A stretch of 64,000 nucleotides of DNA, taken from Caldisericia bacterium. GTDB taxonomy: Bacteria > Caldisericota > Caldisericia > B22-G15. Position 1 is the stretch's first letter; every line of letters begins with the position of its first letter. This document shows, in pieces, positions 1 to 64,000 of this stretch. Under the pieces are notes generated by a model. That model saw only the letters and a list, made by a program, of their open reading frames with translations. It did no database searches and was not told where the DNA came from. The stretch spans positions 147,939-211,938 of the forward strand of contig JASEFN010000003.1 in the NCBI GenBank assembly GCA_030018355.1. The letters run 5' to 3'. The position numbers were made by a program, and so were the translations under genes.

Positions 1-137
1 CCTTTTGCTTGTTCAACGTTTACTACCTCTATTTTTTCAGCGTAATCTTTTGCCCTTCTAATATGGGTTGGAATATCAACACATTTATCCACTGGATCAT
101 GAAGAAAAGCTTTTAACTTTTCACCAAAATTACTCAT
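1..137 (-). CDS. cmr2: Cmr2/Cas10 of type III-B CRISPR complex (N-terminal fragment, runs off window)
   Basis: Only the first 45 codons are visible; the gene continues beyond base 1. The N-terminus carries the pattern KLKAFLHDPVDK, which matches the opening of the HD nuclease domain of Cmr2/Cas10 (known for the family). Its ATG overlaps the TGA of cmr1 by four bases (ATGA), as expected in a translationally coupled cmr operon. In type III systems Cas10 is the large subunit with HD DNase and cyclic oligoadenylate synthase activities; neither the palm domain nor its GGDD motif can be checked here. The identification rests on the short motif plus the neighbouring cmr1. Confidence 0.75.
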   Translation of the reverse strand, partial: MSNFGEKLKAFLHDPVDKCVDIPTHIRRAKDYAEKIEVVNVEQAK

Positions 138-1195
138 AAAGTTAACTCCTTTGTAGGCTTTAAATAATCTCTAAAAGATGACAATATCTCAAAAGTGATT
201 TCTTGAACTTCTTTTGTATTACTCCAATTATTACCAACTCTTTTTTCCTTTCCAATTAAATTAACTCCACCGGGATTCAAGAAAATGACAACAGGGAAGT
301 AAGTTTTTCCTTTCCCTTTAATTACCTTAAATATTACTGGCGAAGCCCATCTGTCCGAAAGTCGCTCCCTCCTATTTTTATAGGGAACTAATCGTGTGCT
401 AAAGCGATTATGCATAACAGGCATTCCGAATATTGCAGTTTTAAAAATTTCTTTTTTCTTGTTGCTTCTGAAATTTTTGTATTCTTCGCCTATAACATTA
501 AGTGCGTCTATCCATGAGCCTAAAGGTTCGAATAGAAGAATTTTCCCATTTTTTAGAGTAGTATACTGTGAACTACCTACATTAGCATTACATAACTGAA
601 TGACAATTTCTAAATTCTTTTTAAGCCAAATTTCCAAGTCGTCTACACTCATTGCATTACAATAAAACTCTATACCTCCAATATTATTTGGTTCAGCACT
701 TTCAACTGCAAGATTTCCACCCCCTCTTCTTGCTCTTGTTCCAAATCCACCAAGATAAATAGATGTCCATAACGCTGCGCTTGCTTTCCTAAAGAAATCA
801 TAATCAAATGAAATTATTTCAAGTGAAAAACTACTTTCTGGTTTATAATACCTCCTTATTATTGGTTCTCCCCTTACCCTTAATGAAAATGTTGAGTAAT
901 ATAAATATTTTAGTCCAGAATTATTATTGATTACTTCTCGAACGTCATTACCTATCTCAACTAAATCTGGCTTTACCATTACTCTCACCTTGCTTTTGCC
1001 CTCTCCCTTTTCCGTTCCCCCAAAAATTTCAGCTTCCTTTTCTCTTAAGGTTCCAATATCATCTTCTGCTTTTATTGCTCTCCACCACCACCTCATCATC
1101 CCTTTAAACTCTGAAGACCTTAACTCAGGAGTTCTACCATCAGCTCCAGCCATAAACATTGGTGTTATGATTTTGCACTCTAATCTTAATTCCAT
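134..1195 (-). CDS. cmr1: Type III-B CRISPR RAMP protein Cmr1
   Basis: A 353-residue RAMP-superfamily protein. The N-terminal signature FMAGADGRTPELR followed by SSEFKGMMRWWWRA, and the glycine-rich loop GGFGTRARRGGGNLA near residues 148-162, are the hallmarks of Cmr1. Cmr1 sits at the head of the Cmr effector complex and helps capture target RNA near the 3' end of the guide. It is the first gene of a minus-strand operon, with an AGGTGG ribosome-binding site about 8 nt before the ATG and an extended -10 promoter upstream; cmr2 follows with an ATGA overlap. No CRISPR array, cas1, cas2 or cas6 is visible on this side. Length is in the range usual for the family. Confidence 0.92.
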   Translation of the reverse strand: MELRLECKIITPMFMAGADGRTPELRSSEFKGMMRWWWRAIKAEDDIGTLREKEAEIFGGTEKGEGKSKVRVMVKPDLVEIGNDVREVINNNSGLKYLYYSTFSLRVRGEPIIRRYYKPESSFSLEIISFDYDFFRKASAALWTSIYLGGFGTRARRGGGNLAVESAEPNNIGGIEFYCNAMSVDDLEIWLKKNLEIVIQLCNANVGSSQYTTLKNGKILLFEPLGSWIDALNVIGEEYKNFRSNKKKEIFKTAIFGMPVMHNRFSTRLVPYKNRRERLSDRWASPVIFKVIKGKGKTYFPVVIFLNPGGVNLIGKEKRVGNNWSNTKEVQEITFEILSSFRDYLKPTKELTL

Positions 1196-1238
1196 TTTAA
1201 ATCCACCTTAGTATTTTAGAGTTTTTCTTCTTTTACTA

Positions 1239-1247
1239 ATTATATCA
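1239..1247 (-). promoter_or_regulatory. Extended -10 promoter of the cmr operon
   Basis: The minus strand reads TGATATAAT, an exact TGnTATAAT extended -10 element, about 44 nt before the cmr1 start codon. No good -35 box is seen at 17 nt, which is tolerated by extended -10 promoters. Confidence 0.5.
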
Positions 1248-1735
1248 ATAAATTAAATAAAATAAAAATCAAGAATTATACTTTCTAAAATTCTCAAATA
1301 TGAAGAATTTCTTAACCGACTTTATATACACATTATCAAAAAATCTTTTTAATCTTCAAAGAAATATTTAAAAAAAGAAACAACATTTTTAGATATAAAA
1401 GCAAAATCTATCCCACTATCCGAATCTATTTATAAAAAGACCTATATTTCACCAATTTTAACCTTCACTTTAAAAACTAGTTTTTATAATCTCGAACAAC
1501 TTTAAAACAAATATTCTACTAATTTCACTTCTAACACTTTGAATAAATTTAAATTTACTAATGGCTTATTTATTACCACCTCACAAATTTTAACTGATCA
1601 TACTTAATAAGTAAACAAATTACAAATATACAATAGTAACCCTAAAAACCGCTTTGACTTTATTATTTTTCATAGTACCCATGATGTATTTTTATTTCAC
1701 TTAAAAGGTTTTTCATAAGTTATATACTTAACCCT
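1248..1735. other. AT-rich gene-free region with possible decayed coding sequence
   Basis: No intact gene and no direct repeats of CRISPR type were seen in about 490 bases between the divergent cmr1 and rplY genes. Plus-strand frame starting at 1380 stays open for roughly 125 codons (about 1337-1719) with only three stop positions (1503, 1605, 1608), fewer than expected at this base composition, and it reads as ordinary-looking protein (for example FLDIKAKSIPLSESIYKK). This may be the remains of a dead gene. The plus strand here is rich in A and C and poor in G, unlike neighbouring coding strands. Function unknown. Confidence 0.25.
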
Positions 1736-1769
1736 TTGACAAATTAAAAAAAATTTATAAACTTATATA
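1736..1769 (+). promoter_or_regulatory. Candidate promoter of rplY-pth-mfd
   Basis: A perfect TTGACA -35 box lies at 1736-1741. The -10 assignment is uncertain: TATAAA at 1756 leaves only 14 nt of spacer and TATATA at 1764 leaves 22 nt. Placement upstream of the AAGGAGGA ribosome-binding site of rplY supports a promoter here. Confidence 0.35.
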
Positions 1770-1805
1770 AGTTGAAATATTTAAAGAGTTAAAAGGAGGA
1801 AAAAG

Positions 1806-2477
1806 ATGAAAAAGATACCATTAACTGTATATAAAAGAGATATTACAAGAAAAAGTGAACTTAAAAAACTAAGGATGAATAATTTAGTACCTGGAATAAT
1901 ATATGGAGAGGGTTTAAAAGAAAATCTTCCAATTTCTGTAAATAAAAAAGATTTAATAAAATTACTTAGATTGAAAAAAGAGGAAGATTTTCTTGTTGAA
2001 ATTGAAGTAAATGAAGACAAGAGTAAATATGTTGCATTAATTAAGGAGGAGCAGTATCATCCAGTTACAGATGAAATAATTCATGTTGATTTTCATTCTG
2101 TTTCTCTTGAAAAAGAAATTACAGCAATGGTTCCAATTCATTTTATAGGAGAACCAAAGGGCGTAAAAGAAGGTGGAGTTTTATATAAAGCACTTCATGA
2201 GATAGAAGTTGAAGCAAAACCACTTGATCTTCCATCCTTTATAGAAGTTGATATAAGTGGTCTTGGAATCGGAGATTCAATTCATATTGAAGATCTTAAA
2301 GTTCCTCCAGGTGTTAAAATTCTTCATGAACCATTCGAGACTGTTGTATCAGTAACAACAGTTGAAGAAGAGGAAGTTGAAGTAGCAAAACCTGAAGAAG
2401 GTATAACTCAAGAAACACCTCAGACTACACCAGAGAAGAAAGAAACGCCTGAAAAAGGTGTTCAAGAAAAAAAATAA
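1806..2477 (+). CDS. rplY: 50S ribosomal protein L25 (TL5/Ctc family)
   Basis: A 223-residue long-form L25. The N-terminal domain (about 1-95) is the 5S-rRNA-binding beta barrel, with the family pattern SELKKLRMNNLVPGIIYG near the start. The second domain (about 96-190) is the TL5/Ctc extension, with EEQYHPVTDEIIHVDFHSV and the DLPSFIEVDISGLGIGDSIHIEDL stretch typical of it. The last ~35 residues are a low-complexity acidic/threonine/lysine tail. Strong AAGGAGGA ribosome-binding site. It is followed after 3 bases by pth, the classic Ctc-Pth gene order of low-GC bacteria. Confidence 0.95.
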   Translation: MKKIPLTVYKRDITRKSELKKLRMNNLVPGIIYGEGLKENLPISVNKKDLIKLLRLKKEEDFLVEIEVNEDKSKYVALIKEEQYHPVTDEIIHVDFHSVSLEKEITAMVPIHFIGEPKGVKEGGVLYKALHEIEVEAKPLDLPSFIEVDISGLGIGDSIHIEDLKVPPGVKILHEPFETVVSVTTVEEEEVEVAKPEEGITQETPQTTPEKKETPEKGVQEKK

Positions 2478-2480
2478 ATT

Positions 2481-3065
2481 GTGTATATACTTGCAGGACT
2501 TGGAAATCCAGAATTTGAATATATAGGTACAAGACATAATATTGGTTTTGATTTTATAAATTTTTTATCCAAAAGACTAAAAATTAAAATTCAAAAATTA
2601 AAGTGGAAGGCAGAAATAGGGGAAGGTGTTATCTATTTTGAAGATAAAAAAGAAGAAATTTTACTTGTAAAGCCAATAACTTATATGAACCTTTCTGGTG
2701 AATCAATTTTAGAAATTGTTTCTAATTTAAAGATAGATTTAAATAAACTTGTTGTTATTCATGATGATATGGATTTACCGATTGGGGGAGTGCATTTTAT
2801 TTTTGATAGAGGAGATGGAGGGCATAAGGGAATAAAGTCAATAGTTGAAAAGTTAAAAACAAATGAATTTTTTAGATTAAGATTTGGAATTGGTAGACCA
2901 CCGCAAGAATTAGACCCAGTCAATTATGTTTTGAGTCCAATAACAATCATTGAAAGAAGAAAATTAAAAGAAGCATTTAATTTAGGGGAAGAGATAATTA
3001 AAACTTTCATTTTTTATGGTGCAGAAAAAGCGATTTCAAAATCTAACAAAAAAGGAATTTATTAA
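2481..3065 (+). CDS. pth: Peptidyl-tRNA hydrolase
   Basis: A 194-residue enzyme that recycles tRNA by cleaving peptidyl-tRNA released from stalled ribosomes. The N-terminus LAGLGNPEFEYIGTRHNIGFD holds the conserved Asn and catalytic His (His19 region), and VVIHDDMDLPIGG holds the catalytic Asp. GRPP and the preceding HKGIKSI stretch are also conserved. Starts with GTG, three bases after the rplY stop; there is no separate ribosome-binding site beyond the purine-rich end of rplY. The following gene, mfd, starts inside its 3' end. Confidence 0.95.
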   Translation: MYILAGLGNPEFEYIGTRHNIGFDFINFLSKRLKIKIQKLKWKAEIGEGVIYFEDKKEEILLVKPITYMNLSGESILEIVSNLKIDLNKLVVIHDDMDLPIGGVHFIFDRGDGGHKGIKSIVEKLKTNEFFRLRFGIGRPPQELDPVNYVLSPITIIERRKLKEAFNLGEEIIKTFIFYGAEKAISKSNKKGIY

Positions 3066-6003
3066 TATCCTTTTTTCAGATTATAAAAAAGAGTTTAAAA
3101 ATATTGGTGGAATAACAAGGGGTGCATTACCATTTTTTATTTTATTTTTAAAAGAAAATTATTATCCTAAAATTGCTTTTATTTTAGAAGATGAAGATGA
3201 ACTTTATGAAATTTATGAAGAGACCCTTTCTTTCGATGAAAATAAAGAAGAAGCATTTCTAAAAGATCCTGAAATAGATGAAATAAATTTAAAAAATTTT
3301 GTAAAAACTTTAAAAATAATCAATGAAAGAGAAAAAGTTATTCTATTTTTAAAAAGTGAAACTTTAAAAAGAAATATTCTTTTTGAGAATGAAATTATAA
3401 AAGTTAAGAAAGGAGATGTGCTTAATTTTGAAAATTTCATAAAAAAATTTTTTAATCAATATAATAGAGTAAATTATGTTGAAAATCCACTTGAATTTGC
3501 AATAAGAGGTGGAATTATCGACTTTTTTCCATTAACAAGTGAAAATCCAATTAGAGTTGTTTTTGATGGAAATACAATAGAAAGTATAAGAGAGTTTGAT
3601 ATTATATCTCAACGCTCAATTAAAGAAATGGATGAAATAGTTATAAAAAATTTTAAGGAGGGTATAAATATTTTTGAATATTTAAAAGATTCATATATTT
3701 TTTTAACATATAAAGAAAATTTTGATATAGATAATCTAATTAAAATTTATGATGAAAAGATTAAAGATTTTAGTTTCGATTTTACATCGATTTCTACTTT
3801 TTACACTTTAAATAAAACAAAAGAACTTATTGAAGATTTAAAGAAAAACGGCTTTGAGATTTTTTATATAGGATTTGATAATGGATTTTCTCAAAATTTA
3901 GAAGGAGTAATAAAAGAAAATTTTGTAAGTGTAGATAAAAAAATTGCAGTTGTTGGTAAAAAAAGAAAGCCAAGTTTTCCACATAGAAGATTATCGCCTT
4001 CTCTTATTGAAGAGATTGAATCAATAAAGGAATTAAAAAGAGGAGATATAGTAGTACATGTTGATTTTGGAATTGGAAGATATGAAGGATTAATCACATT
4101 AGAAAGAGAAGGAAAATCTAAAGATTATATTTTAATTGAATATGATAAAAATGAAAAACTTTATGTTCCAGTTGAAAAGATTGAAAGAATAAAAAAGTAT
4201 ATTGGAGATATTGAGAATGTATCTCTTTCAAGATTAGGAGGAAATGAGTGGAATAAATCAAAAGAAAAAGCACGAGAAGATATAGTTAAATTTGCAAAAG
4301 AACTGCTGACACTCTATGCAAAAAGAGAGATTACTAAAAGGGTTCCATTTAGAGAATTTAAAGAGTTAGAGGAAGAATTTGCAAACTCTTTTGAGTTTGA
4401 TTTAACTTGTGATCAAGAAAAAGCAATAAGGGATCTTTTAAATGATCTTTCGAGTGAAAAAATTGCAGAGAGAGTTATTTGTGGTGATGTAGGATTTGGA
4501 AAAACTGAAGTTGCTTTAAGAGGTGCCTTAAGGGTTATTTTAAATGGAAAGCAGGTTTTACTTTTAACACCAACTACAATTCTTGCTATGCAGCATCTGA
4601 GGGTTATTAAAGATAGGTTTAAAAATTTACCAATAAGAATTGAGATGTTATCAAGATTATTAAGCGAAGGGGAAGAAAAAGAAATTTTAAAAGATTTAAA
4701 AGATGGGAAAATCGATTTTTTAATTGGAACTCATAGAGCCTTATCAGATGATGTAGTTTTCTTTGATCTTGGACTTTTAATTATTGATGAAGAACACCTT
4801 TTCGGAGTTGAACATAAAGAGAAAATTAAAAAATTAAAAGAAGATGTAGATACAATTTATCTTTCTGCCACACCAATTCCAAGAACACTTGAGATGGCTT
4901 TATCTGGAATAAAAGATATCTCAATAATAAGAACTCCTCCTATTGGAAGATATCCAATTGAAACAAAAGTTATGCCTTTTGATCCATTTGAAATTAAAGT
5001 TGCAATAGAAAAAGAGATTAAAAGGGATGGACAAGTTTACTATGTTCATAACAGAATAGAAACAATAGAAAAAGAAAAAGCATTTCTCTTATCCCTCATT
5101 CCTAATCTTAGAATTTTAGTTTTACATGGAAGATTAGATCCAAAAGAAATAGAAGATGGCATGATTAAATTTTTAAATAAAGAGTTTGATCTTCTACTTT
5201 CAACAACTATAATTGAAGCAGGACTTGATAATGAAAATGTAAACACAATAATTGTTGTTGATTCACAAAATTTTGGTTTATCACAACTCTACCAACTTAA
5301 AGGGAGAGTTGGAAGAAGAGATAAAAGAGCATTTGCGTATCTTTTTTATGATCCTAAAAAAACGACTGAACTAGGTAAAAAAAGATTAAAGGTTCTTGAG
5401 AGTTATTCTTTTTTAGGTGCTGGTTTTCAAGTTGCTCTTAAAGATCTTGAGATAAGAGGTGCAGGTAATTTATTAGGAAAAGAACAATCTGGTCATATAA
5501 ATGCTCTTGGATTTGATTTATATTTTGAACTTATTGAAGAAGAGATAGCAAAACTAAAGGGAAAAGAGGTTGAACCAAAAATTTATACAGATCTTGAAAT
5601 AAATATTGATAATTCAATACCCCAAGACTACATAGAAGATGAGAAAACAAGATTTTATTATTACAGAAGATTTTTTGAAGCAAAGGATTTTGAAGAGATA
5701 GAAAATATAAAAGAAGAGTTAGAAGATAGATTTGGAAAAATTGATGAAAATATTAAGAATCTTATAGAAACCTCAAAATTAAATGTTTTGATGAAAAGGT
5801 ATAAAATTAAAAAAATAACCAATTTCAACAATCAAATTTTTATAAAACCAACAAATAAAACTCCAATTGATTCTATAAAAATTAAAACACTTGAAAAAAT
5901 TTTTTCAAATAGAATAAAATTTACACCAAGCGAGATAGTTATTCTTGACACTCAAAACCCTATCTCTGATGTTAAAAGATTTTTTGATGTTTTAAAAATT
6001 TAA
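3016..6003 (+). CDS. mfd: Transcription-repair coupling factor (DEAD/DEAH helicase)
   Basis: A 995-residue Mfd, somewhat shorter than the ~1150 of enterobacteria. Order of domains: UvrB-like N-terminal modules (with the AIRGGIIDFFPL motif near 155), CarD-like RNA-polymerase interaction domain (RGDIVVHVDFGIGRYEGL near 341), helicase domain 1 with Walker A DVGFGKTE near 490, DEEH box near 590 and SATPIPRT, helicase domain 2 ending in QLKGRVGRRDKR near 760, then the TRCF C-terminal domain. It removes stalled RNA polymerase at lesions and recruits UvrA, which is encoded at 48.6-51.4 kb. The ATG lies 50 bases inside pth and has no clear ribosome-binding site, so translation is probably coupled. 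Confidence 0.95.
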   Translation: MVQKKRFQNLTKKEFINILFSDYKKEFKNIGGITRGALPFFILFLKENYYPKIAFILEDEDELYEIYEETLSFDENKEEAFLKDPEIDEINLKNFVKTLKIINEREKVILFLKSETLKRNILFENEIIKVKKGDVLNFENFIKKFFNQYNRVNYVENPLEFAIRGGIIDFFPLTSENPIRVVFDGNTIESIREFDIISQRSIKEMDEIVIKNFKEGINIFEYLKDSYIFLTYKENFDIDNLIKIYDEKIKDFSFDFTSISTFYTLNKTKELIEDLKKNGFEIFYIGFDNGFSQNLEGVIKENFVSVDKKIAVVGKKRKPSFPHRRLSPSLIEEIESIKELKRGDIVVHVDFGIGRYEGLITLEREGKSKDYILIEYDKNEKLYVPVEKIERIKKYIGDIENVSLSRLGGNEWNKSKEKAREDIVKFAKELLTLYAKREITKRVPFREFKELEEEFANSFEFDLTCDQEKAIRDLLNDLSSEKIAERVICGDVGFGKTEVALRGALRVILNGKQVLLLTPTTILAMQHLRVIKDRFKNLPIRIEMLSRLLSEGEEKEILKDLKDGKIDFLIGTHRALSDDVVFFDLGLLIIDEEHLFGVEHKEKIKKLKEDVDTIYLSATPIPRTLEMALSGIKDISIIRTPPIGRYPIETKVMPFDPFEIKVAIEKEIKRDGQVYYVHNRIETIEKEKAFLLSLIPNLRILVLHGRLDPKEIEDGMIKFLNKEFDLLLSTTIIEAGLDNENVNTIIVVDSQNFGLSQLYQLKGRVGRRDKRAFAYLFYDPKKTTELGKKRLKVLESYSFLGAGFQVALKDLEIRGAGNLLGKEQSGHINALGFDLYFELIEEEIAKLKGKEVEPKIYTDLEINIDNSIPQDYIEDEKTRFYYYRRFFEAKDFEEIENIKEELEDRFGKIDENIKNLIETSKLNVLMKRYKIKKITNFNNQIFIKPTNKTPIDSIKIKTLEKIFSNRIKFTPSEIVILDTQNPISDVKRFFDVLKI

Positions 6004-6047
6004 TTTATATTATAATTATTTTAAAAAAATCAATTTGGAGGTATTTT

Positions 6048-9000
6048 ATGATAAAGAATATTTTAATTTTTATAACTATTTTGATTTTATTATTTCCAAT
6101 TTCTACTTTTGGTTTTGAAGAAAATATTATTAGATTAAGTTTTTCAAATGAAAAATATGAACTTTATTTTGAGGATGACTTTGTTATTCCATTTGTAGAT
6201 GGTTATAACAATATAGATTCTTTTTCTAACAAATGTTTCCCAAAAAAGAATATTAAAGTCTTACTACCACCTAATACTAAATTATTAAGTTATAAGATAT
6301 TAAATCTTTCTTTAGAGAGAGTTAAGGGAAAATTTAAACTAAAAGAAGGCGAAAAGCCATATTTAATTGGAACTCATGAAGAATTTACAACGAATAAGGA
6401 TGATTTTAGAATTGATAAACCTATTTTTTTATTATCTGAAAATAATTTTAGAGGGATAAGATTTTTAACATTTTCTGTTTATCCTTTTCTTTATGATGAC
6501 GGAAATTTGATCTTTGTTAAAAGTTTTGATATAGAGATTTACTATACTCAAGACAAAAGTGATGAAAAAGTTTATGAGATTGAAGAAAGCGATTTTATAA
6601 ATTATCAATCAATTTATTCTTATTATAAAAACTTAATTTCAAAGGAGAGTTATGATTATCTTATCATTACAATTGATAGTGCTTATAAACTTCTTGAAGA
6701 ACACAAAAATTATCTTGAGTCAAAAGGATTAAAAGTTAAACTTGTAAAACTTTCTTCAATCACGTCTCAAAAAATAACACCTGAAATTTTAAGAAATTAT
6801 ATAAAAGATGAATATAACAAAAATGGATTTAAATATTTATTGATTGTTGGCTCACCAAATTCGATTCCAATGAAAATTTTGTATGCAGGAGAAGCAAATG
6901 AAGATTATGAAACAAAATTTATACCTTCTGACTTTTATTATGCAGATTTAACAGGCGATTGGGACTCGAATAGAGATGGGTTATATGGTGAGCCAGGAAA
7001 AGATAAAATTGATCTTACTCCTGAGATAAGTGTTGGAAGAATACCGTTTGATACTGAAATGGAAATAAAAATTGTATTACTAAAAACAAGAGTTTTTATG
7101 GATAAAAGTTATGAAGAGAATAAAAAAAGAATTCTTTTTCTTGGTGCATTTTGGCACTTCCAGAATGAAGAAAATAGATTTAAAGTTGATGGAGATGGTG
7201 GATATGTAAATAATTTAATTTATGAAATGTTTTTGAAAAATAAAGGATTTATAAGAAAAAATTTAAATGAACTTGAGGGACTTGCTATAACAAAAGTTAG
7301 AGATATTACAGATGATCAGATAAATGAGAGTAATTTTATAGAATATGTAAATGAATTTAATCCTGGTATTGTATCTTGGATGGGACATGGAAATTGGGAT
7401 AGTACTGCTCGTAAAATTTGGGCCGTTGATTATGACTATAATGGATATCCAACTTCAGATGAAATTAGATGGGATGATTTTGTTTCAAATAGTATGGTAA
7501 GTGAATTTGATCCAAAAAATCCATCCATTTATTTCTCAACATCATGCCTAAATCTTTATCCAGAAAAAGATTCTTTGGCAAAGAATATGTTAACACTTGG
7601 AAATGGTGTTGCTTTTATAGGAAATTCAAGATCTTCTTGGTATTTCCCAAATTTAACATATGAACCTTTTGAAAAAAATCCTTCAATGTATTATATGAAT
7701 GCAACTTTTTTAAATTTTCTTTCTTCTAATGATAGTGTTGGCGTGGCCTTAAATAAATCTTATATCTCATATTATAAAAATTTTTGGGATTGGGATATTG
7801 ATTTAAATAAGGTTATTGCACACAACATTTATTGTTTAAATTTATTTGGTGAACCAATTTTATCTTTAACTTCTTTTTCTGAAAAAATATCAAATCCAAA
7901 AATTATTTCAACTTATCCATCCAACAATCAATCTGATGTCCCAACAAATATTGATATTATTGTTAAATTTGATAGAAATATAGATAAAAGAACAGTTACT
8001 TCAACTAACTTTATAGTACAAGAAGAAACAAAAACGCTTCAAGGAAATTTAATTTATAATGACTTAGATTTTTCAATTATATTTAAACCCTTAACTGAAC
8101 TTAAAAAAGGAACTCTCTATACAGTTACAATTAAAAAGAGTATAAAAGATAATTTTGGAAATTCACTTGAAAATGACTATTCCTTTTCATTTAGAACAAT
8201 TTCTCAAACTCAAGATTTTGTTGTAGTTTTTTATGACAAAGACGAAGGTAATAAAATAGATCTGAAGAGTGCTTCTATATCAAATCAAAAGGATTATTTA
8301 ATATTTAAAATAAATTCATATAGAAATTGGGGGGATCCAGAAACTCAATTCAGAATTTTAATTTATCTTGAAGTTGATAATGATCCGAATACAGGTTGGA
8401 CAAAAGAAAACAATGGAAATGGTGAAGATTATCTTATTTGGTTAGGAACATATGAGGGAAAATTTTATTCAGATATAAATAGTTATGATAAAACTAAAAA
8501 AACTTGGATAAAACTTGAAGATCTTGAATCTAATATTCCTAAAAATTCAAATGAAGCAACTGTTAAGGTACCTAAGAAATATTTTAAATTAAATAGATTT
8601 GGTTTTTGGGTTGGTTTAAGAGATGTTAAGAGTGAAGAATTTGACTATTATCCTAATGATGATGATCCAGAATATTATGTTTATTATGATTTAACAAGTA
8701 AACCAACAAAACTTGAAATTTTAGATTATTATCCTAAAAATTTAAGCACAGTTCCAATAAATACAGAAATTTTTGTAAAATTCTCTAATAATTTAATTGA
8801 ATCTACTTTAAATCAAAACACATTTTATGTAAAAAAGGGTGACAGGTTAGTTTCAGGAAAAATTGTTTATGAAAAAGAAAGTTATATAGTTAGATTTATA
8901 CCTGATACTCTTCTTGAAGAAGGTGCTTCTTACAAAGTTTTTGTAAGTAAAAATATAACAGACCTTAATGGTAATAATCTTTTGTCTGATTTTACTTTTG

Positions 9001-10670
9001 AATTTCAAACTGAAAAGACATTAATAAGTGATTTTGTTTTACAATACACATCACCAAGAAGTGTGTTAAGTACAATTGATTTATCAAGAATTTTCATTTC
9101 TTTTGATGGAACAAACTTATCTTTTAAAATTGAAACATATAATTTAATAACTGATCCTTTTAAAACAGGATTTTTTGTAAGAATGGATATAGATAATAAT
9201 CCAGATACAGGCGTTCCAAGATATCCATATGGAGGTAATGGTGAAGATTTTTCAATTTATGTTGGTGGCTATCAAGGAAAATTAACTTCATTTATTTTAA
9301 AATGGAAAGATACAAAATGGGAAACTGTTGAAGAAAATAAAAATTTTGTTTTTAATAAAAATACAAACTTTGTTATAGTTACAGTTCAAATTTCAAAAAT
9401 TGGAAATCCAAAGGATATAAATTACTGGGTAGGCTCTACAGATGATACTGTAAAATTTACTATAGTTGATAGTGCACCAACTGAGACATACTTTTTAACT
9501 TATCATCTTGTTGGTAAAAAGGGTTGGATAAAGCAATTTGAAGATAAAGATGAAGGTTATATTTATGATCTTAAAGCAACTTATATGAAACATGATGAAA
9601 AAAATGTTTATTTTAAGATAGAAACATATAGAGCATGGAAAGATATTTTAAGTGAAAAAGCCTTAGTTCAAATAAACATTGATTCTGATCAAAATTCATT
9701 AACTGGTAAGCCTTCATCTGAGGGTATGGGAGAAGATTTTCTTATCCACATTGGAACTTTTTCTGATGAAGATGGAATATTTTGTCAACTTTGGATTTGG
9801 GAAGAAGATGGTTGGTATTTTTATGAAGAATTAAAGGATTTTAAAATTGAGAATAATTCTAATATTATTGAGGTTAAATTACCTCTTGAATTGATAGGAT
9901 TTCCAAAAAAGTTTAACTATTGGGTTGGAGTTGGAACTTGGTTAGATGAAAACCAATTTGACTATTATCCTAATGATGATGATCCAAATTACTATATGGA
10001 ATATGATACAACTAAAGTTATTTTAGAAGATGCTTTAGAGTTAACTGTTGATATACCAGATAATCTTGTAACAGATAAAGAATCTCTTCTTGTAAAAGGA
10101 AAAACAAACAAAGACGCAAAAGTAACAATTAATGATGTAGAAGTTCTTGTTTCAAGTAGTGGATATTTTGCTAAAGTTGTTAATTTAAAACAAGGTGAAA
10201 ATTTGATAGTTGTCAGAGCTTTTGACTCTGCTGGTAATTCAAAAGAGATTAAAAGGAAGGTTATTTTATCAAAAAGTGTCTCAAATAAAGTAACAATAGA
10301 GCTATTTGTTGGAAAGAAGATAGCAAAAATTAATGGAATACAAAAAGAAATTGACGCACCACCATTTATAAAAGATGGGAGGACATTAGTACCTATAAGA
10401 TTTATTGCTGAAGCATTTGGTGCAGAAGTTCAGTGGGACTCTTCAACAAAAACAGTAAGAATTTATTTGTCTTCAAAGAATATAAAAATAATACTCCAGA
10501 TTAATAATAAAATTTCTTATGTTAATGATCAAAAAATTATTTTAGATGTACCACCCCTTATAAAAGATGGAAGAACTTTTGTACCAATAAGATTTATTGC
10601 TGAAAGTTTTGGAGCAGAAGTGAGTTGGGATGGTAATGAAAAGAAAATAACTATAATTTATTCTTCATAA
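6048..10670 (+). CDS. Giant secreted C25-family (gingipain-like) cysteine protease with stalk domains
   Basis: A 1540-residue exported protein with a signal peptide (residues 1-22). Residues about 200-600 are the caspase-fold C25 peptidase: catalytic His447 in SWMGHGNWDS and Cys500 in FSTSCLN. Next come two SbsA-type Ig-like domains (about 616-720 and 887-985: YPxNxxxxVPxNxxIxVKF), interleaved with three copies of a ~150-residue module (from about 723, 993 and 1158) sharing DKDEG, a GNGEDF/Y-type motif and, in the first and third copies, FDYYPNDDDP. An Ig-like segment (about 1330-1410) precedes two PF07833 stalk domains (about 1414-1540, each with PPxIKDGRTxVPIRFIAE). Likely a surface protease feeding peptide catabolism. 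A GGAGG site precedes the ATG; it is monocistronic, facing the SRP RNA gene. Confidence 0.85.
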   Translation: MIKNILIFITILILLFPISTFGFEENIIRLSFSNEKYELYFEDDFVIPFVDGYNNIDSFSNKCFPKKNIKVLLPPNTKLLSYKILNLSLERVKGKFKLKEGEKPYLIGTHEEFTTNKDDFRIDKPIFLLSENNFRGIRFLTFSVYPFLYDDGNLIFVKSFDIEIYYTQDKSDEKVYEIEESDFINYQSIYSYYKNLISKESYDYLIITIDSAYKLLEEHKNYLESKGLKVKLVKLSSITSQKITPEILRNYIKDEYNKNGFKYLLIVGSPNSIPMKILYAGEANEDYETKFIPSDFYYADLTGDWDSNRDGLYGEPGKDKIDLTPEISVGRIPFDTEMEIKIVLLKTRVFMDKSYEENKKRILFLGAFWHFQNEENRFKVDGDGGYVNNLIYEMFLKNKGFIRKNLNELEGLAITKVRDITDDQINESNFIEYVNEFNPGIVSWMGHGNWDSTARKIWAVDYDYNGYPTSDEIRWDDFVSNSMVSEFDPKNPSIYFSTSCLNLYPEKDSLAKNMLTLGNGVAFIGNSRSSWYFPNLTYEPFEKNPSMYYMNATFLNFLSSNDSVGVALNKSYISYYKNFWDWDIDLNKVIAHNIYCLNLFGEPILSLTSFSEKISNPKIISTYPSNNQSDVPTNIDIIVKFDRNIDKRTVTSTNFIVQEETKTLQGNLIYNDLDFSIIFKPLTELKKGTLYTVTIKKSIKDNFGNSLENDYSFSFRTISQTQDFVVVFYDKDEGNKIDLKSASISNQKDYLIFKINSYRNWGDPETQFRILIYLEVDNDPNTGWTKENNGNGEDYLIWLGTYEGKFYSDINSYDKTKKTWIKLEDLESNIPKNSNEATVKVPKKYFKLNRFGFWVGLRDVKSEEFDYYPNDDDPEYYVYYDLTSKPTKLEILDYYPKNLSTVPINTEIFVKFSNNLIESTLNQNTFYVKKGDRLVSGKIVYEKESYIVRFIPDTLLEEGASYKVFVSKNITDLNGNNLLSDFTFEFQTEKTLISDFVLQYTSPRSVLSTIDLSRIFISFDGTNLSFKIETYNLITDPFKTGFFVRMDIDNNPDTGVPRYPYGGNGEDFSIYVGGYQGKLTSFILKWKDTKWETVEENKNFVFNKNTNFVIVTVQISKIGNPKDINYWVGSTDDTVKFTIVDSAPTETYFLTYHLVGKKGWIKQFEDKDEGYIYDLKATYMKHDEKNVYFKIETYRAWKDILSEKALVQINIDSDQNSLTGKPSSEGMGEDFLIHIGTFSDEDGIFCQLWIWEEDGWYFYEELKDFKIENNSNIIEVKLPLELIGFPKKFNYWVGVGTWLDENQFDYYPNDDDPNYYMEYDTTKVILEDALELTVDIPDNLVTDKESLLVKGKTNKDAKVTINDVEVLVSSSGYFAKVVNLKQGENLIVVRAFDSAGNSKEIKRKVILSKSVSNKVTIELFVGKKIAKINGIQKEIDAPPFIKDGRTLVPIRFIAEAFGAEVQWDSSTKTVRIYLSSKNIKIILQINNKISYVNDQKIILDVPPLIKDGRTFVPIRFIAESFGAEVSWDGNEKKITIIYSS

Positions 10671-10678
10671 AAATAAAA

Positions 10679-10947
10679 GGGTGTGCACCTTCCTACGATA
10701 CACCCTTCCTCAGGTCTTCCTCAACCAGAAAATCCAGAAAGATTTATGAGGGAACATCCTGAGAATCACTTACCGTTGCTTCCTCCCGGACCTGGCGGGG
10801 TTTGTGACCTCAAGATTTCCTCATTTCCTTCCTTCATCTTTTCCAGTTGAGGACCTTCTGAAAAAGGATGCACCTTCAGAAGGAATTCAGCCCCACTAAG
10901 CGGGTTGTGGGTTACAGGGCACCGCTATCTCCCCGCCTAGCACACCC
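10679..10947 (-). ncRNA. ffs: Signal recognition particle RNA, large bacterial form (Alu + S domains)
   Basis: Reading the minus strand, the 5' end GGGTGTGC pairs with the 3' end GCACACCC, closing a ~269-nt RNA. The apical S-domain motif CCAGGTCCGGGAGGAAGCA is the Ffh-binding consensus. The 5' part (GGCGGGGAGATAGCGGTGCCCTGTAA) is the Alu-domain fold found in Bacillus-type scRNA and in Thermotogales, not in the short 4.5S form. The gene is a conspicuous GC-rich island in an AT-rich genome. The terminal helix followed by TTTTATTTTT on the minus strand can serve as its own terminator. Confidence 0.96.
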
Positions 10948-10955
10948 TATATAAA

Positions 10956-10964
10956 ATTATAACA
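10956..10964 (-). promoter_or_regulatory. Extended -10 promoter of the SRP RNA gene
   Basis: The minus strand has TGTTATAAT (TGnTATAAT) with its last base 8 nt before the first G of the SRP RNA, the right distance for a start site at 10947. No clear -35 box. Confidence 0.6.
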
Positions 10965-10985
10965 TTATAATTTAAAATTAAATTA

Positions 10986-11585
10986 ATGGAGATATTAATC
11001 ATAAAAAATGGAGATATTAAATATAAAGAAGATTTTGCAAATTTGATAATTTATACAGGAAAAGATCTCTTTTATACAATATTTGGAGACAAAGCGAAAG
11101 AGATTCTTAAACAACTTTATACTTTAAAAAATAATCAATTTAGTTATGAGTTAACAAACTTTGCAATATATAATAATAAAATTGCAGGAATGGTTCTATC
11201 ATATTCATATGATGATTTAATGAAAACATCACTTAATACAGGTTTATTATTGATAAAAATAATGAAATTTGATTTTTTTATAAATTTAATAAAATTTATA
11301 AAGTCATTCACAAAACTAAGCATTGTAAATAAAGATGAGTATTATATAAGTAATATTGCTGTATATCCAGAATTTAGAGGATTAGGTATCGGAAAGTCAC
11401 TTTTATTTTATACTGAACGATTAGCAAAAGATAAAAATTTAAAAAAACTTTCTTTAGATGTTGAAAGAGAAAACATTTCTGCTATTGAAATATATAAAAA
11501 ATTTGGTTTTAAAATAGTAAAAGAATTTGAGATAAATTTTTCAAATAAAAAATTTTATTTTTATAAAATGGAAAAAAGTTTATAA
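10986..11585 (+). CDS. GNAT-family N-acetyltransferase
   Basis: A 199-residue protein with a C-terminal GNAT fold. Motif A is ISNIAVYPEFRGLGIGKSLL (R-G-L-G-I-G acetyl-CoA loop) near residue 120-140, followed by the motif B pattern NISAIEIYKKFGFK. This resembles RimI-type or small-molecule acetyltransferases; the substrate cannot be inferred. It is divergent from the SRP RNA and followed by the PadR operon under its own promoter. No Shine-Dalgarno is seen; a TATAAT lies 14 nt before the ATG, so any leader must be only a few bases long. Confidence 0.85.
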   Translation: MEILIIKNGDIKYKEDFANLIIYTGKDLFYTIFGDKAKEILKQLYTLKNNQFSYELTNFAIYNNKIAGMVLSYSYDDLMKTSLNTGLLLIKIMKFDFFINLIKFIKSFTKLSIVNKDEYYISNIAVYPEFRGLGIGKSLLFYTERLAKDKNLKKLSLDVERENISAIEIYKKFGFKIVKEFEINFSNKKFYFYKMEKSL

Positions 11586-11597
11586 TTTTTAATACTC

Positions 11598-11626
11598 TTG
11601 ACAAATTTTAAATCTATATTTATAAT
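11598..11626 (+). promoter_or_regulatory. Consensus sigma-A promoter of the padR operon
   Basis: TTGACA at 11598-11603 and TATAAT at 11621-11626 with an exact 17-nt spacer, both boxes perfect. The start site is predicted near 11633, inside the inverted repeat described next. Confidence 0.85.
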
Positions 11627-11649
11627 ATATATAAAAATTTTATATATAT
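11625..11649. promoter_or_regulatory. Probable PadR operator (12-bp inverted repeat)
   Basis: Arms ATATATATAAAA (11625-11636) and TTTTATATATAT (11638-11649) are perfectly complementary around one central base. The element overlaps the end of the -10 box and the predicted start site, where a bound repressor would block transcription. PadR proteins commonly repress their own operon through such inverted repeats; assignment to this PadR is inference. Low-complexity AT sequence makes chance palindromes more likely. Confidence 0.5.
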
Positions 11650-11658
11650 GAGGTTTTC

Positions 11659-12033
11659 ATGAAAAGAGGTTTTTGTTTTAAAGGATTGCCTTTTTCAAGT
11701 GGTTTTTGGTTGAAAGCGTGGATTTTAATAATTTTAGGCAAAAGATGTCTTCACGGTTATGAAATTATGAATAAATTAAATTCTATTTTCCCAGAATTTT
11801 TTATTTGTAAAGGACCCTCACATATGGGAGGAGGCTATAGAATTTTAAGAATGTTAGAAGAAGAAGGTTTAATTGAATCAAAATGGGAAACTCAAGAGAG
11901 TGGCCCCCCAAAAAGAGTCTACTGGTTAACTGAAAATGGTGAAAAATTAAGAGAAAGGGTTATTAAAGATATCGAAAAAAATATAGAAATTTTAAATAAA
12001 TTGTTAGAATTTTCAAAAGAAGAGGAGGTGTAA
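11659..12033 (+). CDS. PadR-family transcriptional regulator
   Basis: A 124-residue winged-helix regulator. LHGYEIMNKL and GGYRILRMLEEEGLIESKW match the recognition helix and wing of PadR (the usual pattern is YGYEI...LYPALRRLEEEGLI), and RVYWLTENGEKLRERV is the family's typical R-xYxLTxxG motif, leading into a C-terminal dimerisation helix. It heads a plus-strand cluster with a small coiled-coil protein, a NifX-like protein and permeases. A perfect promoter overlapped by an inverted repeat lies just upstream, suggesting autorepression. The ligand is unknown. Confidence 0.9.
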   Translation: MKRGFCFKGLPFSSGFWLKAWILIILGKRCLHGYEIMNKLNSIFPEFFICKGPSHMGGGYRILRMLEEEGLIESKWETQESGPPKRVYWLTENGEKLRERVIKDIEKNIEILNKLLEFSKEEEV

Positions 12034-12036
12034 GAT

Positions 12037-12258
12037 ATGAGAAGATGGTTTAGAAGACATTGTTTCTATTTTGGTTTTCCACCATTTGGTTTTTATGGAA
12101 GGTTTGGATTTGGTTTAGGACCATGGTGGCATCATAGAATGAGTAGAGAGGAAGAAAAAGAGTATCTTGAAGATTTAAAAGAGTATCTTGAGGAATTAAG
12201 GGAAGATATTGAGAAAGAGTTAGAAGAGATTAAGAAAAGATTAGAAGAGTTAAAGTAA
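12037..12258 (+). CDS. Small aromatic-rich/coiled-coil protein (DUF5320-like)
   Basis: A 73-residue protein in two parts. Residues 1-34 are rich in Phe, Gly, Arg, Trp and His (FYFGFPPFGFYGRFGFG, then GPWWHH). Residues 35-73 form a highly charged coiled coil ending EIEKRLEELK-style, much like the C-terminus of DUF5320 proteins, which are often encoded beside NifB/NifX-like proteins. A GAGGAGGTG ribosome-binding site lies 3 bases after padR. The family link is by pattern and context only; function unknown, possibly metal- or partner-binding. Confidence 0.7.
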   Translation: MRRWFRRHCFYFGFPPFGFYGRFGFGLGPWWHHRMSREEEKEYLEDLKEYLEELREDIEKELEEIKKRLEELK

Positions 12259-12286
12259 AAAATAACTTTAAAAGGAGGTTTTATAT

Positions 12287-12655
12287 ATGAAAATTGCAGT
12301 TGCATCTAATGATGGAAAAATTATTTCATCTCATTTTGGTAGAACAAGAGGTTTTGTAATTTTTGAAATAGAGGGAAATGAGATTAAAAAAAGAGAATAT
12401 TTACCTAACACCTTTACAGGACATCATGGAGGAATTCATAATAGGGGATTGCATCACTTTGATACTCATTCAGCAATAATTGAAGCACTAAAAGATGTGA
12501 ATATTGTTATATCTCATGGTATGGGGAGAAGATTATATGATGATTTAAAAAATGCTGGAATTGATGTTTATGTTTGTAATGAAACCAATGTTGATGAAGC
12601 AATTAAACTATTTTTAGATGGTAAATTAACAAATGTAGAAGATTTGTTACATTAG
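12287..12655 (+). CDS. NifX/NifB-type dinitrogenase iron-molybdenum cofactor domain protein
   Basis: A 122-residue single-domain protein of the PF02579 family: MKIAVASNDGKIISSHFGRTRGFVIFEI is the classic opening, and the rest (VNIVISHGMGRRLYDDLKNAGIDVYVC) completes the RNase H-like fold. A His-rich insertion GHHGGIHNRGLHHFD around residues 47-63 may bind metal. No nitrogenase genes are present; stand-alone members in anaerobes are thought to handle iron-sulfur or molybdenum species. AAAGGAGG ribosome-binding site; same operon as padR. Confidence 0.9.
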   Translation: MKIAVASNDGKIISSHFGRTRGFVIFEIEGNEIKKREYLPNTFTGHHGGIHNRGLHHFDTHSAIIEALKDVNIVISHGMGRRLYDDLKNAGIDVYVCNETNVDEAIKLFLDGKLTNVEDLLH

Positions 12656-12701
12656 AGTGAGGTTAAGTTATGGATATTGGTAATTATTATATAATTAATT
12701 C

Positions 12702-12725
12702 CATTTAAAGAGATCTCTTTAAATG
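12702..12725. repeat. Perfect 24-bp palindrome at the permease frameshift
   Basis: The sequence is CATTTAAAGAGA followed directly by TCTCTTTAAATG, a perfect 24-bp palindrome with no spacer. It lies 32 bases before the ATG of the surviving permease reading frame and covers the point where the frame breaks. It could be an operator, a cruciform-prone mutation site, or coincidence. Confidence 0.7.
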
Positions 12726-12757
12726 TTTTACCAGTAATATTCTTCATTTTTGTAATT

Positions 12758-13087
12758 ATGGGTTTAATTACTGTTTTTGTTTCAAAAGAAACAATTGCTA
12801 ATTTACTTGGTTCAAAAAGTGGAATTCAAGGAATATTATTAGGTGAAATAATTGGAGCGGTTGCATTAATTCAACCATCTGCTGTTTATCCATTCTCTGG
12901 AACTCTATTAAATAAAGGAGCAAGTTATGCTGTGTTATATGCTTTTATCGGAACTGCAATTCTTATTGGTGTTTCAACATTACCAGCAGAAATAAAATTT
13001 TTAGGAAAGAAATTTACTTTGATAAGAAACTTGTTAACTTTTTTACTAATATTTATTTTTTCCCTTTTTATACATTTAATTATGTGA
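12758..13087 (+). CDS. YraQ/DUF318-type permease, first half (5' end frameshifted)
   Basis: The open frame encodes 109 residues with about three hydrophobic segments and the conserved pair GEIIGAVALIQPSAVYPFSGTLLNKGASYA...GTAILIGVSTLPAEIKFLGKKFTLIRN, typical of half-size PF03773 permeases. The real start is probably ATG 12670 (MDIGNYYIINSI...), but that frame ends at TAA 12706. Removing one T from CATTTAAAG would join it to the open frame through KEISLNVLPVIFFIFVIMGL. So the gene is either a recent frameshift mutant, a sequencing indel, or is recoded. Its partner at 13136 is broken in the same way. Probably moves a metal or small anion; substrate unknown. Confidence 0.6.
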   Translation: MGLITVFVSKETIANLLGSKSGIQGILLGEIIGAVALIQPSAVYPFSGTLLNKGASYAVLYAFIGTAILIGVSTLPAEIKFLGKKFTLIRNLLTFLLIFIFSLFIHLIM

Positions 13088-13135
13088 AGGAGATAAAAAT
13101 GAAAAAAACTTATTAAAGAAGCAATAATATATATT

Positions 13136-13612
13136 TTGATAGGTTTAGCAATCTGGGGTATTACTTTCTTAATATCCAAATCAAAAGGAGTTGAAATTGG
13201 AAAGATTGTTTATAATACATTTGCTCAAACAATTAAAATTATAATTTCTGTTTTTATATTTATAAGCCTTATTACTGTATGGCTTAATCCCGAACAAATT
13301 GCAAAACATTTTGGAAAAGAGGCAGGTTGGAAAAGATTTTTCATAGCATCAACTATCCCTATGTTTCTAGGAGGTTCTCTTTTTACAATTTTTCCACTTA
13401 TTGGGACTTTAATTGACAATGGAATTTCATATGGAGTAGCATTGGCATTTATAACAAGTTGGTCAGCAAAAATACCAATTATTCCTCTTGAGATCCACTT
13501 TTTAGGTTTAAAATTTGCAATAATTCGTACTCTTTTAGTTATACCAACAGCATTTATAATTGGATATTTAGGTGAAATAATTTTTGAAAAGATGGAAAAA
13601 AGAAAAAAATAA
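13136..13612 (+). CDS. YraQ/DUF318-type permease, second half (5' end frameshifted at poly-A)
   Basis: The open frame (TTG start, 158 residues) has about four membrane segments and again the family's P-G-G...G..I..GISYGVALAFITSWSAKIPIIPLEIHFLGLKFAIIRTL pattern. The true start is likely ATG 13099, which has a good GAAGGAGAT ribosome-binding site, but it reads MKKTY-stop. Deleting one A from the A7 run after the ATG restores MKKLIKEAIIYILIGLAIWG in frame. Poly-A slippage by RNA polymerase could produce functional mRNA; otherwise the gene is broken or the read has an indel. Together with the previous gene it would form one permease. Confidence 0.65.
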   Translation: MIGLAIWGITFLISKSKGVEIGKIVYNTFAQTIKIIISVFIFISLITVWLNPEQIAKHFGKEAGWKRFFIASTIPMFLGGSLFTIFPLIGTLIDNGISYGVALAFITSWSAKIPIIPLEIHFLGLKFAIIRTLLVIPTAFIIGYLGEIIFEKMEKRKK

Positions 13613-13646
13613 AGAGGATAATAACAATAACAAAAAAGAATAAATT

Positions 13647-13662
13647 TGTTATAATTGTAACA
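13647..13662 (+). promoter_or_regulatory. Extended -10 promoter inside an inverted repeat
   Basis: TGTTATAATTGTAACA combines an extended -10 element (TGTTATAAT) with an inverted repeat (TGTTA/TAACA, 6-nt spacer). It lies about 50 nt before the ACR3/BASS-like gene and could be both its promoter and an operator. No -35 box was recognised. Confidence 0.4.
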
Positions 13663-13712
13663 TCTTTTTTGATAAGAAAAACACGCTTTTATAAATATAA
13701 GAGGTAAAAGTG

Positions 13713-14699
13713 ATGGAGAAATTAAGTAAAGATCTAAGTTTATTAGATAAATTACAACCAGTTTTTTTAATTACCTCAATTATAATAGGATTAATAATAA
13801 GTAAAATATTTCCTTCCTTCTCTTCTAAACTTGTACCCATTGTCTCTATAGGAATATTTTTAGTTATTTTACTCATTATGATTTCTGTTGATATTAAAGG
13901 TATATTAAATTCTTTTAAGAAGTGGAATGTTATTTTAATTGCCATTATAATAAACTTTTTATTTACCCCATTTTTTGCTAATTTTTTAGGGATAGTTTTC
14001 TTAAAGAATGACCCTGGAATTCATGTAGGATTAATATTATATTTAATAACTCCATGTATTGGTTGGTATCTTGTTTTTACAGAACTTGCAGATGGAAATG
14101 TTGAACTTGGAATTGTTATGTTGGCATGGAATATTATTCTTCAACTTGCACTTATACCAGTTTATATGTGGATATTTACAAGAAAAGTTGTAGGATTAGA
14201 TATTGCCTCAATTTTATATAGTGTTGGTATATTCTTATTTATTCCATTCATCCTTTCGAGAATTTTAAAAGGTATTATTATAAAAAAATATGAAACAATT
14301 GAGTCTTTCTCAGAAAAATTTAAAATTTCATACTTAAAAACAATAATTCTTGGTATAGTTATAATCTCAATGTTTGCTTCTCAGGGAGAGATTCTTTTTC
14401 AAAATCCTTTAATAGTAGTTAAGATGATTTTACCAGGTTTAGTTTACTTTATCACAATTTTTATTATTGCTCTTTTAGTTGGAATAATATTTAATCTTAG
14501 ATATAAAGATATTGCACTTCTATCTTTTACATTATCTGCAAGAAATTCAGAAGCATCTTTAGCAATAGCAGTTTCTGCATTCACAAATCCTCTTATTCCT
14601 TTAACAGTTGTAATTGGGCCAAGCATTGAACTTCCCATTTTGATTCTTATTTTGAATATTTTAAAAATAATTAAGAGAAAAGGAGTATATAAAAATTGA
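13713..14699 (+). CDS. ACR3/bile-acid-sodium-symporter-superfamily transporter (arsenite-efflux-like)
   Basis: About 328 residues with roughly ten membrane helices. LDKLQPVFLITSIIIGLIISKIFP at the start and ITPCIGWYLVFTELADGNVELGI with the conserved membrane Cys, plus ALLSFTLSARNSEASLAIAVSAF, match the ACR3/BASS superfamily, closest to the 'arsenic resistance protein' subgroup. Substrate is inferred only; an ArsC-type reductase is encoded 18 kb away. The ATG at 13713 fits the GAGG site better (8 nt) than the GTG at 13710. Followed 6 bases later by a metallo-beta-lactamase gene. Confidence 0.75.
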   Translation: MEKLSKDLSLLDKLQPVFLITSIIIGLIISKIFPSFSSKLVPIVSIGIFLVILLIMISVDIKGILNSFKKWNVILIAIIINFLFTPFFANFLGIVFLKNDPGIHVGLILYLITPCIGWYLVFTELADGNVELGIVMLAWNIILQLALIPVYMWIFTRKVVGLDIASILYSVGIFLFIPFILSRILKGIIIKKYETIESFSEKFKISYLKTIILGIVIISMFASQGEILFQNPLIVVKMILPGLVYFITIFIIALLVGIIFNLRYKDIALLSFTLSARNSEASLAIAVSAFTNPLIPLTVVIGPSIELPILILILNILKIIKRKGVYKN

Positions 14700-14705
14700 T
14701 TTAGA

Positions 14706-15464
14706 ATGATAGAAATATCAATTTTATGTAATGATAAAGCAAAAGAAGATTTTTATTCTGAACATGGATTTTCAGTATTAATAAAAAGGGAAAATTATAA
14801 ATTAATTTTTGATACTGGAACTACAGATATTTTTATTAAAAATCTTAATAAATTAAATGAAGACATAAATAATATTAGTGATTTTGTTATAAGTCATGGC
14901 CACTATGATCATTTAGGAGGAGTAAGAGAACTATCTAAATTTAATAAAAATTTTAATATATATGTAAGAGAAGAGATATTTATTCCAAAATATTCTAAAG
15001 AGAGCTATGTATGGAGGTATAAAGAAAAATTTAAAAATAACTTAAATTTTAAATTTATAAAAGATGACATATACGAAATTTTTCCAAATATTTTTATTTT
15101 TGGACCTTCTCCTATGGAAAATAACTTTGAATTTAATGACTATTTTAATGAAGAGATAAGTCTTGCTATAGATGAAGAAGGTTTAATTATAATAACTGGT
15201 TGTGCTCATAGAGGAATTGTAAATATTGTAAATCATGCAATTAATATTTTTAAAAAAAATATAAAGATTGTAATGGGTGGTTTTCATCTTTATAATGCCT
15301 CCAAAGAAAAATTGGAAAATATTGTTAAATTTTTTAATAGTATAAACATTAAAATTTTGATTCCCTGTCATTGTACAGGAGATAGAGCGGTTTTATTTTT
15401 TAAAAACAAATTTAATGGTGAATTAAAAGAGTGTTTAGCAGGTGATATATTAATTTTTTATTAA
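14706..15464 (+). CDS. Metallo-beta-lactamase-fold hydrolase (MptA/'dihydropterin synthase'-like subgroup)
   Basis: A 252-residue protein with SHGHYDHLGG (HxHxDH zinc motif) near residue 63, the second zinc motif TGCAHRG near 165, and GGFHL plus CHCTG near the C-terminus. This matches the MBL subgroup often annotated as 7,8-dihydropterin-6-methyl-4-(ribofuranosyl)aminobenzene-5'-phosphate synthase; that activity is not established for bacterial members. It starts 6 bases after the transporter stop without a ribosome-binding site, so it is probably coupled to it. Confidence 0.85.
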   Translation: MIEISILCNDKAKEDFYSEHGFSVLIKRENYKLIFDTGTTDIFIKNLNKLNEDINNISDFVISHGHYDHLGGVRELSKFNKNFNIYVREEIFIPKYSKESYVWRYKEKFKNNLNFKFIKDDIYEIFPNIFIFGPSPMENNFEFNDYFNEEISLAIDEEGLIIITGCAHRGIVNIVNHAINIFKKNIKIVMGGFHLYNASKEKLENIVKFFNSINIKILIPCHCTGDRAVLFFKNKFNGELKECLAGDILIFY

Positions 15465-15534
15465 AAAGATCTTTAAATTTTAGTTCAGGATTGTATTACT
15501 TTGGTATTTAGAGCAATAATAGTTATTATGTAAA

Positions 15535-16608
15535 TTAAAATTTAGAGAGGGTTTTAAGGAGTTTTAGTTTTTCAAGATCACCCAATTTTGCTTTTTCAAC
15601 AGCAGATTTTAATATTTCAATAGATGTATCATAAGTTTTCTTATCAACTGGATAGGGATGACCATCTTTTCCTCCATGTGCAAAAGAAAATGTTACTGGA
15701 TCTTTAAATGAAAGTTCTGAACCAAATATAAGATGGGAAATAAGTGCAAGTGCTCTCATAGATTTTTCACCCAATCCTTGAGTAAGAAGTAGTTCTTCAA
15801 AATTTTTTGGTTTATAATCTTTTATTTTACTTATTAAATTAATAAGTCTTTTTTCGTCATAATCTTCGTTAAAAATTGGATGATGAAAAGGAAAACTTAA
15901 TTTTCTTTTATCAAGAATTTTTATTGCTTCTACACCTTTTATTTCATTTGCTACTTTTACAATATCTTCTCTTGTTTTTTCAATTTTTGAGTCAACAAGA
16001 TTAAGTGGCTTAACGAAAATTTCAGATGCGATTCCTTTATGCGGATCTGAGACAAAACTTTTTATATTTTTTGAAAACCAATGATACCTCCTTGCCACTC
16101 TTTTTTCTTCATTCATTCCCTGTTCTATTACAGCCCATAAACCTTCTTTTGAATAAATAAAAAAGTGGTGATAAATTGAAAAATTGTCTTGGAGACAAAC
16201 AGTATCTACTTTTGCAACAAGACGGGAATAATTTTTTAATAATTCTCCTAAATTCATTTCAATAATTCCTTTGTTAATCCAATCTTCTATCTCATTTGGA
16301 GTTTGAATTGCTCTTTTTCCTTTTCCACCAGCAAAAAATAAACCAATATTTTTTTGTTCATATTTTAAACCCTCTTTAAGAGCTTGCGTTACAGTTGTTG
16401 TTAAACCAGATGAGTGCCAATCAAATCCAAGAACACAACCAAATGCTTGAAACCAAAATGGATCTGAAATTCTATTTAAAAACTCTTTTGTTCCATATAA
16501 ATAAATAATTGAAAGAGAAATTTCTCTTGCTAATTTAACCATTCTATCAAAAAGCCATTTTGGTGCTTTTCCAAAATGTAAAGGAAGATCAGCATAACCT
16601 CTTCTCAT
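15535..16608 (-). CDS. DUF763 family protein
   Basis: A 357-residue protein matching DUF763 throughout: the start RRGYADLPLHFGKAPKWLFDRMVKLAREI, the FGCVLGFDWHSSGLTTTV stretch near 95, and LLLTQGLGEKSMRALALISHLIFG plus FSFAHGGKDGHPYPV in the second half. The LTQGLGEKSMRAL segment looks helix-hairpin-helix-like, hinting at nucleic-acid binding, but the family has no proven function; it is widespread in archaea and thermophiles. It is the last gene of a long minus-strand run, overlapping mgtC by ATGA. Confidence 0.88.
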   Translation of the reverse strand: MRRGYADLPLHFGKAPKWLFDRMVKLAREISLSIIYLYGTKEFLNRISDPFWFQAFGCVLGFDWHSSGLTTTVTQALKEGLKYEQKNIGLFFAGGKGKRAIQTPNEIEDWINKGIIEMNLGELLKNYSRLVAKVDTVCLQDNFSIYHHFFIYSKEGLWAVIEQGMNEEKRVARRYHWFSKNIKSFVSDPHKGIASEIFVKPLNLVDSKIEKTREDIVKVANEIKGVEAIKILDKRKLSFPFHHPIFNEDYDEKRLINLISKIKDYKPKNFEELLLTQGLGEKSMRALALISHLIFGSELSFKDPVTFSFAHGGKDGHPYPVDKKTYDTSIEILKSAVEKAKLGDLEKLKLLKTLSKF

Positions 16609-17267
16609 TCTGTTGATACCTCGATTATAAAATCTTCTTTTGAAAGTTCATTTAAAACATCTTTTATTTCTATATTTTGAGGTATTGATACTATAAATTC
16701 TATATTAAGCGATTTTTCATCTCTTTCAAATCTTACATTTCTTATATGAATTCCATGTTTTCCAAAAATTGTTCCAATTTTTCCAAGTTGTCCAGGTTTA
16801 TCAGTTACTCTAACATTAAAAATTTTCAAGTTTTCTCCAGTTTTTCTTAATCTTTCATATTCAAAAGTTCTAACTAAAATTAAAATAAAGAAAGCAAATA
16901 TTGTTGTTAAAATTGCTGGAATAAAAGAACCAATACCACAGGTTAAACCTATTGCAGATGAGATCCAAATTGTTGCGGCTGTTGTTAAACCTTTAATTGT
17001 TAAACCTTCTTTCATAATTGTTCCTGCTCCTAAAAAGCCTATTCCAGTTACAATGTTTGCAGCAACTCTAGATGGGTCAACTCCGTTTCCATAAATTTTT
17101 GAGAACTCAATTGATGATATTGTAAAAAGACAAGAGCCAAGTGAAACTAAAATATGAGTTCTTAGACCCGCAGGTCTATTCCTTCTCTCTCTTTCAAGAC
17201 CAATTAAACCACCTAAAATGATAGATAAGAGAAGTTTAATAAGAATTTCTATATAATCTTTTATCAT
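16605..17267 (-). CDS. mgtC: MgtC/SapB-family membrane protein with C-terminal ACT-like domain
   Basis: A 220-residue protein. The first ~140 residues have about four membrane helices with the signature GGLIGLERERRNRPAGLRTHILVSLGS and GIGFLGAGTIMKEG of the MgtC/SapB family (PF02308). Residues about 145-220 resemble an ACT regulatory domain (VRVTDKPGQLGKIGTIFGKHGIHIRNV). MgtC proteins act in magnesium homeostasis or modulate membrane ATPases; the role here is unknown. A TATAAT on the minus strand ends 6 nt before the ATG and there is no ribosome-binding site, so an internal promoter with a leaderless mRNA is plausible. Confidence 0.9.
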   Translation of the reverse strand: MIKDYIEILIKLLLSIILGGLIGLERERRNRPAGLRTHILVSLGSCLFTISSIEFSKIYGNGVDPSRVAANIVTGIGFLGAGTIMKEGLTIKGLTTAATIWISSAIGLTCGIGSFIPAILTTIFAFFILILVRTFEYERLRKTGENLKIFNVRVTDKPGQLGKIGTIFGKHGIHIRNVRFERDEKSLNIEFIVSIPQNIEIKDVLNELSKEDFIIEVSTE

Positions 17268-17279
17268 GAAAAAATTATA

Positions 17280-17906
17280 TTATAAAATATCGAGAAAATA
17301 AATGAGGGTCTCTCTTTCTTCTTCAAGTGTAGTTGAATTACCATGACCTGGATAAATTATGTAATCCATATCACAAAGATTATTCAAAATCTTTAAAATT
17401 GAATTTTTCATTAATGTACTACTTGAATATTCAAAATCATATCTTCCAATAGTTCCTTTAAAAATTGTATCACCAGAAAAAATTAAATTTTCGATTATAA
17501 AAATTGAACTTCCAGGAGTATGACCTGGTGTATGAATTACCTTTACTTTCAATTCACCCAAATTTAACTCGTCTCCATCTTTCAATAAGATATCAGGTTC
17601 AACTTCTTCAAAATCAGGCCAAAAATTTTTATTTATTGCACTATTTGATATGAAAAAGAGATCTTTCTCATGAATTAAAATTTTCATATTATAACTTTTC
17701 TTTAAAAAGTTATCACAAAAGGTGTGATCCTCATGTCCATGGGTATTTAAAACATATTCAAATTTTATCTCTTTTAATTCATCCAATTTTCTTTTTAGTT
17801 TTTGACAATCTCCACCTGGATCTATTATTATTCCTTTATTATTTTTAAATACAAAATAACAATTTGTTTTATATGGACTAACTATTTCTCTCTCTATCTT
17901 TATCAT
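17280..17906 (-). CDS. MBL-fold metallohydrolase (glyoxalase II-like)
   Basis: A 208-residue single-domain enzyme. The zinc motif NTHGHEDHTF (HxHxDH) is near residue 55-64, HTPGHTPGSSIFI near 128 and GDTIF near 143, and YPGHGNSTTLEEE near 188 supplies the last ligand. This is the YcbL/GloB-like group that hydrolyses thioesters such as S-lactoylglutathione or analogues. Its ATG overlaps the stop of the PEGA gene (ATGA), so it is part of the same operon. Confidence 0.9.
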   Translation of the reverse strand: MIKIEREIVSPYKTNCYFVFKNNKGIIIDPGGDCQKLKRKLDELKEIKFEYVLNTHGHEDHTFCDNFLKKSYNMKILIHEKDLFFISNSAINKNFWPDFEEVEPDILLKDGDELNLGELKVKVIHTPGHTPGSSIFIIENLIFSGDTIFKGTIGRYDFEYSSSTLMKNSILKILNNLCDMDYIIYPGHGNSTTLEEERETLIYFLDIL

Positions 17907-18814
17907 CCGCCAATTTTCATAAGTTTTACTTTTGGTAAAAATATTGATCCATCCTTGGGCATAGTTATTTCTGTTAAATATGGAAGATAACCAGAAAGTT
18001 CAATTCTAATTTTGTATTTTTTAAGTGGAGTTAAATTTTTTATTTCAATAGGTGTGATTCCTTTAATTACATCATCAAGATAAACTGTTGCACCTTCTGG
18101 TTCAGTTTCTATTATCAATGTATGATTCAATTGAATTAAACTAAAAGAGAAAGTGTTTAATTCATTAGTAATGTCAATTGTTTTTGTCATCTCTTCATAA
18201 CCAAGTGCTTTTAAAGTAATAAAATGTCTTCCTAAAGATATTTCTTTAATTTCAAGTGGTGTTTTACCTATTTCTTTTCCATCTATAATTACTGTTGCGC
18301 CTCTTGGATTTGAATTAATATATGCTTTGCTAACCCCTTTTTCCAAAATTTCTGAAATTTCAATAATATCTTCGCTTATTTCAATTTCTTTTGTGATACT
18401 CTTATACCCCTCTTTTGTTATTAAAACTTCATGTTTTCCAACTTCAATATCATAAATATCTAAAGGGGTTAAACCATAATTTTTACCATCAATATAAACA
18501 GTCGCCCCTTGAGGTTCTGTTTTAATTGATAATCCTCCAACTTTTCTTTCAAGATTTGCAATTATAATTGTTTCTCTTCCTCTTTTTATTTCAACCTCTT
18601 TTGTATAAATTTTATACCCCTCTTTTTTAACTTCTATTGTGTATTTTCCTATATTTATTTTTTTAGATAGAGGGGTGTTTCCAATATATTCACCATTTAA
18701 ATAAACTTCAGAATCTGTTGGATATGAATCAACAGAAATAGTTCCTTTATTTGATATGCATGATAATGAAATTATTATCAATAAAAAAATAATTAAATAA
18801 ATTAATTTTTTCAT
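17903..18814 (-). CDS. PEGA-domain lipoprotein (four PEGA repeats)
   Basis: A 303-residue exported protein with a lipobox (SLSC, Cys19). Four PEGA repeats follow (starting about residues 24, 93, 164 and 232), each with the pattern V/I-x-S/T-x-P-x-G/S-A-x-V-Y/I-L/I-D-G/D and TPL/I-x-I. PEGA domains are small beta sandwiches found on surface proteins; some are thought to bind cell-wall or carbohydrate material. Overlaps minC upstream and the MBL gene downstream by four bases each, so all three are one transcript. Confidence 0.92.
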   Translation of the reverse strand: MKKLIYLIIFLLIIISLSCISNKGTISVDSYPTDSEVYLNGEYIGNTPLSKKINIGKYTIEVKKEGYKIYTKEVEIKRGRETIIIANLERKVGGLSIKTEPQGATVYIDGKNYGLTPLDIYDIEVGKHEVLITKEGYKSITKEIEISEDIIEISEILEKGVSKAYINSNPRGATVIIDGKEIGKTPLEIKEISLGRHFITLKALGYEEMTKTIDITNELNTFSFSLIQLNHTLIIETEPEGATVYLDDVIKGITPIEIKNLTPLKKYKIRIELSGYLPYLTEITMPKDGSIFLPKVKLMKIGG

Positions 18815-19443
18815 ATAAATAGATTTTTGTATGGATAGATTACAATTTTTCCATTTTCAACAAGAGCAATTGATGCAATTTCTTTTCTTCTTTTTGATAT
18901 ATTCTCTTCCAAAACTATATCCCCTATTTGTAGTCTTTTTGGTCTTAAGTTTGTTGCAACAACAATAGCATCTTCACCGCTTTCTCTCCCTGCAATAACA
19001 CTTCCTCTTAACGATCCAAAAACAAATAAACTTCCACCAGAGACTATTTCAGCATCTTCATTTACATCTCCAATTAATATTATATTTCCACTATAATTTA
19101 ATGTTTGACCAGATCTTAATATTCTTTTAATCACAAGGAAATCTTTTAGAATCATCTTTTTATCTTTTTTAGAACTAACTTGTGTCTCCTCTTTTTCGAA
19201 AAACTCACAATCTATATCAAATTTATTTGACATTAAATTTTTTATTTCCAAAATTTCATTTTCAGAAAATGTCCCAGTTACTGGAAAAAATTTTATAGAA
19301 CCTCCTCTAAAAAATTCTTCTCTTTCAGAAATTTTTTTCTCAAGAGCCTTAAGAATTGTATTAAATGAATATGAAAGATCAATATAGGCTATAATTCCAT
19401 CTTTTGTTCCTTTAAAATTAACTGCATTTTTAGGAATTCTCAA
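18811..19443 (-). CDS. minC: Septum-site-determining protein MinC
   Basis: A 210-residue MinC. The N-terminal domain (about 1-95) is divergent; the C-terminal beta-helix domain (about 108-205) is clear: RSGQTLNYSGNIILIGDVNEDAEIVSGGSLFVFGSLRGSVIAG and the end segment PKRLQIGDIV. MinC inhibits FtsZ assembly away from midcell when bound to MinD. No minD or minE is present in the window. Located directly after maf, an arrangement also seen near maf-mre-min clusters of Firmicutes. Confidence 0.93.
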   Translation of the reverse strand: MRIPKNAVNFKGTKDGIIAYIDLSYSFNTILKALEKKISEREEFFRGGSIKFFPVTGTFSENEILEIKNLMSNKFDIDCEFFEKEETQVSSKKDKKMILKDFLVIKRILRSGQTLNYSGNIILIGDVNEDAEIVSGGSLFVFGSLRGSVIAGRESGEDAIVVATNLRPKRLQIGDIVLEENISKRRKEIASIALVENGKIVIYPYKNLFI

Positions 19444-20011
19444 AAATAACCTCCTTTAATTTCTTAATAAATTTTACCACAGGAAATCCAACAATAGTAT
19501 AAAAACAGCCTTCAAATTTTTCTATAAGATAACTTCCCAAACCTTGAATTGCATATCCTCCAGCTTTATCAAATGGTTCATGGGTTTGAATATAGTTTAA
19601 TATCTCCTCCTTTTTTAAATCTTTGAATTTAACTTTTGCAATACTATATCCCATTCCCTCTTTATTATTATAAATGAAATAAAAACCAGAACAAACTATA
19701 TGCCACTTGTTTGAGAGTGTTTGAAGCATATTAAATGCATCATCTTCATTTTTAGGCTTTCCAAAAATTTTATTATCATAAACTACAACTGTATCACCTG
19801 AGACATAAATTTCATTTTGTTTTCTTTCAATAGATAAAACTTTAATTTTTGAATTTTCAATTGTTAGTTTTATATAATCTCCATCTTCTAATTCAAGACT
19901 ATTTGGAGTTATTTTTTTTACTACAAAAAATTTTTTTAAAATATCAAACCTTCTTTTCGAATTTGAAACGAGATTTATTTTACCAGGGAGATTTTCTTTT
20001 TTCATCCTCAT
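19430..20011 (-). CDS. maf: Maf-family nucleoside triphosphate pyrophosphatase
   Basis: A 193-residue protein with the Maf opening SNSKRRFDILKKF (family: SASPRRxELL), the catalytic-Asp segment VSGDTVVVYDNKIFGKPKNEDDAFNML (family: ADTvV...GKP...EA..mL), and the C-terminal FDKAGGYAIQGLGSYLIEKFEGCFYTIVGFPV. Maf enzymes hydrolyse non-canonical or canonical nucleotides to monophosphates and are linked to septum inhibition. Starts inside the 3' end of the Gx gene (ATG at 20011 or 20005). Note VSGD replaces the usual AAD/ADT. Confidence 0.92.
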   Translation of the reverse strand: MRMKKENLPGKINLVSNSKRRFDILKKFFVVKKITPNSLELEDGDYIKLTIENSKIKVLSIERKQNEIYVSGDTVVVYDNKIFGKPKNEDDAFNMLQTLSNKWHIVCSGFYFIYNNKEGMGYSIAKVKFKDLKKEEILNYIQTHEPFDKAGGYAIQGLGSYLIEKFEGCFYTIVGFPVVKFIKKLKEVIFENS

Positions 20012-20516
20012 ATTCTTTTAATCTTTTTAATAAAAATTTTGATATATAACCAATTATAAACCCAGAGACACCGCCAAAAATTATTAAAATTGGTAAATAA
20101 TAGAAAAGATACTCGATTCTTGATATAAAATAAACCATAACGAATTGCCCAATATTATGCATAATACCGCCAATCATACTTACTCCAATGATTGAAATTT
20201 TATCTTTAAAAACTTTTTTAAAAATTATCATAAAGCAAGTCGCAAGGATTGAACCAACAAAAGATAAAATAAACTCAAGAGTAAAAAAGTTCCCTTTGAT
20301 TAAAGAAACAAGAATTGGTCTTAATATACCAACTAAAAGAGAATAGGCTACATTAAAATAGTAAAGAGTAATTAATGTAGCAATGTTTGCAATTCCAATT
20401 TTAATACCAGGGGCTATGAAAAATAAAACTGGTGGTTCAATTAAATTTAATGCAATTCCACCTGCTAAAAAAAGAGATACTATTATTAAATTTCTTAATC
20501 TATTCTGATATTGCAT
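19980..20516 (-). CDS. Gx transporter family membrane protein (heptaprenyl-diphosphate-synthase component I-like)
   Basis: About 178 residues with five to six membrane helices. LIEPPVLFFIAPGIKIGIANIATLITLYYF and the ILRPIL...G...TLEFILSFVGSIL pattern identify the Gx/HepS-component-I-like family (PF07456), related to ECF S-components. It is sandwiched between the NusG-II and maf genes and lies two genes from apbE, a common neighbourhood. Substrate is unknown. The ATG at 20516 has a GGAAGGGG site 8 nt upstream and is preferred to the TTG at 20519. Confidence 0.88.
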   Translation of the reverse strand: MQYQNRLRNLIIVSLFLAGGIALNLIEPPVLFFIAPGIKIGIANIATLITLYYFNVAYSLLVGILRPILVSLIKGNFFTLEFILSFVGSILATCFMIIFKKVFKDKISIIGVSMIGGIMHNIGQFVMVYFISRIEYLFYYLPILIIFGGVSGFIIGYISKFLLKRLKEYEDEKRKSPW

Positions 20517-20850
20517 CAATGATACCCCTTCCTTTGATTATAATAAAAACTTCATTTGGAAGACAGATAGAATATTCTCCAATATTTGAAATCCAGCCCT
20601 TTTTAATACATAATTTATCTTTACAATTAGATTCAATGACTCTTACTTTACCATTGTCAATTTCTACTTTCACTATGCCAAATTTTCCTTCACATTCTAA
20701 AATTCTTTTTTGGAACAATGAATATTCTCTTTGTCCATTTTTATCTATAATAATGAGTGTTTTATTATTAGTTTCAAATGAAAAATAAAAAATGGAAAAA
20801 AGAAGAAAAGGAATTAAAAAATATAAAATAATTTTGTCAATCTTTTTCAT
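20500..20850 (-). CDS. NusG domain II-containing exported protein
   Basis: A 116-residue protein with one N-terminal membrane anchor (YFLIPFLLFSIFYFSF) and a NusG-II-like beta domain carrying VRVIESNCKDKLCIKKGWISNIGEYSICLPNEVFI, the family's two-cysteine signature CxxKxC plus a third Cys. These small proteins co-occur with ApbE, Gx and FMN-binding proteins in anaerobes. Role unknown; probably extracytoplasmic. It overlaps both neighbours. Confidence 0.88.
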   Translation of the reverse strand: MKKIDKIILYFLIPFLLFSIFYFSFETNNKTLIIIDKNGQREYSLFQKRILECEGKFGIVKVEIDNGKVRVIESNCKDKLCIKKGWISNIGEYSICLPNEVFIIIKGRGIIDAISE

Positions 20851-21802
20851 CTATTATCTCTTTATTTAAATTTTCATCAACAAAAAGAACTTTTATTTTT
20901 TTGAAGTAATTTTTAATAAGATCTTTCCCCTTTTCTTTTCCAAGAATAAAAAGAGTTGTTGATAAAGCATCACCATCAATTCCAGAATCTGAAACAACGC
21001 TTACCTCAATCACTCCGCTTTTTGAAGGTTTTCCTGTTTTAGGATCTATAATATGATGAAACCTAACACCATTTTTTATAAAAAAATTTTCATAATCACC
21101 TGAAGTTGAAACCATAAAGCCATCTTTTACTTCAAAAGTATAAATTATTCCTTCACCTCTTGGATTTTTTACTCCTACGTTAAAGTTTCTATTACCTATA
21201 ACAAGAACATTTCCACCAAAATTTATAATTGCTTCTTTAACTTTATTTTCTTTTAAAATCTCTTTAATTTTATCAAGTGCATAACCTTTAACTATTCCTC
21301 CAAAATCAAGTGAACCAGAAATAATTTTGACTTCTTTTTTCTCTTTATCAATAAAAATATTTTCAATATTAATCTCTTTTATTAATCTGTTCAATATCTC
21401 ATCATTGGGAATTTTATAATTTCCATCATAAAAACCCCATTCATTAACAATATCTCCTACTAAAGGATTAAATGCATTATTTGATATTTTGTTAAAGTAA
21501 ATTGCTTTTTCAAGAACATAAATAAATTCATCATCAACCTTTACCCATTCACCTTTATTTTTGTTTATTTTTGATGTTAATGAATTTTCATTAAATCTTG
21601 AAAATTTGTTCTCAATCTCAATTATTTTTTCATTTATTTTGCTTATTACACCTTTATGATCTTTATCGACTGAAATTATTAAAAAAGTACCCATATAAAG
21701 ACCCTTTGATGTATATAGACCACCTTTGCATGATATAAGTGAAATTATTAAAAAAACAAGAAAATAGATTATTACTCTTTTATATTTAAATCGAATCCAC
21801 AA
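20837..21802 (-). CDS. apbE: FAD:protein FMN transferase (ApbE)
   Basis: A 321-residue ApbE with a lipobox (SLISC, Cys25), indicating an exported lipoprotein. Conserved segments: MGTFLIISVD, ENKFSRFNENSLTSKIN, NPLVGDIVNEWGF, DFGGIVKGYALDKI near 170, INFGGNVLVIG, and the metal-site region FHHIIDPKTGKPS plus DALSTTLFILG. It attaches FMN covalently to threonine of secreted flavoproteins such as RnfG/NqrC-type subunits. No substrate protein with an FMN-binding domain is seen in the window. Overlaps amrS by 31 bases. Confidence 0.94.
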   Translation of the reverse strand: MWIRFKYKRVIIYFLVFLIISLISCKGGLYTSKGLYMGTFLIISVDKDHKGVISKINEKIIEIENKFSRFNENSLTSKINKNKGEWVKVDDEFIYVLEKAIYFNKISNNAFNPLVGDIVNEWGFYDGNYKIPNDEILNRLIKEINIENIFIDKEKKEVKIISGSLDFGGIVKGYALDKIKEILKENKVKEAIINFGGNVLVIGNRNFNVGVKNPRGEGIIYTFEVKDGFMVSTSGDYENFFIKNGVRFHHIIDPKTGKPSKSGVIEVSVVSDSGIDGDALSTTLFILGKEKGKDLIKNYFKKIKVLFVDENLNKEIIDEKD

Positions 21803-22797
21803 AACTTACATCTCCCATTAATAACATTATATTCAAGAACATCAAAACCTGCTCTTTTTATTACTAAACTTTTACAATTTGGACAATATGTATTTTCAAA
21901 TGGATGTCCATAAACATTTCCAATGTAAACAAAATTTAAACCAATTTTATCTCCAATTTCTTTAATCATTTCAAGAGTTTTAATTGGTGTAGGCATAAGA
22001 TGGGAAAAGTCCATATATGGATAGAATCTCGTAATATGCCATGGGGTTTTTGGTCCAAGATTTTCTTTTATCCATTTTGCAAGATTTTCCATCTCTTCAA
22101 TAGAATCATTTACTGTTGGAATAACATTAGTAACCACCTCAACATGCATTCCAAGTTTTTTTGCTTCAATTGCTCTTTCAAGAATATAGTTTACTCCTTT
22201 TACATCTGTTAATTTTTTGAAACTTGAATCATAAAAAGCCTTTATATCAACTCTAAAAGCATCAAGATATGGAGATATTATATTTAAACCTTCTGAAGTT
22301 ATGGTTCCATTTGTTACATAAACAGTGTATAAATTATTTTCTTTTGCAAGTTTAAAAACATCTAACGAATATTCAAACCAAATTGTTGGTTCATTATATG
22401 TAAATGATATTCCTTTTGAATTGTATGATTTAGCAAGATTTACAAGGTCTTTGGGACTAAAATATTTACTTATTGAAAAAAGTTTATCATGATATTTTTC
22501 ATAAGAAATTTCCAAATTTTGACAATGTTTACATCTTAAATTGCACCCCCATGTACCTAATGAAAGAGTTTTACTTCCAGGATAAAAATGGAAAAGCGGT
22601 TTTTTTTCAATTGGATCTATCGCAATTGAAGATACAAGTCCATAAATTGTTGTAAAAAGTTTACCATCTATATTTTTTCTTACTCCACAAAAACCAAACT
22701 CATTTTCTTTTATTACACATCTTTTATAGCATAAATTACATCTAACTTTATTTTTTTCTAATTTTTCATATAATAAAGCCTCTTTTATATTTTCCAA
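21772..22797 (-). CDS. amrS: AmmeMemoRadiSam-system radical SAM enzyme
   Basis: A 341-residue protein of the PflA-like radical SAM group. The N-terminus has a Cys-rich pattern (RCNLCYKRCVIKENEFGFCGVR), then the cluster motif GCNLRCKHCQN near residue 80. GLVSSIAIDPIEKKPLFHFYPG and the C-terminal YGHPFENTYCPNC...GRCKFCGFD zinc-like cysteines are typical of AmrS. The partner genes amrA and amrB are not in the window and the reaction is unknown. TTG start with an AGGAGG site 6 nt upstream; 14 bases after nfnB. Confidence 0.92.
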   Translation of the reverse strand: MENIKEALLYEKLEKNKVRCNLCYKRCVIKENEFGFCGVRKNIDGKLFTTIYGLVSSIAIDPIEKKPLFHFYPGSKTLSLGTWGCNLRCKHCQNLEISYEKYHDKLFSISKYFSPKDLVNLAKSYNSKGISFTYNEPTIWFEYSLDVFKLAKENNLYTVYVTNGTITSEGLNIISPYLDAFRVDIKAFYDSSFKKLTDVKGVNYILERAIEAKKLGMHVEVVTNVIPTVNDSIEEMENLAKWIKENLGPKTPWHITRFYPYMDFSHLMPTPIKTLEMIKEIGDKIGLNFVYIGNVYGHPFENTYCPNCKSLVIKRAGFDVLEYNVINGRCKFCGFDLNIKE

Positions 22798-22811
22798 AAA
22801 AACCTCCTAAA

Positions 22812-25065
<2,254 letters not shown>

Positions 25066-25097
25066 CTAATCCTCCTCATGAAAATCATACCTAAAAT

Positions 25098-25106
25098 ATT
25101 ATAACA
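25098..25106 (-). promoter_or_regulatory. Extended -10 promoter of the nfnA operon
   Basis: The minus strand reads TGTTATAAT (TGnTATAAT) about 32 nt before the nfnA start codon, leaving room for the AGGAGG site. No obvious -35 box. Confidence 0.55.
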
Positions 25107-25117
25107 TGAAGATATAA

Positions 25118-25126
25118 TGATATAAT
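25118..25126 (+). promoter_or_regulatory. Extended -10 promoter placed for a leaderless transcript
   Basis: TGATATAAT ends exactly 6 nt before the ATG of the phosphatase-MazG gene, which has no ribosome-binding site. A second TATAAT lies at 25113-25118. Transcription from the nearer box would begin at or next to the ATG. Confidence 0.55.
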
Positions 25127-25132
25127 TATTTT

Positions 25133-25969
25133 ATGCAGAATCCATTTAACAATTTTTCTTGGATAGTTGAGGATTTTCTTGCTGCCTCTGAATATCCAGA
25201 TAATGAATTAAAATTTAATTTTTTAAAAGAAAATAAAATTAGGTCAATTATAACTTTATCTGAAAGAAAAATACCTGAATCTTTAATTGAAAAATATAGA
25301 ATGAGATATCTATATTTACCTGTTAAAGACTTTGATGTTCCTTCACTTGAACAAGTAAAAAAATTTATATATTGGATTAATTTAATGGAAGCATGGGAAG
25401 TAAGAACTTTAATTCATTGTGATGCAGGAATAGGAAGAACAGGAACTTTTGTGGCAATTTATTTTCTTTTAAAGGGTTATTCACCAAAAGAAAGCATTGA
25501 GCAATTAAAAAGAAAAAGAAATTTCGGTATAGAAACTTTAAAACAAGAAAGTTTTATATACGAATTATATGAAATTTTACCATTTTTGAAACCTAGTGAA
25601 GAGGAGTTAAATTTTAGAATATTTTTTGAGACAGTTAAAACTTTAAGAAAAGAGTGTCCATGGGATAAAGAACAAACAAGGGAATCTCTTGTAAAATATC
25701 TTGATAGTGAAGTTCAAGAACTTAAAGATGCAATTAATAGAAAAGATATTTTAAATATTTCAGAAGAACTTGGTGATGTTATGTTAGAAATTCTTTTTCA
25801 GATTATAATTGGAGAAGAGAAAGAAGAATTTACAATGAATGATGTTTTAAAAAAAGTAATTAAAAAACTAGTCTTAAGACATCCTCATGTTTTTAAAGAT
25901 GAAATTGTTAATAATTCAAAAGATGTTGAGGAGAGATGGGAAGAATGGAAGAAGAGAGAGAGATTATAA
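25133..25969 (+). CDS. Dual-specificity phosphatase fused to MazG N-terminal domain
   Basis: A 278-residue fusion. Residues about 5-150 are a tyrosine/dual-specificity phosphatase domain with IHCDAGIGRTGTF (Cys96, Arg102 of the HCxxGxxRT loop). Residues about 160-275 are the N-terminal half of MazG (CPWDKEQTRESL at 175-186, EELGD at 211-215, LVLRHPHVF near 247). The MazG metal motif EExxE reads SEVQE (192-196), so one acidic ligand is lost and this half may be weak or structural. The C-terminal MazG half is the next gene, overlapping by 34 bases in another frame. Predicted leaderless: the -10 box ends 6 nt before the ATG. The fusion is well supported; its substrate is unknown. Confidence 0.88.
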   Translation: MQNPFNNFSWIVEDFLAASEYPDNELKFNFLKENKIRSIITLSERKIPESLIEKYRMRYLYLPVKDFDVPSLEQVKKFIYWINLMEAWEVRTLIHCDAGIGRTGTFVAIYFLLKGYSPKESIEQLKRKRNFGIETLKQESFIYELYEILPFLKPSEEELNFRIFFETVKTLRKECPWDKEQTRESLVKYLDSEVQELKDAINRKDILNISEELGDVMLEILFQIIIGEEKEEFTMNDVLKKVIKKLVLRHPHVFKDEIVNNSKDVEERWEEWKKRERL

Positions 25970-26313
25970 GAGAGATAATTGATTTCCAGAATTATCTTAA
26001 AAATCAATATGGATTTGATTGGGATAATGCATATGGTGTTTTAGAAAAACTTGAAGAGGAGATTAAAGAATTAAGAGAAGCCATAAATAAAAATGATAAT
26101 AAGAATATAGAAGAAGAGTTTGGAGACATAATAATTACAATTGTTAATTTATCAAGATTTTTAGATTTAGATATAATTGATTCTCTTAAAAAAAGTTTTG
26201 AAAAATTTAAAGATAGATTTGAAAAGATGAAAAAATTGGCAGAAGAGAAAAATCTGAATTTGAAAGAATTAAAAATCAATCAACTTGATTTGCTTTGGGA
26301 AGAATCAAAATAA
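25936..26313 (+). CDS. mazG: MazG C-terminal domain protein (nucleotide pyrophosphohydrolase)
   Basis: A 125-residue protein matching the C-terminal domain of full-length MazG: YGFDWDNAYGVLEKLEEEIKELREAI, EEEFGDIIITIVNLSRFLDLD and SFEKFKDRFEKM. The metal-binding motif EEEIKE plus EEFGD is intact, unlike in the preceding half. In normal MazG these two domains are one chain; here the frames overlap by 34 bases with a -1 relationship. ATG 25936 or 25945 (the latter has GAGGAGAGA at better spacing). MazG removes aberrant or signalling nucleoside triphosphates. Confidence 0.88.
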   Translation: MGRMEEEREIIREIIDFQNYLKNQYGFDWDNAYGVLEKLEEEIKELREAINKNDNKNIEEEFGDIIITIVNLSRFLDLDIIDSLKKSFEKFKDRFEKMKKLAEEKNLNLKELKINQLDLLWEESK

Positions 26314-26319
26314 TTTTTT

Positions 26320-26949
26320 TTATATTTTTCTCAAATATTTATAAACTTCATAAAAATACTTTGAATCTTCTACAGGAAGTTTTTTGGTTTTGCCTATTAT
26401 TTTTGAGAAAATTAAAGATTTTGAAAACTCTTCAAGAAGTTCTATTTTACTATAAGCATCAATTAAATTTTTACCAACTACGACAACTCCGTGATTTTCC
26501 ATAAAAGATGCATCTCCATCTATTAAACTTTCACTTACTGCATTTGCAAGATCTTGAGTTCCAGGTTTTATATATTTTACAAAACCAATTTTCCCAAGAT
26601 AAATTATTGTCTCAGGTAAAATTTCTCTTGTAATTTCTACATCACTTATGCAAATTGCAACAGAATAAGAGGGATGAGAGTGAATTATTGCTCCTATATC
26701 CTCTCTTTTTTTGTATATTTCTAAATGCATAAGTATTTCAGATGATGGTTTTCTTTTCCCATCTATAACTTCACCATTCATATTAATTGTAATGAGATCA
26801 TCTTCTTTTAAAAAACTTTTATTTACTCCTGATGGAGTTATGAGAAGCAAGTCGCCTTGTTTTACTGATATATTTCCACCATAACCTCCAATTAATCCTC
26901 TTTTCCAAAGTAATTTAATTATTTCAATAAATTCTTTTTTATCAAACAT
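26320..26949 (-). CDS. Class II aldolase/adducin family protein (fuculose-phosphate aldolase-like)
   Basis: About 209 residues. GGNISVKQGDLLLITPSG and SSEILMHLEIYKKREDIGAIIHSHPSYSVA (zinc HxH) are the family core, with the catalytic Glu region before them; FMENHGVVVVGKNLIDAY supplies another zinc His. It probably cleaves a sugar phosphate such as L-fuculose-1-P, ribulose-1-P or methylthioribulose-1-P. ATG at 26949 has GGAGG 5 nt upstream and is preferred over upstream in-frame ATG/TTG codons. It overlaps the end of the RNase H gene. Confidence 0.88.
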   Translation of the reverse strand: MFDKKEFIEIIKLLWKRGLIGGYGGNISVKQGDLLLITPSGVNKSFLKEDDLITINMNGEVIDGKRKPSSEILMHLEIYKKREDIGAIIHSHPSYSVAICISDVEITREILPETIIYLGKIGFVKYIKPGTQDLANAVSESLIDGDASFMENHGVVVVGKNLIDAYSKIELLEEFSKSLIFSKIIGKTKKLPVEDSKYFYEVYKYLRKI

Positions 26950-27634
26950 CACATCCTCCATCAAAGAGTTTTTCTTTATTTAATAATTCCAAAATTTTTT
27001 TATAATTTCTAAAATTTATCTTTGCAACTTCATTTAATTTTTCAATCCCAAATTTTTTTACAAATTCAATACCACTTTTATCAACAATCTCTCCTCCACC
27101 TTTTGGAAAAGAAAAGCCCCATTTTCTCTCTAATATAGTTAAAGAAGTTAAAAATGAATCTCTAGCAACTATTGATGCACAAGCAATTGCAGGGTCTCTT
27201 TCTCCTTTTATAATTTCTATTCTTTCAACATTTATATTTTTATTTTTTAAAAATAGATCAATGTAATTTTTTGTTGTGAATTTATCTATCAAAATAAGAG
27301 AAACCTTTTCTATTTTAAGAAGATTTAAAATAACCTTACTATAAGCCCAAGCAAGAAAAACATTTATATTTTTAAAACTTTTATATAATTCATTAAATTT
27401 TTTTGGGGTAATAGAAACAATCTCATAAAATAAATTCTTTTTTATTTCTTTTGCTAAGAATTTTATCCTTTTATCTTCAATTTTTTTTGAATCTCTAACA
27501 TTTAAATCTTTGAAGAACTCCTCTTTTGTTTTGTCAAAAATAACTCCTGCAACAACAATATTTCCAAAAAAATCTCCTTTTCCAGATTCATCTATTCCAA
27601 TATATTTAGAAAAGTTCTCCAACTTCTTTTTCAA
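26942..27634 (-). CDS. rnhC: Ribonuclease H type 2 family (RNase HIII-like, no N-terminal domain)
   Basis: A 230-residue RNase HII/HIII-fold protein. The active-site opening is YIGIDESGKGDFFGNIVVAGV (D-E-S-G-K-G-D, as in RNase HIII rather than the EAGRGP of HII). VRDSKK, the middle Asp in LILIDKF, and GERDPAIACASIVARDSF carry the remaining catalytic acids. The TBP-like N-terminal domain of canonical RNase HIII (~80 residues) is missing. It removes RNA from RNA-DNA hybrids. TTG start at 27634 (or TTG 27622), inside the end of hutH. Confidence 0.85.
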   Translation of the reverse strand: MKKKLENFSKYIGIDESGKGDFFGNIVVAGVIFDKTKEEFFKDLNVRDSKKIEDKRIKFLAKEIKKNLFYEIVSITPKKFNELYKSFKNINVFLAWAYSKVILNLLKIEKVSLILIDKFTTKNYIDLFLKNKNINVERIEIIKGERDPAIACASIVARDSFLTSLTILERKWGFSFPKGGGEIVDKSGIEFVKKFGIEKLNEVAKINFRNYKKILELLNKEKLFDGGCDV

Positions 27635-29129
27635 CCTCTCTAATTATACTTTCATCAAAAACAACTTCTTTTACTTTTTCAATAACTCTTGTTAAATTTT
27701 CATCTTTTGTTATTGGTTGGTATATATCCCTTAAAATTTTATATGCTTCAGATGTGCCTCTTCCCAATTTCCCTCTTCTAAATGATAGTGCTTGAACTGC
27801 TGCTATAAATTCTATAGCAATTATTGTAAATAAATTGTCAACAATTTGCCTTAACTTTCTTGCTGAATTGCTTGACATACTTGTATCATCTTCTTGATCG
27901 CTTGAAACAGAAATAGAAGTAACCGATGCTGGATATGAAAGAATTTTATTTTCACTAACAAGAGACGCCGCAAGATATTGAAGTAGCATAAGACCTGTAT
28001 TGAGTCCACTGTTTTCAATTAAAAAAGCAGGAAGACCATTTGATAGATTGGGATTAAGGAGTCTATTTATTCTTCTTTCAATATTATTGCTTAAAATTGT
28101 TAATTCTATTGATAGAAAATCACAATTTGTTGATATAAAAGAACCATGAAAATTTCCACCAGAAAGAATAAGATTTTCTTCAGGAAAAACAAGTGGATTA
28201 TCTGATGCAGAATTAAGTTCTATTGTTAAATTTTTTTCAACAAATTTTAAGGTATTATAGATTGATCCATAAATTTGAGGTATACACCTTATTACATATG
28301 AATCTTGCACTTTTTCTTTAACTGAATTTATTAATGTACTACCTTCAAGAAGCGTATTTATTGCATAAGCAATAACTCCTTGTCCTGTTTGAGGTTTTGA
28401 TTTATGAATCAATGGATGGAAAGGTGTAGTTGAAGCAAGAAGTGCCTCCATACTCAATGCACTTGAAATTATTGCATTTTTAAGTATTTGTTTTGCATCA
28501 TATGTTGCAATTGAGGCTATTGCAAGAGAAAAAGAAGTTCCATTAATTAAAGAAAGAACCTCTTTTTCTAAAAATGTGAAAGGTTTAATATTCAATTTAT
28601 TATGAATTTCAATTGATTTATATTCTTTTCCTTTATAAATACCCTTTCCCTCACCCATTAAAAATCCTGCAAGGGCTGCAAGAGGAATAAGATCCCCTGA
28701 TGCCCCAAGAGATCCTTTTTGTGTAATATATGGTATCACATCTTCGTTTAAAAAAAGAATTATTCTTTCAATTATCTCTCTCCTTATTCCAGAATAACCT
28801 TTTGCTAGTGAATTTGCTCTAATAAGCATTGTTCCTCTAACAACCTCTTTCGAAGCAAATGGTTTTATATTTATGGTATGAGAGTGAACAATATTTTCCT
28901 GTAATTTTAATAAATTCTCTTTGCTAATTTTTATATTACATAGTTTTCCAAGACCTGTATTTATTCCATAAATAGGTTCATCCTTTTTTGATAGATTTTC
29001 AACAACTCTTCTTGCGTCATCAATTTTATCTATTGCATAGGGAGAAAGTTCAACACTTTTTCTAAATCTTGCTACAGATATAGTATCATCTATTGTTAAA
29101 CTATTTCCATCAATAAGTAATTTAGCCAT
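27606..29129 (-). CDS. hutH: Histidine ammonia-lyase
   Basis: A 507-residue aromatic amino acid lyase. Ala143-Ser144-Gly145 in GSLGASGDLIPLAALAGF forms the MIO electrophile; YGINTGLGKL near 54 and SSDQEDDTSMSSNSARK near the C-terminus are also conserved. Specificity for histidine is indicated by overall length and the GxLGASGDL context, but tyrosine-type activity cannot be excluded. Converts L-histidine to urocanate and ammonia. No hutU, hutI or ftcD nearby. GGAGG site; start overlaps the stop of the upstream membrane protein as TAATG. Confidence 0.92.
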   Translation of the reverse strand: MAKLLIDGNSLTIDDTISVARFRKSVELSPYAIDKIDDARRVVENLSKKDEPIYGINTGLGKLCNIKISKENLLKLQENIVHSHTINIKPFASKEVVRGTMLIRANSLAKGYSGIRREIIERIILFLNEDVIPYITQKGSLGASGDLIPLAALAGFLMGEGKGIYKGKEYKSIEIHNKLNIKPFTFLEKEVLSLINGTSFSLAIASIATYDAKQILKNAIISSALSMEALLASTTPFHPLIHKSKPQTGQGVIAYAINTLLEGSTLINSVKEKVQDSYVIRCIPQIYGSIYNTLKFVEKNLTIELNSASDNPLVFPEENLILSGGNFHGSFISTNCDFLSIELTILSNNIERRINRLLNPNLSNGLPAFLIENSGLNTGLMLLQYLAASLVSENKILSYPASVTSISVSSDQEDDTSMSSNSARKLRQIVDNLFTIIAIEFIAAVQALSFRRGKLGRGTSEAYKILRDIYQPITKDENLTRVIEKVKEVVFDESIIREVEKEVGELF

Positions 29130-31924
29130 TATTCCTCCTTTTTAATTAACGCTCTTTCAACAAAGAAAATTACATAGATTATTAAAATTATATAAAAAAT
29201 TAATTTAATTATGCTTGATACAATTCCAAAAATATGTGGAGAGGTGTAAAGAACTCTATTTAAATATAAAGAGATAAATATAAAAAATATTATTAAAAAG
29301 TTATATGCAATTTTTACTTTTATTTTAAATGTTGAGTTAGAGAAATAAATTATTAGAATTGAGAGAATAAAAAGTAAAATTAGATTTGGAATAAAATCAA
29401 CTGAAATGAACAGACCTTTTGAAAGAAGAATAAAATAAATTTTTTCATTAAATATATAAATTACATTTAAAAAAACAATAATAAAAAATAAAATAGTTTT
29501 AATAAAACTTTTTGAAAGTAATAAAATAATAAAAGTAAAGAGAAGGTTTATAGTTAAAAATGTGTAGTCAATTTGTGGTAGATAAAAAGGGTTTCTTGTT
29601 GGATTTGAAATAAGAACTACAGTTAAAATAGTTAAAAAAATTATAATGTCATAAATTTTTTTCCATTCAAAATGGTGAAAAATGAAAATAAAAAGAGTTA
29701 ACATAATTGAAATAAAGTATGTATTGTAAAAAATATAGTATGGTGGCGAAAAAATTATTTGACTTCCATTTAAAAGATAATAAAAAAGAGATGAAAAAAG
29801 AAAAACCAAAGAAAAGTTTAAAAGAAAACTTTTTTTGTTCATAGAAGAGAAGATAGATGCGAAAAGAAAGTATATTCCAAAAGATAAATAGATAAAAAAT
29901 GGAGAAGATATTCCCAAAAAATAATTTAAAATTAAAAGAATAATAAATAAAATAGATATTACAAAAACTGGTTTTAATTTAAAATCAAATTTAATCTTTC
30001 TAAAAGAGAAATTTAATAAAATCAAAAATAGAATTACTAAAATAATTAAGTATGAAATATTTTTTCTTTCGAATTTAGAAGATGTTGAAATTGTCTTATT
30101 TTCTTTTTGAATTGCTTCGTTTTTACCTTTTATATTTAGAATATATAATCCATTAGAATCAATTACTATTTTTCCATTTTCTTCATAAAACTTAACTTTT
30201 TCATTATTTATTGGATTTATTATAGAAATATCTTCAATTGATTCAAAAACATTTTTATCAATTTTAATCTTTCCATATCCATCAAATGTTAAATAAAAAT
30301 CAGGCAAATTACCAAATTGATAGATCTCACCATTTTCAATTGTTGCCACACTATTTCCCAAAAAACCTTTTACTTCAACTTTGTTTATTAAAGTATAAAA
30401 ATCTTTGTATTTTGTCAAAATTTTTAATTTAGAAACATCATCCCAAATAGAAAATGGTTCATCTTTATGTTTTGAAAATGTTGGATATATTCCATAAATT
30501 AAAGAGTATTTAAAAATTTTATCAAGAGTCTCTTCATTTATTTCTTCATTTTTTAATCTAAAAGAAAAGAAAATAGGTCTATTTGGAACAAGCACTCTTT
30601 CAATTGGTAAACTATCCAAAGATTTTAAATCTTCAATTTCTTTGTATATAACATCTGAATTCATCATTAATTGGAAATATTTAGGATTAATCGAGAGAAT
30701 ATTTGTTTCTTTTTGTAAACTATTTAAAAAATTGTATAGATTTGCAGCATAAAATTGAGCGATCTCTCCATTAATAAAAGATTTGGGATTTTTATTGAAA
30801 TGTTTTTTATCAAAATTAAAAAAATCTGAAATGTGAGAAAAATCTAACGCCAATCCATAATATTTTGCTTCATTTTCTCCTTTAATCTCAAGTTGTCTAT
30901 TTAAAATTGTTATTGATATATTCAATGGATAGATATACCTTGAGTAATAAATATCAAATGAACTAATTCCTTTATTTTTAAGAAAAGAAACTTCTGGATT
31001 CAAAAAAATTATTGTGTCAATTGAATTTTCTTTATAATCTGGAATTTTTTCACCTGAAACAATTTTAAATGTTGCTTCACTCTTTTTTTCTATTTTAATT
31101 AAACTTTTATCTTTATTTTTAATAGATGATGTTAAAATTTGTATCCCTATCAATTTATTATATGGATTTTCATCAAAATAAAGCCTCTTTTCTATTTTAT
31201 TTAATTCAATATTTTCAAACTTCAATTTTATTGGATCAAATAATATAAAGTTTTTTAATTGAAACTTTGCTCCTTCAAGTACTCTATCTGGAGCATACTC
31301 CTCTTTTGGATCTATAATTCTTCCTTTTACACTTAAATTTTCAATCCCAACATTGTTAACAATTGTTGTTAAAGAAATATTTGGTAAAATTAAACCATCC
31401 AAATCAACTCTTCTCTCTTTTATTCCATAAAATTTATAATAAGTCTCTATTGCATCAAAAATAGAATTTACTTCCTTTATTTTAAATTTAATAGATTCAT
31501 TTTTTTCAACATAAAAATTGTAGATTATTTCGAAACCATCGTCTCTATTTTTTGTTTCAAAATAGTGAAGATCATGTGAATCAATTGAAAACATATAATA
31601 TTTATTATCCTTATTTTTTAAGACATAAAATGGAGTTATAAATATTCCATTCTCTTTTGGAAAGATTTTTTCCATATTTTTAAAGAAAATTTTAAAAATA
31701 AGATCTCCCCTTCCTTTTATATTTAGATAAAAATTTTCATTTTTTTTCGAAAAGTTATAAGAGAAATTTTTAAATTTATTTTTTTCAATATTAACCAATT
31801 TTTCTTCTTTATCTTTAATAAATAAAAACTCAATATCTTTTAAAGTTTGTGATTTTAAAAATTTAACAGGTATAAATTGATTTACCAAAATTAAAAACAA
31901 TAAAAATACTATAATTTTTTTCAT
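29129..31924 (-). CDS. Large membrane protein of unknown function (extracellular domain + polytopic C-terminus)
   Basis: 931 residues, not recognised. A signal peptide (1-25) leads into about 590 exported residues, probably beta-rich at first; a middle part (about 350-480: YYGLALDFSHISDF, FSFRLKNEEIN, YGIYPTFSKH) faintly recalls a TIM-barrel glycosidase but no catalytic motif was confirmed. From about residue 625 to the end there are roughly ten hydrophobic helices. A lysine-rich, Asn/Ile-rich composition. It is first in the operon with hutH, RNase H and the aldolase (TAATG overlap with hutH). Could be a surface polysaccharide or cell-envelope factor; no firm function. Confidence 0.8.
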   Translation of the reverse strand: MKKIIVFLLFLILVNQFIPVKFLKSQTLKDIEFLFIKDKEEKLVNIEKNKFKNFSYNFSKKNENFYLNIKGRGDLIFKIFFKNMEKIFPKENGIFITPFYVLKNKDNKYYMFSIDSHDLHYFETKNRDDGFEIIYNFYVEKNESIKFKIKEVNSIFDAIETYYKFYGIKERRVDLDGLILPNISLTTIVNNVGIENLSVKGRIIDPKEEYAPDRVLEGAKFQLKNFILFDPIKLKFENIELNKIEKRLYFDENPYNKLIGIQILTSSIKNKDKSLIKIEKKSEATFKIVSGEKIPDYKENSIDTIIFLNPEVSFLKNKGISSFDIYYSRYIYPLNISITILNRQLEIKGENEAKYYGLALDFSHISDFFNFDKKHFNKNPKSFINGEIAQFYAANLYNFLNSLQKETNILSINPKYFQLMMNSDVIYKEIEDLKSLDSLPIERVLVPNRPIFFSFRLKNEEINEETLDKIFKYSLIYGIYPTFSKHKDEPFSIWDDVSKLKILTKYKDFYTLINKVEVKGFLGNSVATIENGEIYQFGNLPDFYLTFDGYGKIKIDKNVFESIEDISIINPINNEKVKFYEENGKIVIDSNGLYILNIKGKNEAIQKENKTISTSSKFERKNISYLIILVILFLILLNFSFRKIKFDFKLKPVFVISILFIILLILNYFLGISSPFFIYLSFGIYFLFASIFSSMNKKSFLLNFSLVFLFSSLFYYLLNGSQIIFSPPYYIFYNTYFISIMLTLFIFIFHHFEWKKIYDIIIFLTILTVVLISNPTRNPFYLPQIDYTFLTINLLFTFIILLLSKSFIKTILFFIIVFLNVIYIFNEKIYFILLSKGLFISVDFIPNLILLFILSILIIYFSNSTFKIKVKIAYNFLIIFFIFISLYLNRVLYTSPHIFGIVSSIIKLIFYIILIIYVIFFVERALIKKEE

Positions 31925-31984
31925 TTAACTCTCCTTTAAAAATTATATAATAATAAAGTGAATTATAAAGAGTGAGGTTATTAT

Positions 31985-32563
31985 ATGATTAATTTAAACA
32001 AAGATAGTCTAAATATAGTTTCTATTTTATTAATAGGTATTGCACTTTCTATGGATGCCTTTGCTGTTGGATTATCATGTGGGATTACAAAAAGGAGATT
32101 TAATTTTAATTATCCATTTAAAATCTCTTTTTCATTTGGATTTTTTCAATTTGGGATGGTTGTGATTGGATATTTAATTGGAATTAGACTATTAAATTTT
32201 ATAAAAGATTATGATCATTGGGTTGCTTTTTTTATATTATTTTTTGTTGGTATTAAAATGATTTATGAAAGTTTTAAGAATGAATGTGAAAAGAAAATAA
32301 ATATTGATAATTTCATTACACTTCTTATTCTTTCAATCGCAACAAGTATTGATGCTTTTGCTGTAGGAATATCCTTATCGCTTCTAAAAATCAAAATTTT
32401 ATTTCCATCAATTTTTATTGGAATAACAACTTTCACTCTAACTTTAATCTCAATTTATTCAGGTTTTTTTCTTGGAAAAATTTTTAAAAGAGGAGCAGAA
32501 ATTTTTGGTGGATTGATATTGATTTCAATAGGTATTAAAATTTTATTAGAACATGTCTTTTAA
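31985..32563 (+). CDS. mntP: MntP/YtaF-family manganese efflux-like membrane protein
   Basis: A 192-residue protein with six membrane helices and the duplicated family motif: GIALSMDAFAVGLSCGITKRRF near 20 and ATSIDAFAVGISLSLLK near 120 (MDAFAVG with membrane Asp in each half). FGFFQFGMVVIGYLIG is also typical. Members export manganese; the YtaF subgroup has not been tested widely. GAGG site before the ATG. No yybP-ykoY riboswitch fits in the 60 bases upstream. arsC follows immediately. Confidence 0.88.
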   Translation: MINLNKDSLNIVSILLIGIALSMDAFAVGLSCGITKRRFNFNYPFKISFSFGFFQFGMVVIGYLIGIRLLNFIKDYDHWVAFFILFFVGIKMIYESFKNECEKKINIDNFITLLILSIATSIDAFAVGISLSLLKIKILFPSIFIGITTFTLTLISIYSGFFLGKIFKRGAEIFGGLILISIGIKILLEHVF

Positions 32564-32577
32564 TGAAGGAGTTTTTA

Positions 32578-32991
32578 ATGAATAAAAAGAAAGTATTATT
32601 TATATGTACCCATAATTCTGCGAGATCACAAATGGCTGAAGGAATTATGAATTCTCTTCTTAATGATAAATTTGTTGCATTTAGTGCTGGAACAAAACCA
32701 ACTTCAGTTAATCCATATGCTATAAAAGTTATGGAAGAAATTGGAATTAATATTAAAAATCACAGATCAAAAAGCATTTTGGAATTCAAAGGAGAAAAAT
32801 TTGATTATGTAGTTACTGTTTGTGATAGTGCTAAAGAAAATTGCCCTTTCTTTCCTGGTGCTAAAGAATATTTGCACCAAAGTTTTGAAGATCCATCTTC
32901 ATTTGAAGGAAGTGAGGAGGAAAAATTAAATAAATTTAGAGAGATTAGAGATGAAATAAAAAAATTTATATTAGAAAAATTTGGAGGTTAA
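32578..32991 (+). CDS. arsC: Thioredoxin-coupled arsenate reductase (ArsC, LMW-phosphatase fold)
   Basis: 137 residues from the ATG at 32578, which has AAGGAG 6 nt upstream (an earlier in-frame ATG at 32563 lies before this site). The phosphatase loop CTHNSARS has nucleophile Cys10 and Arg16; the redox pair is Cys82 and Cys89 in VCDSAKENCPFFPG, exactly the Cys10/82/89 triad of Staphylococcus ArsC. HQSFEDPSSF is also conserved. It reduces arsenate to arsenite. An ACR3-like transporter is encoded at 13.7 kb, not next to it. Confidence 0.92.
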   Translation: MNKKKVLFICTHNSARSQMAEGIMNSLLNDKFVAFSAGTKPTSVNPYAIKVMEEIGINIKNHRSKSILEFKGEKFDYVVTVCDSAKENCPFFPGAKEYLHQSFEDPSSFEGSEEEKLNKFREIRDEIKKFILEKFGG

Positions 32992-32992
32992 A

Positions 32993-34267
32993 ATGAACAA
33001 GAAAATTTTAATTATATTTATTTTATTATTCTCAATTTTTATATGTGAGAACTCATTTTCAAAATCCTTTCCTGCAAAACCAATAAATTTAAAGGTAATT
33101 CAAGAAGATTATAAAGTTAGATTAACTTGGGAAATTGAAAAGAAAGATGAAACAATTCAATATTTTGAAATATATAAAGGGGAGAGCGAAAAAAATTTAA
33201 GTTTTTTAGGAAAAACTTATAATAAAGACCAAATGTATTTTCTAGATTACTCAATAATTCTTGATAAAACTTACTTTTATATGGTTAAATCAGTAGATAA
33301 TAATGGAAACTATTCAGATCCCTCAAATGTAGTCTCAATTAAAATAGTAGATGATAAACCACCTGAATTGAGGTTAATTAAACCAGAACAAAACAATTAT
33401 TACACAAATGATGAAAATCTATATCTTTTAATTGGTGTTAGAGATAGCATGAGTGGACTTAAAGATCTTCTTGTTAATGGAGTAAAAATAAATCAATGTG
33501 GTTGTTCAACTTTTGATGCAAATTATAAATTAATAGAAGGAAAAAATGAGTTTATTATAACTGCTGAGGACAATCGAGGAAATAGTTCGAAATATATTTT
33601 AGTGGTTTTTCTTGATAAAACGCCCCCAAAATTAATTACAAACATACCACTTGAAACATATGAAGATAATTTAAAAGTTGTTGGAAAGATTTATGATGAA
33701 GGGATAGGTGTAAAAACTGCATCACTTAATAATATTGAATTAAATTTAAATAAAGATGGAAATTTTGAAACATATGTACTATTAAAAGAAGGAATTAATG
33801 AATTGAAGTTTATACTTGTTGATAAATTAAATAATCAAAAGGAAGAGGTATATAAAGTAACCTATATTAAAAGAAAAATTTTAAAACTCCAAATTGGAAA
33901 TAAAATTATGTATGTTAATGATTCTCCCCAAGAAATAGATGTGCCACCCCAGATAATTGAAGGAAGAACACTTCTTCCAATAAGGTGGGTAGCTGAACCA
34001 TTAGGAGCAGAAGTTAACTGGGATGGAGTAGAAAAGAAAATAACTGTTAGTTTAAAGAGTAATGTAATTGAACTTTGGATTGGCAAAAACAAAGCAAGAG
34101 TTAATGGAATAGAAACTCCAATTGATCCAAATAATCCAAAAGTAGTACCTATGATTATTAAAGGAAGAACAATGCTTCCTGTAAGATTTGTAGCAGAAAA
34201 TTTAGGTTGTAAAGTGGATTGGGATGGAGCAACTAAAACTATAACAATTACTTATCCAGGATATTAA
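32993..34267 (+). CDS. Secreted FN3/Ig-like protein with two C-terminal stalk domains
   Basis: About 424 residues from the ATG at 32993 (GGAGG 5 nt upstream). Signal peptide (about 1-24), a fibronectin-III-like domain (about 30-120, PAKPINLKVIQEDYKVRLTW), one to two Ig-like segments with the pattern NEFIITAEDNRGNSS, then two PF07833 copper-amine-oxidase-N-like stalk domains (PPQIIEGRTLLPIRWVAEPLGAEVNWD and PMIIKGRTMLPVRFVAENLGCKVDWD). Same C-terminal architecture as the C25 protease. Likely a cell-surface protein; no enzymatic domain seen. Confidence 0.88.
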   Translation: MNKKILIIFILLFSIFICENSFSKSFPAKPINLKVIQEDYKVRLTWEIEKKDETIQYFEIYKGESEKNLSFLGKTYNKDQMYFLDYSIILDKTYFYMVKSVDNNGNYSDPSNVVSIKIVDDKPPELRLIKPEQNNYYTNDENLYLLIGVRDSMSGLKDLLVNGVKINQCGCSTFDANYKLIEGKNEFIITAEDNRGNSSKYILVVFLDKTPPKLITNIPLETYEDNLKVVGKIYDEGIGVKTASLNNIELNLNKDGNFETYVLLKEGINELKFILVDKLNNQKEEVYKVTYIKRKILKLQIGNKIMYVNDSPQEIDVPPQIIEGRTLLPIRWVAEPLGAEVNWDGVEKKITVSLKSNVIELWIGKNKARVNGIETPIDPNNPKVVPMIIKGRTMLPVRFVAENLGCKVDWDGATKTITITYPGY

Positions 34268-34269
34268 TT

Positions 34270-35025
34270 TTAAATCTTTATAGGTTTTGGTAAGGTCTCA
34301 TCTTTTAATGACTCTATAAATTCAAATGCTTTCTTTACATTTTTCTCTTCACCTTCGATACCTAAAACAATTGAACCTTCATCTTCCCAAAGACCGCCTT
34401 TAGCAAGAAGAGTTGCATCAACTTCAAAAAGGATATCAAGTGCATCAATTTCTGTAAATGGAAAGGCATTAACAATGGGAAATATTGATAAAGGAAGACC
34501 CATTGATAAATCTATTTCTTCTATTTTTGCAAAATAAGATGCCTCAATAACATCTGGAATAAGTTTACCAATACTTACTGGAGAGATCCATTTTACTCCT
34601 CTTGAAAGAACTATTCCAATGTATCTTCCAACAGTTCCACCAGATTTATCTGCAACTATAACACCTATATTTCCATCAGGATCTATTGCATTTGCTCCTT
34701 TTATAAAAACATCACCTTTTCCCATTCTTTTTACAACTTCATCTGGATTTTCATCAGAAACTTTACCATCTATTAAAATAACAGGATTTAATCTATATTC
34801 TTTATCAAGAACAGAGAGTTTGCCATTGCCAATGTATCCTGCCATATACCTTTCTTTTTCAAAAATTTTTCCAAGTAATTCTTCTACTATAAAACTGTTA
34901 GTTGTACCTAAACTAATAAAAATTATTCCTTTATTTAAAACACCCATTGAATTTAAAAGTTCTTTTACACCTTTGGCAATTAATCTTTTTGACATTGATG
35001 GCCTTAAAACGACTACTCCTTTCAT
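34270..35025 (-). CDS. Conserved protein of unknown function
   Basis: 251 residues, not recognised. No signal peptide or membrane helix. Glycine-rich segments (FISLGTTNSFIVEELLG, GYIGNGKL, DVFIKGANAIDPDGNIGVIVADKSGGTVGRYIG) suggest an alpha/beta nucleotide- or ligand-binding fold. The N-terminal VVVLRPSMSKRLIAKGVKELL may be basic surface. It is divergent from the 2-hydroxyacyl-CoA dehydratase-like genes and ends 2 bases from the stalk protein gene. GGAGG site before the ATG. Confidence 0.8.
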   Translation of the reverse strand: MKGVVVLRPSMSKRLIAKGVKELLNSMGVLNKGIIFISLGTTNSFIVEELLGKIFEKERYMAGYIGNGKLSVLDKEYRLNPVILIDGKVSDENPDEVVKRMGKGDVFIKGANAIDPDGNIGVIVADKSGGTVGRYIGIVLSRGVKWISPVSIGKLIPDVIEASYFAKIEEIDLSMGLPLSIFPIVNAFPFTEIDALDILFEVDATLLAKGGLWEDEGSIVLGIEGEEKNVKKAFEFIESLKDETLPKPIKI

Positions 35026-35082
35026 TTCTCCTCCTTTTATTCATTTATTAATATACTATAAATTTAGTGTATAATATTTACT

Positions 35083-36138
35083 ATGAATTTAAAAGATTTA
35101 AATGAGATAAGGGAATTCTTCTATGAAAATTTTAAAAAGAGTTTAAATGATTCACATGTCTTTTTTTATTTTTGTTCATATATACCAGTTGAAATCATAT
35201 ATGCATCAAATTATAAACCAGTGAGGTTTATTACTGATTCAATTCAGTTTACTCATTCTGATGAAGTTTCTCCAAAATATATCTGTCCATATTTAAAGAG
35301 TACAATTGAATTTTTAATTAATAACAATTTAGATAGAAAAAATTTTATATTTACTGATGGATGTGATTCATCAAGAAGAATTTATGAAATTTATAAAGAT
35401 TTAGGATTTTTAAATAATAGTTTTTACATAAAAATTCCATTTAATGAAAGTGAGAGTGATATAAATTTTTTAAAAATTCAATTTGAAAATCTTTTTAAAA
35501 CAATTAATGGAAATATAGATAATGAGAAATTAATTAATTCAATAAATTTATATAATGAGGGAAGAAAAAAATTGAAAAGTTTAATAGTTAATTATAAAGA
35601 GGCAAGTATAAATATTTTCTATCTTAATTTGTTATTTCATATAATGGATATAAAAGAATTCTTAAATCTTAATCCAGAGTTTTATAAAGAAAGTAAAAAA
35701 GAAAAAGAAGGAAGTTTTTATTTACTTTCAACAATATTTCCGTTAAGTTTTATTGAATATCTATATTCTTTAAGATATGAAATTTATTACGATGATTCTT
35801 GTTTTGGTTATAAAAATTTAGAACTTGTAAAAGATTACTTAAAAGATCCAATTTATTCACTTGCGAAATATTATATAAAAAGAGAGGGCTGTGCAAGAAG
35901 AAGGGTTTTGGAAGAAAAAATTGATAGGATTATTCAAAGATTTAAAGAGTTTTCTTTAGATGGTGTTATTGTTTATAATTTAAAATATTGCGATCCACTA
36001 ATTTTTTATCTTCCACTTATAAAAGAGAAATTAAATAGAGAAAAAATTCCCATACTTATAATTGAAGATGATTATTCTATGAATATAAAAGGACAAATTA
36101 GAACTAGAATAGAAGCATTTATGGAGATGTTAAAATGA
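35083..36138 (+). CDS. 2-hydroxyacyl-CoA dehydratase family subunit (HgdA/HgdB-like), small
   Basis: A 351-residue protein of the FldB/FldC/HgdB superfamily (PF06050). Cys residues that may ligate a [4Fe-4S] cluster occur in FFYFCSYIPVE, YICPYLKS and FTDGCDSSRRIYE; the C-terminal VIVYNLKYCDPLIFYLPLIKEKLNREKIPILIIEDDYS and QIRTRIEAFMEML are classic. A TATAAT ends 7 nt before the ATG and there is no ribosome-binding site, so the operon is probably leaderless. ATGA overlap with the next subunit. Confidence 0.87.
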   Translation: MNLKDLNEIREFFYENFKKSLNDSHVFFYFCSYIPVEIIYASNYKPVRFITDSIQFTHSDEVSPKYICPYLKSTIEFLINNNLDRKNFIFTDGCDSSRRIYEIYKDLGFLNNSFYIKIPFNESESDINFLKIQFENLFKTINGNIDNEKLINSINLYNEGRKKLKSLIVNYKEASINIFYLNLLFHIMDIKEFLNLNPEFYKESKKEKEGSFYLLSTIFPLSFIEYLYSLRYEIYYDDSCFGYKNLELVKDYLKDPIYSLAKYYIKREGCARRRVLEEKIDRIIQRFKEFSLDGVIVYNLKYCDPLIFYLPLIKEKLNREKIPILIIEDDYSMNIKGQIRTRIEAFMEMLK

Positions 36139-37373
36139 AAATCGAAATTTCAAAAGTTTCTCCTACATTTCTTCAGAAAATTTTAAAAAAAAGGTTTATT
36201 TATCCTCTAATTTATGGTGTATTAAATCAAATTTTAAAACCTGATGAAATTGGAAAAGTTTCAATTAAGTTTTCGTTGGATCTATTAAAGAAAAACTTTA
36301 GTAAAAAAAGCAAAGTTATAATGACAAATGTTTTTACTCCAACAGAACCATTCTTTGCATTAAATACATTTCCAATTCTTCCTGAAGTTGCGTCTGCTGT
36401 TAGTGCAAATTTTGGAATAAGTAATTCAGCACTATTTGAAAGTGATGAAATTTTATTTTCAAAAGATAGTTGCAGTGTTCATAGAAATTTAATTGGCCTC
36501 ATTAAAATGGGTTTTTTACCAAAACCCACATACATTGTTACTTCTGATAAACCTTGTCACTCTGCTGTTCACTCTTTTTATCTTATATCAAAAATTTTTG
36601 GTGGAGAGTATATTGTAATTGATATACCTGAAGATAATAGTGAGGAGAGTATAAATTACCTTTCTAAAAAACTTTCAGAAATATTTTTTTTACTTTCAAA
36701 AGAACTTAAGGTGAGAAATTCAATGAAAAACCTTGAAAGAGCAATTGAATTATCAAATGAGACAAGGAAATATTTAATTGAGATAAATGAGTTGAGAAAA
36801 AAGAGAGTTCTTATTGATGGAAGAAAATTTTTAGGATATGTTGGGATGATTTTTTCAGCATTTGGTTCAGAATATGGAAGAGACTTCTTTAAACTATTAA
36901 GAGATAAATTAAAATTTTTATATGAAGAAGGTTTTGAATTAAAAACAAAAAAAAGAATTTATTGGATGCATCTTGGACCATATTTCAAAGTTGATCTTTT
37001 TGATTTTTTAAATAGAAAAGGTGCTTACATAGTTTTTGAGGAAACAAGCAATGTTTATTGGGATGAATTTGATAAGAGTGATCCATTTAAATCTATTGCA
37101 AAGAAACTTATTAATTATAAAATTTTCTCTAATTTAGATGAAAGATATAAAATTGCATTAAAAAATATTGAAGAGTATAAAATTGATGGTGTTGTAATTT
37201 TTAATCAATGGGGATGTAGACAAGGGGCTGGTAGTTCATATCTATTAAGAAAAAAGTTAATAAGTTATGGAATACCAACTATAATTATTGATGGAGATTT
37301 AGTTGATGAAGCAAACTTTCCAAAGGAACAGATTAAAACAAGAGTCGAGGGCTTTTTGGAGGTGTTAGGATGA
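36135..37373 (+). CDS. 2-hydroxyacyl-CoA dehydratase family subunit (HgdA/HgdB-like), large
   Basis: A 412-residue paralogue of the preceding subunit. Cysteines in KDSCSVHR, SDKPCHS and FNQWGCRQGAG are likely cluster ligands; YGIPTIIIDGDLVDEANFPKEQIKTRVEGFLE is the family's C-terminal signature. With its partner and the activator it would form an ATP-primed, radical-type reductive enzyme. No CoA-transferase or acyl-CoA dehydrogenase lies beside it, so the substrate may not be a hydroxyacyl-CoA; double-cubane-cluster-protein-like reductions are an alternative. ATGA overlap with the activator gene. Confidence 0.87.
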   Translation: MKIEISKVSPTFLQKILKKRFIYPLIYGVLNQILKPDEIGKVSIKFSLDLLKKNFSKKSKVIMTNVFTPTEPFFALNTFPILPEVASAVSANFGISNSALFESDEILFSKDSCSVHRNLIGLIKMGFLPKPTYIVTSDKPCHSAVHSFYLISKIFGGEYIVIDIPEDNSEESINYLSKKLSEIFFLLSKELKVRNSMKNLERAIELSNETRKYLIEINELRKKRVLIDGRKFLGYVGMIFSAFGSEYGRDFFKLLRDKLKFLYEEGFELKTKKRIYWMHLGPYFKVDLFDFLNRKGAYIVFEETSNVYWDEFDKSDPFKSIAKKLINYKIFSNLDERYKIALKNIEEYKIDGVVIFNQWGCRQGAGSSYLLRKKLISYGIPTIIIDGDLVDEANFPKEQIKTRVEGFLEVLG

Positions 37374-38149
37374 ATTATTATATCGGTGTTGATATTGGTT
37401 CTGTATCAACAAAAGTAGTTCTTTTAAGAAAGGGAGGTGAAATAAATATTGTAAATTATAAAATTTCTCCTACAGGAGCAAATGGAAATAAAACCGCAAA
37501 AATTTTATTGGAGGAAATTTTAAAAGAAGAAAATCTAAAAATAAAAGATATTTATAAAATTCTTGCAACAGGTTATGGCAGAGTTAATGTTGATTTTACA
37601 GATTTAACAAAAACAGAGATAAGTTGTCATGCAAAAGGTGCTTTCTTTTTATTTCCTAAAACAAAAACAATAATTGATATTGGAGGACAAGATAGTAAAG
37701 CAATAAAACTTGCAAATAATGGTAGTGTTTTAGATTTTGTAATGAATGATAAATGTGCTGCAGGAACTGGCAGATTCCTCGAAGTTATGTCCAATGCACT
37801 TCAAATAGATTTAAAAGAGTTTGGTTCCCTTCACGAAAAATCAAAAAATTTAATTGAAATATCAAGCATTTGCACTGTTTTTGCAGAATCTGAAATTATA
37901 TCTTTAATTCATGAAGGTGTTAAAAAAGAGGATATAATTAAAGGATTAAACTATTCTGTTGCAAAAAGAGCATTAACGCTTTTAAAAAGAGTAAATTATG
38001 AAGAAGAAATTACAATGACTGGCGGTGTTGCAAAAAATTTAGGTGTAGTTAAAGCACTTGAAGATTTATTAAAAGTAAAATTAAATGTTCCAGAGAATCC
38101 ACAAATTATTGGTGCAATTGGTGCTGCATTATATGCAATTGAATCATAA
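37370..38149 (+). CDS. CoA-substrate-specific enzyme activase (BadF/HgdC family ATPase)
   Basis: A 259-residue ASKHA-fold ATPase. GVDIGSVSTKVVLL opens the nucleotide site; DIGGQDSKAIKL and MTGGVAKNLGVVKALE complete it. The bridging [4Fe-4S] cluster Cys are in MNDKCAAGTGRFLE and SSICTVFAESEI, one cluster per dimer. It injects a low-potential electron into the dehydratase using ATP. Overlaps the large subunit by ATGA and is followed by eno after 18 bases. Confidence 0.94.
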   Translation: MNYYIGVDIGSVSTKVVLLRKGGEINIVNYKISPTGANGNKTAKILLEEILKEENLKIKDIYKILATGYGRVNVDFTDLTKTEISCHAKGAFFLFPKTKTIIDIGGQDSKAIKLANNGSVLDFVMNDKCAAGTGRFLEVMSNALQIDLKEFGSLHEKSKNLIEISSICTVFAESEIISLIHEGVKKEDIIKGLNYSVAKRALTLLKRVNYEEEITMTGGVAKNLGVVKALEDLLKVKLNVPENPQIIGAIGAALYAIES

Positions 38150-38167
38150 ATTAAGGAGGGAAATTTT

Positions 38168-39439
38168 ATGGAAGAGATAATTGAAGTTAAAGGGAGAGAG
38201 ATTTTAGATTCAAGGGGAAACCCAACCCTTGAAGTTGAAGTAACAACAATTTCTGGTTTTAAAGGAAACTCTCAAGTTCCTTCAGGTGCTTCAAAAGGAA
38301 AATATGAAGCAGTTGAATTAAGAGACGGAGATGAGAGATTTTTTGGAAAAGGAGTTCAAAATGCAATAAAAAACATAGAACTATGTATTGCACCTGAAAT
38401 TTTAGGAATAGATGTATTAGATCAAGAAGAGATAGATAAGAGAATGATAAATTTAGATGGGACTAAAAATAAAAGTAAAATTGGAGCAAATGCTATACTT
38501 GGAGTTTCTCTTGCTGTTGCAAGAGCAGGAAGTTCATTTTTAGGTATTCCACTTTATAGATATATTGGAGGTCTTTTTGCAAATGTTCTTCCAGTTCCAT
38601 ATTTAAATATAATTAATGGAGGGAAACATGCTGAAAATAATCTTGATATTCAAGAGTTTATGATTGTTCCATATGGATTTTATTCTTTTAAAGACGCATT
38701 AAGAGCGAGTGCAGAAATTTATATGAAACTCAAAGAAGTTTTAAAAGAACGAGATCTTTCAGTAGGGATAGGAGATGAAGGAGGATTTTCTCCAATTTTA
38801 AAAAACAATGAAGAAGCAATTAAATTAATAATTGAGGCAGTTGAAAGTGCAAAATATAAACCACAAGAAGAAATTTTTCTTGCACTTGATGTAGCAGCAT
38901 CGAGTTTCTTTAAAGATGGGAAATACCATTTTGAAGGAAAAAAGATAAATGGTGAAGATTTAATAGAATATTATATAAGATTGATAGAAAAATATCCCAT
39001 AATTTCAATAGAAGATCCTTTTGATGAAGAAGATTATGATTCTTGGAAAATATTTACCAAGGAAGTTAAAGATAAAATTCAAATTGTTGGTGATGATATT
39101 TTTGTAACTAATAAAGAAAAATTTCTTTTTGGAATTGAAAATGGAATTGCTAATGCAATTTTAATTAAATTAAATCAAATTGGCACTATCACAGAAACAC
39201 TAGAAGTTATTAATATTGCAAGAAAATATGGCTATAACTATATAATTTCCCATAGATCTGGTGAAACAACTGATACCTTTATTTCTGATTTTTCAGTTGC
39301 AACCCAAAGTTTTCAAATTAAAACTGGTGCCCCTGCAAGAGGTGAAAGAGTTGCAAAATATAATAGATTATTAGTAATTGAAGAAGAATTAGGAGATAAA
39401 GCAAGATATGGAAGAGAGTTTCTCAGAATTAAAAAATAA
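38168..39439 (+). CDS. eno: Enolase
   Basis: A 423-residue enolase. [16 protein letters not shown] at the start, [17 protein letters not shown], catalytic GDEGGFSP near 200, [21 protein letters not shown], then the family [18 protein letters not shown]. Converts 2-phosphoglycerate to phosphoenolpyruvate. AAGGAGGG ribosome-binding site. The next gene starts 32 bases before its end in another frame. Placement behind the dehydratase trio is likely just operon packing. Confidence 0.97.
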
Positions 39440-40673
39440 GATAAAAAATAAGGAATGTTTAATAGGTATAATTGGTTTAGGTTATGTTGGTTTGACTCTT
39501 GCAAGAACTATTTTAAATAAAGGATTTAAAGTAATAGGTTATGATATTTCTCTTGAAAAGATAAATTTACTTAAAAAAGGAAGATCATATATTGTTGATG
39601 TTAAAGATGGAGAGATTGAAACTTTTTTAAATAAAACTTTTTTTCCAACAAATAGTGTTTCAGATTTAAAAGATTTAGATATATTTATTGTTTCTGTTCC
39701 AACACCTTTAAATGAAGATGAATCTCCTGAATTAAAGTTTGTATTAAAAGCAATTAGAGATATAAGAAAAAATTTACAAGATAAAAATCTTATTATTTTT
39801 GAGAGCACTCTTCCCCCAGGAACTACTGAAGAAATTATCTATCCAAAATTAAAGAAAAGTGGTAAAAATTTTTATCTCTGTTTTTCTCCAGAAAGAATTA
39901 ATCCAGGAAGTAATTATCCAGTTGATGAGATACCAAAAATTATAAGTGGAATTGATGATGATTCTCTTGCAATAGGAACCTTTTTTTATTCTCACATCTT
40001 TTTAAAAGTTATACCTGTTTCATCCACAAAAACTGCTGAATATATTAAACTTCTTGAAAATAGTTTTAGATTTATAAATATCTCATTTATTAATGAATTT
40101 GCTAAATTAACTTCAATGGATAATGTGGATATTTTTGAAGTAATAGAAGGCGCTAAAACCAAACCTTATGGTTTTGTTCCATTTTATCCAAATTGGGGAG
40201 TTGGTGGAGATTGTATTCCAACAGTTCCACTTTTTCTTGTTGAAAGAGGCAAAAAATTAGGTTTTAAATTTTCTTCTATTGAATATTCTAATATAATAAA
40301 TAAAAGCATGCCGTATTTTTGGTTTGAAAAAATAAAGAAATACTTAAAAAAAGGCAAAGTTTTTGTAATAGGTGTTACATATAAAAGAGATGTGAATGAT
40401 ATAAGAAACTCTCAACCTTTAAAATTTATTGAATTGTTATTAAATAAAGGCATAAATGTTTCATATTTCGATCCTTTTATAGAAAAAATCAAAGTAAATA
40501 ATAAAATATTAGAAAGAGAAGATATAAAAAAGACAAAACTAAAGAACTTTGATTTAATTGTTATTGGAACAAATCATTCAGGAATTGCATATGATATTCT
40601 ATTAGAAATCAAAAAACCCATTCTTGATCCTTATGGAGTTCTTCCAAAAACAAAATACACTATTTCATTTTAA
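39408..40673 (+). CDS. wecC: Nucleotide-sugar dehydrogenase (UDP-N-acetyl-D-mannosamine dehydrogenase-like)
   Basis: A 421-residue member of the UDP-Glc/GDP-Man dehydrogenase family. NAD site [14 protein letters not shown] near 20; [11 protein letters not shown] near 133; [21 protein letters not shown]; catalytic Cys in [14 protein letters not shown] near 265; C-terminal [18 protein letters not shown]. It oxidises a UDP-hexosamine to the uronic acid for surface polysaccharide. UDP-ManNAc specificity (WecC) is a best guess over UDP-GlcNAc. It overlaps eno by 32 bases with no ribosome-binding site of its own. Confidence 0.85.
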
Positions 40674-40676
40674 ATG

Positions 40677-40685
40677 TGGTAAAAT
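40677..40685 (+). promoter_or_regulatory. Extended -10 box before a leaderless gene
   Basis: TGGTAAAAT (TGnTAAAAT) ends 6 nt before the ATG at 40692, and the intervening AAACTC has no ribosome-binding site. The spacing fits transcription starting at the ATG. Confidence 0.45.
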
Positions 40686-40691
40686 AAACTC

Positions 40692-41396
40692 ATGATAAAA
40701 GAGGATGTAAAACTTTTACTTAAAAAAACATTAAAAGAAACATTTTCAGATGATATTGAAAAGATTATTAAAATCGATAAGAATACTTATTATGTAAATT
40801 CAAATTCATTTTTTATTTTATTAAAAACACATTCCATTATTAAAGGAATGAGCAAACATTTTAAATTTTTCAACACATATCATTTTGGTGATAAATGTAT
40901 AATAATTGAAAATGATTATTTAAAAGATTTTATAAAGAAATTTGATGAATTAAAAAAGAAAAAACCAACAAAGGCATCTGTTTTATTTATTGATGAAAAC
41001 AACGATATATATATGGTTTCACCATCTTTTATTCTTGAATTTAAAGAAAGATATGGAACAATAGGTAAAGGAGAAGATGGGAAAATTTTCATATTTGTGC
41101 CTACTGTTCTTTTAAATAAAATAAATAATGACATTGAAGACGAACAGGAATTAAAAGAAAAGAGAATGATTCAAATAATTCAAGACATAAATTCAATTCC
41201 TTATGAAAGTATAAATGATTATGATGACGACATAAATTTTAATTTGCCAATGATACCTGAACTTTATCTTGATACAACTTTAGAAGAGAAAAATGAATAT
41301 CTTTTAAGAAAGATAGATGAACTTGAAAAGGAGATTAAAAAATTAAAAGAAAGTAAAAACAAAAGGAGGAGAAGAAATGGAAATAAAAATAGATAA
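40692..41396 (+). CDS. Hypothetical protein with C-terminal coiled coil
   Basis: 234 residues, not recognised. No signal peptide or membrane helix. Lysine- and Asn-rich alpha/beta body (1-195), a segment LPMIPELYLDTTLEEK, then a coiled coil (about 197-223) ending in a very basic tail RRRRNGNKNR that could bind nucleic acid. It ends within the start of the DUF4870 gene (20-base overlap). No ribosome-binding site; the -10-like TAAAAT box sits 6 nt before the ATG. Confidence 0.75.
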   Translation: MIKEDVKLLLKKTLKETFSDDIEKIIKIDKNTYYVNSNSFFILLKTHSIIKGMSKHFKFFNTYHFGDKCIIIENDYLKDFIKKFDELKKKKPTKASVLFIDENNDIYMVSPSFILEFKERYGTIGKGEDGKIFIFVPTVLLNKINNDIEDEQELKEKRMIQIIQDINSIPYESINDYDDDINFNLPMIPELYLDTTLEEKNEYLLRKIDELEKEIKKLKESKNKRRRRNGNKNR

Positions 41397-41697
41397 TGAA
41401 GATGAAAAAAAGATAATATCAGCAATAAGTTATATCCCATTTCTTTTTATAATACCACTTGTTCTTGTTAAAAATGATCCATTTGTTCATTCTCACGCAA
41501 AACAAGGATTTGTGCTTTTTATTTTCGAAGTGGCAATATGGGTACTTGGAAAGATACCTCTTATTGGATGGTTATTTAAATATTTTATAGGAGCCATTAT
41601 TTTTATTATTGCACTTTATGCATTGATAGAGGCCCTACTTGGAAAATTTTGGAAAATTCCTATAATTGGTGATATTGCTGAAGAGATTAAAATTTGA
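41377..41697 (+). CDS. DUF4870/Tic20-like small membrane protein
   Basis: 106 residues with about three membrane helices. DEKKIISAISYIPFLFIIPLVLVKNDPFVHSHAKQGFVLFIFE is the DUF4870-like signature (hydrophobic span, then H-A-K/R-Q-G). Function unknown. AGGAGG ribosome-binding site inside the previous gene; its TGA overlaps the TTG start of rsmA. Confidence 0.85.
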   Translation: MEIKIDNEDEKKIISAISYIPFLFIIPLVLVKNDPFVHSHAKQGFVLFIFEVAIWVLGKIPLIGWLFKYFIGAIIFIIALYALIEALLGKFWKIPIIGDIAEEIKI

Positions 41698-42470
41698 ATA
41701 AAAAAGAGTTTTTTAAAAAATTTAGATTTAAAAAGAGTTTAGGTCAAAATTTTTTTGTTGGTAATCGTGAAGAGTTAATAAATTTAACAAATTTTTGTGA
41801 AGATGATATTGTCATAGAAGTAGGAACAGGAACTGGAGATGTAACAAAGGAAATAGCAAAAAGGGTTAAAAAAATTATTTCATATGAAATTGATGAGAGA
41901 TTAAAAGAAATAATAAATGAAAATATAATTTTTTATAAAAATATAGAAATTAAGTTTATGGATTTTTTAAAAGAGGAGAATTTTCCAGAAAAAGTGAGAT
42001 TTTTTTCAAATCTACCCTATTGTTTATCAACTGAAATCTTAAAAAAATGCACAAAAATTAATGAATTAATAGATGGTTATTTTATGATTCAAAAAGAATT
42101 GGGAGAAAGGATTTTATCAAAAGAAGGTTCTAAAAGTTATGGTGCTATTTCTATATTTTTACAAACATTTTTTGATTTTAAAAATATCAAAGTTTTCAGT
42201 AAAAATAATTTTTATCCAAGGCCAGATGTAGATTCAATTTTTATCTATTTTAAAAGAAAAAGAACCTGGGAAGAAAAATTTGAAGAATATGAAAAATTTT
42301 TAAAAGAAATATTTTCAAAGAGAAGAAAAAAAATTAAGAAAGTTTTAACAGATTTAGTTGGTAATAATTTATCGATTGATTTAAACTTAAGACCTGAAAA
42401 CCTTAAAGTAGAAAATTATATTGAATTATATGAAATTTTTATCAGAAGCAAAGATAAACTTAACACTTGA
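41694..42470 (+). CDS. rsmA: 16S rRNA dimethyladenosine transferase RsmA/KsgA
   Basis: A 258-residue methyltransferase. FKKSLGQNFFVG near 12, SAM motif I VIEVGTGTGDVTKEIA near 40, the catalytic SNLPYCLSTEIL (N-L-P-Y) near 104, and YPRPDVDSIFI near 176. It dimethylates the two adjacent adenines of the 3' hairpin of 16S rRNA. TTG start overlapping the upstream stop as TTGA. ispE starts inside its last 14 codons. Confidence 0.95.
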   Translation: MNKKEFFKKFRFKKSLGQNFFVGNREELINLTNFCEDDIVIEVGTGTGDVTKEIAKRVKKIISYEIDERLKEIINENIIFYKNIEIKFMDFLKEENFPEKVRFFSNLPYCLSTEILKKCTKINELIDGYFMIQKELGERILSKEGSKSYGAISIFLQTFFDFKNIKVFSKNNFYPRPDVDSIFIYFKRKRTWEEKFEEYEKFLKEIFSKRRKKIKKVLTDLVGNNLSIDLNLRPENLKVENYIELYEIFIRSKDKLNT

Positions 42471-43290
42471 TGTTCTCCTAAAACTCCCAGATGGGTATCA
42501 CCTTATAAAAAGTCTTGTTTTAAAAGTTCCACTTTGTGATGAAATCTATTTTGAGTTTGGTAAAGATATGGTTATTTATGAAAATGTTTTAGTTGATAAT
42601 GATATTATTGAAAGGACAAAAAAAAGATTTTTTGAAATAACAAAAATAAGCGATAAAATAACTATAAGAGTAAAAAAGAATATCCCAGTTGGAAGTGGTC
42701 TTGGTGGCGGAAGTTCAAATGCTGCAAGAGTCCTTCTTTCTTTAAATCAAATCTATGACTTTCCACTTGATGAACATACTCTTTTTGAAATTGGTAAAGA
42801 TTTAGGATCTGATGTAAATCTTTTTTTAAGAGATGAAAAACTAATTTTAATTGAAGGTAAAGGAGAGAAAGTTTTTCCAATCTATGCAAAAGATAGAGAA
42901 TTCTTTTTTTCAATTGTCTATCCGAATATTAAAATTTCAACAAAAGATGTTTATAGTGCTATAGAAAAAATTGAAAAAAGAGAGTTAATAACAGACAAGG
43001 TTTTAGACAGAATCTTATTAGGTGAAGACTTTATTCATTTTTTAAAAAATGATCTTGAAGAATTTGCTTTTAAAATAAAACCAGAGTTAAAAGAGATAAA
43101 AGAAATACTTTTAAAGCATTTTTCAATAAATGTTGTAATGTCGGGTAGTGGATCATCTTTTATTTGTTTTTTTAATTCACCGAATCATCTTTACTCTCAC
43201 TTTGAATTTCTGAAGAAGTTTCACTTTCAAGTTTTTCTTTTTCATGCTTTAGGCTGGGAGAAGATTTATAGAATAGATATGCAAAAATAA
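42430..43290 (+). CDS. ispE: 4-diphosphocytidyl-2-C-methyl-D-erythritol kinase
   Basis: About 286 residues from ATG 42430 (an in-frame TTG at 42421 is also possible). GHMP kinase motifs: SEAKINLTLDVL with KLPDGYHLIKSLV at the start, the ATP loop PVGSGLGGGSSNAARVLLSLNQ near 80, LGSDVNLFL near 120 and VMSGSGSSFICFF near the C-terminus. MEP-pathway isoprenoid enzyme. The last 119 bases overlap the end of lgt on the other strand, so its last ~40 codons and the lgt tail are read from the same DNA. Confidence 0.92.
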   Translation: MKFLSEAKINLTLDVLLKLPDGYHLIKSLVLKVPLCDEIYFEFGKDMVIYENVLVDNDIIERTKKRFFEITKISDKITIRVKKNIPVGSGLGGGSSNAARVLLSLNQIYDFPLDEHTLFEIGKDLGSDVNLFLRDEKLILIEGKGEKVFPIYAKDREFFFSIVYPNIKISTKDVYSAIEKIEKRELITDKVLDRILLGEDFIHFLKNDLEEFAFKIKPELKEIKEILLKHFSINVVMSGSGSSFICFFNSPNHLYSHFEFLKKFHFQVFLFHALGWEKIYRIDMQK

Positions 43291-44002
43291 ATAAAACAAA
43301 AACTCCCCATTGAGATGGAGTTAAACCGAAAATAGGAGTGTGATCACCTCTTAAAAATTCTACAAAAAATGTTGAAATTCCATAAAACACTAAAAATAGA
43401 GAGAAAATCGCACCTTCAACTTTAACCCTTTTTCTTAATTTTAAAAGTACAAAAAATGTTATGAAACCTAAAATTGATAAAAGTGGTTGAGTCGGATATC
43501 TTGGAACTCCTATTGGTGCAAATGATTCTGGATCTGTGAATGTTATAGAAAAAGGAAATGGGAGACCTGTTGGTTTACCATAACAACATCCATTAAGTGT
43601 ACAACCTATTCTTCCTATTCCCCACCCTAATGCTAAGGGAAGAGATGCAATATCGGTAATTTTATAGAAAAGATTTCCTCTTTTTTTCCAATAGTAATAG
43701 GAGAAAATATAACCAAATACAACTATTCCAAGATAACTTAAGCCACCTTCCCAAAAATAAAAAATTCTTAATGGATTAGAAAAGTAATAGAGAGGAGTAT
43801 TAAAAAGAATATAAAATATTCTTGCACCTAAAACTCCAACGATAATTAACCAAATTACATAATCATAAAAGGTGTCATCATTTATTCCAATTTTTTTAAA
43901 TTCCTTATGAGCATAAATAATTCCAACAATAACTGCAAGAGCAATCATTACTCCATACCATCTTATTGCAAAATCACCAATTCTAATAAAAATTGGATAC
44001 AT
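43172..44002 (-). CDS. lgt: Prolipoprotein diacylglyceryl transferase
   Basis: A 276-residue membrane enzyme with seven helices. The Lgt signature GWGIGRIGCTLNGCCYGKPTG is at about 128-148, and GGLSYLGIVVFGYIF carries the conserved glycines. It attaches diacylglycerol to the lipobox Cys of prolipoproteins, several of which are encoded here (PEGA, ApbE, BMP and amino-acid binding proteins). The last ~30 residues are a charged, Ser/Glu/Lys-rich tail encoded opposite ispE. AAGGAG site before the ATG. Confidence 0.95.
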   Translation of the reverse strand: MYPIFIRIGDFAIRWYGVMIALAVIVGIIYAHKEFKKIGINDDTFYDYVIWLIIVGVLGARIFYILFNTPLYYFSNPLRIFYFWEGGLSYLGIVVFGYIFSYYYWKKRGNLFYKITDIASLPLALGWGIGRIGCTLNGCCYGKPTGLPFPFSITFTDPESFAPIGVPRYPTQPLLSILGFITFFVLLKLRKRVKVEGAIFSLFLVFYGISTFFVEFLRGDHTPIFGLTPSQWGVFVLFIFAYLFYKSSPSLKHEKEKLESETSSEIQSESKDDSVN

Positions 44003-44059
44003 ACCTTTATCTCCTTTTAAAAAGAAATCAAAATTAATTATACAATAAAATTTGATGTT

Positions 44060-44809
44060 CTAAATATTTATTATTCTTGAAAGGAATTGTTTTGCTCTTT
44101 CTGTTTTAGGATTTTTAAAAAATTCTTCAGGCTCATTCTCTTCAATAATTTCTCCTTTATCCATAAATATTATTCTATCTCCAACTTCTTTTGCAAAACC
44201 TAACTCATGTGATACAACTATCATAGTCATTCCATCTCTTGCAAGAATTTTCATAACATCAAGAACATCTTTAATGAGTTCTACATCAATAGCAGATGTA
44301 GGTTCATCAAATAACATAATTTCTGGTTGAAGAGCAAGGGCTCTAGCAATAGCGACCCTTTGCTGTTCCCCTCCAGAAAGTTGAATTGGATAGTGATACG
44401 CTCTGTCTTTAAGACCAACTTTTTCAAGATATTCAAAAGCAATTTTTTTTGCTTCTTCTTCATTTTTCTTTTTTACAACTCTGAGTGGAAGAGTAATGTT
44501 TTCAAGTGCAGTCAAATGGTGGAAAAGATTAAATCTTTGAAAAACCATTCCAATTCTTTCTCTAAGTTTATTGTAATCACTATATTTATCAATTTTTACA
44601 CCATCAAAGTATATTTCACCAGATGTTGGTTCCTCAAGCCTATTTATGCATCTAATAAGTGTTGATTTTCCTGCACCTGATGGACCTATAATAACAAGAA
44701 CTTCTTGTTTATGTAAATCTAAATTTATATTTTTTAAAACATCTATTTTTCCAAACTTTTTATATAAATTTCTAATTTTTAAAATTACACTATTTCCATT
44801 ATATCCCAC
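44060..44809 (-). CDS. Polar amino acid ABC transporter, ATP-binding protein
   Basis: A 249-residue ATPase of the GlnQ/HisP family. Walker [10 protein letters not shown] near 43, Q-loop [17 protein letters not shown], signature [15 protein letters not shown] near 145, Walker [13 protein letters not shown], and the H-loop [11 protein letters not shown] start at 44809, overlapping the permease by 11 bases. Third gene of the binding protein-permease-ATPase operon. Confidence 0.94.
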
Positions 44810-45467
44810 CTTTCGCCAACCTCCTTTCTAAAACATAAGCAATTCTTGTAAGTGGAAGTGTTAAAACAAGATAAATTAGTGCTGCTCCAATAAGAGGTGT
44901 CCAAACATTTGCTTTTGTTCCCATAAGTTGTCTTGCATTTCTTAAAAGTTCTGGAACAGCAATAATGGAGAGCAAAGAAGAATCTTTTAACATTGCAACA
45001 AATTCATTTGTCAATGGAGGGATAACTCTTTTAAATGCTTGAGGTAAAATAATATATCTCATTGCTTGTCCATATGTCATACCTACAGACCTTGCGGCTT
45101 CCATCTGTCCCTTTTCAATTGATTCAATTCCTGCTCTGAAAATTTCTCCACAATATGCACCTGAATTTATTGATAAAGCGAGAACTCCTGCTGTAAAATA
45201 ATCAAGTTTTATATTAAATGCAGCAAGTCCATAATATGCAACCATAATATGAAGAAGAAGGGGAGTACCCCTTATTACTTCAATATAGGTACTCCCAATT
45301 GCCTTAAAAATTGGATTTTTTGAAATTTTAAGTAAGGAGGCACCAAGACCAATTATTATCCCAAAGAATATTGAAATTGTCGAAAAAAGAATCGTATATT
45401 TTGCTCCATTAATTAAAATTGGAATTGAATCAAGTAAAAGAGAAATTCTAAAATCAAGTCCTCTCAT
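44799..45467 (-). CDS. Polar amino acid ABC transporter, permease
   Basis: A 222-residue membrane protein with about five helices of the HisMQ family: [38 protein letters not shown], and the EAA loop [39 protein letters not shown] single permease gene suggests a homodimer. It starts 16 bases after the binding-protein stop. Confidence 0.94.
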
Positions 45468-45483
45468 TTTATTTTATACTTCT

Positions 45484-46494
45484 TTACTTTTGAGGTGGTT
45501 CAACACCAAACCACTTTACATAGACCTCTCTATATTTACCACTCTCCCTTAAATTTTTAAGTGCTCTATTTATTTCATCAATTAAAGTTTGATCTTCAAG
45601 TCTTGCACAAATTCCATATTGTTCAACTGTCAAAAGTTTTCCCACAAGTTTAACATTTTTCCTTTCTTTTGCGAACCAAGCATTAACAGGTAAATCATTT
45701 AAAACAGCATCAATTCTTCCAAGTTCAAGATCCTGAAATGCTTGTTGAATATCATCATATCTTTTAATCTCTTTAATTCCTTGAATTTTTTGAGCAGTAA
45801 AATCTCCAGTTGTGTTTATTTGAACACCTACAATTTTTCCTACAAGATCGTTTTCATTATTTATTCTTGTATCATCTTTTCTAACTGCAATAATTTGTCC
45901 TGAATCATAATATGGGTCAGAAAAAAGCATCTCTTTTTTTCTATCTTCAGTTATAGTTACTGATGAAATAATTACATCAAACTTTTCAGTTTTAAGAGCA
46001 GCAAAAATTCCATCCCATGCTGTATCAATAATTTGAGCACCATTTAGTCCCATCTCTTGAGCAATTAAATTTATTAAATCTATATCAAAACCAACTGGTT
46101 TTCCATTTTCCATATATTCAAATGGAGGATATGTCACATCTGAACCAACTAATAGATAGCCTCTATTCCTTGCTTTAGTTAGTGTTGTCATTCTAAGTGT
46201 TAAATTGAGGTTATTTTCACCTTTTGATAGGTTAACAGTTTGACTAATTGGATAATATCCCTCAAAATTAACATTTAAATTATAGGCTCTTTCTTCTAAA
46301 TTTTTGAATTCAAATTCTCCATTATTATTTGTAGTTGCAGAAAGTGAGTCAAGATTAACTACAACACCACTTAAAGGTTTACCATTTTCATCTTTTACAA
46401 CACCTAATAAAGTTACTTCACTCCCTCTTCTACAACTAATAAAAATTACAAAAAAAGAAATTAAAAGAATCATTAATAAAAGTTTTTTAAACAT
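45484..46494 (-). CDS. Amino acid ABC binding lipoprotein with N-terminal carboxypeptidase-regulatory-like domain
   Basis: 336 residues. Lipobox FISC (Cys21). Residues about 27-105 form a CarboxypepD_reg-like beta sandwich (GVVKDENGKPLSGVVVNLDSLSATTNNNGEFEFKNLEERAYNLNVNFEGY). Residues about 112-330 are a family-3 solute-binding domain (VTYPPFEYMENGKPVGFDIDLINLIAQEMG, AWDGIFAALKTEKFDVIISSVTITEDRKKEMLFSDPYYDSGQ). The extra N-terminal domain is unusual for this family and may lift the binding site off the membrane or contact the wall. AGGAGG site, TTGACA promoter upstream. Confidence 0.92.
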   Translation of the reverse strand: MFKKLLLMILLISFFVIFISCRRGSEVTLLGVVKDENGKPLSGVVVNLDSLSATTNNNGEFEFKNLEERAYNLNVNFEGYYPISQTVNLSKGENNLNLTLRMTTLTKARNRGYLLVGSDVTYPPFEYMENGKPVGFDIDLINLIAQEMGLNGAQIIDTAWDGIFAALKTEKFDVIISSVTITEDRKKEMLFSDPYYDSGQIIAVRKDDTRINNENDLVGKIVGVQINTTGDFTAQKIQGIKEIKRYDDIQQAFQDLELGRIDAVLNDLPVNAWFAKERKNVKLVGKLLTVEQYGICARLEDQTLIDEINRALKNLRESGKYREVYVKWFGVEPPQK

Positions 46495-46525
46495 CTGTAA
46501 CCTCCTAAAAATGTTTTATAAATAA

Positions 46526-46553
46526 TATTTATCTTAATTTTTCCATATGTCAA
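46526..46553 (-). promoter_or_regulatory. Promoter of the amino acid ABC operon
   Basis: On the minus strand TTGACA (46553-46548) is followed after 16 nt by TAAATA (46531-46526), about 31 nt before the ATG of the binding protein. The -35 box is perfect, the -10 moderate. Confidence 0.5.
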
Positions 46554-46581
46554 TAATTTTGGCATCTTATATTTTGATATG

Positions 46582-47361
46582 TTAAAAATTAACTTTAAAT
46601 AATTGTGAAAAGTTTTTATTTGTAATTTCAGATAATTTTTCCAAAGGTATATTAATTAATTTTGCCAAATATTCGGCAGTATAAATTAAAAATTTAGGTT
46701 CATTCCTTTTTCCTCTGAAATTTTGTGGAGCAAGATATGGAGCATCAGTTTCAAGTAATATTCTTTCAAGAGGTGCTCTTTTTATTGTTTCTCTTAAAAC
46801 TTCATTTTTAGGATATGTTAATGTTCCACCAATTCCAATATAAAAACCTAAATTTATAATTTCTTTTAATTTTGATAAATCTCCACCAAAACAGTGAAAT
46901 ACCCCATTTATCTTTCCCTTATATTTCTTTAAAATTTCAACTGTATCCCAAAAACTATCTCTTTCATGAATAATAATTGGTAGATTCATTTCAATAGCAA
47001 ATTCAATTTGATTTTTAAACACTTTAATTTGAGTCTCTTTTGGAGAAAGATTTCTATAATAATCAAGACCTATTTCGCCTATTGCGACTATTTTTTTATT
47101 TTCTTTAATCATTTTTTCAAAATCAATTAAAAAGATTTCTTTGAAATCTTTTGCATCATGTGGATGGAAGCCTAAAGATGCAAAGATAAAATTGTAATTT
47201 TTTGAGAGTTTATCTGAATTTAATGAAGATTCAAAATCATATCCAACATTAAGAAAATATTTAATATTATATAAAAAAGAATTTTCAAAAACCTTTTCTC
47301 TGTCTAAATCAAAAACTTTCATATCAAGATGGATATGTGAATCAACAAAAAAATAACTCAT
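46582..47361 (-). CDS. tatD: TatD-family metal-dependent DNase
   Basis: A 259-residue TIM-barrel hydrolase. Metal ligands in VDSHIHLD, IGEIGLDYYRN, PIIIHERDS, GVFHCFGG and LLETDAPYLAPQNFRGKRNEP. TatD/YcfH proteins have 3'-5' exonuclease or deoxyribonuclease activity. No ribosome-binding site before the ATG; a TGATAAAAT box ends 8 nt upstream, so its mRNA may be near-leaderless. It is divergent from the tRNA-Cys/Leu pair. Confidence 0.94.
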   Translation of the reverse strand: MSYFFVDSHIHLDMKVFDLDREKVFENSFLYNIKYFLNVGYDFESSLNSDKLSKNYNFIFASLGFHPHDAKDFKEIFLIDFEKMIKENKKIVAIGEIGLDYYRNLSPKETQIKVFKNQIEFAIEMNLPIIIHERDSFWDTVEILKKYKGKINGVFHCFGGDLSKLKEIINLGFYIGIGGTLTYPKNEVLRETIKRAPLERILLETDAPYLAPQNFRGKRNEPKFLIYTAEYLAKLINIPLEKLSEITNKNFSQLFKVNF

Positions 47362-47384
47362 AATTTAATATTTTATCAAATAAC

Positions 47385-47412
47385 TTGAAATAATGAATAA
47401 GTTTGGTATAAA
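47385..47412 (+). promoter_or_regulatory. Promoter of the tRNA-Cys/tRNA-Leu operon
   Basis: TTGAAA (47385-47390), 16-nt spacer, TATAAA (47407-47412) preceded by TGG (extended -10), with the tRNA-Cys 5' end 14 nt downstream. Confidence 0.6.
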
Positions 47413-47426
47413 TAAACTTAGGTAAA

Positions 47427-47501
47427 GGCGGCATAGCCAAGTGGTAAGGCGACGGTCTGCAAAACCGTTATTCCCCGGTTCAAATCCGGGTGCCGCCTCC
47501 A
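47427..47501 (+). tRNA. tRNA-Cys (anticodon GCA)
   Basis: Acceptor GGCGGCA pairs with TGCCGCC, discriminator T, CCA encoded. Anticodon loop CTGCAAA gives GCA at 47459-47461. T-loop GGTTCAAATCC. Confidence 0.97.
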
Positions 47502-47503
47502 AT

Positions 47504-47591
47504 GCCGGAGTGGCGGAACAGGCAGACGCAAGGGACTTAAAATCCCTCGGACGATGAGTCCGTGTGGGTTCGATTCCCACCTCCGGCACCA
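47504..47591 (+). tRNA. tRNA-Leu (anticodon TAA)
   Basis: Acceptor GCCGGAG pairs with CTCCGGC, discriminator A, CCA encoded. Anticodon stem AGGGA/TCCCT with loop CTTAAAA gives TAA at 47558? no: at 47538-47540. Long variable arm (CGGACGATGAGTCCG) typical of class II tRNA-Leu. Only 2 bases separate it from tRNA-Cys. Confidence 0.97.
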
Positions 47592-47643
47592 CTTTGTAAC
47601 AAAAATTATTTTTCCTTTGTATAAATAGGTGGAGGTGAGGAAT

Positions 47644-48552
47644 ATGAGTAAAAAATTATTAATAACAATTCTTATTATTTTGATTTCAGGGTTAATAGTT
47701 TTAAGTGGTGTTTATGCAGGTAATTTATTTAAGGGTAAAGAAAAAGGGTTTCCACCACAATTAAAAAGATTAAATTTAACAGATGAACAAAAACAAGAAA
47801 TTGAAAAAATACTTAAGGATTTAAGAGATAAAAGCGAAGAGATATTTAAGATAATAAAGGAAAATATTGAAAAAGAAAAGGAGTTACTTTCTGAAGAAGT
47901 ATTAAATGAAAAAGATTTAGATGTTGTAGTTGAGTCACAAATTAAAAATTTAATAGATCTTTATTCTTTAAGAAAAGACGCATATATTAAAATTGTTTCT
48001 ATTTTAAATAATGATCAAAGAAAAATATTTCCAACATTCATTGAGTTTTCGTTTATAAAATCACATTATTTTAAACCAAATTTTATAAATGAAATTATAG
48101 AAGATTTTAATGAAAGAATTAGAGATTATATAAGAATTGGTAGAAAATTAAATTTATCTGAAGAACAAAAAGAAGAACTCAAAATGTTAATAAGGGACGA
48201 AAATATTAAAAAGTATAAATTTATTTACCTTTTGGAGTTAAGATTTCTTAAAAAGATATTAAATTTAAGTGATGAACAAATTGAAAAAGTGAAAGAGATT
48301 TTCAAAAATGAAAAAGAGAAAGAAAAGGAATATTTTGAAAAAATAAGAGAGAATAATAAAAAGCAGAGAGAAATTCTTAAAAGTGAAAACTTTAATGAAG
48401 AGGAACTTACTAATTTAATTGACGAGTATATACTTATTGAAAGAGACATTTATTCCTTAAGAAAAAATCTTTATTTTGAATTTCTTAAAATATTAACTTT
48501 TGAACAAAGAAAAAATTCACCAACTTCAATATTTTTCTTAAAAGGTATATAA
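47644..48552 (+). CDS. Exported LTxxQ/Spy-like protein with two tandem repeats
   Basis: About 302 residues from ATG 47644, which follows the strong site GGAGGTGAGG. Signal peptide (1-25). Two helical units (about 37-135 and 165-290) each open with LNLT/SDEQKQEI- or LNLSEEQKEEL-type motifs and end with SLRKDAYIKIVSILNNDQRK or SLRKNLYFEFLKILTFEQRK. This LTxxQ pattern recalls Spy/CpxP and zinc-resistance periplasmic proteins that bind unfolded proteins or metals. Strongly charged, Lys/Glu-rich. Function is inference from motif only. Confidence 0.75.
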   Translation: MSKKLLITILIILISGLIVLSGVYAGNLFKGKEKGFPPQLKRLNLTDEQKQEIEKILKDLRDKSEEIFKIIKENIEKEKELLSEEVLNEKDLDVVVESQIKNLIDLYSLRKDAYIKIVSILNNDQRKIFPTFIEFSFIKSHYFKPNFINEIIEDFNERIRDYIRIGRKLNLSEEQKEELKMLIRDENIKKYKFIYLLELRFLKKILNLSDEQIEKVKEIFKNEKEKEKEYFEKIRENNKKQREILKSENFNEEELTNLIDEYILIERDIYSLRKNLYFEFLKILTFEQRKNSPTSIFFLKGI

Positions 48553-48560
48553 AAAATTAA

Positions 48561-48593
48561 AAAAGTGGAAGAGTACAAAACTCTTCCACTTTT
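48561..48593. terminator. Bidirectional intrinsic terminator
   Basis: Stem AAAAGTGGAAGAGT (48561-48574), loop ACAAA, ACTCTTCCACTTTT (48580-48593), followed by TTTATTTTA on the plus strand and by A/T-rich sequence giving a U-run on the minus strand. It serves both the LTxxQ gene and uvrA, which end on either side. Confidence 0.92.
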
Positions 48594-51418
48594 TATTTTA
48601 TATTAAGGATTTTTCTTAAAAGGTCACCAGTATATGATTTGTAATTTTTTGCAATTTCTTCAGGTGTTCCCTCTCCTACAATATAACCTCCTTCATCTCC
48701 ACCTTCTGGTCCTAAATCAATTATGTAATCTGCAAATTTTATAACATCTGGATGATGTTCTATAACAACAACACTATTTCCTTTCTCAACTAACCTATTT
48801 AAAACATTCAAAAGTTTTTTAACATCATCAAAATGAAGTCCTGTTGTGGGCTCATCAAGAAGGTAAAGAGTGTGACCCTTAAAACTTTTTGATAATTCAT
48901 ATGCAAGTTTTACCCTTTGTGCTTCTCCTCCAGAAAGAGTTGGTGCTGGTTGACCAAGTTTAATATAACCAAGTCCAACATCTTTTAAAAGTTTCAACTT
49001 TCTTTTAATTGGTTCAATGTTTTCAAAAAATTCGTACGCTTCATCTACTGTCATATCCAAAACTTGAGAGATGTTTTTACCTTTCCATTCAATTTCAAGT
49101 GTTTCTCTATTATATCTTTTTCCATGACAAACTTCACATGTAACATAAACATCAGGAAGAAATTGCATTTCAATTTTTTTAATACCAGCACCTTCGCAAG
49201 CCTCGCATCTTCCACCTCTAACATTGAATGAAAATCTTCCCGGTGTATAACCCCTTTCTCTTGATTCTCTTGTTTTTGAAAAAAGTTCTCTTATAGGAGT
49301 AAAAACATTTGTATAAGTAGCAGGATTTGATCTTGGTGTTCTACCAATAGGAGATTGATCAACAAGCACTACCCTATCTATATTTTCTAAACCTTTAAAC
49401 TCTTTAAATTTTCCTGGTTTTTCACTGGAATTATAAAAAATTTCCATTAATCCTTTATACAAAATATCATAAATCAAAGTTGATTTACCTGAACCAGAAA
49501 CACCTGTTATACAGGTTAACGTATTTAAAGGAATTTTAACATTAATATTTTTTAAATTGTGTTCATTTGCACCAATTATTTCTAAATATTTTCCATTACC
49601 TTTTCTTCTCTTTGTGGGAATTTCTATTTTAAGTTTTTGAGAAAGATATTTTCCTGTCAATGAATTTTCATCCTTCAATATATCTTCATATTTTCCTTCA
49701 AAAACAACTTTTCCACCATTTTCTCCTGCACCTGGTCCCATATCTATAATCCAATCAGATTCTTTTATAACTTGCTCATCGTGTTCAACCACAATCAAGG
49801 TATTTCCAAGGTCTCTTAATCTTTTTAGTGAATCAAGAAGTCTTTTTGTATCTCTATAATGTAATCCAATTGTTGGTTCATCAAGAACATATAAAACGCC
49901 AGTTAAGCCTGACCCAATTTGAGTTGCAAGTCTAATTCTTTGTGCTTCTCCTCCTGAGAGAGTTCTCGATTCCCTATTTAGAGTCAAATAAGATAGTCCA
50001 ACATCAATTAAAAATTTAAGTCTTCCTTTTATCTCTTTTAAAATTTGTTTTGCTATTACCTTTTGAGTTTCATTTAATTTAAGATTTTCAAAGAAATATA
50101 GACACTCTTTTATATTCATTTCTGTTATTTCAGATATATTTTTATCTCCAACTTTTACAGCAAGAGCTTCTTTTTTTAACCTTTTTCCACCACATAAAGG
50201 ACAAGGAAGGAATCTCATAAATTTTTCATAATACTCTTTCATCTCATATGATTCAGTTTCTTTATATCTTCTTTCAATCATTGGAATTATTCCTTCCCAG
50301 TAGACATAACCTCTATATGAACTTCTTCTTATTTTAGTTAATGACCAATATCTACTTTTTGTACCATACAATAAAATATCTAAAACTTCTTCATCAATAT
50401 CTTTAATTTTTGTATCAATATCATAGCCAAAATTTAAAAGAAGATTATCTAAAATTTCAATTGTATAACTATCTTCACTTTGGAATCCAGCAACTTTAAT
50501 TGCTCCTTCTCTTATTGATAAATTTTTATTTGGAATTATTAAATCTGGATCAACAACCATTTTAAATCCTAAACCCTGACACTCTTCACATGCACCATAT
50601 GGTGAATTAAAAGAGAATAATCTTGGTTCTATTTCAGGTAAAGAAATTCCACAATTTGGACATGCAAATCTTGATGAAAAAATTATCTCTTCGTCATTTT
50701 CAACATTTAAAACTTTAACTAAACCCTCAGAATATTTTAATGAAAGTTCAACTGAGTCTACCAATCTATTTTTAATATCATCTTGAATTATTAATCTATC
50801 AATAACAATTTCAATATCATGTTTTTTATTTTTGTCAAGATTAATTTCCTCTTCAAGCGTATAAATAGTTTTATCAACTCTTACTCTAACAAAACCATCT
50901 TTTTTAAGTTTTTCAAAAAGATTCCTATATTCTCCTTTTCTTCCAATTACAACAGGTGAAAGGATTATTATTTTACTATCTCTTGGAAGAGATAATATTT
51001 GATCAACAATCTCTTGGGGGGTTTGTTTTCTTATCTCTCTTCCACACTCTGGACAATGTGGGATACCAATTCTTGCAAAGAGGAGTCTTAAATAATCATA
51101 AATTTCAGTCATTGTGCCAACAGTTGATCTTGGATTATGAGTTGCTGCCTTTTGATCTATTGCAATTGCAGGTGATAAACCCTCAATAAAATCAACATCT
51201 GGTTTGTCCATAAGTTCGAGGAATTGTCTTGCATATGATGAAAGTGATTCAACATATCTTCTTTGACCTTCAGCATAAATTGTGTCAAAAGCAAGTGATG
51301 ATTTTCCTGAACCAGATAAACCTGTTATCACAACCAATTTGTTTCTTGGAATTTTTACATCAATATTTTTTAAATTGTGTACTCTTGCACCTTTAACAAA
51401 AATGTAGTTATTATTCAT
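48593..51418 (-). CDS. uvrA: Excinuclease ABC subunit UvrA
   Basis: 941 residues from ATG 51418 ([21 protein letters not shown], the usual UvrA opening). Two ABC modules: Walker [10 protein letters not shown] near 30 and GVSGSGKST near 640; signatures [12 protein letters not shown] and [12 protein letters not shown]; Walker [13 protein letters not shown] and [11 protein letters not shown]. Zinc modules CPECG...CPNCG/CEECQG and CEACEGAG...CEVCHG. It finds bulky DNA lesions with UvrB and Mfd. The ATG lies only 5 bases after the CCA end of tRNA-Arg with no ribosome-binding site in the gap; an upstream in-frame ATG lies inside the tRNA and is not credible. Confidence 0.95.
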
Positions 51419-51423
51419 CGGAA

Positions 51424-51500
51424 TGGCGCGCCCAGCGGGAGTTGAACCCACAACCTGCGGATCCGTAGTCCGCCGCTCTATCCAGTTGAGCTATGGGCGC
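51424..51500 (-). tRNA. tRNA-Arg (anticodon ACG)
   Basis: On the minus strand acceptor GCGCCCA pairs with TGGGCGC, discriminator G, CCA encoded. Anticodon stem GCGGA/TCCGC with loop CTACGGA gives ACG. Its 3' end is 5 bases from the uvrA ATG. Confidence 0.97.
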
Positions 51501-51509
51501 AAAATAAAG

Positions 51510-51603
51510 TGGCGGAGAGAGCGGGATTCGAACCCGCGAACGGAGTTTTCACTCCGTCACCTGCTTAGCAGGCAGGTGCCTTCAGCCACTCGGCCATCTC
51601 TCC
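51510..51603 (-). tRNA. tRNA-Ser (anticodon GCT)
   Basis: On the minus strand acceptor GGAGAGA pairs with TCTCTCC, discriminator G, CCA encoded. Anticodon loop CTGCTAA gives GCT. Long variable arm ACGGAGTGAAAACTCCGT marks a class II tRNA. Nine bases upstream of tRNA-Arg, so the two are co-transcribed. Confidence 0.97.
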
Positions 51604-51612
51604 GCAACTAAA

Positions 51613-51641
51613 ATTATAAATTAATTTAATTTTAATGTAAA
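51613..51641 (-). promoter_or_regulatory. Promoter of tRNA-Ser, tRNA-Arg and probably uvrA
   Basis: Minus strand TTTACA (51641-51636), 17-nt spacer, TATAAT (51618-51613), 9 nt before the tRNA-Ser 5' end. No other promoter was seen between the tRNAs and uvrA. Confidence 0.75.
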
Positions 51642-51662
51642 GTTAATTCAACTAAAAAATAT

Positions 51663-52634
51663 TTAGTCTAAAATACCAATTTTCATTAGATCTACATAAA
51701 GAATTTTTAAAGCAGTGTTAACTGTTTTCGCAAAATTTGTGAGGTGTTTTTTAATAATTTCATCATACTCTGATTGGTATTCATTATCAGTTAGAGTTTT
51801 ATACATATCTTTATTTATTGAAAAACCATTTTTACTATTAATCTCTTTTCCATAAAACTTTTCCTGTATTCTAAAAATTTTTCCACTATCTTTTCTTGCT
51901 CTAAAGGCATTTAAAACTCCTAATCTTCTTAGTGTTTTAACATTAAATGTTTCATCTGTTTTTAAGGCCTCAAGATAATCTTTTCTTAAAATATCAATTT
52001 GAACCTCCTGATAATCTTCAAGAGCATAATGGTGATTCTCTCCTATTTTAATAAGTCCGTTTAAATCTAAAATATTCTTTAAAACAATAGAGTATGGAAG
52101 AGGGAAAGAGTGAAGTGGTTGTGTTAAATCTTCAACATAATGAAGTGCCCTTGCAAAAAATCTAAAGCCCCAATAAAGATCACCTCTATCAAATGCTTTA
52201 AGGGAAAGGTTGTAAAAATATTGTGCTCTATCTGGTGCTTTTCCTAATCTTATAAGGCCAAAAAAGGTTATATAATATTGATGTCTCCAACCAGATGAAC
52301 CACCGGCAAGTTTTTGAAAGGGTGATAGTTTCAAATTATCATCCATATCCCAGTCAGGTTCATCTGTATAAATTGACAAAATTGTTATTGCGTCTGTCCT
52401 GCCTCCTATTGGTCCATCTTTATATTCAATTTTAAAATCTGGGTTATAAGGTTCTGTTTCAATATCACCATAAGAATATTCTGTAATTGTTATATTTGAA
52501 AATTTATTTAGCCATTCGACATCATAAACTATTTGGTAAGTAATTTTTCCATGGCTTGACCATGCAAATGTATTTCCAATAGAACAAGAAAAAATTAAAA
52601 AGAAAATTGATAAAAACTTAATAAATTTTTTCAT
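51663..52634 (-). CDS. Exported zinc-dependent phospholipase C / P1-nuclease-like protein
   Basis: 323 residues. Signal peptide probably cleaved after Ala24, leaving Trp25 as the new N-terminus (AWSSHG), as in this superfamily where the N-terminal Trp binds zinc. FFARALHYVEDLTQPLHSF near 160 (H-x3-D-x4-H style) and ENHHYALEDY near 205 (H-x3-E) supply further zinc ligands; GRTDAITILSIY may give the early Asp. Expected to be secreted, hydrolysing phospholipids or nucleic acids; which one is undecided. Tandem after the tRNA genes on the same strand, with its own ribosome-binding site (GGAGG). Confidence 0.82.
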   Translation of the reverse strand: MKKFIKFLSIFFLIFSCSIGNTFAWSSHGKITYQIVYDVEWLNKFSNITITEYSYGDIETEPYNPDFKIEYKDGPIGGRTDAITILSIYTDEPDWDMDDNLKLSPFQKLAGGSSGWRHQYYITFFGLIRLGKAPDRAQYFYNLSLKAFDRGDLYWGFRFFARALHYVEDLTQPLHSFPLPYSIVLKNILDLNGLIKIGENHHYALEDYQEVQIDILRKDYLEALKTDETFNVKTLRRLGVLNAFRARKDSGKIFRIQEKFYGKEINSKNGFSINKDMYKTLTDNEYQSEYDEIIKKHLTNFAKTVNTALKILYVDLMKIGILD

Positions 52635-52704
52635 AAAAAACCTCCAAGAAAATTATACTTTTTTTATATTTTTATATTACATTAAAAAAATAAAATTAAC
52701 AAAC

Positions 52705-52732
52705 TTGACATTGACAAAAAAATGGTTATAAT
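52705..52732 (+). promoter_or_regulatory. Promoter for a leaderless metal-uptake operon
   Basis: TTGACA (52705-52710; a second copy directly after), 16-nt spacer, TATAAT (52727-52732). The ATG is at 52739, 6 nt after the -10 box, so transcription should start at the ATG. Confidence 0.75.
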
Positions 52733-52738
52733 AATAGT

Positions 52739-53263
52739 ATGAATTTTGCCGAAAAGAATATAATACTAGAAGGTGAAATAAAATCAGGTAAAAGTTATAT
52801 TTTAAATTCAGTTTTAAAAAAATTAAATATAAAATATGGAGGATTTTTAACTTATCCATATTATTTGAATGAAAGAAGATTAGGATTTAAATTGAAAGAT
52901 ATCTTAACAAACGAAGAAAGTGTAATTGCTATTCATAATATTGATGGTAGTTTGATTATTTTTCCAGATGTTTTTGATGATTTGGGGGTTAGATCTCTTG
53001 AAAATGGATATAAAAATTGTGATTTGATCGTTATGGATGAACTTGGATTTTTAGAAGAAAATTCTTATAAATTTAAAGAGAAAGTAATTGAGATTTTAAA
53101 CTCTAATAAAAGATGTTTTGTTGTTATCAAAAATAAAAAAAATACATTTTTAAAAATTGTTTCAGATTATGGTAAAGTTTTCAAAGTTAATAATGAAAAT
53201 AAAGAGGAGTTGATTCAAATGATTTTAAAGGAGGTAAATCAATGGATCTTTATGAAGATCTAA
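52739..53263 (+). CDS. NTPase_1/THEP1-like nucleotide-binding protein
   Basis: 174 residues. P-loop GEIKSGKSY (GxxxxGKS) near 12 and Walker B DLIVMDELGFLEENS near 95 (family: hDEIG.hE). This matches the small THEP1/DUF265 nucleoside-triphosphatase family, with a glycine-rich FLTYP segment after the P-loop in place of the usual GFxTxE. It leads an operon of DUF364 and an iron/corrinoid-type ABC importer. No ribosome-binding site; predicted leaderless. Role perhaps in metal or nucleotide metabolism; not established. Confidence 0.8.
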   Translation: MNFAEKNIILEGEIKSGKSYILNSVLKKLNIKYGGFLTYPYYLNERRLGFKLKDILTNEESVIAIHNIDGSLIIFPDVFDDLGVRSLENGYKNCDLIVMDELGFLEENSYKFKEKVIEILNSNKRCFVVIKNKKNTFLKIVSDYGKVFKVNNENKEELIQMILKEVNQWIFMKI

Positions 53264-53967
53264 TTCTATCAGTTGAAAACGATTTTGAGACAAAGATAAA
53301 TAAACTTTGCGTTGGAATCAGATGGATTGCTGTATTGTCTAAACGGACTGGAATTTCAATAACATACGATAATAATAAAAATCAAACTGGATTAGAAGAT
53401 GCTGGAAATTTTGAAGGTAAAACAGCAGGCGAACTTCTTAAATTTCTTAAAACTTTTGATACTTTAAAAATTGGAATTGGTTTAGCAACTTTAAATTCAT
53501 TAATTAATCCACCAAAAAATTTTGAAACAATAAATATTTTTGATTATTTAATTGAAATAGGAAAAGATAAAAGAATTGTTTTTATTGGACATTTTGATGA
53601 TATAAAAAAACTTCAAGGTGTTGCAAAAGAGATAATTATTCTTGAAAGAAAACCAAAAGAAGATGATTATCTTGATACATTTCAAGAATATTTGATACCA
53701 GAAGGTGATATTATTGCAATAACTGGATCAACATTTGCCAATAAATCTATAAAAAGAATTTTAGAACTTTCAAGAGGTAAATATGTGATAGTTTTTGGTC
53801 CATCAACTCCCCTTTCTCCAATCTTATTTGATTATGGAGTTGATATGATAGGAGGAATTATTCCAAAAGATGATTTGAAATTGTTCAATATAATTTCACA
53901 AGGAGGAAGTATAAAAAATTTTAAAGAATATGTTGATTTTATAACAATTAAAAGGAGGCCATTATGA
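53242..53967 (+). CDS. DUF364 (putative heavy-metal chelation domain) protein
   Basis: 241 residues. TGISITYDNN near 43, IGIGLATLNSLINPP near 78, the central GHFD and ITGSTFANKSIKRILELSRGKYVIVFGPSTPLSPILFDYGVDMIGGIIP stretch identify DUF364 with its Rossmann-like N-domain. The family lies next to metal or corrinoid transporters and is proposed to chelate metals. AAGGAGG site; ATGA overlap with the binding-protein gene. Confidence 0.9.
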   Translation: MDLYEDLILSVENDFETKINKLCVGIRWIAVLSKRTGISITYDNNKNQTGLEDAGNFEGKTAGELLKFLKTFDTLKIGIGLATLNSLINPPKNFETINIFDYLIEIGKDKRIVFIGHFDDIKKLQGVAKEIIILERKPKEDDYLDTFQEYLIPEGDIIAITGSTFANKSIKRILELSRGKYVIVFGPSTPLSPILFDYGVDMIGGIIPKDDLKLFNIISQGGSIKNFKEYVDFITIKRRPL

Positions 53968-55376
53968 AAAAATTGTCTATTTTTTTGATTTTATTTATTA
54001 TTTTTTCTACATTTTCATTTAAAAAAGTTTCAACACAAGAAATAAAATTTCCTGCTGAAATTTCTTTTAAAATTGATGAGAACTATTTTTATATAAATGG
54101 ATATAAATTAAATTTTGATTCAAATAAAGGTGTTAAGCCAATAATAAAATATGGTAGAACTTTTGTTCCACTAAGATCAATTGTTGAAAGCATTGGTGGA
54201 GAAATTTTATGGAAACCAAAAACAAAAGAGATTGAAATAAGATATAAAGGAAATTTAATCGTTTTAACAGTTGATAAAAATACAGCATTTATTAATACAA
54301 AAGTAGTAAAAATTGATAGCGATGAGAGAGTAAAGCCTTTTATACTTTATTCAAGGACATATATACCTTTAAGATTTATAATTGAAAACCTTCAAGGAAG
54401 TATAAGTTATAATTCTTTGGAGAAAACGATTTTAATAAAAATTGATAGAGATACAAGAGAAATAATTGATTCAAATGGAAGAAAAATAATCATTCCAAAG
54501 AAAATATATAGAATTATATCTTTATATCCAATGTCAACTATAATTCTTTTTTCTCTTAAAGAAGAAGATAAACTTATAAATTCACATAAAGGTGCAAAAG
54601 TGATAAATTATGAGAATCTCAAAAAATTATATTCTGATTATGATAAACTTCCAGATGCAGGAAGTTTTAAAGATTATAACCCTGAGACAATCCTTTCTAT
54701 GAAACCAGATATAGTTATTACTCCTCATTATACAAACATCAAAAAACTTGAAGAGATAAATATTCCTGTAATTCTCTTGAATCATGAATCACCAGAAGAA
54801 CTTTTAAAATCAATAGAAATTCTTGGTGATGCACTTAATAAAAAAGAGGAAGCATATAAAATAGTAAGTTATTATAAGAATATTAAAGATCAAGTTGAAA
54901 AATTTCTAAAAGGTAAAGAAAAGAAAAAGGTATATGTTGCTGGTGAAACCATTTTAAAATCTTTTGGTAGTGATTTTTATCAAACATTTATGGTAGAAAT
55001 TGCAGGAGGAGAGAGTGTAACAAAAATTATAAAAGGAGGAAAAATTGAAATTTCTCTTGAAGATTTACTTAAATTTAATCCAGAATATATTTTCTTTCCT
55101 CCATATTTTCTTGGAACTAAAAATGATATTCTAAATAAAAAAGAAATTCAAGAGGTTAAAGCAGTTAAAGAAAAGAGAATATATAAGTTTCCATCATTTA
55201 TACTTTCATATGACCTTCCTTCAGTTGAATCAATTTTAGGAATAGTTTGGCTTGCTGAAAAGATAAATGGAGACATTTTAAAAATAGATATTGAAAAAGA
55301 GATAAAATGGTTTTATAAAAATATTTTTGATTACAATTTAAATGAAGAGGAGTTGAAGGAGATTTTAAAAGAATGA
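53964..55376 (+). CDS. FecB/BtuF-type ABC binding protein with two N-terminal stalk domains
   Basis: 470 residues. A signal peptide (1-25) without lipobox Cys. Residues about 28-160 are two PF07833 stalk units (KPIIKYGRTFVPLRSIVESIGGEILW and KPFILYSRTYIPLRFIIENLQGSISY). Residues about 175-455 are a periplasmic-binding fold of the iron/B12 type (RIISLYPMSTIILFSL, PDAGSFKDYNPETILSMKPDIVITPHY, FNPEYIFFPPYFLG). The stalk units may anchor or space the binding domain in the wall instead of a lipid. ATGA overlaps on both sides with DUF364 and the ATPase. Confidence 0.9.
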   Translation: MKKLSIFLILFIIFSTFSFKKVSTQEIKFPAEISFKIDENYFYINGYKLNFDSNKGVKPIIKYGRTFVPLRSIVESIGGEILWKPKTKEIEIRYKGNLIVLTVDKNTAFINTKVVKIDSDERVKPFILYSRTYIPLRFIIENLQGSISYNSLEKTILIKIDRDTREIIDSNGRKIIIPKKIYRIISLYPMSTIILFSLKEEDKLINSHKGAKVINYENLKKLYSDYDKLPDAGSFKDYNPETILSMKPDIVITPHYTNIKKLEEINIPVILLNHESPEELLKSIEILGDALNKKEEAYKIVSYYKNIKDQVEKFLKGKEKKKVYVAGETILKSFGSDFYQTFMVEIAGGESVTKIIKGGKIEISLEDLLKFNPEYIFFPPYFLGTKNDILNKKEIQEVKAVKEKRIYKFPSFILSYDLPSVESILGIVWLAEKINGDILKIDIEKEIKWFYKNIFDYNLNEEELKEILKE

Positions 55377-56155
55377 ATAATAAAAAGATTATTATTAAAA
55401 ATTTAAATTTTGGTTATTACGATTCTGAAATTTTTAAGGAGTTTTCTTTTGAGATTGAAAGTGGCGAAATTTTAACAATTCTTGGTCCAAATGGATCTGG
55501 TAAGACAACACTTTTAAAACTTATTCAAAAAATTCTCTCTCCAAAAGGAGGAAATATTATTGTATCAGGAAAAGATATTAATGAATATACATTTAAAGAA
55601 TTAAGTAAAGAGATATCTTATGTTCCACAAATTCACACACCTAAATTTCCTTTTACTGTTTTTGATTTTGTTTTAATGGGTAGAAATCCATACATTGATA
55701 ATTATTCACTTCCGACTGAAAAGGATATGGAGATTGTAGAGAATTCACTTAAAGATTTAGGGATACTTTACTTGAAGGATAGACCGTATATAGACATTAG
55801 TGGTGGGGAACTAAGACTTGTATTAATTGCAAGGGCCATTGCACAAGAAACTGATGTACTTCTTCTTGATGAACCAACAGCATTTCTTGATTTTAAAAAT
55901 AAACTTTTTGTTCTTAAAAAAATAAAAGAATTAAAACAAAAAAGGAATTTAACAGTTGTTATAACATTACATGATCCAAATGAAGCGATTAACTTTTCAG
56001 ATAGAATATTATTAATTAATAAAAATGAAATTGTATCTTTTGGTCCTCCAGAAATAGTTTTAAGTAAAGAGAATATTAAAAAAGTTTATTCAGTAGAAAT
56101 AGAAATTTTTCAAATAAATGATAGAAAATTCATTGTCCCAAAAGAGAAAATTTAA
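55373..56155 (+). CDS. Iron/corrinoid-type ABC transporter, ATP-binding protein
   Basis: 260 residues of the FecE/BtuD family. Walker A GPNGSGKTT near 37, Q-loop YVPQIHTPKFPFTVFDFVLMGRNPY, signature DISGGELRLVLIARAIAQ near 140, Walker B VLLLDEPTAFLD, H-loop TLHDPNEA. Powers import with the FecCD-type permease that follows, overlapping it by 38 bases. Confidence 0.94.
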   Translation: MNNKKIIIKNLNFGYYDSEIFKEFSFEIESGEILTILGPNGSGKTTLLKLIQKILSPKGGNIIVSGKDINEYTFKELSKEISYVPQIHTPKFPFTVFDFVLMGRNPYIDNYSLPTEKDMEIVENSLKDLGILYLKDRPYIDISGGELRLVLIARAIAQETDVLLLDEPTAFLDFKNKLFVLKKIKELKQKRNLTVVITLHDPNEAINFSDRILLINKNEIVSFGPPEIVLSKENIKKVYSVEIEIFQINDRKFIVPKEKI

Positions 56156-57149
56156 GAATTCATTTTTATTAATTTTTATTTTTTTGATTTTTTTAAATCT
56201 TTTTTTATTTTTATTTTCTCTTTCAATTGGAAGATACTCAATTAAAATAGGTGATATTATTAAATTTTTTTTATCTTTATTTTCTCAAAAGAAGTATGAT
56301 TTAGATCCAAATATAAAGTTAATTATATTTGACATTAGATTACCAAGAATTTTAATTTCAATGCTTGTTGGATCATCTCTATCAATTAGTGGATTATCAC
56401 TTCAAGGAATTTTTAATAATCCTCTTATATCTCCTTATATACTTGGAATTTCAGGTGGTGCAGGATTTGGTGCAGCATTAGGTGTTTTAATTGGTAAAAA
56501 CTTTTTTTATATAGAGATTTTATCATTTATTTTTGGTATTTTATCTGTATTTTTAACTATTTTTATCAGTGGGGGTATAAGAACTTTTTCAAATATAAAT
56601 TTAGTTTTATCTGGATTTATTGTAGGAACTATTTTTCAATCTCTTCTTTCGCTTGTTAAATATTATTTAGATCCTCTTCAAAAACTTCCTACAATTGTTT
56701 TTTGGCTAATGGGCTCATTTAATTCAATCTCAAAAAAGGAACTTACTTTGACAATTCCTATATTTATTATGGGTATTATTTTAATATTTTTACTTAGATG
56801 GAAACTTAATATTATTTCTCTTGGAGATGAAGAAGCAATTTCTCTTGGTGAAAATCCAAAGTTACTTAAAGGAGTTATTATAGTTTTAACAACAATATTA
56901 ACTGCAACATCAGTTTCAATATCAGGAATTATAGGGTGGGTTGGTCTTGCAGTTCCTCACATTGGAAGATTTTTACTCGGTTCAGACTTTAGAAAACTTG
57001 TTCCTTTTTCAATACTTTTTGGCTCATTTTATCTTCTTTTAATTGATAATATTTCAAGAACTTTAACTCCATCAGAAATTCCAATTGGAATATTGACCTC
57101 TTTAATTGGTGCACCAATTTTTATTTATGTTTTAAAAAGAAGAAAGTAG
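56118..57149 (+). CDS. Iron/corrinoid-type ABC transporter, permease (FecCD family)
   Basis: 343 residues with nine to ten membrane helices. FDIRLPRILISMLVGSSLSISGLSLQGIFNNPLISPYILGISGGAGFGAALG is the family core; SGIIGWVGLAVPHIGRFLLG and LTPSEIPIGILTSLIGAPIFIYVLKRRK the C-terminus. One gene implies a homodimeric channel. Substrate iron-siderophore, haem or cobalamin-like; not decidable. It ends 18 bases past the stop of the convergent gene. Confidence 0.94.
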   Translation: MIENSLSQKRKFKNSFLLIFIFLIFLNLFLFLFSLSIGRYSIKIGDIIKFFLSLFSQKKYDLDPNIKLIIFDIRLPRILISMLVGSSLSISGLSLQGIFNNPLISPYILGISGGAGFGAALGVLIGKNFFYIEILSFIFGILSVFLTIFISGGIRTFSNINLVLSGFIVGTIFQSLLSLVKYYLDPLQKLPTIVFWLMGSFNSISKKELTLTIPIFIMGIILIFLLRWKLNIISLGDEEAISLGENPKLLKGVIIVLTTILTATSVSISGIIGWVGLAVPHIGRFLLGSDFRKLVPFSILFGSFYLLLIDNISRTLTPSEIPIGILTSLIGAPIFIYVLKRRK

Positions 57150-57698
57150 TCTTGTAATTCTATCAAGAATTACGGAACACGCAGATCTTACAGTTAAATG
57201 ATTATAATTATTCTCCTTTGGAAAACCATAAATTGGTTCTAAAATATAATCATATTTAACTTTTTCAACAGCAATTCCCCAGCCTGTTCCAAAAATAATA
57301 AGAGTTGGATATTTTAAAATAATTTCCTTCAGCATTTCATAGTTTATATTATTTTCAAATCTTCTTGCGCTTGTTAAGACAATTTTGGGTTTCTCTTTTT
57401 CTTCTTTTTCAATAAATTTTACTACATCATCTAAATTTTTTTTAATAATCACAAGTTTTAAAGCCTCTTTTCTATCTTCGTTATAAAAACTACCTTTCTC
57501 TTTTGTCCAAAAATCAATTATTCTTTTAACAGTTTCTCTTTGTGCCTTAAAAGGGTGTACTATAAAATATTTTTTTACTCCGAATGTTCTTGATGCTCTA
57601 CTTATATCAACAATATCATAAGGGACAATTGATGACACTATTATTTTTTTGTTTATATCATAAACTGGATAGTGTATTAATGCAATATAAAGTCTCAT
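57132..57698 (-). CDS. SPOUT-type RNA methyltransferase (COG4752/PF09936)
   Basis: 188 residues. IALIHYPVYDINKKIIVSSIVPYDIVDISRASRTFGVKKYFIVHPFKAQ and the knotted C-terminal LIIFGTGWGIAVEKVKYDYILEPIYGF with HLTVRSACSVILDRI are typical of the TrmD-linked 'SAM-dependent RNA methyltransferase' family of thermophiles. Target unknown. Directly after trmD, where rplS is found in many bacteria. Confidence 0.88.
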   Translation of the reverse strand: MRLYIALIHYPVYDINKKIIVSSIVPYDIVDISRASRTFGVKKYFIVHPFKAQRETVKRIIDFWTKEKGSFYNEDRKEALKLVIIKKNLDDVVKFIEKEEKEKPKIVLTSARRFENNINYEMLKEIILKYPTLIIFGTGWGIAVEKVKYDYILEPIYGFPKENNYNHLTVRSACSVILDRITRLLSSF

Positions 57699-58453
57699 TC
57701 TATATTAAGTTTATTATAAAATGATAAAATTTCATTAAATATCTCTTTAAGAAGTTTTTTTTCTTCTTCTGTAAAAGTTTTTGTTAATAATAGATCTGGT
57801 CTTAACAAAAGAGTTCTTTTTAAGGACTCTTTTTTTCTAAACTTTTCAATCTCTTTATGATTTCCAGAAAGAAGAATTTGTGGTACATTTAGATTCTCGT
57901 ATTCTCTAGGTCTTGTATATTGCGGATATTCAAGGAGACCATTTTCAAAACTTTCAATGAGTTTTGTATCTTCTCTTTTTAAAAAATTTGGTATTATTCT
58001 TAAAATTGTATCAATAATTATTAATGTTGGAATTTCACCACCAGAGGTTATAAAATCACCAATAGAAATTTCCTCGTCAACATAATTTTTAATTCTTTCA
58101 TCAACACCTTCATAGTGTCCACATAAAAAAGTGAGAGATTTATAACAAGAGAGTTCTTTTGCTAATTTTTGATTAAATTTAATTCCTGATGGTGAAAGAA
58201 GAATAATATGAGTTTCTTTTGAAATTTCTTTTGCTCTATCTATGCTTTTTTTAAGTGGTGGAAACATAAGTAACATTCCAGGTCCACCACCATATGTATA
58301 GTCATCAACCTTTTTATGTTTATCTTCTGAATAATTTCTTGGATTTATTAAAAAATACCTTACAACACCCTTTTCAATTGCTTTTTTTGGAAGACTCAAA
58401 GAAAAATAGCATTCAAAGATTTGAGGAAAAATTGATATTATAATAAATTCCAT
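57695..58453 (-). CDS. trmD: tRNA (guanine-N1-)-methyltransferase
   Basis: 252 residues. ISIFPQIFECYFSLSLPKKAIEKG, DDYTYGGGPGMLLMFPPL, LCGHYEGVDERIKNYVDEEISIGDFITSGGEIP and YPQYTRPREYENLNVPQILLSGNH are the TrmD hallmarks, including the trefoil knot SAM site. It methylates G37 of tRNA. ATGA-type overlap with the downstream gene and 1-base contact with rimM. Confidence 0.97.
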   Translation of the reverse strand: MEFIIISIFPQIFECYFSLSLPKKAIEKGVVRYFLINPRNYSEDKHKKVDDYTYGGGPGMLLMFPPLKKSIDRAKEISKETHIILLSPSGIKFNQKLAKELSCYKSLTFLCGHYEGVDERIKNYVDEEISIGDFITSGGEIPTLIIIDTILRIIPNFLKREDTKLIESFENGLLEYPQYTRPREYENLNVPQILLSGNHKEIEKFRKKESLKRTLLLRPDLLLTKTFTEEEKKLLKEIFNEILSFYNKLNIE

Positions 58454-58956
58454 TATAATTCTTCAACTTTTTTATTTAATTTTATATAATTTTTTTCTAA
58501 ATTTATCTCTTTTATAAAAATTTTCATAAATGGAATAAGTATCTTTTCCTCATTTTTTACAACAATTACATCATTTGCAGAAGGATTTGAAATGAAATTA
58601 GTGACTTTACCTAAAAATTTATCATTTAAATCATAAACATCAAGATTCATTAATTGAAAGATGTAATACTCATCTTCTTTCAATTTTTGGAGTTCTTCTA
58701 TTTTTATTACAACATATCTTCCAATATAATTTTCTAATGAATCTTTTGGTTTTTCTTTTAATTTAACAATAACTCTATCCTCATAATCAATTATTTCTAA
58801 AATCTCTATTTCTTCAGGTTCCTCATTTTCTATTTGAACTAAAATTTTATCTAAATTTTTGAATCTATTAGGATTATCTGTTTCTTTTTTAATAACAAAA
58901 GAAGGGGAGACCCCCCATAAAGAAACAATCTCCCCAATTGTTATAAATTTATTCAT
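58453..58956 (-). CDS. rimM: 16S rRNA processing protein RimM
   Basis: 167 residues. ITIGEIVSLWGVSP (family: xIGxIxxxxGxxG), VKLKEKPKDSLENYIGRYVVI, then a PRC-barrel-like half with YYIFQLMNLDVYDLNDKFLGKVTNFISNPSANDVIVV and ILIPFMKIFIKEINLEKN. Assists 30S head maturation. Overlaps ylqD by 8 bases. Confidence 0.93.
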   Translation of the reverse strand: MNKFITIGEIVSLWGVSPSFVIKKETDNPNRFKNLDKILVQIENEEPEEIEILEIIDYEDRVIVKLKEKPKDSLENYIGRYVVIKIEELQKLKEDEYYIFQLMNLDVYDLNDKFLGKVTNFISNPSANDVIVVKNEEKILIPFMKIFIKEINLEKNYIKLNKKVEEL

Positions 58957-59353
58957 TCCTTATTTCTACAACCTTCCCATCCCTTAAAATAATCTCTGTT
59001 TCTTGAATCTTTTTCCAGAAATCGTCTCCAATGTTTACATCAACAAACCCTTCTACAACCCCATGAAGATAAAATTCACCATCTTTTAAAAGTTTTATAT
59101 TCTCTCTTTCTTTGATTAAGTTTTCTTTTATTCTCTCTTCCTCCTCTTTTTGCTCTTTAATTTTATTTTTAACTGCTTGAAGATATGCTGGTTCAAGAGT
59201 TGGGGCTGTTAACAAAAGTTTTTTCTCTTCTGAGACGATTTCTGAAATCCTTTTTTCAGATAATTCAATTAATTTATTAAATCTTTCAATTAAGTCCTTT
59301 TTTAAATCCTCTGTAACAAAGGATTTAACAAGGACTTGCCTTTTAATTAACAC
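58949..59353 (-). CDS. ylqD: YlqD family protein
   Basis: 134 residues, GTG start. KRQVLVKSFVTEDLKKDLIERFNKLIELSEKRISEI then a coiled-coil middle and GEFYLHGVVEGFVDVNIGDDFWKKI plus EIILRDGKVVEIR match B. subtilis YlqD, which sits in the same place between the KH protein and rimM. Function unknown. Confidence 0.88.
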   Translation of the reverse strand: MLIKRQVLVKSFVTEDLKKDLIERFNKLIELSEKRISEIVSEEKKLLLTAPTLEPAYLQAVKNKIKEQKEEEERIKENLIKERENIKLLKDGEFYLHGVVEGFVDVNIGDDFWKKIQETEIILRDGKVVEIRNE

Positions 59354-59369
59354 TTTATTTTACCTATCC

Positions 59370-59618
59370 TTAAGAGAGAATTGATACTATCGTACTTTTT
59401 CCAGACTTTCTTGAAATTGCTTGAACAATTGTTCTTAATGCCTCTGCTGTTTTACCCTGTTTTCCAATAACCTTTCCAATATCCTCTTGACCAACTTTTA
59501 CTTCATAAATAACTGTTGATGTACCCTCAATCTTTCTAACTTGTACTTTTTCAGGATAATCAACAATAACTTTTACAAGTTTTTCTAAAAGATTTGATGC
59601 ATTTGTTGCATTTGCCAT
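59370..59618 (-). CDS. khpA: KH-domain RNA-binding protein KhpA (second copy)
   Basis: 82 residues. LVKVIVDYPEKVQVRKI, then VGQEDIGKVIGKQGKTAEALRTIVQAIS with the GKxG RNA-binding loop, ending in STIVSILS. KhpA binds RNA, usually with KhpB. Its nearest relative is the KhpA copy just upstream (59715-59945), from which it is separated by two hairpins. GGAGGT site before the ATG. Confidence 0.93.
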   Translation of the reverse strand: MANATNASNLLEKLVKVIVDYPEKVQVRKIEGTSTVIYEVKVGQEDIGKVIGKQGKTAEALRTIVQAISRKSGKSTIVSILS

Positions 59619-59660
59619 ACTCTACCTCCATATTAATTTGTTTTGATGAACTTGAATGAA

Positions 59661-59688
59661 CCCCGAAGAGCCTTATTTCTCTCCGGGG
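59661..59688 (-). promoter_or_regulatory. Stem-loop between the two khpA genes
   Basis: Minus-strand RNA pairs CCCCGGAGAG with CTCTTCGGGG (10 bp including one G-U) across an 8-nt loop. No U-run follows on this strand, so it looks like an RNA-processing or stability element rather than a terminator. The G-U pair works only on the minus strand, supporting that orientation. Confidence 0.55.
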
Positions 59689-59705
59689 ATTTTTGAAAAA
59701 GATTA

Positions 59706-59724
59706 TCTCTCTTATTAAGAGAGA
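59706..59724 (-). terminator. Weak terminator/attenuator at the end of the first khpA
   Basis: Perfect inverted repeat TCTCTCTTA/TAAGAGAGA with one central base, overlapping the khpA stop codon and followed on the minus strand by TAATCTTTTTC. The stem is AT-rich, so read-through is expected. Confidence 0.4.
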
Positions 59725-59945
59725 ATGTTTACCATAGCATTCTTACCTGATTTACTGGCTGCTGCTCTTACTAATGTTCTTAATGCATTTGCTGTTCTTC
59801 CCTGTTTCCCAATAACTTTACCAATATCATCAGCACTAACTTTTACTTCATAAACAACAGCCTGTTCGCCCTCTACTGCTTGCACCTTTACTTCCTCTGG
59901 ATGATCTACCAATGCCTTTACAATCTCTTCAAGTAAATCTTTCAT
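59715..59945 (-). CDS. khpA: KH-domain RNA-binding protein KhpA (first copy)
   Basis: 76 residues. LVDHPEEVKVQAVEGEQAVVYEVKVSADDIGKVIGKQGRTANALRTLVRAAASKSGKNAMVNILS is the complete single KH domain with GKQG loop. Same position as ylqC/khpA in Firmicutes. It overlaps the rpsP stop by ATGA. Confidence 0.95.
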   Translation of the reverse strand: MKDLLEEIVKALVDHPEEVKVQAVEGEQAVVYEVKVSADDIGKVIGKQGRTANALRTLVRAAASKSGKNAMVNILS

Positions 59946-60187
59946 TGTTTAACCTCCTTCAACTTTTTAATAAGGTTTTTAACTGATTCTGTAGGTTGAG
60001 CACCTTTGCTCAACCAATACTCCAACCGCTCCAAGTTAACTTTTAAATTATCTCCTTCGGAGCGTGGATTATAACTGCCCAAACTTTCTATATAAGAACT
60101 TTTGGGCTGTTTTCTGCTGTCAATGACAATAAGCCTATAGTATGGCTCTTTCTTCTTACCCATTCTTCTCAACTTTATCTTTACCAA
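59942..60187 (-). CDS. rpsP: 30S ribosomal protein S16
   Basis: 81 residues from TTG 60187 (VKIKLRRMGKKKEPYYRLIVIDSR, the usual S16 opening), with GGAGGTG 6 nt upstream; an in-frame TTG further up lies before that site. SYIESLGSYNPRSEG and the KGAQPTESVKNLIKK end are conserved. First gene of the rpsP-khpA-khpA-ylqD-rimM-trmD operon. Confidence 0.97.
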   Translation of the reverse strand: MVKIKLRRMGKKKEPYYRLIVIDSRKQPKSSYIESLGSYNPRSEGDNLKVNLERLEYWLSKGAQPTESVKNLIKKLKEVKQ

Positions 60188-60221
60188 CCTTTTCACCTCC
60201 AAAGGAAACAGGTTATTATAA

Positions 60222-60249
60222 ATTTTATATTATTAGAAATTTTTGTCAA
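60222..60249 (-). promoter_or_regulatory. Promoter of the rpsP-trmD operon
   Basis: Minus strand TTGACA (60249-60244), 16-nt spacer, TAAAAT (60227-60222), about 34 nt before the rpsP start. Confidence 0.7.
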
Positions 60250-60298
60250 TATATTTTATAATTTTGATTAATCACAAAACAATGTGAGGAGGTTTATT

Positions 60299-61537
60299 TT
60301 GGAAAAAGAACAAAAATCTATGTTGATTAAAAACGCAAAGATTTGCAATGAAGATGAATTAAAGGATATATTAATTATTGAAAGTAAATTTAAAAAAATT
60401 GAACATCATATAGATTTTAAAGCAGATGAAATTGTTGATATTGATGGATTTATTGTAACTCCAACTTTTATTGATCCTCATTTACACATTGATAAAGCAT
60501 TTACATTTAATGAAGTTATAAGAGAAGAAGATACCCTTGAAGAATCAATAAAATTAATGCATGGTATTAAAAAAAATTATACTGTAGATGATGTTAAAAG
60601 CCGCGCTTTAAAAGCAATAAAAGAATCTATAAAATATGGTGTAACAAAAATTAGAGCACATATTGACATAGACAATATTTGTGGATTAGTGGCTCTTGAA
60701 GGATGTTTACTTGCAAAAGAGGAAGTTAAAGATATTGTTGATATTCAGATTGTTGCATTTCCTCAAGAAGGTATTTTTTGTAATAAAGGAACAGATGAGT
60801 TAATGATTAAAGCAATTGAAATGGGTGCGAATGTTGTAGGTGGAATGCCTGCTGCTGAATGGATTGACGAAGATTCAAAAAAACATGTTGATTTTGTATT
60901 TGAACTTGCAAAAAAATATAATTTAGATATTGATATGCATGTTGATCAAACGAAAGACTTTTTCTCACGTTCTCTTGAGTATATAGCGTATAAAACAATA
61001 AAAGAAAATTATGAAGGAAGAGTTACTGCTGCCCATTGTACATCTTTAGCATATCAAAATGACTCTCATGCAAAAAAGGTTATGGAACTAATTAAAATTG
61101 CAGATATAAATATATGTGTTAATCCTTCTGTTCTTCTAATTATGGGTGTTGATCCTGAGCCAAGAACAAGAGGATTAACTAGAGCAAGAGAATTGATTGA
61201 AAAAGGAATCAATGTTGCAATTGCACAAGATACAATAAGCGATGGTTTTCACCTTTTTGGGACAGGCGACCCTCTTGATTATGGACTTTTATTTGCCTAT
61301 GCTGCTCAATTTAATTCAACTGATAAAATTAGTAAAATTTTTGATATGATAACCTATAATGGAGCAAAAATTATGAAAATCGAAAATTACGGAATTAAAG
61401 AGAATAATCCTGCAGATTTTAATATTATTTTTTGTAAAAAAGAGAGTGAATGTTTAAGATTAAGGCCAGGAAGAATGGTTTTTAAAAATGGAAAACTGAT
61501 ATCAAAAATTGAGAAAAACGAAGAGATTTATTTTTAA
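60299..61537 (+). CDS. Amidohydrolase (cytosine-deaminase-like)
   Basis: 412 residues from TTG 60299, placed 6 nt after GAGGAGG; an in-frame GTG at 60284 precedes that site. TIM-barrel amidohydrolase: metal motif DPHLHIDKAF near 67, conserved KIRAHIDID, DIDMHVDQ near 215, VTAAHCTSLA near 238, and IAQDTISDGFHLFGTGDPLDYG near 318. Closest to the cytosine deaminase / N-isopropylammelide hydrolase group (CodA-like). Followed by a BMP-type nucleoside binding protein, so a purine/pyrimidine salvage role is reasonable. Confidence 0.87.
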   Translation: MEKEQKSMLIKNAKICNEDELKDILIIESKFKKIEHHIDFKADEIVDIDGFIVTPTFIDPHLHIDKAFTFNEVIREEDTLEESIKLMHGIKKNYTVDDVKSRALKAIKESIKYGVTKIRAHIDIDNICGLVALEGCLLAKEEVKDIVDIQIVAFPQEGIFCNKGTDELMIKAIEMGANVVGGMPAAEWIDEDSKKHVDFVFELAKKYNLDIDMHVDQTKDFFSRSLEYIAYKTIKENYEGRVTAAHCTSLAYQNDSHAKKVMELIKIADINICVNPSVLLIMGVDPEPRTRGLTRARELIEKGINVAIAQDTISDGFHLFGTGDPLDYGLLFAYAAQFNSTDKISKIFDMITYNGAKIMKIENYGIKENNPADFNIIFCKKESECLRLRPGRMVFKNGKLISKIEKNEEIYF

Positions 61538-61589
61538 AAAAATTTATAATATAATTTAATAGTATTTAATTTTTAAGGAGGTGTAGTAC

Positions 61590-62600
61590 ATGAAAAGATC
61601 AAAGATTTTAATGGGGGTTATGTTAATTTTAGTGTTATCTTTATTCTTTACTGCATCATGTAAAAAAGTTGAAGAACAGAAACCTGTTTATAAATTAGCA
61701 ACTGTAATGCCAGGTTCAATTCAAGATGCAGATTACAACACTTTGGGTTACATTGCAACTCAAGAAATTGGAAAAGAGTTTAATATTGATGTTGCTTATT
61801 CTGAAAAAGTTGCAGTACCAGATGTTGAAAGAGTAATGAGAGAGTATATAGCAGATGGTTTTAACATCATTTGGGTACATGGAGGACAATTTAATTCTGC
61901 AGCATTAAAACTTGCAGATGAAAATCCAAATGTTACATTTGTAATTGAAGTTGATAGTGAACCAAGTGATAAAAAACCAAATGTATGGTATTTCCATAGA
62001 AATTTCCATACAGGTTTTTATGTTTTGGGTGCACTTGCTGCACTTAAAACAGAAACAGGAAAGATAGGTTATATTGGTGGACTTGAATTACCATTTACAC
62101 ATGGTGAAATAAATGCAGTAAAACAAGCAATAAAAGATTTAGGCTCAAATGCAACTCTTGACTATGTATATGCAGGAGATTTTAACGATCCTCTTAAAGC
62201 AAGACAAGCTGCAGAAAGTTTAATTGCAAAAGGTGTAGATGTTATTTTGAGTTCTGTAAACCTTGGAAATTATGGAATTTACAATGCTCTTGATGAAGCA
62301 AAAAGACCAGTTTATATAACAGTTAAATATACTGATAAGTATTCCCAGGCCCCACAAAATTATCTAACAGCAGACCTTTTTGATTTTAGAGTTCCTTTAA
62401 GAGAAGTTGTAAGTAGAGTTTTAAAAGGTGAGAAAGGTGGATTTTTAATGCTTGAATATGGTGAAGGTAAGGCTCGTTATACGCAATTTCCTATTAAAAA
62501 TGTAACAGATGAGATTAATGCAAAAGTTAAACAAATTGCAGATGATGTTGCCTCAGGAAAAATTAAAGTAATTGAAAAACTTGACGTTATAAATCCATAA
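61590..62600 (+). CDS. BMP-family nucleoside ABC binding lipoprotein
   Basis: 336 residues with lipobox TASC (Cys24). YKLATVMPGSIQDADYNTLGYIATQEIGKEF, IIWVHGGQFNSAALKLADENPNVTFVIE, the GKIGYIGGLELPFTHGEINA and the ARQAAESLIAKGVDVILSS stretches are the PF02608 (Bmp/PnrA) core. Usually binds purine nucleosides or autoinducer-like ligands. AAGGAGGTG site. The next gene is the matching ATPase, after a strong terminator hairpin. Confidence 0.92.
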   Translation: MKRSKILMGVMLILVLSLFFTASCKKVEEQKPVYKLATVMPGSIQDADYNTLGYIATQEIGKEFNIDVAYSEKVAVPDVERVMREYIADGFNIIWVHGGQFNSAALKLADENPNVTFVIEVDSEPSDKKPNVWYFHRNFHTGFYVLGALAALKTETGKIGYIGGLELPFTHGEINAVKQAIKDLGSNATLDYVYAGDFNDPLKARQAAESLIAKGVDVILSSVNLGNYGIYNALDEAKRPVYITVKYTDKYSQAPQNYLTADLFDFRVPLREVVSRVLKGEKGGFLMLEYGEGKARYTQFPIKNVTDEINAKVKQIADDVASGKIKVIEKLDVINP

Positions 62601-62621
62601 GTTATAAATTATTTCATTAAA

Positions 62622-62650
62622 GGGGAGGATATGTCCTCCCCTGTTTTTAT
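62622..62650 (+). terminator. Intrinsic terminator between binding-protein and ATPase genes
   Basis: Stem GGGGAGGA (62622-62629), loop TATG, TCCTCCCC (62634-62641), then TGTTTTTATT. Likely partial, letting the binding protein outnumber the transporter. Confidence 0.8.
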
Positions 62651-62655
62651 TAATT

Positions 62656-64000
62656 ATGAGAGAAATATTTGTTGAATTAAAAAATATAAGAAAAGTTTTT
62701 GGTGAAGTTATAGCATTAGATAATGTTAATTTTTCAGTTTTTAAAGGAGAAATTCATGGACTTTTGGGTGAAAATGGCGCTGGAAAATCAACTTTGATGA
62801 ACATTCTTTATGGTTTATACTCTCCAGATGAGGGAGAAATTTATATTGAGGGAAAAAAAGTTAAAATTTCGTCTCCATTTGATTCAATAAAACTTGGTAT
62901 AGGAATGGTTCATCAAGTCTCAACTCTTGTCCCTCAATTTAATGCACTTGAAAATATAATTCTTGGAACAGAATATGATAAATATAAACTTAATTATGAA
63001 AAAGAGAAAGAAAAAATAATTAAAATTTCAAAAGAACTTAATTTTGAATTTCCACTTGAAATTAAAGTTAAGGATCTCCCTGCTGGTATAAAGCAAAAGA
63101 TAGAAATTGTTAGATCTCTCTTCAGAGGAGCTAAACTTTTAATTTTAGATGAACCAACAACATCTCTTGTTGAAAGTGAATTTCAACAACTTTTAAAAAC
63201 TTTAAAAACTCTTGTCGAAAAAGGTGTAACAATAATTTTTATAACTCATAAGATGAGAGAAGTTTTACTTGCTTGTGATAGAGTAACGATTTTAAGAAAA
63301 GGAAAAGTTCAAGGCACTCTTACTAAAGAAGAAATGACAACTGAAGCAATTGTTAAACTTATGTTTCAAGAAAAAGATCTTAAAGTAACAGAAAGTGCAC
63401 TTCCTAAAGTTGAGTTGCCACCGCAAAAAAGAAAAAGTGAAAAACCAATTCTTATTTTAAAAAATGTTTATGTTGAACCAACAGAAAAATCTGTAGGTTT
63501 AAAGAATGTGTCTTTTGAACTATTTGGTGGAGAAATTTTAGGTGTCGCATCAGTTTCAGGAAATGGAGAGAAAGAACTTGCTCAAGTAATTGTTAACCCT
63601 AAACTTATGAAAGACGGAGATATTATTTTTAATGGTGAATCAATTAAAGATTTATCAACAATTGAGGTTTTTGAAAAAGGTCTTTTTTATACGCCAGAGG
63701 ATAGAATAAAAGAAGGTATTTTACCAGATGGATCTATAGTTGAGAATGTTTTATTAGGACACCATTTTGAAGATAGGTTTCTTGATAGAAGAGTTTTTGT
63801 AAAATGGAATGAAGTAAAAGAAATTACAAAAGATGTAATTAGAAAATTTAACGTTTATACTCCCTCTGAAGATTTACAAATAAGAAGACTATCTGGAGGA
63901 AATATACAAAAAGTGATAATTGGAAGATCATTTGTTAATCCAATAAAAGTTCTTATAACTCATAACCCAACATCGGGTCTTGATTTCTCTACAGTCGAAT
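62656..64000 (+). CDS. Nucleoside/sugar-type ABC transporter, double ATPase (runs off window)
   Basis: First 448 codons of a double-ABC ATPase of the RbsA/YufO kind. Domain 1: Walker A GENGAGKST near 38, signature-like DLPAGIKQKIEIVRS, Walker B LLILDEPTTSL, H-loop ITHKMREV. Domain 2 (from about 270) has the degenerate P-loop VSGNGEKELA typical of the family and signature LSGGNIQKVIIGRS, ending in THNPTSGLDFSTVE at the edge. With the BMP protein it is a nucleoside importer; permeases should lie beyond base 64000. ATG lies 15 nt after the terminator, without a ribosome-binding site of its own. Confidence 0.92.
   Translation, partial: MREIFVELKNIRKVFGEVIALDNVNFSVFKGEIHGLLGENGAGKSTLMNILYGLYSPDEGEIYIEGKKVKISSPFDSIKLGIGMVHQVSTLVPQFNALENIILGTEYDKYKLNYEKEKEKIIKISKELNFEFPLEIKVKDLPAGIKQKIEIVRSLFRGAKLLILDEPTTSLVESEFQQLLKTLKTLVEKGVTIIFITHKMREVLLACDRVTILRKGKVQGTLTKEEMTTEAIVKLMFQEKDLKVTESALPKVELPPQKRKSEKPILILKNVYVEPTEKSVGLKNVSFELFGGEILGVASVSGNGEKELAQVIVNPKLMKDGDIIFNGESIKDLSTIEVFEKGLFYTPEDRIKEGILPDGSIVENVLLGHHFEDRFLDRRVFVKWNEVKEITKDVIRKFNVYTPSEDLQIRRLSGGNIQKVIIGRSFVNPIKVLITHNPTSGLDFSTVE

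Follow-up and report, generated by a model that had tools for sequence, protein, structure and literature searches.

A putative two-subunit MazG pyrophosphohydrolase with an attached DSP-type phosphatase domain

A locus at which a tyrosine phosphatase domain is joined to one half of MazG, with the other half in a second, overlapping frame, raises the question of whether the split is real and, if so, what enzyme the two frames encode. The features of the locus are listed in Table 1; the window is the whole stretch of 64,000 nt that was analysed. The initial annotation had described a DSP domain, with Cys96 and Arg102, fused to MazG-N, and a separate MazG-C gene that overlaps it in the -1 frame. 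The fusion is borne out by the translation and the Pfam domains, and the coordinates and the 34-nt overlap agree with a separate second gene, whose frame is -1 relative to ORF1. In Pfam, ORF1 matches PTP-SAK/DSP with 71 bits (residues 6–128) and MazG with 77 bits (residues 181–254), and ORF2 matches MazG with 45 bits. The two MazG repeats, one per ORF, are both above the Pfam cut-off (PF03819) and are on separate chains. NCBIfam models of full-length MazG show the same division, with the N-terminal half matched by ORF1 and the C-terminal half by ORF2. The curated cut-off of the MazG equivalog PRK09562 (208 bits) is missed by both ORFs (128 and 97 bits) because each represents half of a MazG. 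ORF2 is without the linker found in intact MazG. The genome is rated 100% complete; it has no further MazG domains beyond those of ORF1 and ORF2, and the PTP-SAK domain of ORF1 is its only one.

Table 1. Features of the gene pair and its upstream region (positions in the window)
Feature	Position	Strand	Basis or remark
ORF1, DSP-type phosphatase joined to MazG-N, 278 aa	25133..25969	+	Translation, Pfam, NCBIfam
ORF2, free-standing MazG-C, 125 aa	25936..26313	+	Translation, Pfam, NCBIfam
ORF1/ORF2 overlap, 34 nt	25936..25969	+	ORF2 start ATG inside conserved RWEE codons of ORF1
DSP/PTP domain, residues about 6–147	25148..25573	+	Pfam PTP-SAK 1.4e-19; PDB sequence matches; AlphaFold2 model
Asp66, likely general acid (VKDFD)	25328..25330	+	Aligned with IPDF of DUSP23; role inferred
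PTP loop HCDAGIGRT (H95, Cys96, Arg102)	25415..25441	+	Translation; no change of Cys or Arg within the window's family
MazG-N domain, residues about 163–277	25619..25963	+	Mg ligands E193, E196, E212, D215; S192 where most MazGs have Glu
TATAAT, about 6 nt 5' of ORF1 ATG	25121..25126	+	Conserved in four species; possible promoter

The two-gene arrangement is common to all four genomes of the genus (G000–G003), with identities of 62–85%. The overlap is 31 or 34 nt in the four species and the frame offset is -1 in each. In G000–G003 the ATG of ORF2 arises, out of frame, from the bases that encode the conserved Arg-Trp-Glu-Glu of ORF1 (AGATGGGAAGAA). Within-pair pN/pS values are 0.11–0.24 for all parts of both ORFs, which points to purifying selection. 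Gene order on both flanks is preserved in G003 and G001, and in G002 to the end of its short contig. ORF1 is conserved across G001–G004 at 55–85% identity, the lowest value being that of G004, the fifth member of the family, whose contig stops at the split point. No MazG-C was found in G004 at E <= 1e-6, and two weaker matches were rejected as they resemble chance or ORF1 itself. A sequencing error is ruled out as the origin of the split by its recurrence in each of the four genomes of the genus and by the purifying selection. It had been proposed that orthologues with an intact MazG frame would mark the split as an indel; intact orthologues do exist in other families, but a split shared by four congeners is no indel. 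The comparison indicates that the split in this genus is a genuine derived feature.

The sequence directly 5' of the ORF1 ATG, AATGATATAATTA (positions 25106–25135), is conserved in four species, and a TATAAT so near to the ATG would possibly give a leaderless mRNA. Leaderless transcription was not retained as a general feature, as TATAAT precedes ATG 17 times in the window, with 13.3 expected, which is no excess. Two other frames of the window were identified by eye. A 353-aa ORF near the window edge (positions 134–1195, minus strand) resembles a type III CRISPR RAMP protein (Cmr1-like), and the frame at positions 19430–20011 (minus strand) resembles a Maf-type nucleotide pyrophosphatase, another housecleaning enzyme.

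Both MazG halves appear equipped to bind metal. In MazG of M. tuberculosis, Mg is held by E119, E122, E138 and D141 (PMC10014863), and alignment to this protein (7YH5) places E193, E196, E212 and D215 of ORF1 at these positions. The motif of MazG-N reads S192-E193-VQ-E196, and Ser192 aligns with M. tuberculosis E118, which is not a ligand there. The SEVQE motif is as first described, but the metal ligand that it was taken to have lost is not missing: the alignment rules this out, and every complete sequence compared keeps the four Mg ligands in each of its MazG halves. The EEEIKE of MazG-C is likewise kept, with its first Glu and the ligands E42, E45, E61 and D64 all present. Among 22 MazGs, conservation of the first Glu of EExxE reaches at least 90%, and this residue could matter for a second metal; it deviates in MazG-N alone. 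At this position MazG-N has Ser in G000 and G003, Asp in G002, G004 and families f5 and f6, and Glu in G001. Asp or Ser mostly accompanies the full Asp/Cys/Arg set of the DSP domain, which may be a coincidence of descent.

The DSP part of ORF1 has the HCx5R loop and the fold of the PTP-SAK and DSPc phosphatases, and D66 is in place as the presumed general acid. PDB sequence matches are DUSP23, TkPTP and SsoPTP. The AlphaFold2 model matches DUSP23/VHZ, PRL, TkPTP and SsoPTP by Foldseek, with a TM of 0.70 by target length for the ORF1 model against DUSP23. Equivalents of Asp66 are retained in families f1, f5 and f6. Within the genus, pN/pS is 0.18 for the DSP part and 0.20 for MazG-N. The DSP domain in this genus is probably a working cysteine phosphatase beside the MazG site, because it is constrained as strongly as MazG and D66, C96 and R102 are kept.

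A search for DSP-MazG fusions, as had been suggested, places the fusion across the phylum of the window and its relatives, inferred to be Caldisericota, and in Coprothermobacterota. In other families of the first phylum, one open frame of about 350–470 aa has an N-terminal domain, MazG-N and MazG-C, and nearly every MazG of the phylum has an N-terminal domain at this position. This distribution indicates that the DSP-MazG fusion is much older than the split. At 11 intact loci a frame of about 960–1230 aa ends beside the fusion gene and is usually preceded by a frame of about 190–230 aa. The large neighbour is Mfd in two of these loci (Pfam) and the smaller is Pth in one of the two; the downstream neighbour of the fusion gene varies. 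The window has rplY-pth-mfd at positions 1806–6003 (rplY and pth identified by reading the sequence) and no mazG after mfd. The gene has therefore moved about 19 kb and been split in this genus.

The search for the DSP domain covered 386 genomes. Beyond the phylum, and among the matches listed, DSP frames are about 160–350 aa, and none of these was found joined to MazG as judged by frame length. The exception is G368, which has an intact 413-aa DSP-MazG-N-MazG-C protein with the loop HCGAGVGRT. Its phylum, Coprothermobacterota, is represented by nine genomes, including Coprothermobacter platensis; the latter is placed there on the basis of a match start shared by G387 and the genome of locus L033. 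The N-terminal domain of C. platensis is shorter and lacks the motif. Profile alignment of this domain with the DSP of G368 gives 92% probability over 51 columns, and in an AlphaFold2 model of low confidence, made with the window protein in the alignment, DUSPs are matched after MazG with E values of 0.06–0.3. The N-terminal DSP appears to descend from a fusion common to Caldisericota and Coprothermobacterota. A comparable N-terminal domain is absent in 56 of 57 MazG loci of public genomes, C. platensis being the exception. Long open frames 5' of MazG in nine other genomes gave no DSP match and look like mostly spurious upstream frames. A phage or plasmid origin was rejected, as phages, plasmids and viral contigs yielded no DSP-MazG.

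The catalytic residues of the N-terminal domain are not conserved throughout. Equivalents of C96 and R102 are kept in f1 (the window's own family), f4, f5, f6, parts of f3 and f7, and the Coprothermobacterota family of G368. They are missing in f2, most of f3, genera g19 and g20 of f7, and other Coprothermobacterota; f3 includes G018, which lacks them and which we take to be Caldisericum exile. A maximum-likelihood tree of the MazG part requires the Cys/Arg pair to have changed between intact and lost at least five times; the precise count of losses depends on this tree, whose deep nodes are open. These changes appear to be at least five independent losses, because a residual domain persists. 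In the f2, g12 and cp250 (Coprothermobacterota) proteins, profile alignment of the N-terminal domain with DSP gives no significant match; position and context argue for its derivation from DSP. Where the motif is intact, dN/dS values of the N-terminal domain and MazG are 0.04 and 0.05, 0.07 and 0.10, and 0.18 and 0.09, so that constraint on the two is roughly equal. Where it is lost, values are 0.11–0.47 for the N-terminal domain and 0.02–0.17 for MazG, mostly higher in the former, yet below 1; some pairs are near saturation at silent sites. These values indicate that the motif-less domain is still under real, though weaker, constraint.

The reading of the gene pair that is preferred here, with a probability of about 0.6, is that it encodes an NTP pyrophosphohydrolase of two subunits, made as translationally coupled chains, to which a phosphatase is attached. 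The initial annotation had also suggested a two-protein enzyme, and this is judged the likely product of ORF1 and ORF2. MazG-N of ORF1 and MazG-C of ORF2 would associate and rebuild the tandem-MazG dimer, which would split canonical or damaged NTPs into NMP and pyrophosphate. The ratio of the chains would be fixed by coupled translation through the 34-nt overlap. Across both phyla the DSP domain would serve MazG in a structural or regulatory role that outlasts the loss of catalysis; in the window's lineage it would still be a cysteine phosphatase, acting on either a nucleotide product or a phosphoprotein. In M. tuberculosis MazG every truncation, including that of the N-terminal extra region, lowers activity (PMC10014863), in keeping with an N-terminal domain being structurally required.

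The two chains need not form a joint enzyme. ORF2 holds all four ligands and lacks the linker of intact MazG, single-domain MazG proteins do act alone, and free-standing MazG-C proteins without an adjoining MazG-N are found in other genomes (L171 of G193, 128 aa, and L174 of G168, 159 aa). ORF2 could then act alone as a small single-domain MazG, a homodimer or tetramer, with ORF1 mainly a phosphatase that uses MazG-N for dimerisation, and the deviation of S192 from the usual EExxE in two species would agree with this. However, purifying selection acts on MazG-N of ORF1 as it does on ORF2, all four Mg ligands are kept there, and the overlapping gene order is retained in all four species, so that separate action is unlikely. 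It is very improbable that a programmed -1 frameshift in the overlap produces one full DSP-MazG-N-MazG-C chain, as in the relatives, which was an earlier suggestion. The constant -1 offset, the overlap of 31–34 nt and a Lys-Lys AAA AAG in three of four species would suit such an event, but a canonical slippery heptamer of the form X_XXY_YYZ is absent from all four species, and the window itself reads AAG AAG. In three of the four, the ORF2 frame is closed by a stop codon directly 5' of the ORF2 ATG, and this ATG is conserved in all four. RNA structure just downstream is no better than chance (z 0.04). The absence of both the slippery site and the RNA stimulator argues against programmed frameshifting.

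Other alternatives concern the DSP domain and the substrate. That the domain is merely structural in the window's lineage as well, its intact motif a leftover, would agree with the repeated catalytic losses without loss of the domain. This is improbable: throughout the family D66, C96 and R102 do not vary, selection holds the DSP part as tightly as MazG-N, and the lineages without the motif mostly show relaxed constraint. A bifunctional enzyme in which MazG turns a damaged or signalling NTP into NMP and the adjacent DSP strips the last phosphate, a use abandoned several times with the domain staying as an activator of MazG, is a tentative and rather doubtful proposal. The initial annotation had suggested a possible action on a signalling nucleotide. 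A role of this kind, for instance the stepwise removal of phosphates from (p)ppGpp by MazG and DSP, is highly improbable. E. coli MazG is reported to lower (p)ppGpp, according to the account of Gross et al. 2006 given in PMC6850273, and RelA/SpoT is encoded in the genome. On the other side, the purified MazG proteins of Synechococcus and cyanophage show no binding of (p)ppGpp and no hydrolysis of it (PMC6850273), and the genome has a RelA/SpoT of its own. The context in the relatives is the housekeeping pth-mfd cluster, and the window locus showed no signalling gene.

In the open-access literature, no paper on DSP-MazG fusions was found, nor any account of the architecture, its spread in two phyla, its non-catalytic conversions or a tandem MazG in two genes. 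The component families are known. A phosphatase domain joined to a housekeeping pyrophosphohydrolase and kept in two phyla, though apparently disabled at least five times, provides a natural experiment on catalytic versus structural roles. The split in one genus suggests that a tandem MazG can be built from two chains, and with such natural half-enzymes it could be tested how MazG-N and MazG-C share the work.

The preferred two-subunit enzyme resembles MazG of E. coli (3CRA, 3CRC) and M. tuberculosis (7YH5) in its sequence, its tandem halves, the E-xx-E ... E-xx-D ligands of both halves and its predicted fold, but here the halves are separate chains and a DSP domain lies ahead of MazG-N. Bacillus YabN also has an N-terminal accessory enzyme domain on MazG, and among NCBIfam models the MazG-N half is matched best by YabN_Meth_PPase. 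In YabN, however, the accessory domain is a methyltransferase and not a phosphatase, and the protein is a single chain. The yabN gene of Bacillus lies near pth-mfd. M. tuberculosis MazG has an alpha/beta extension before MazG-N (residues 1–85) that is needed for full activity (PMC10014863). This region is only about 85 residues. Foldseek aligns models m23e8f4339df0 and m72a98318911a with 7YH5 over about 200–220 columns, more than MazG-N alone, with a large rmsd, and the mycobacterial region may perhaps be another relic accessory domain. The stand-alone phosphatases DUSP23/VHZ, TkPTP and SsoPTP (PTP-SAK/DSPc) have the same fold, HCx5R loop and likely general acid as the DSP of the window. They are single-domain proteins, whereas the DSP of the window is fused to MazG.
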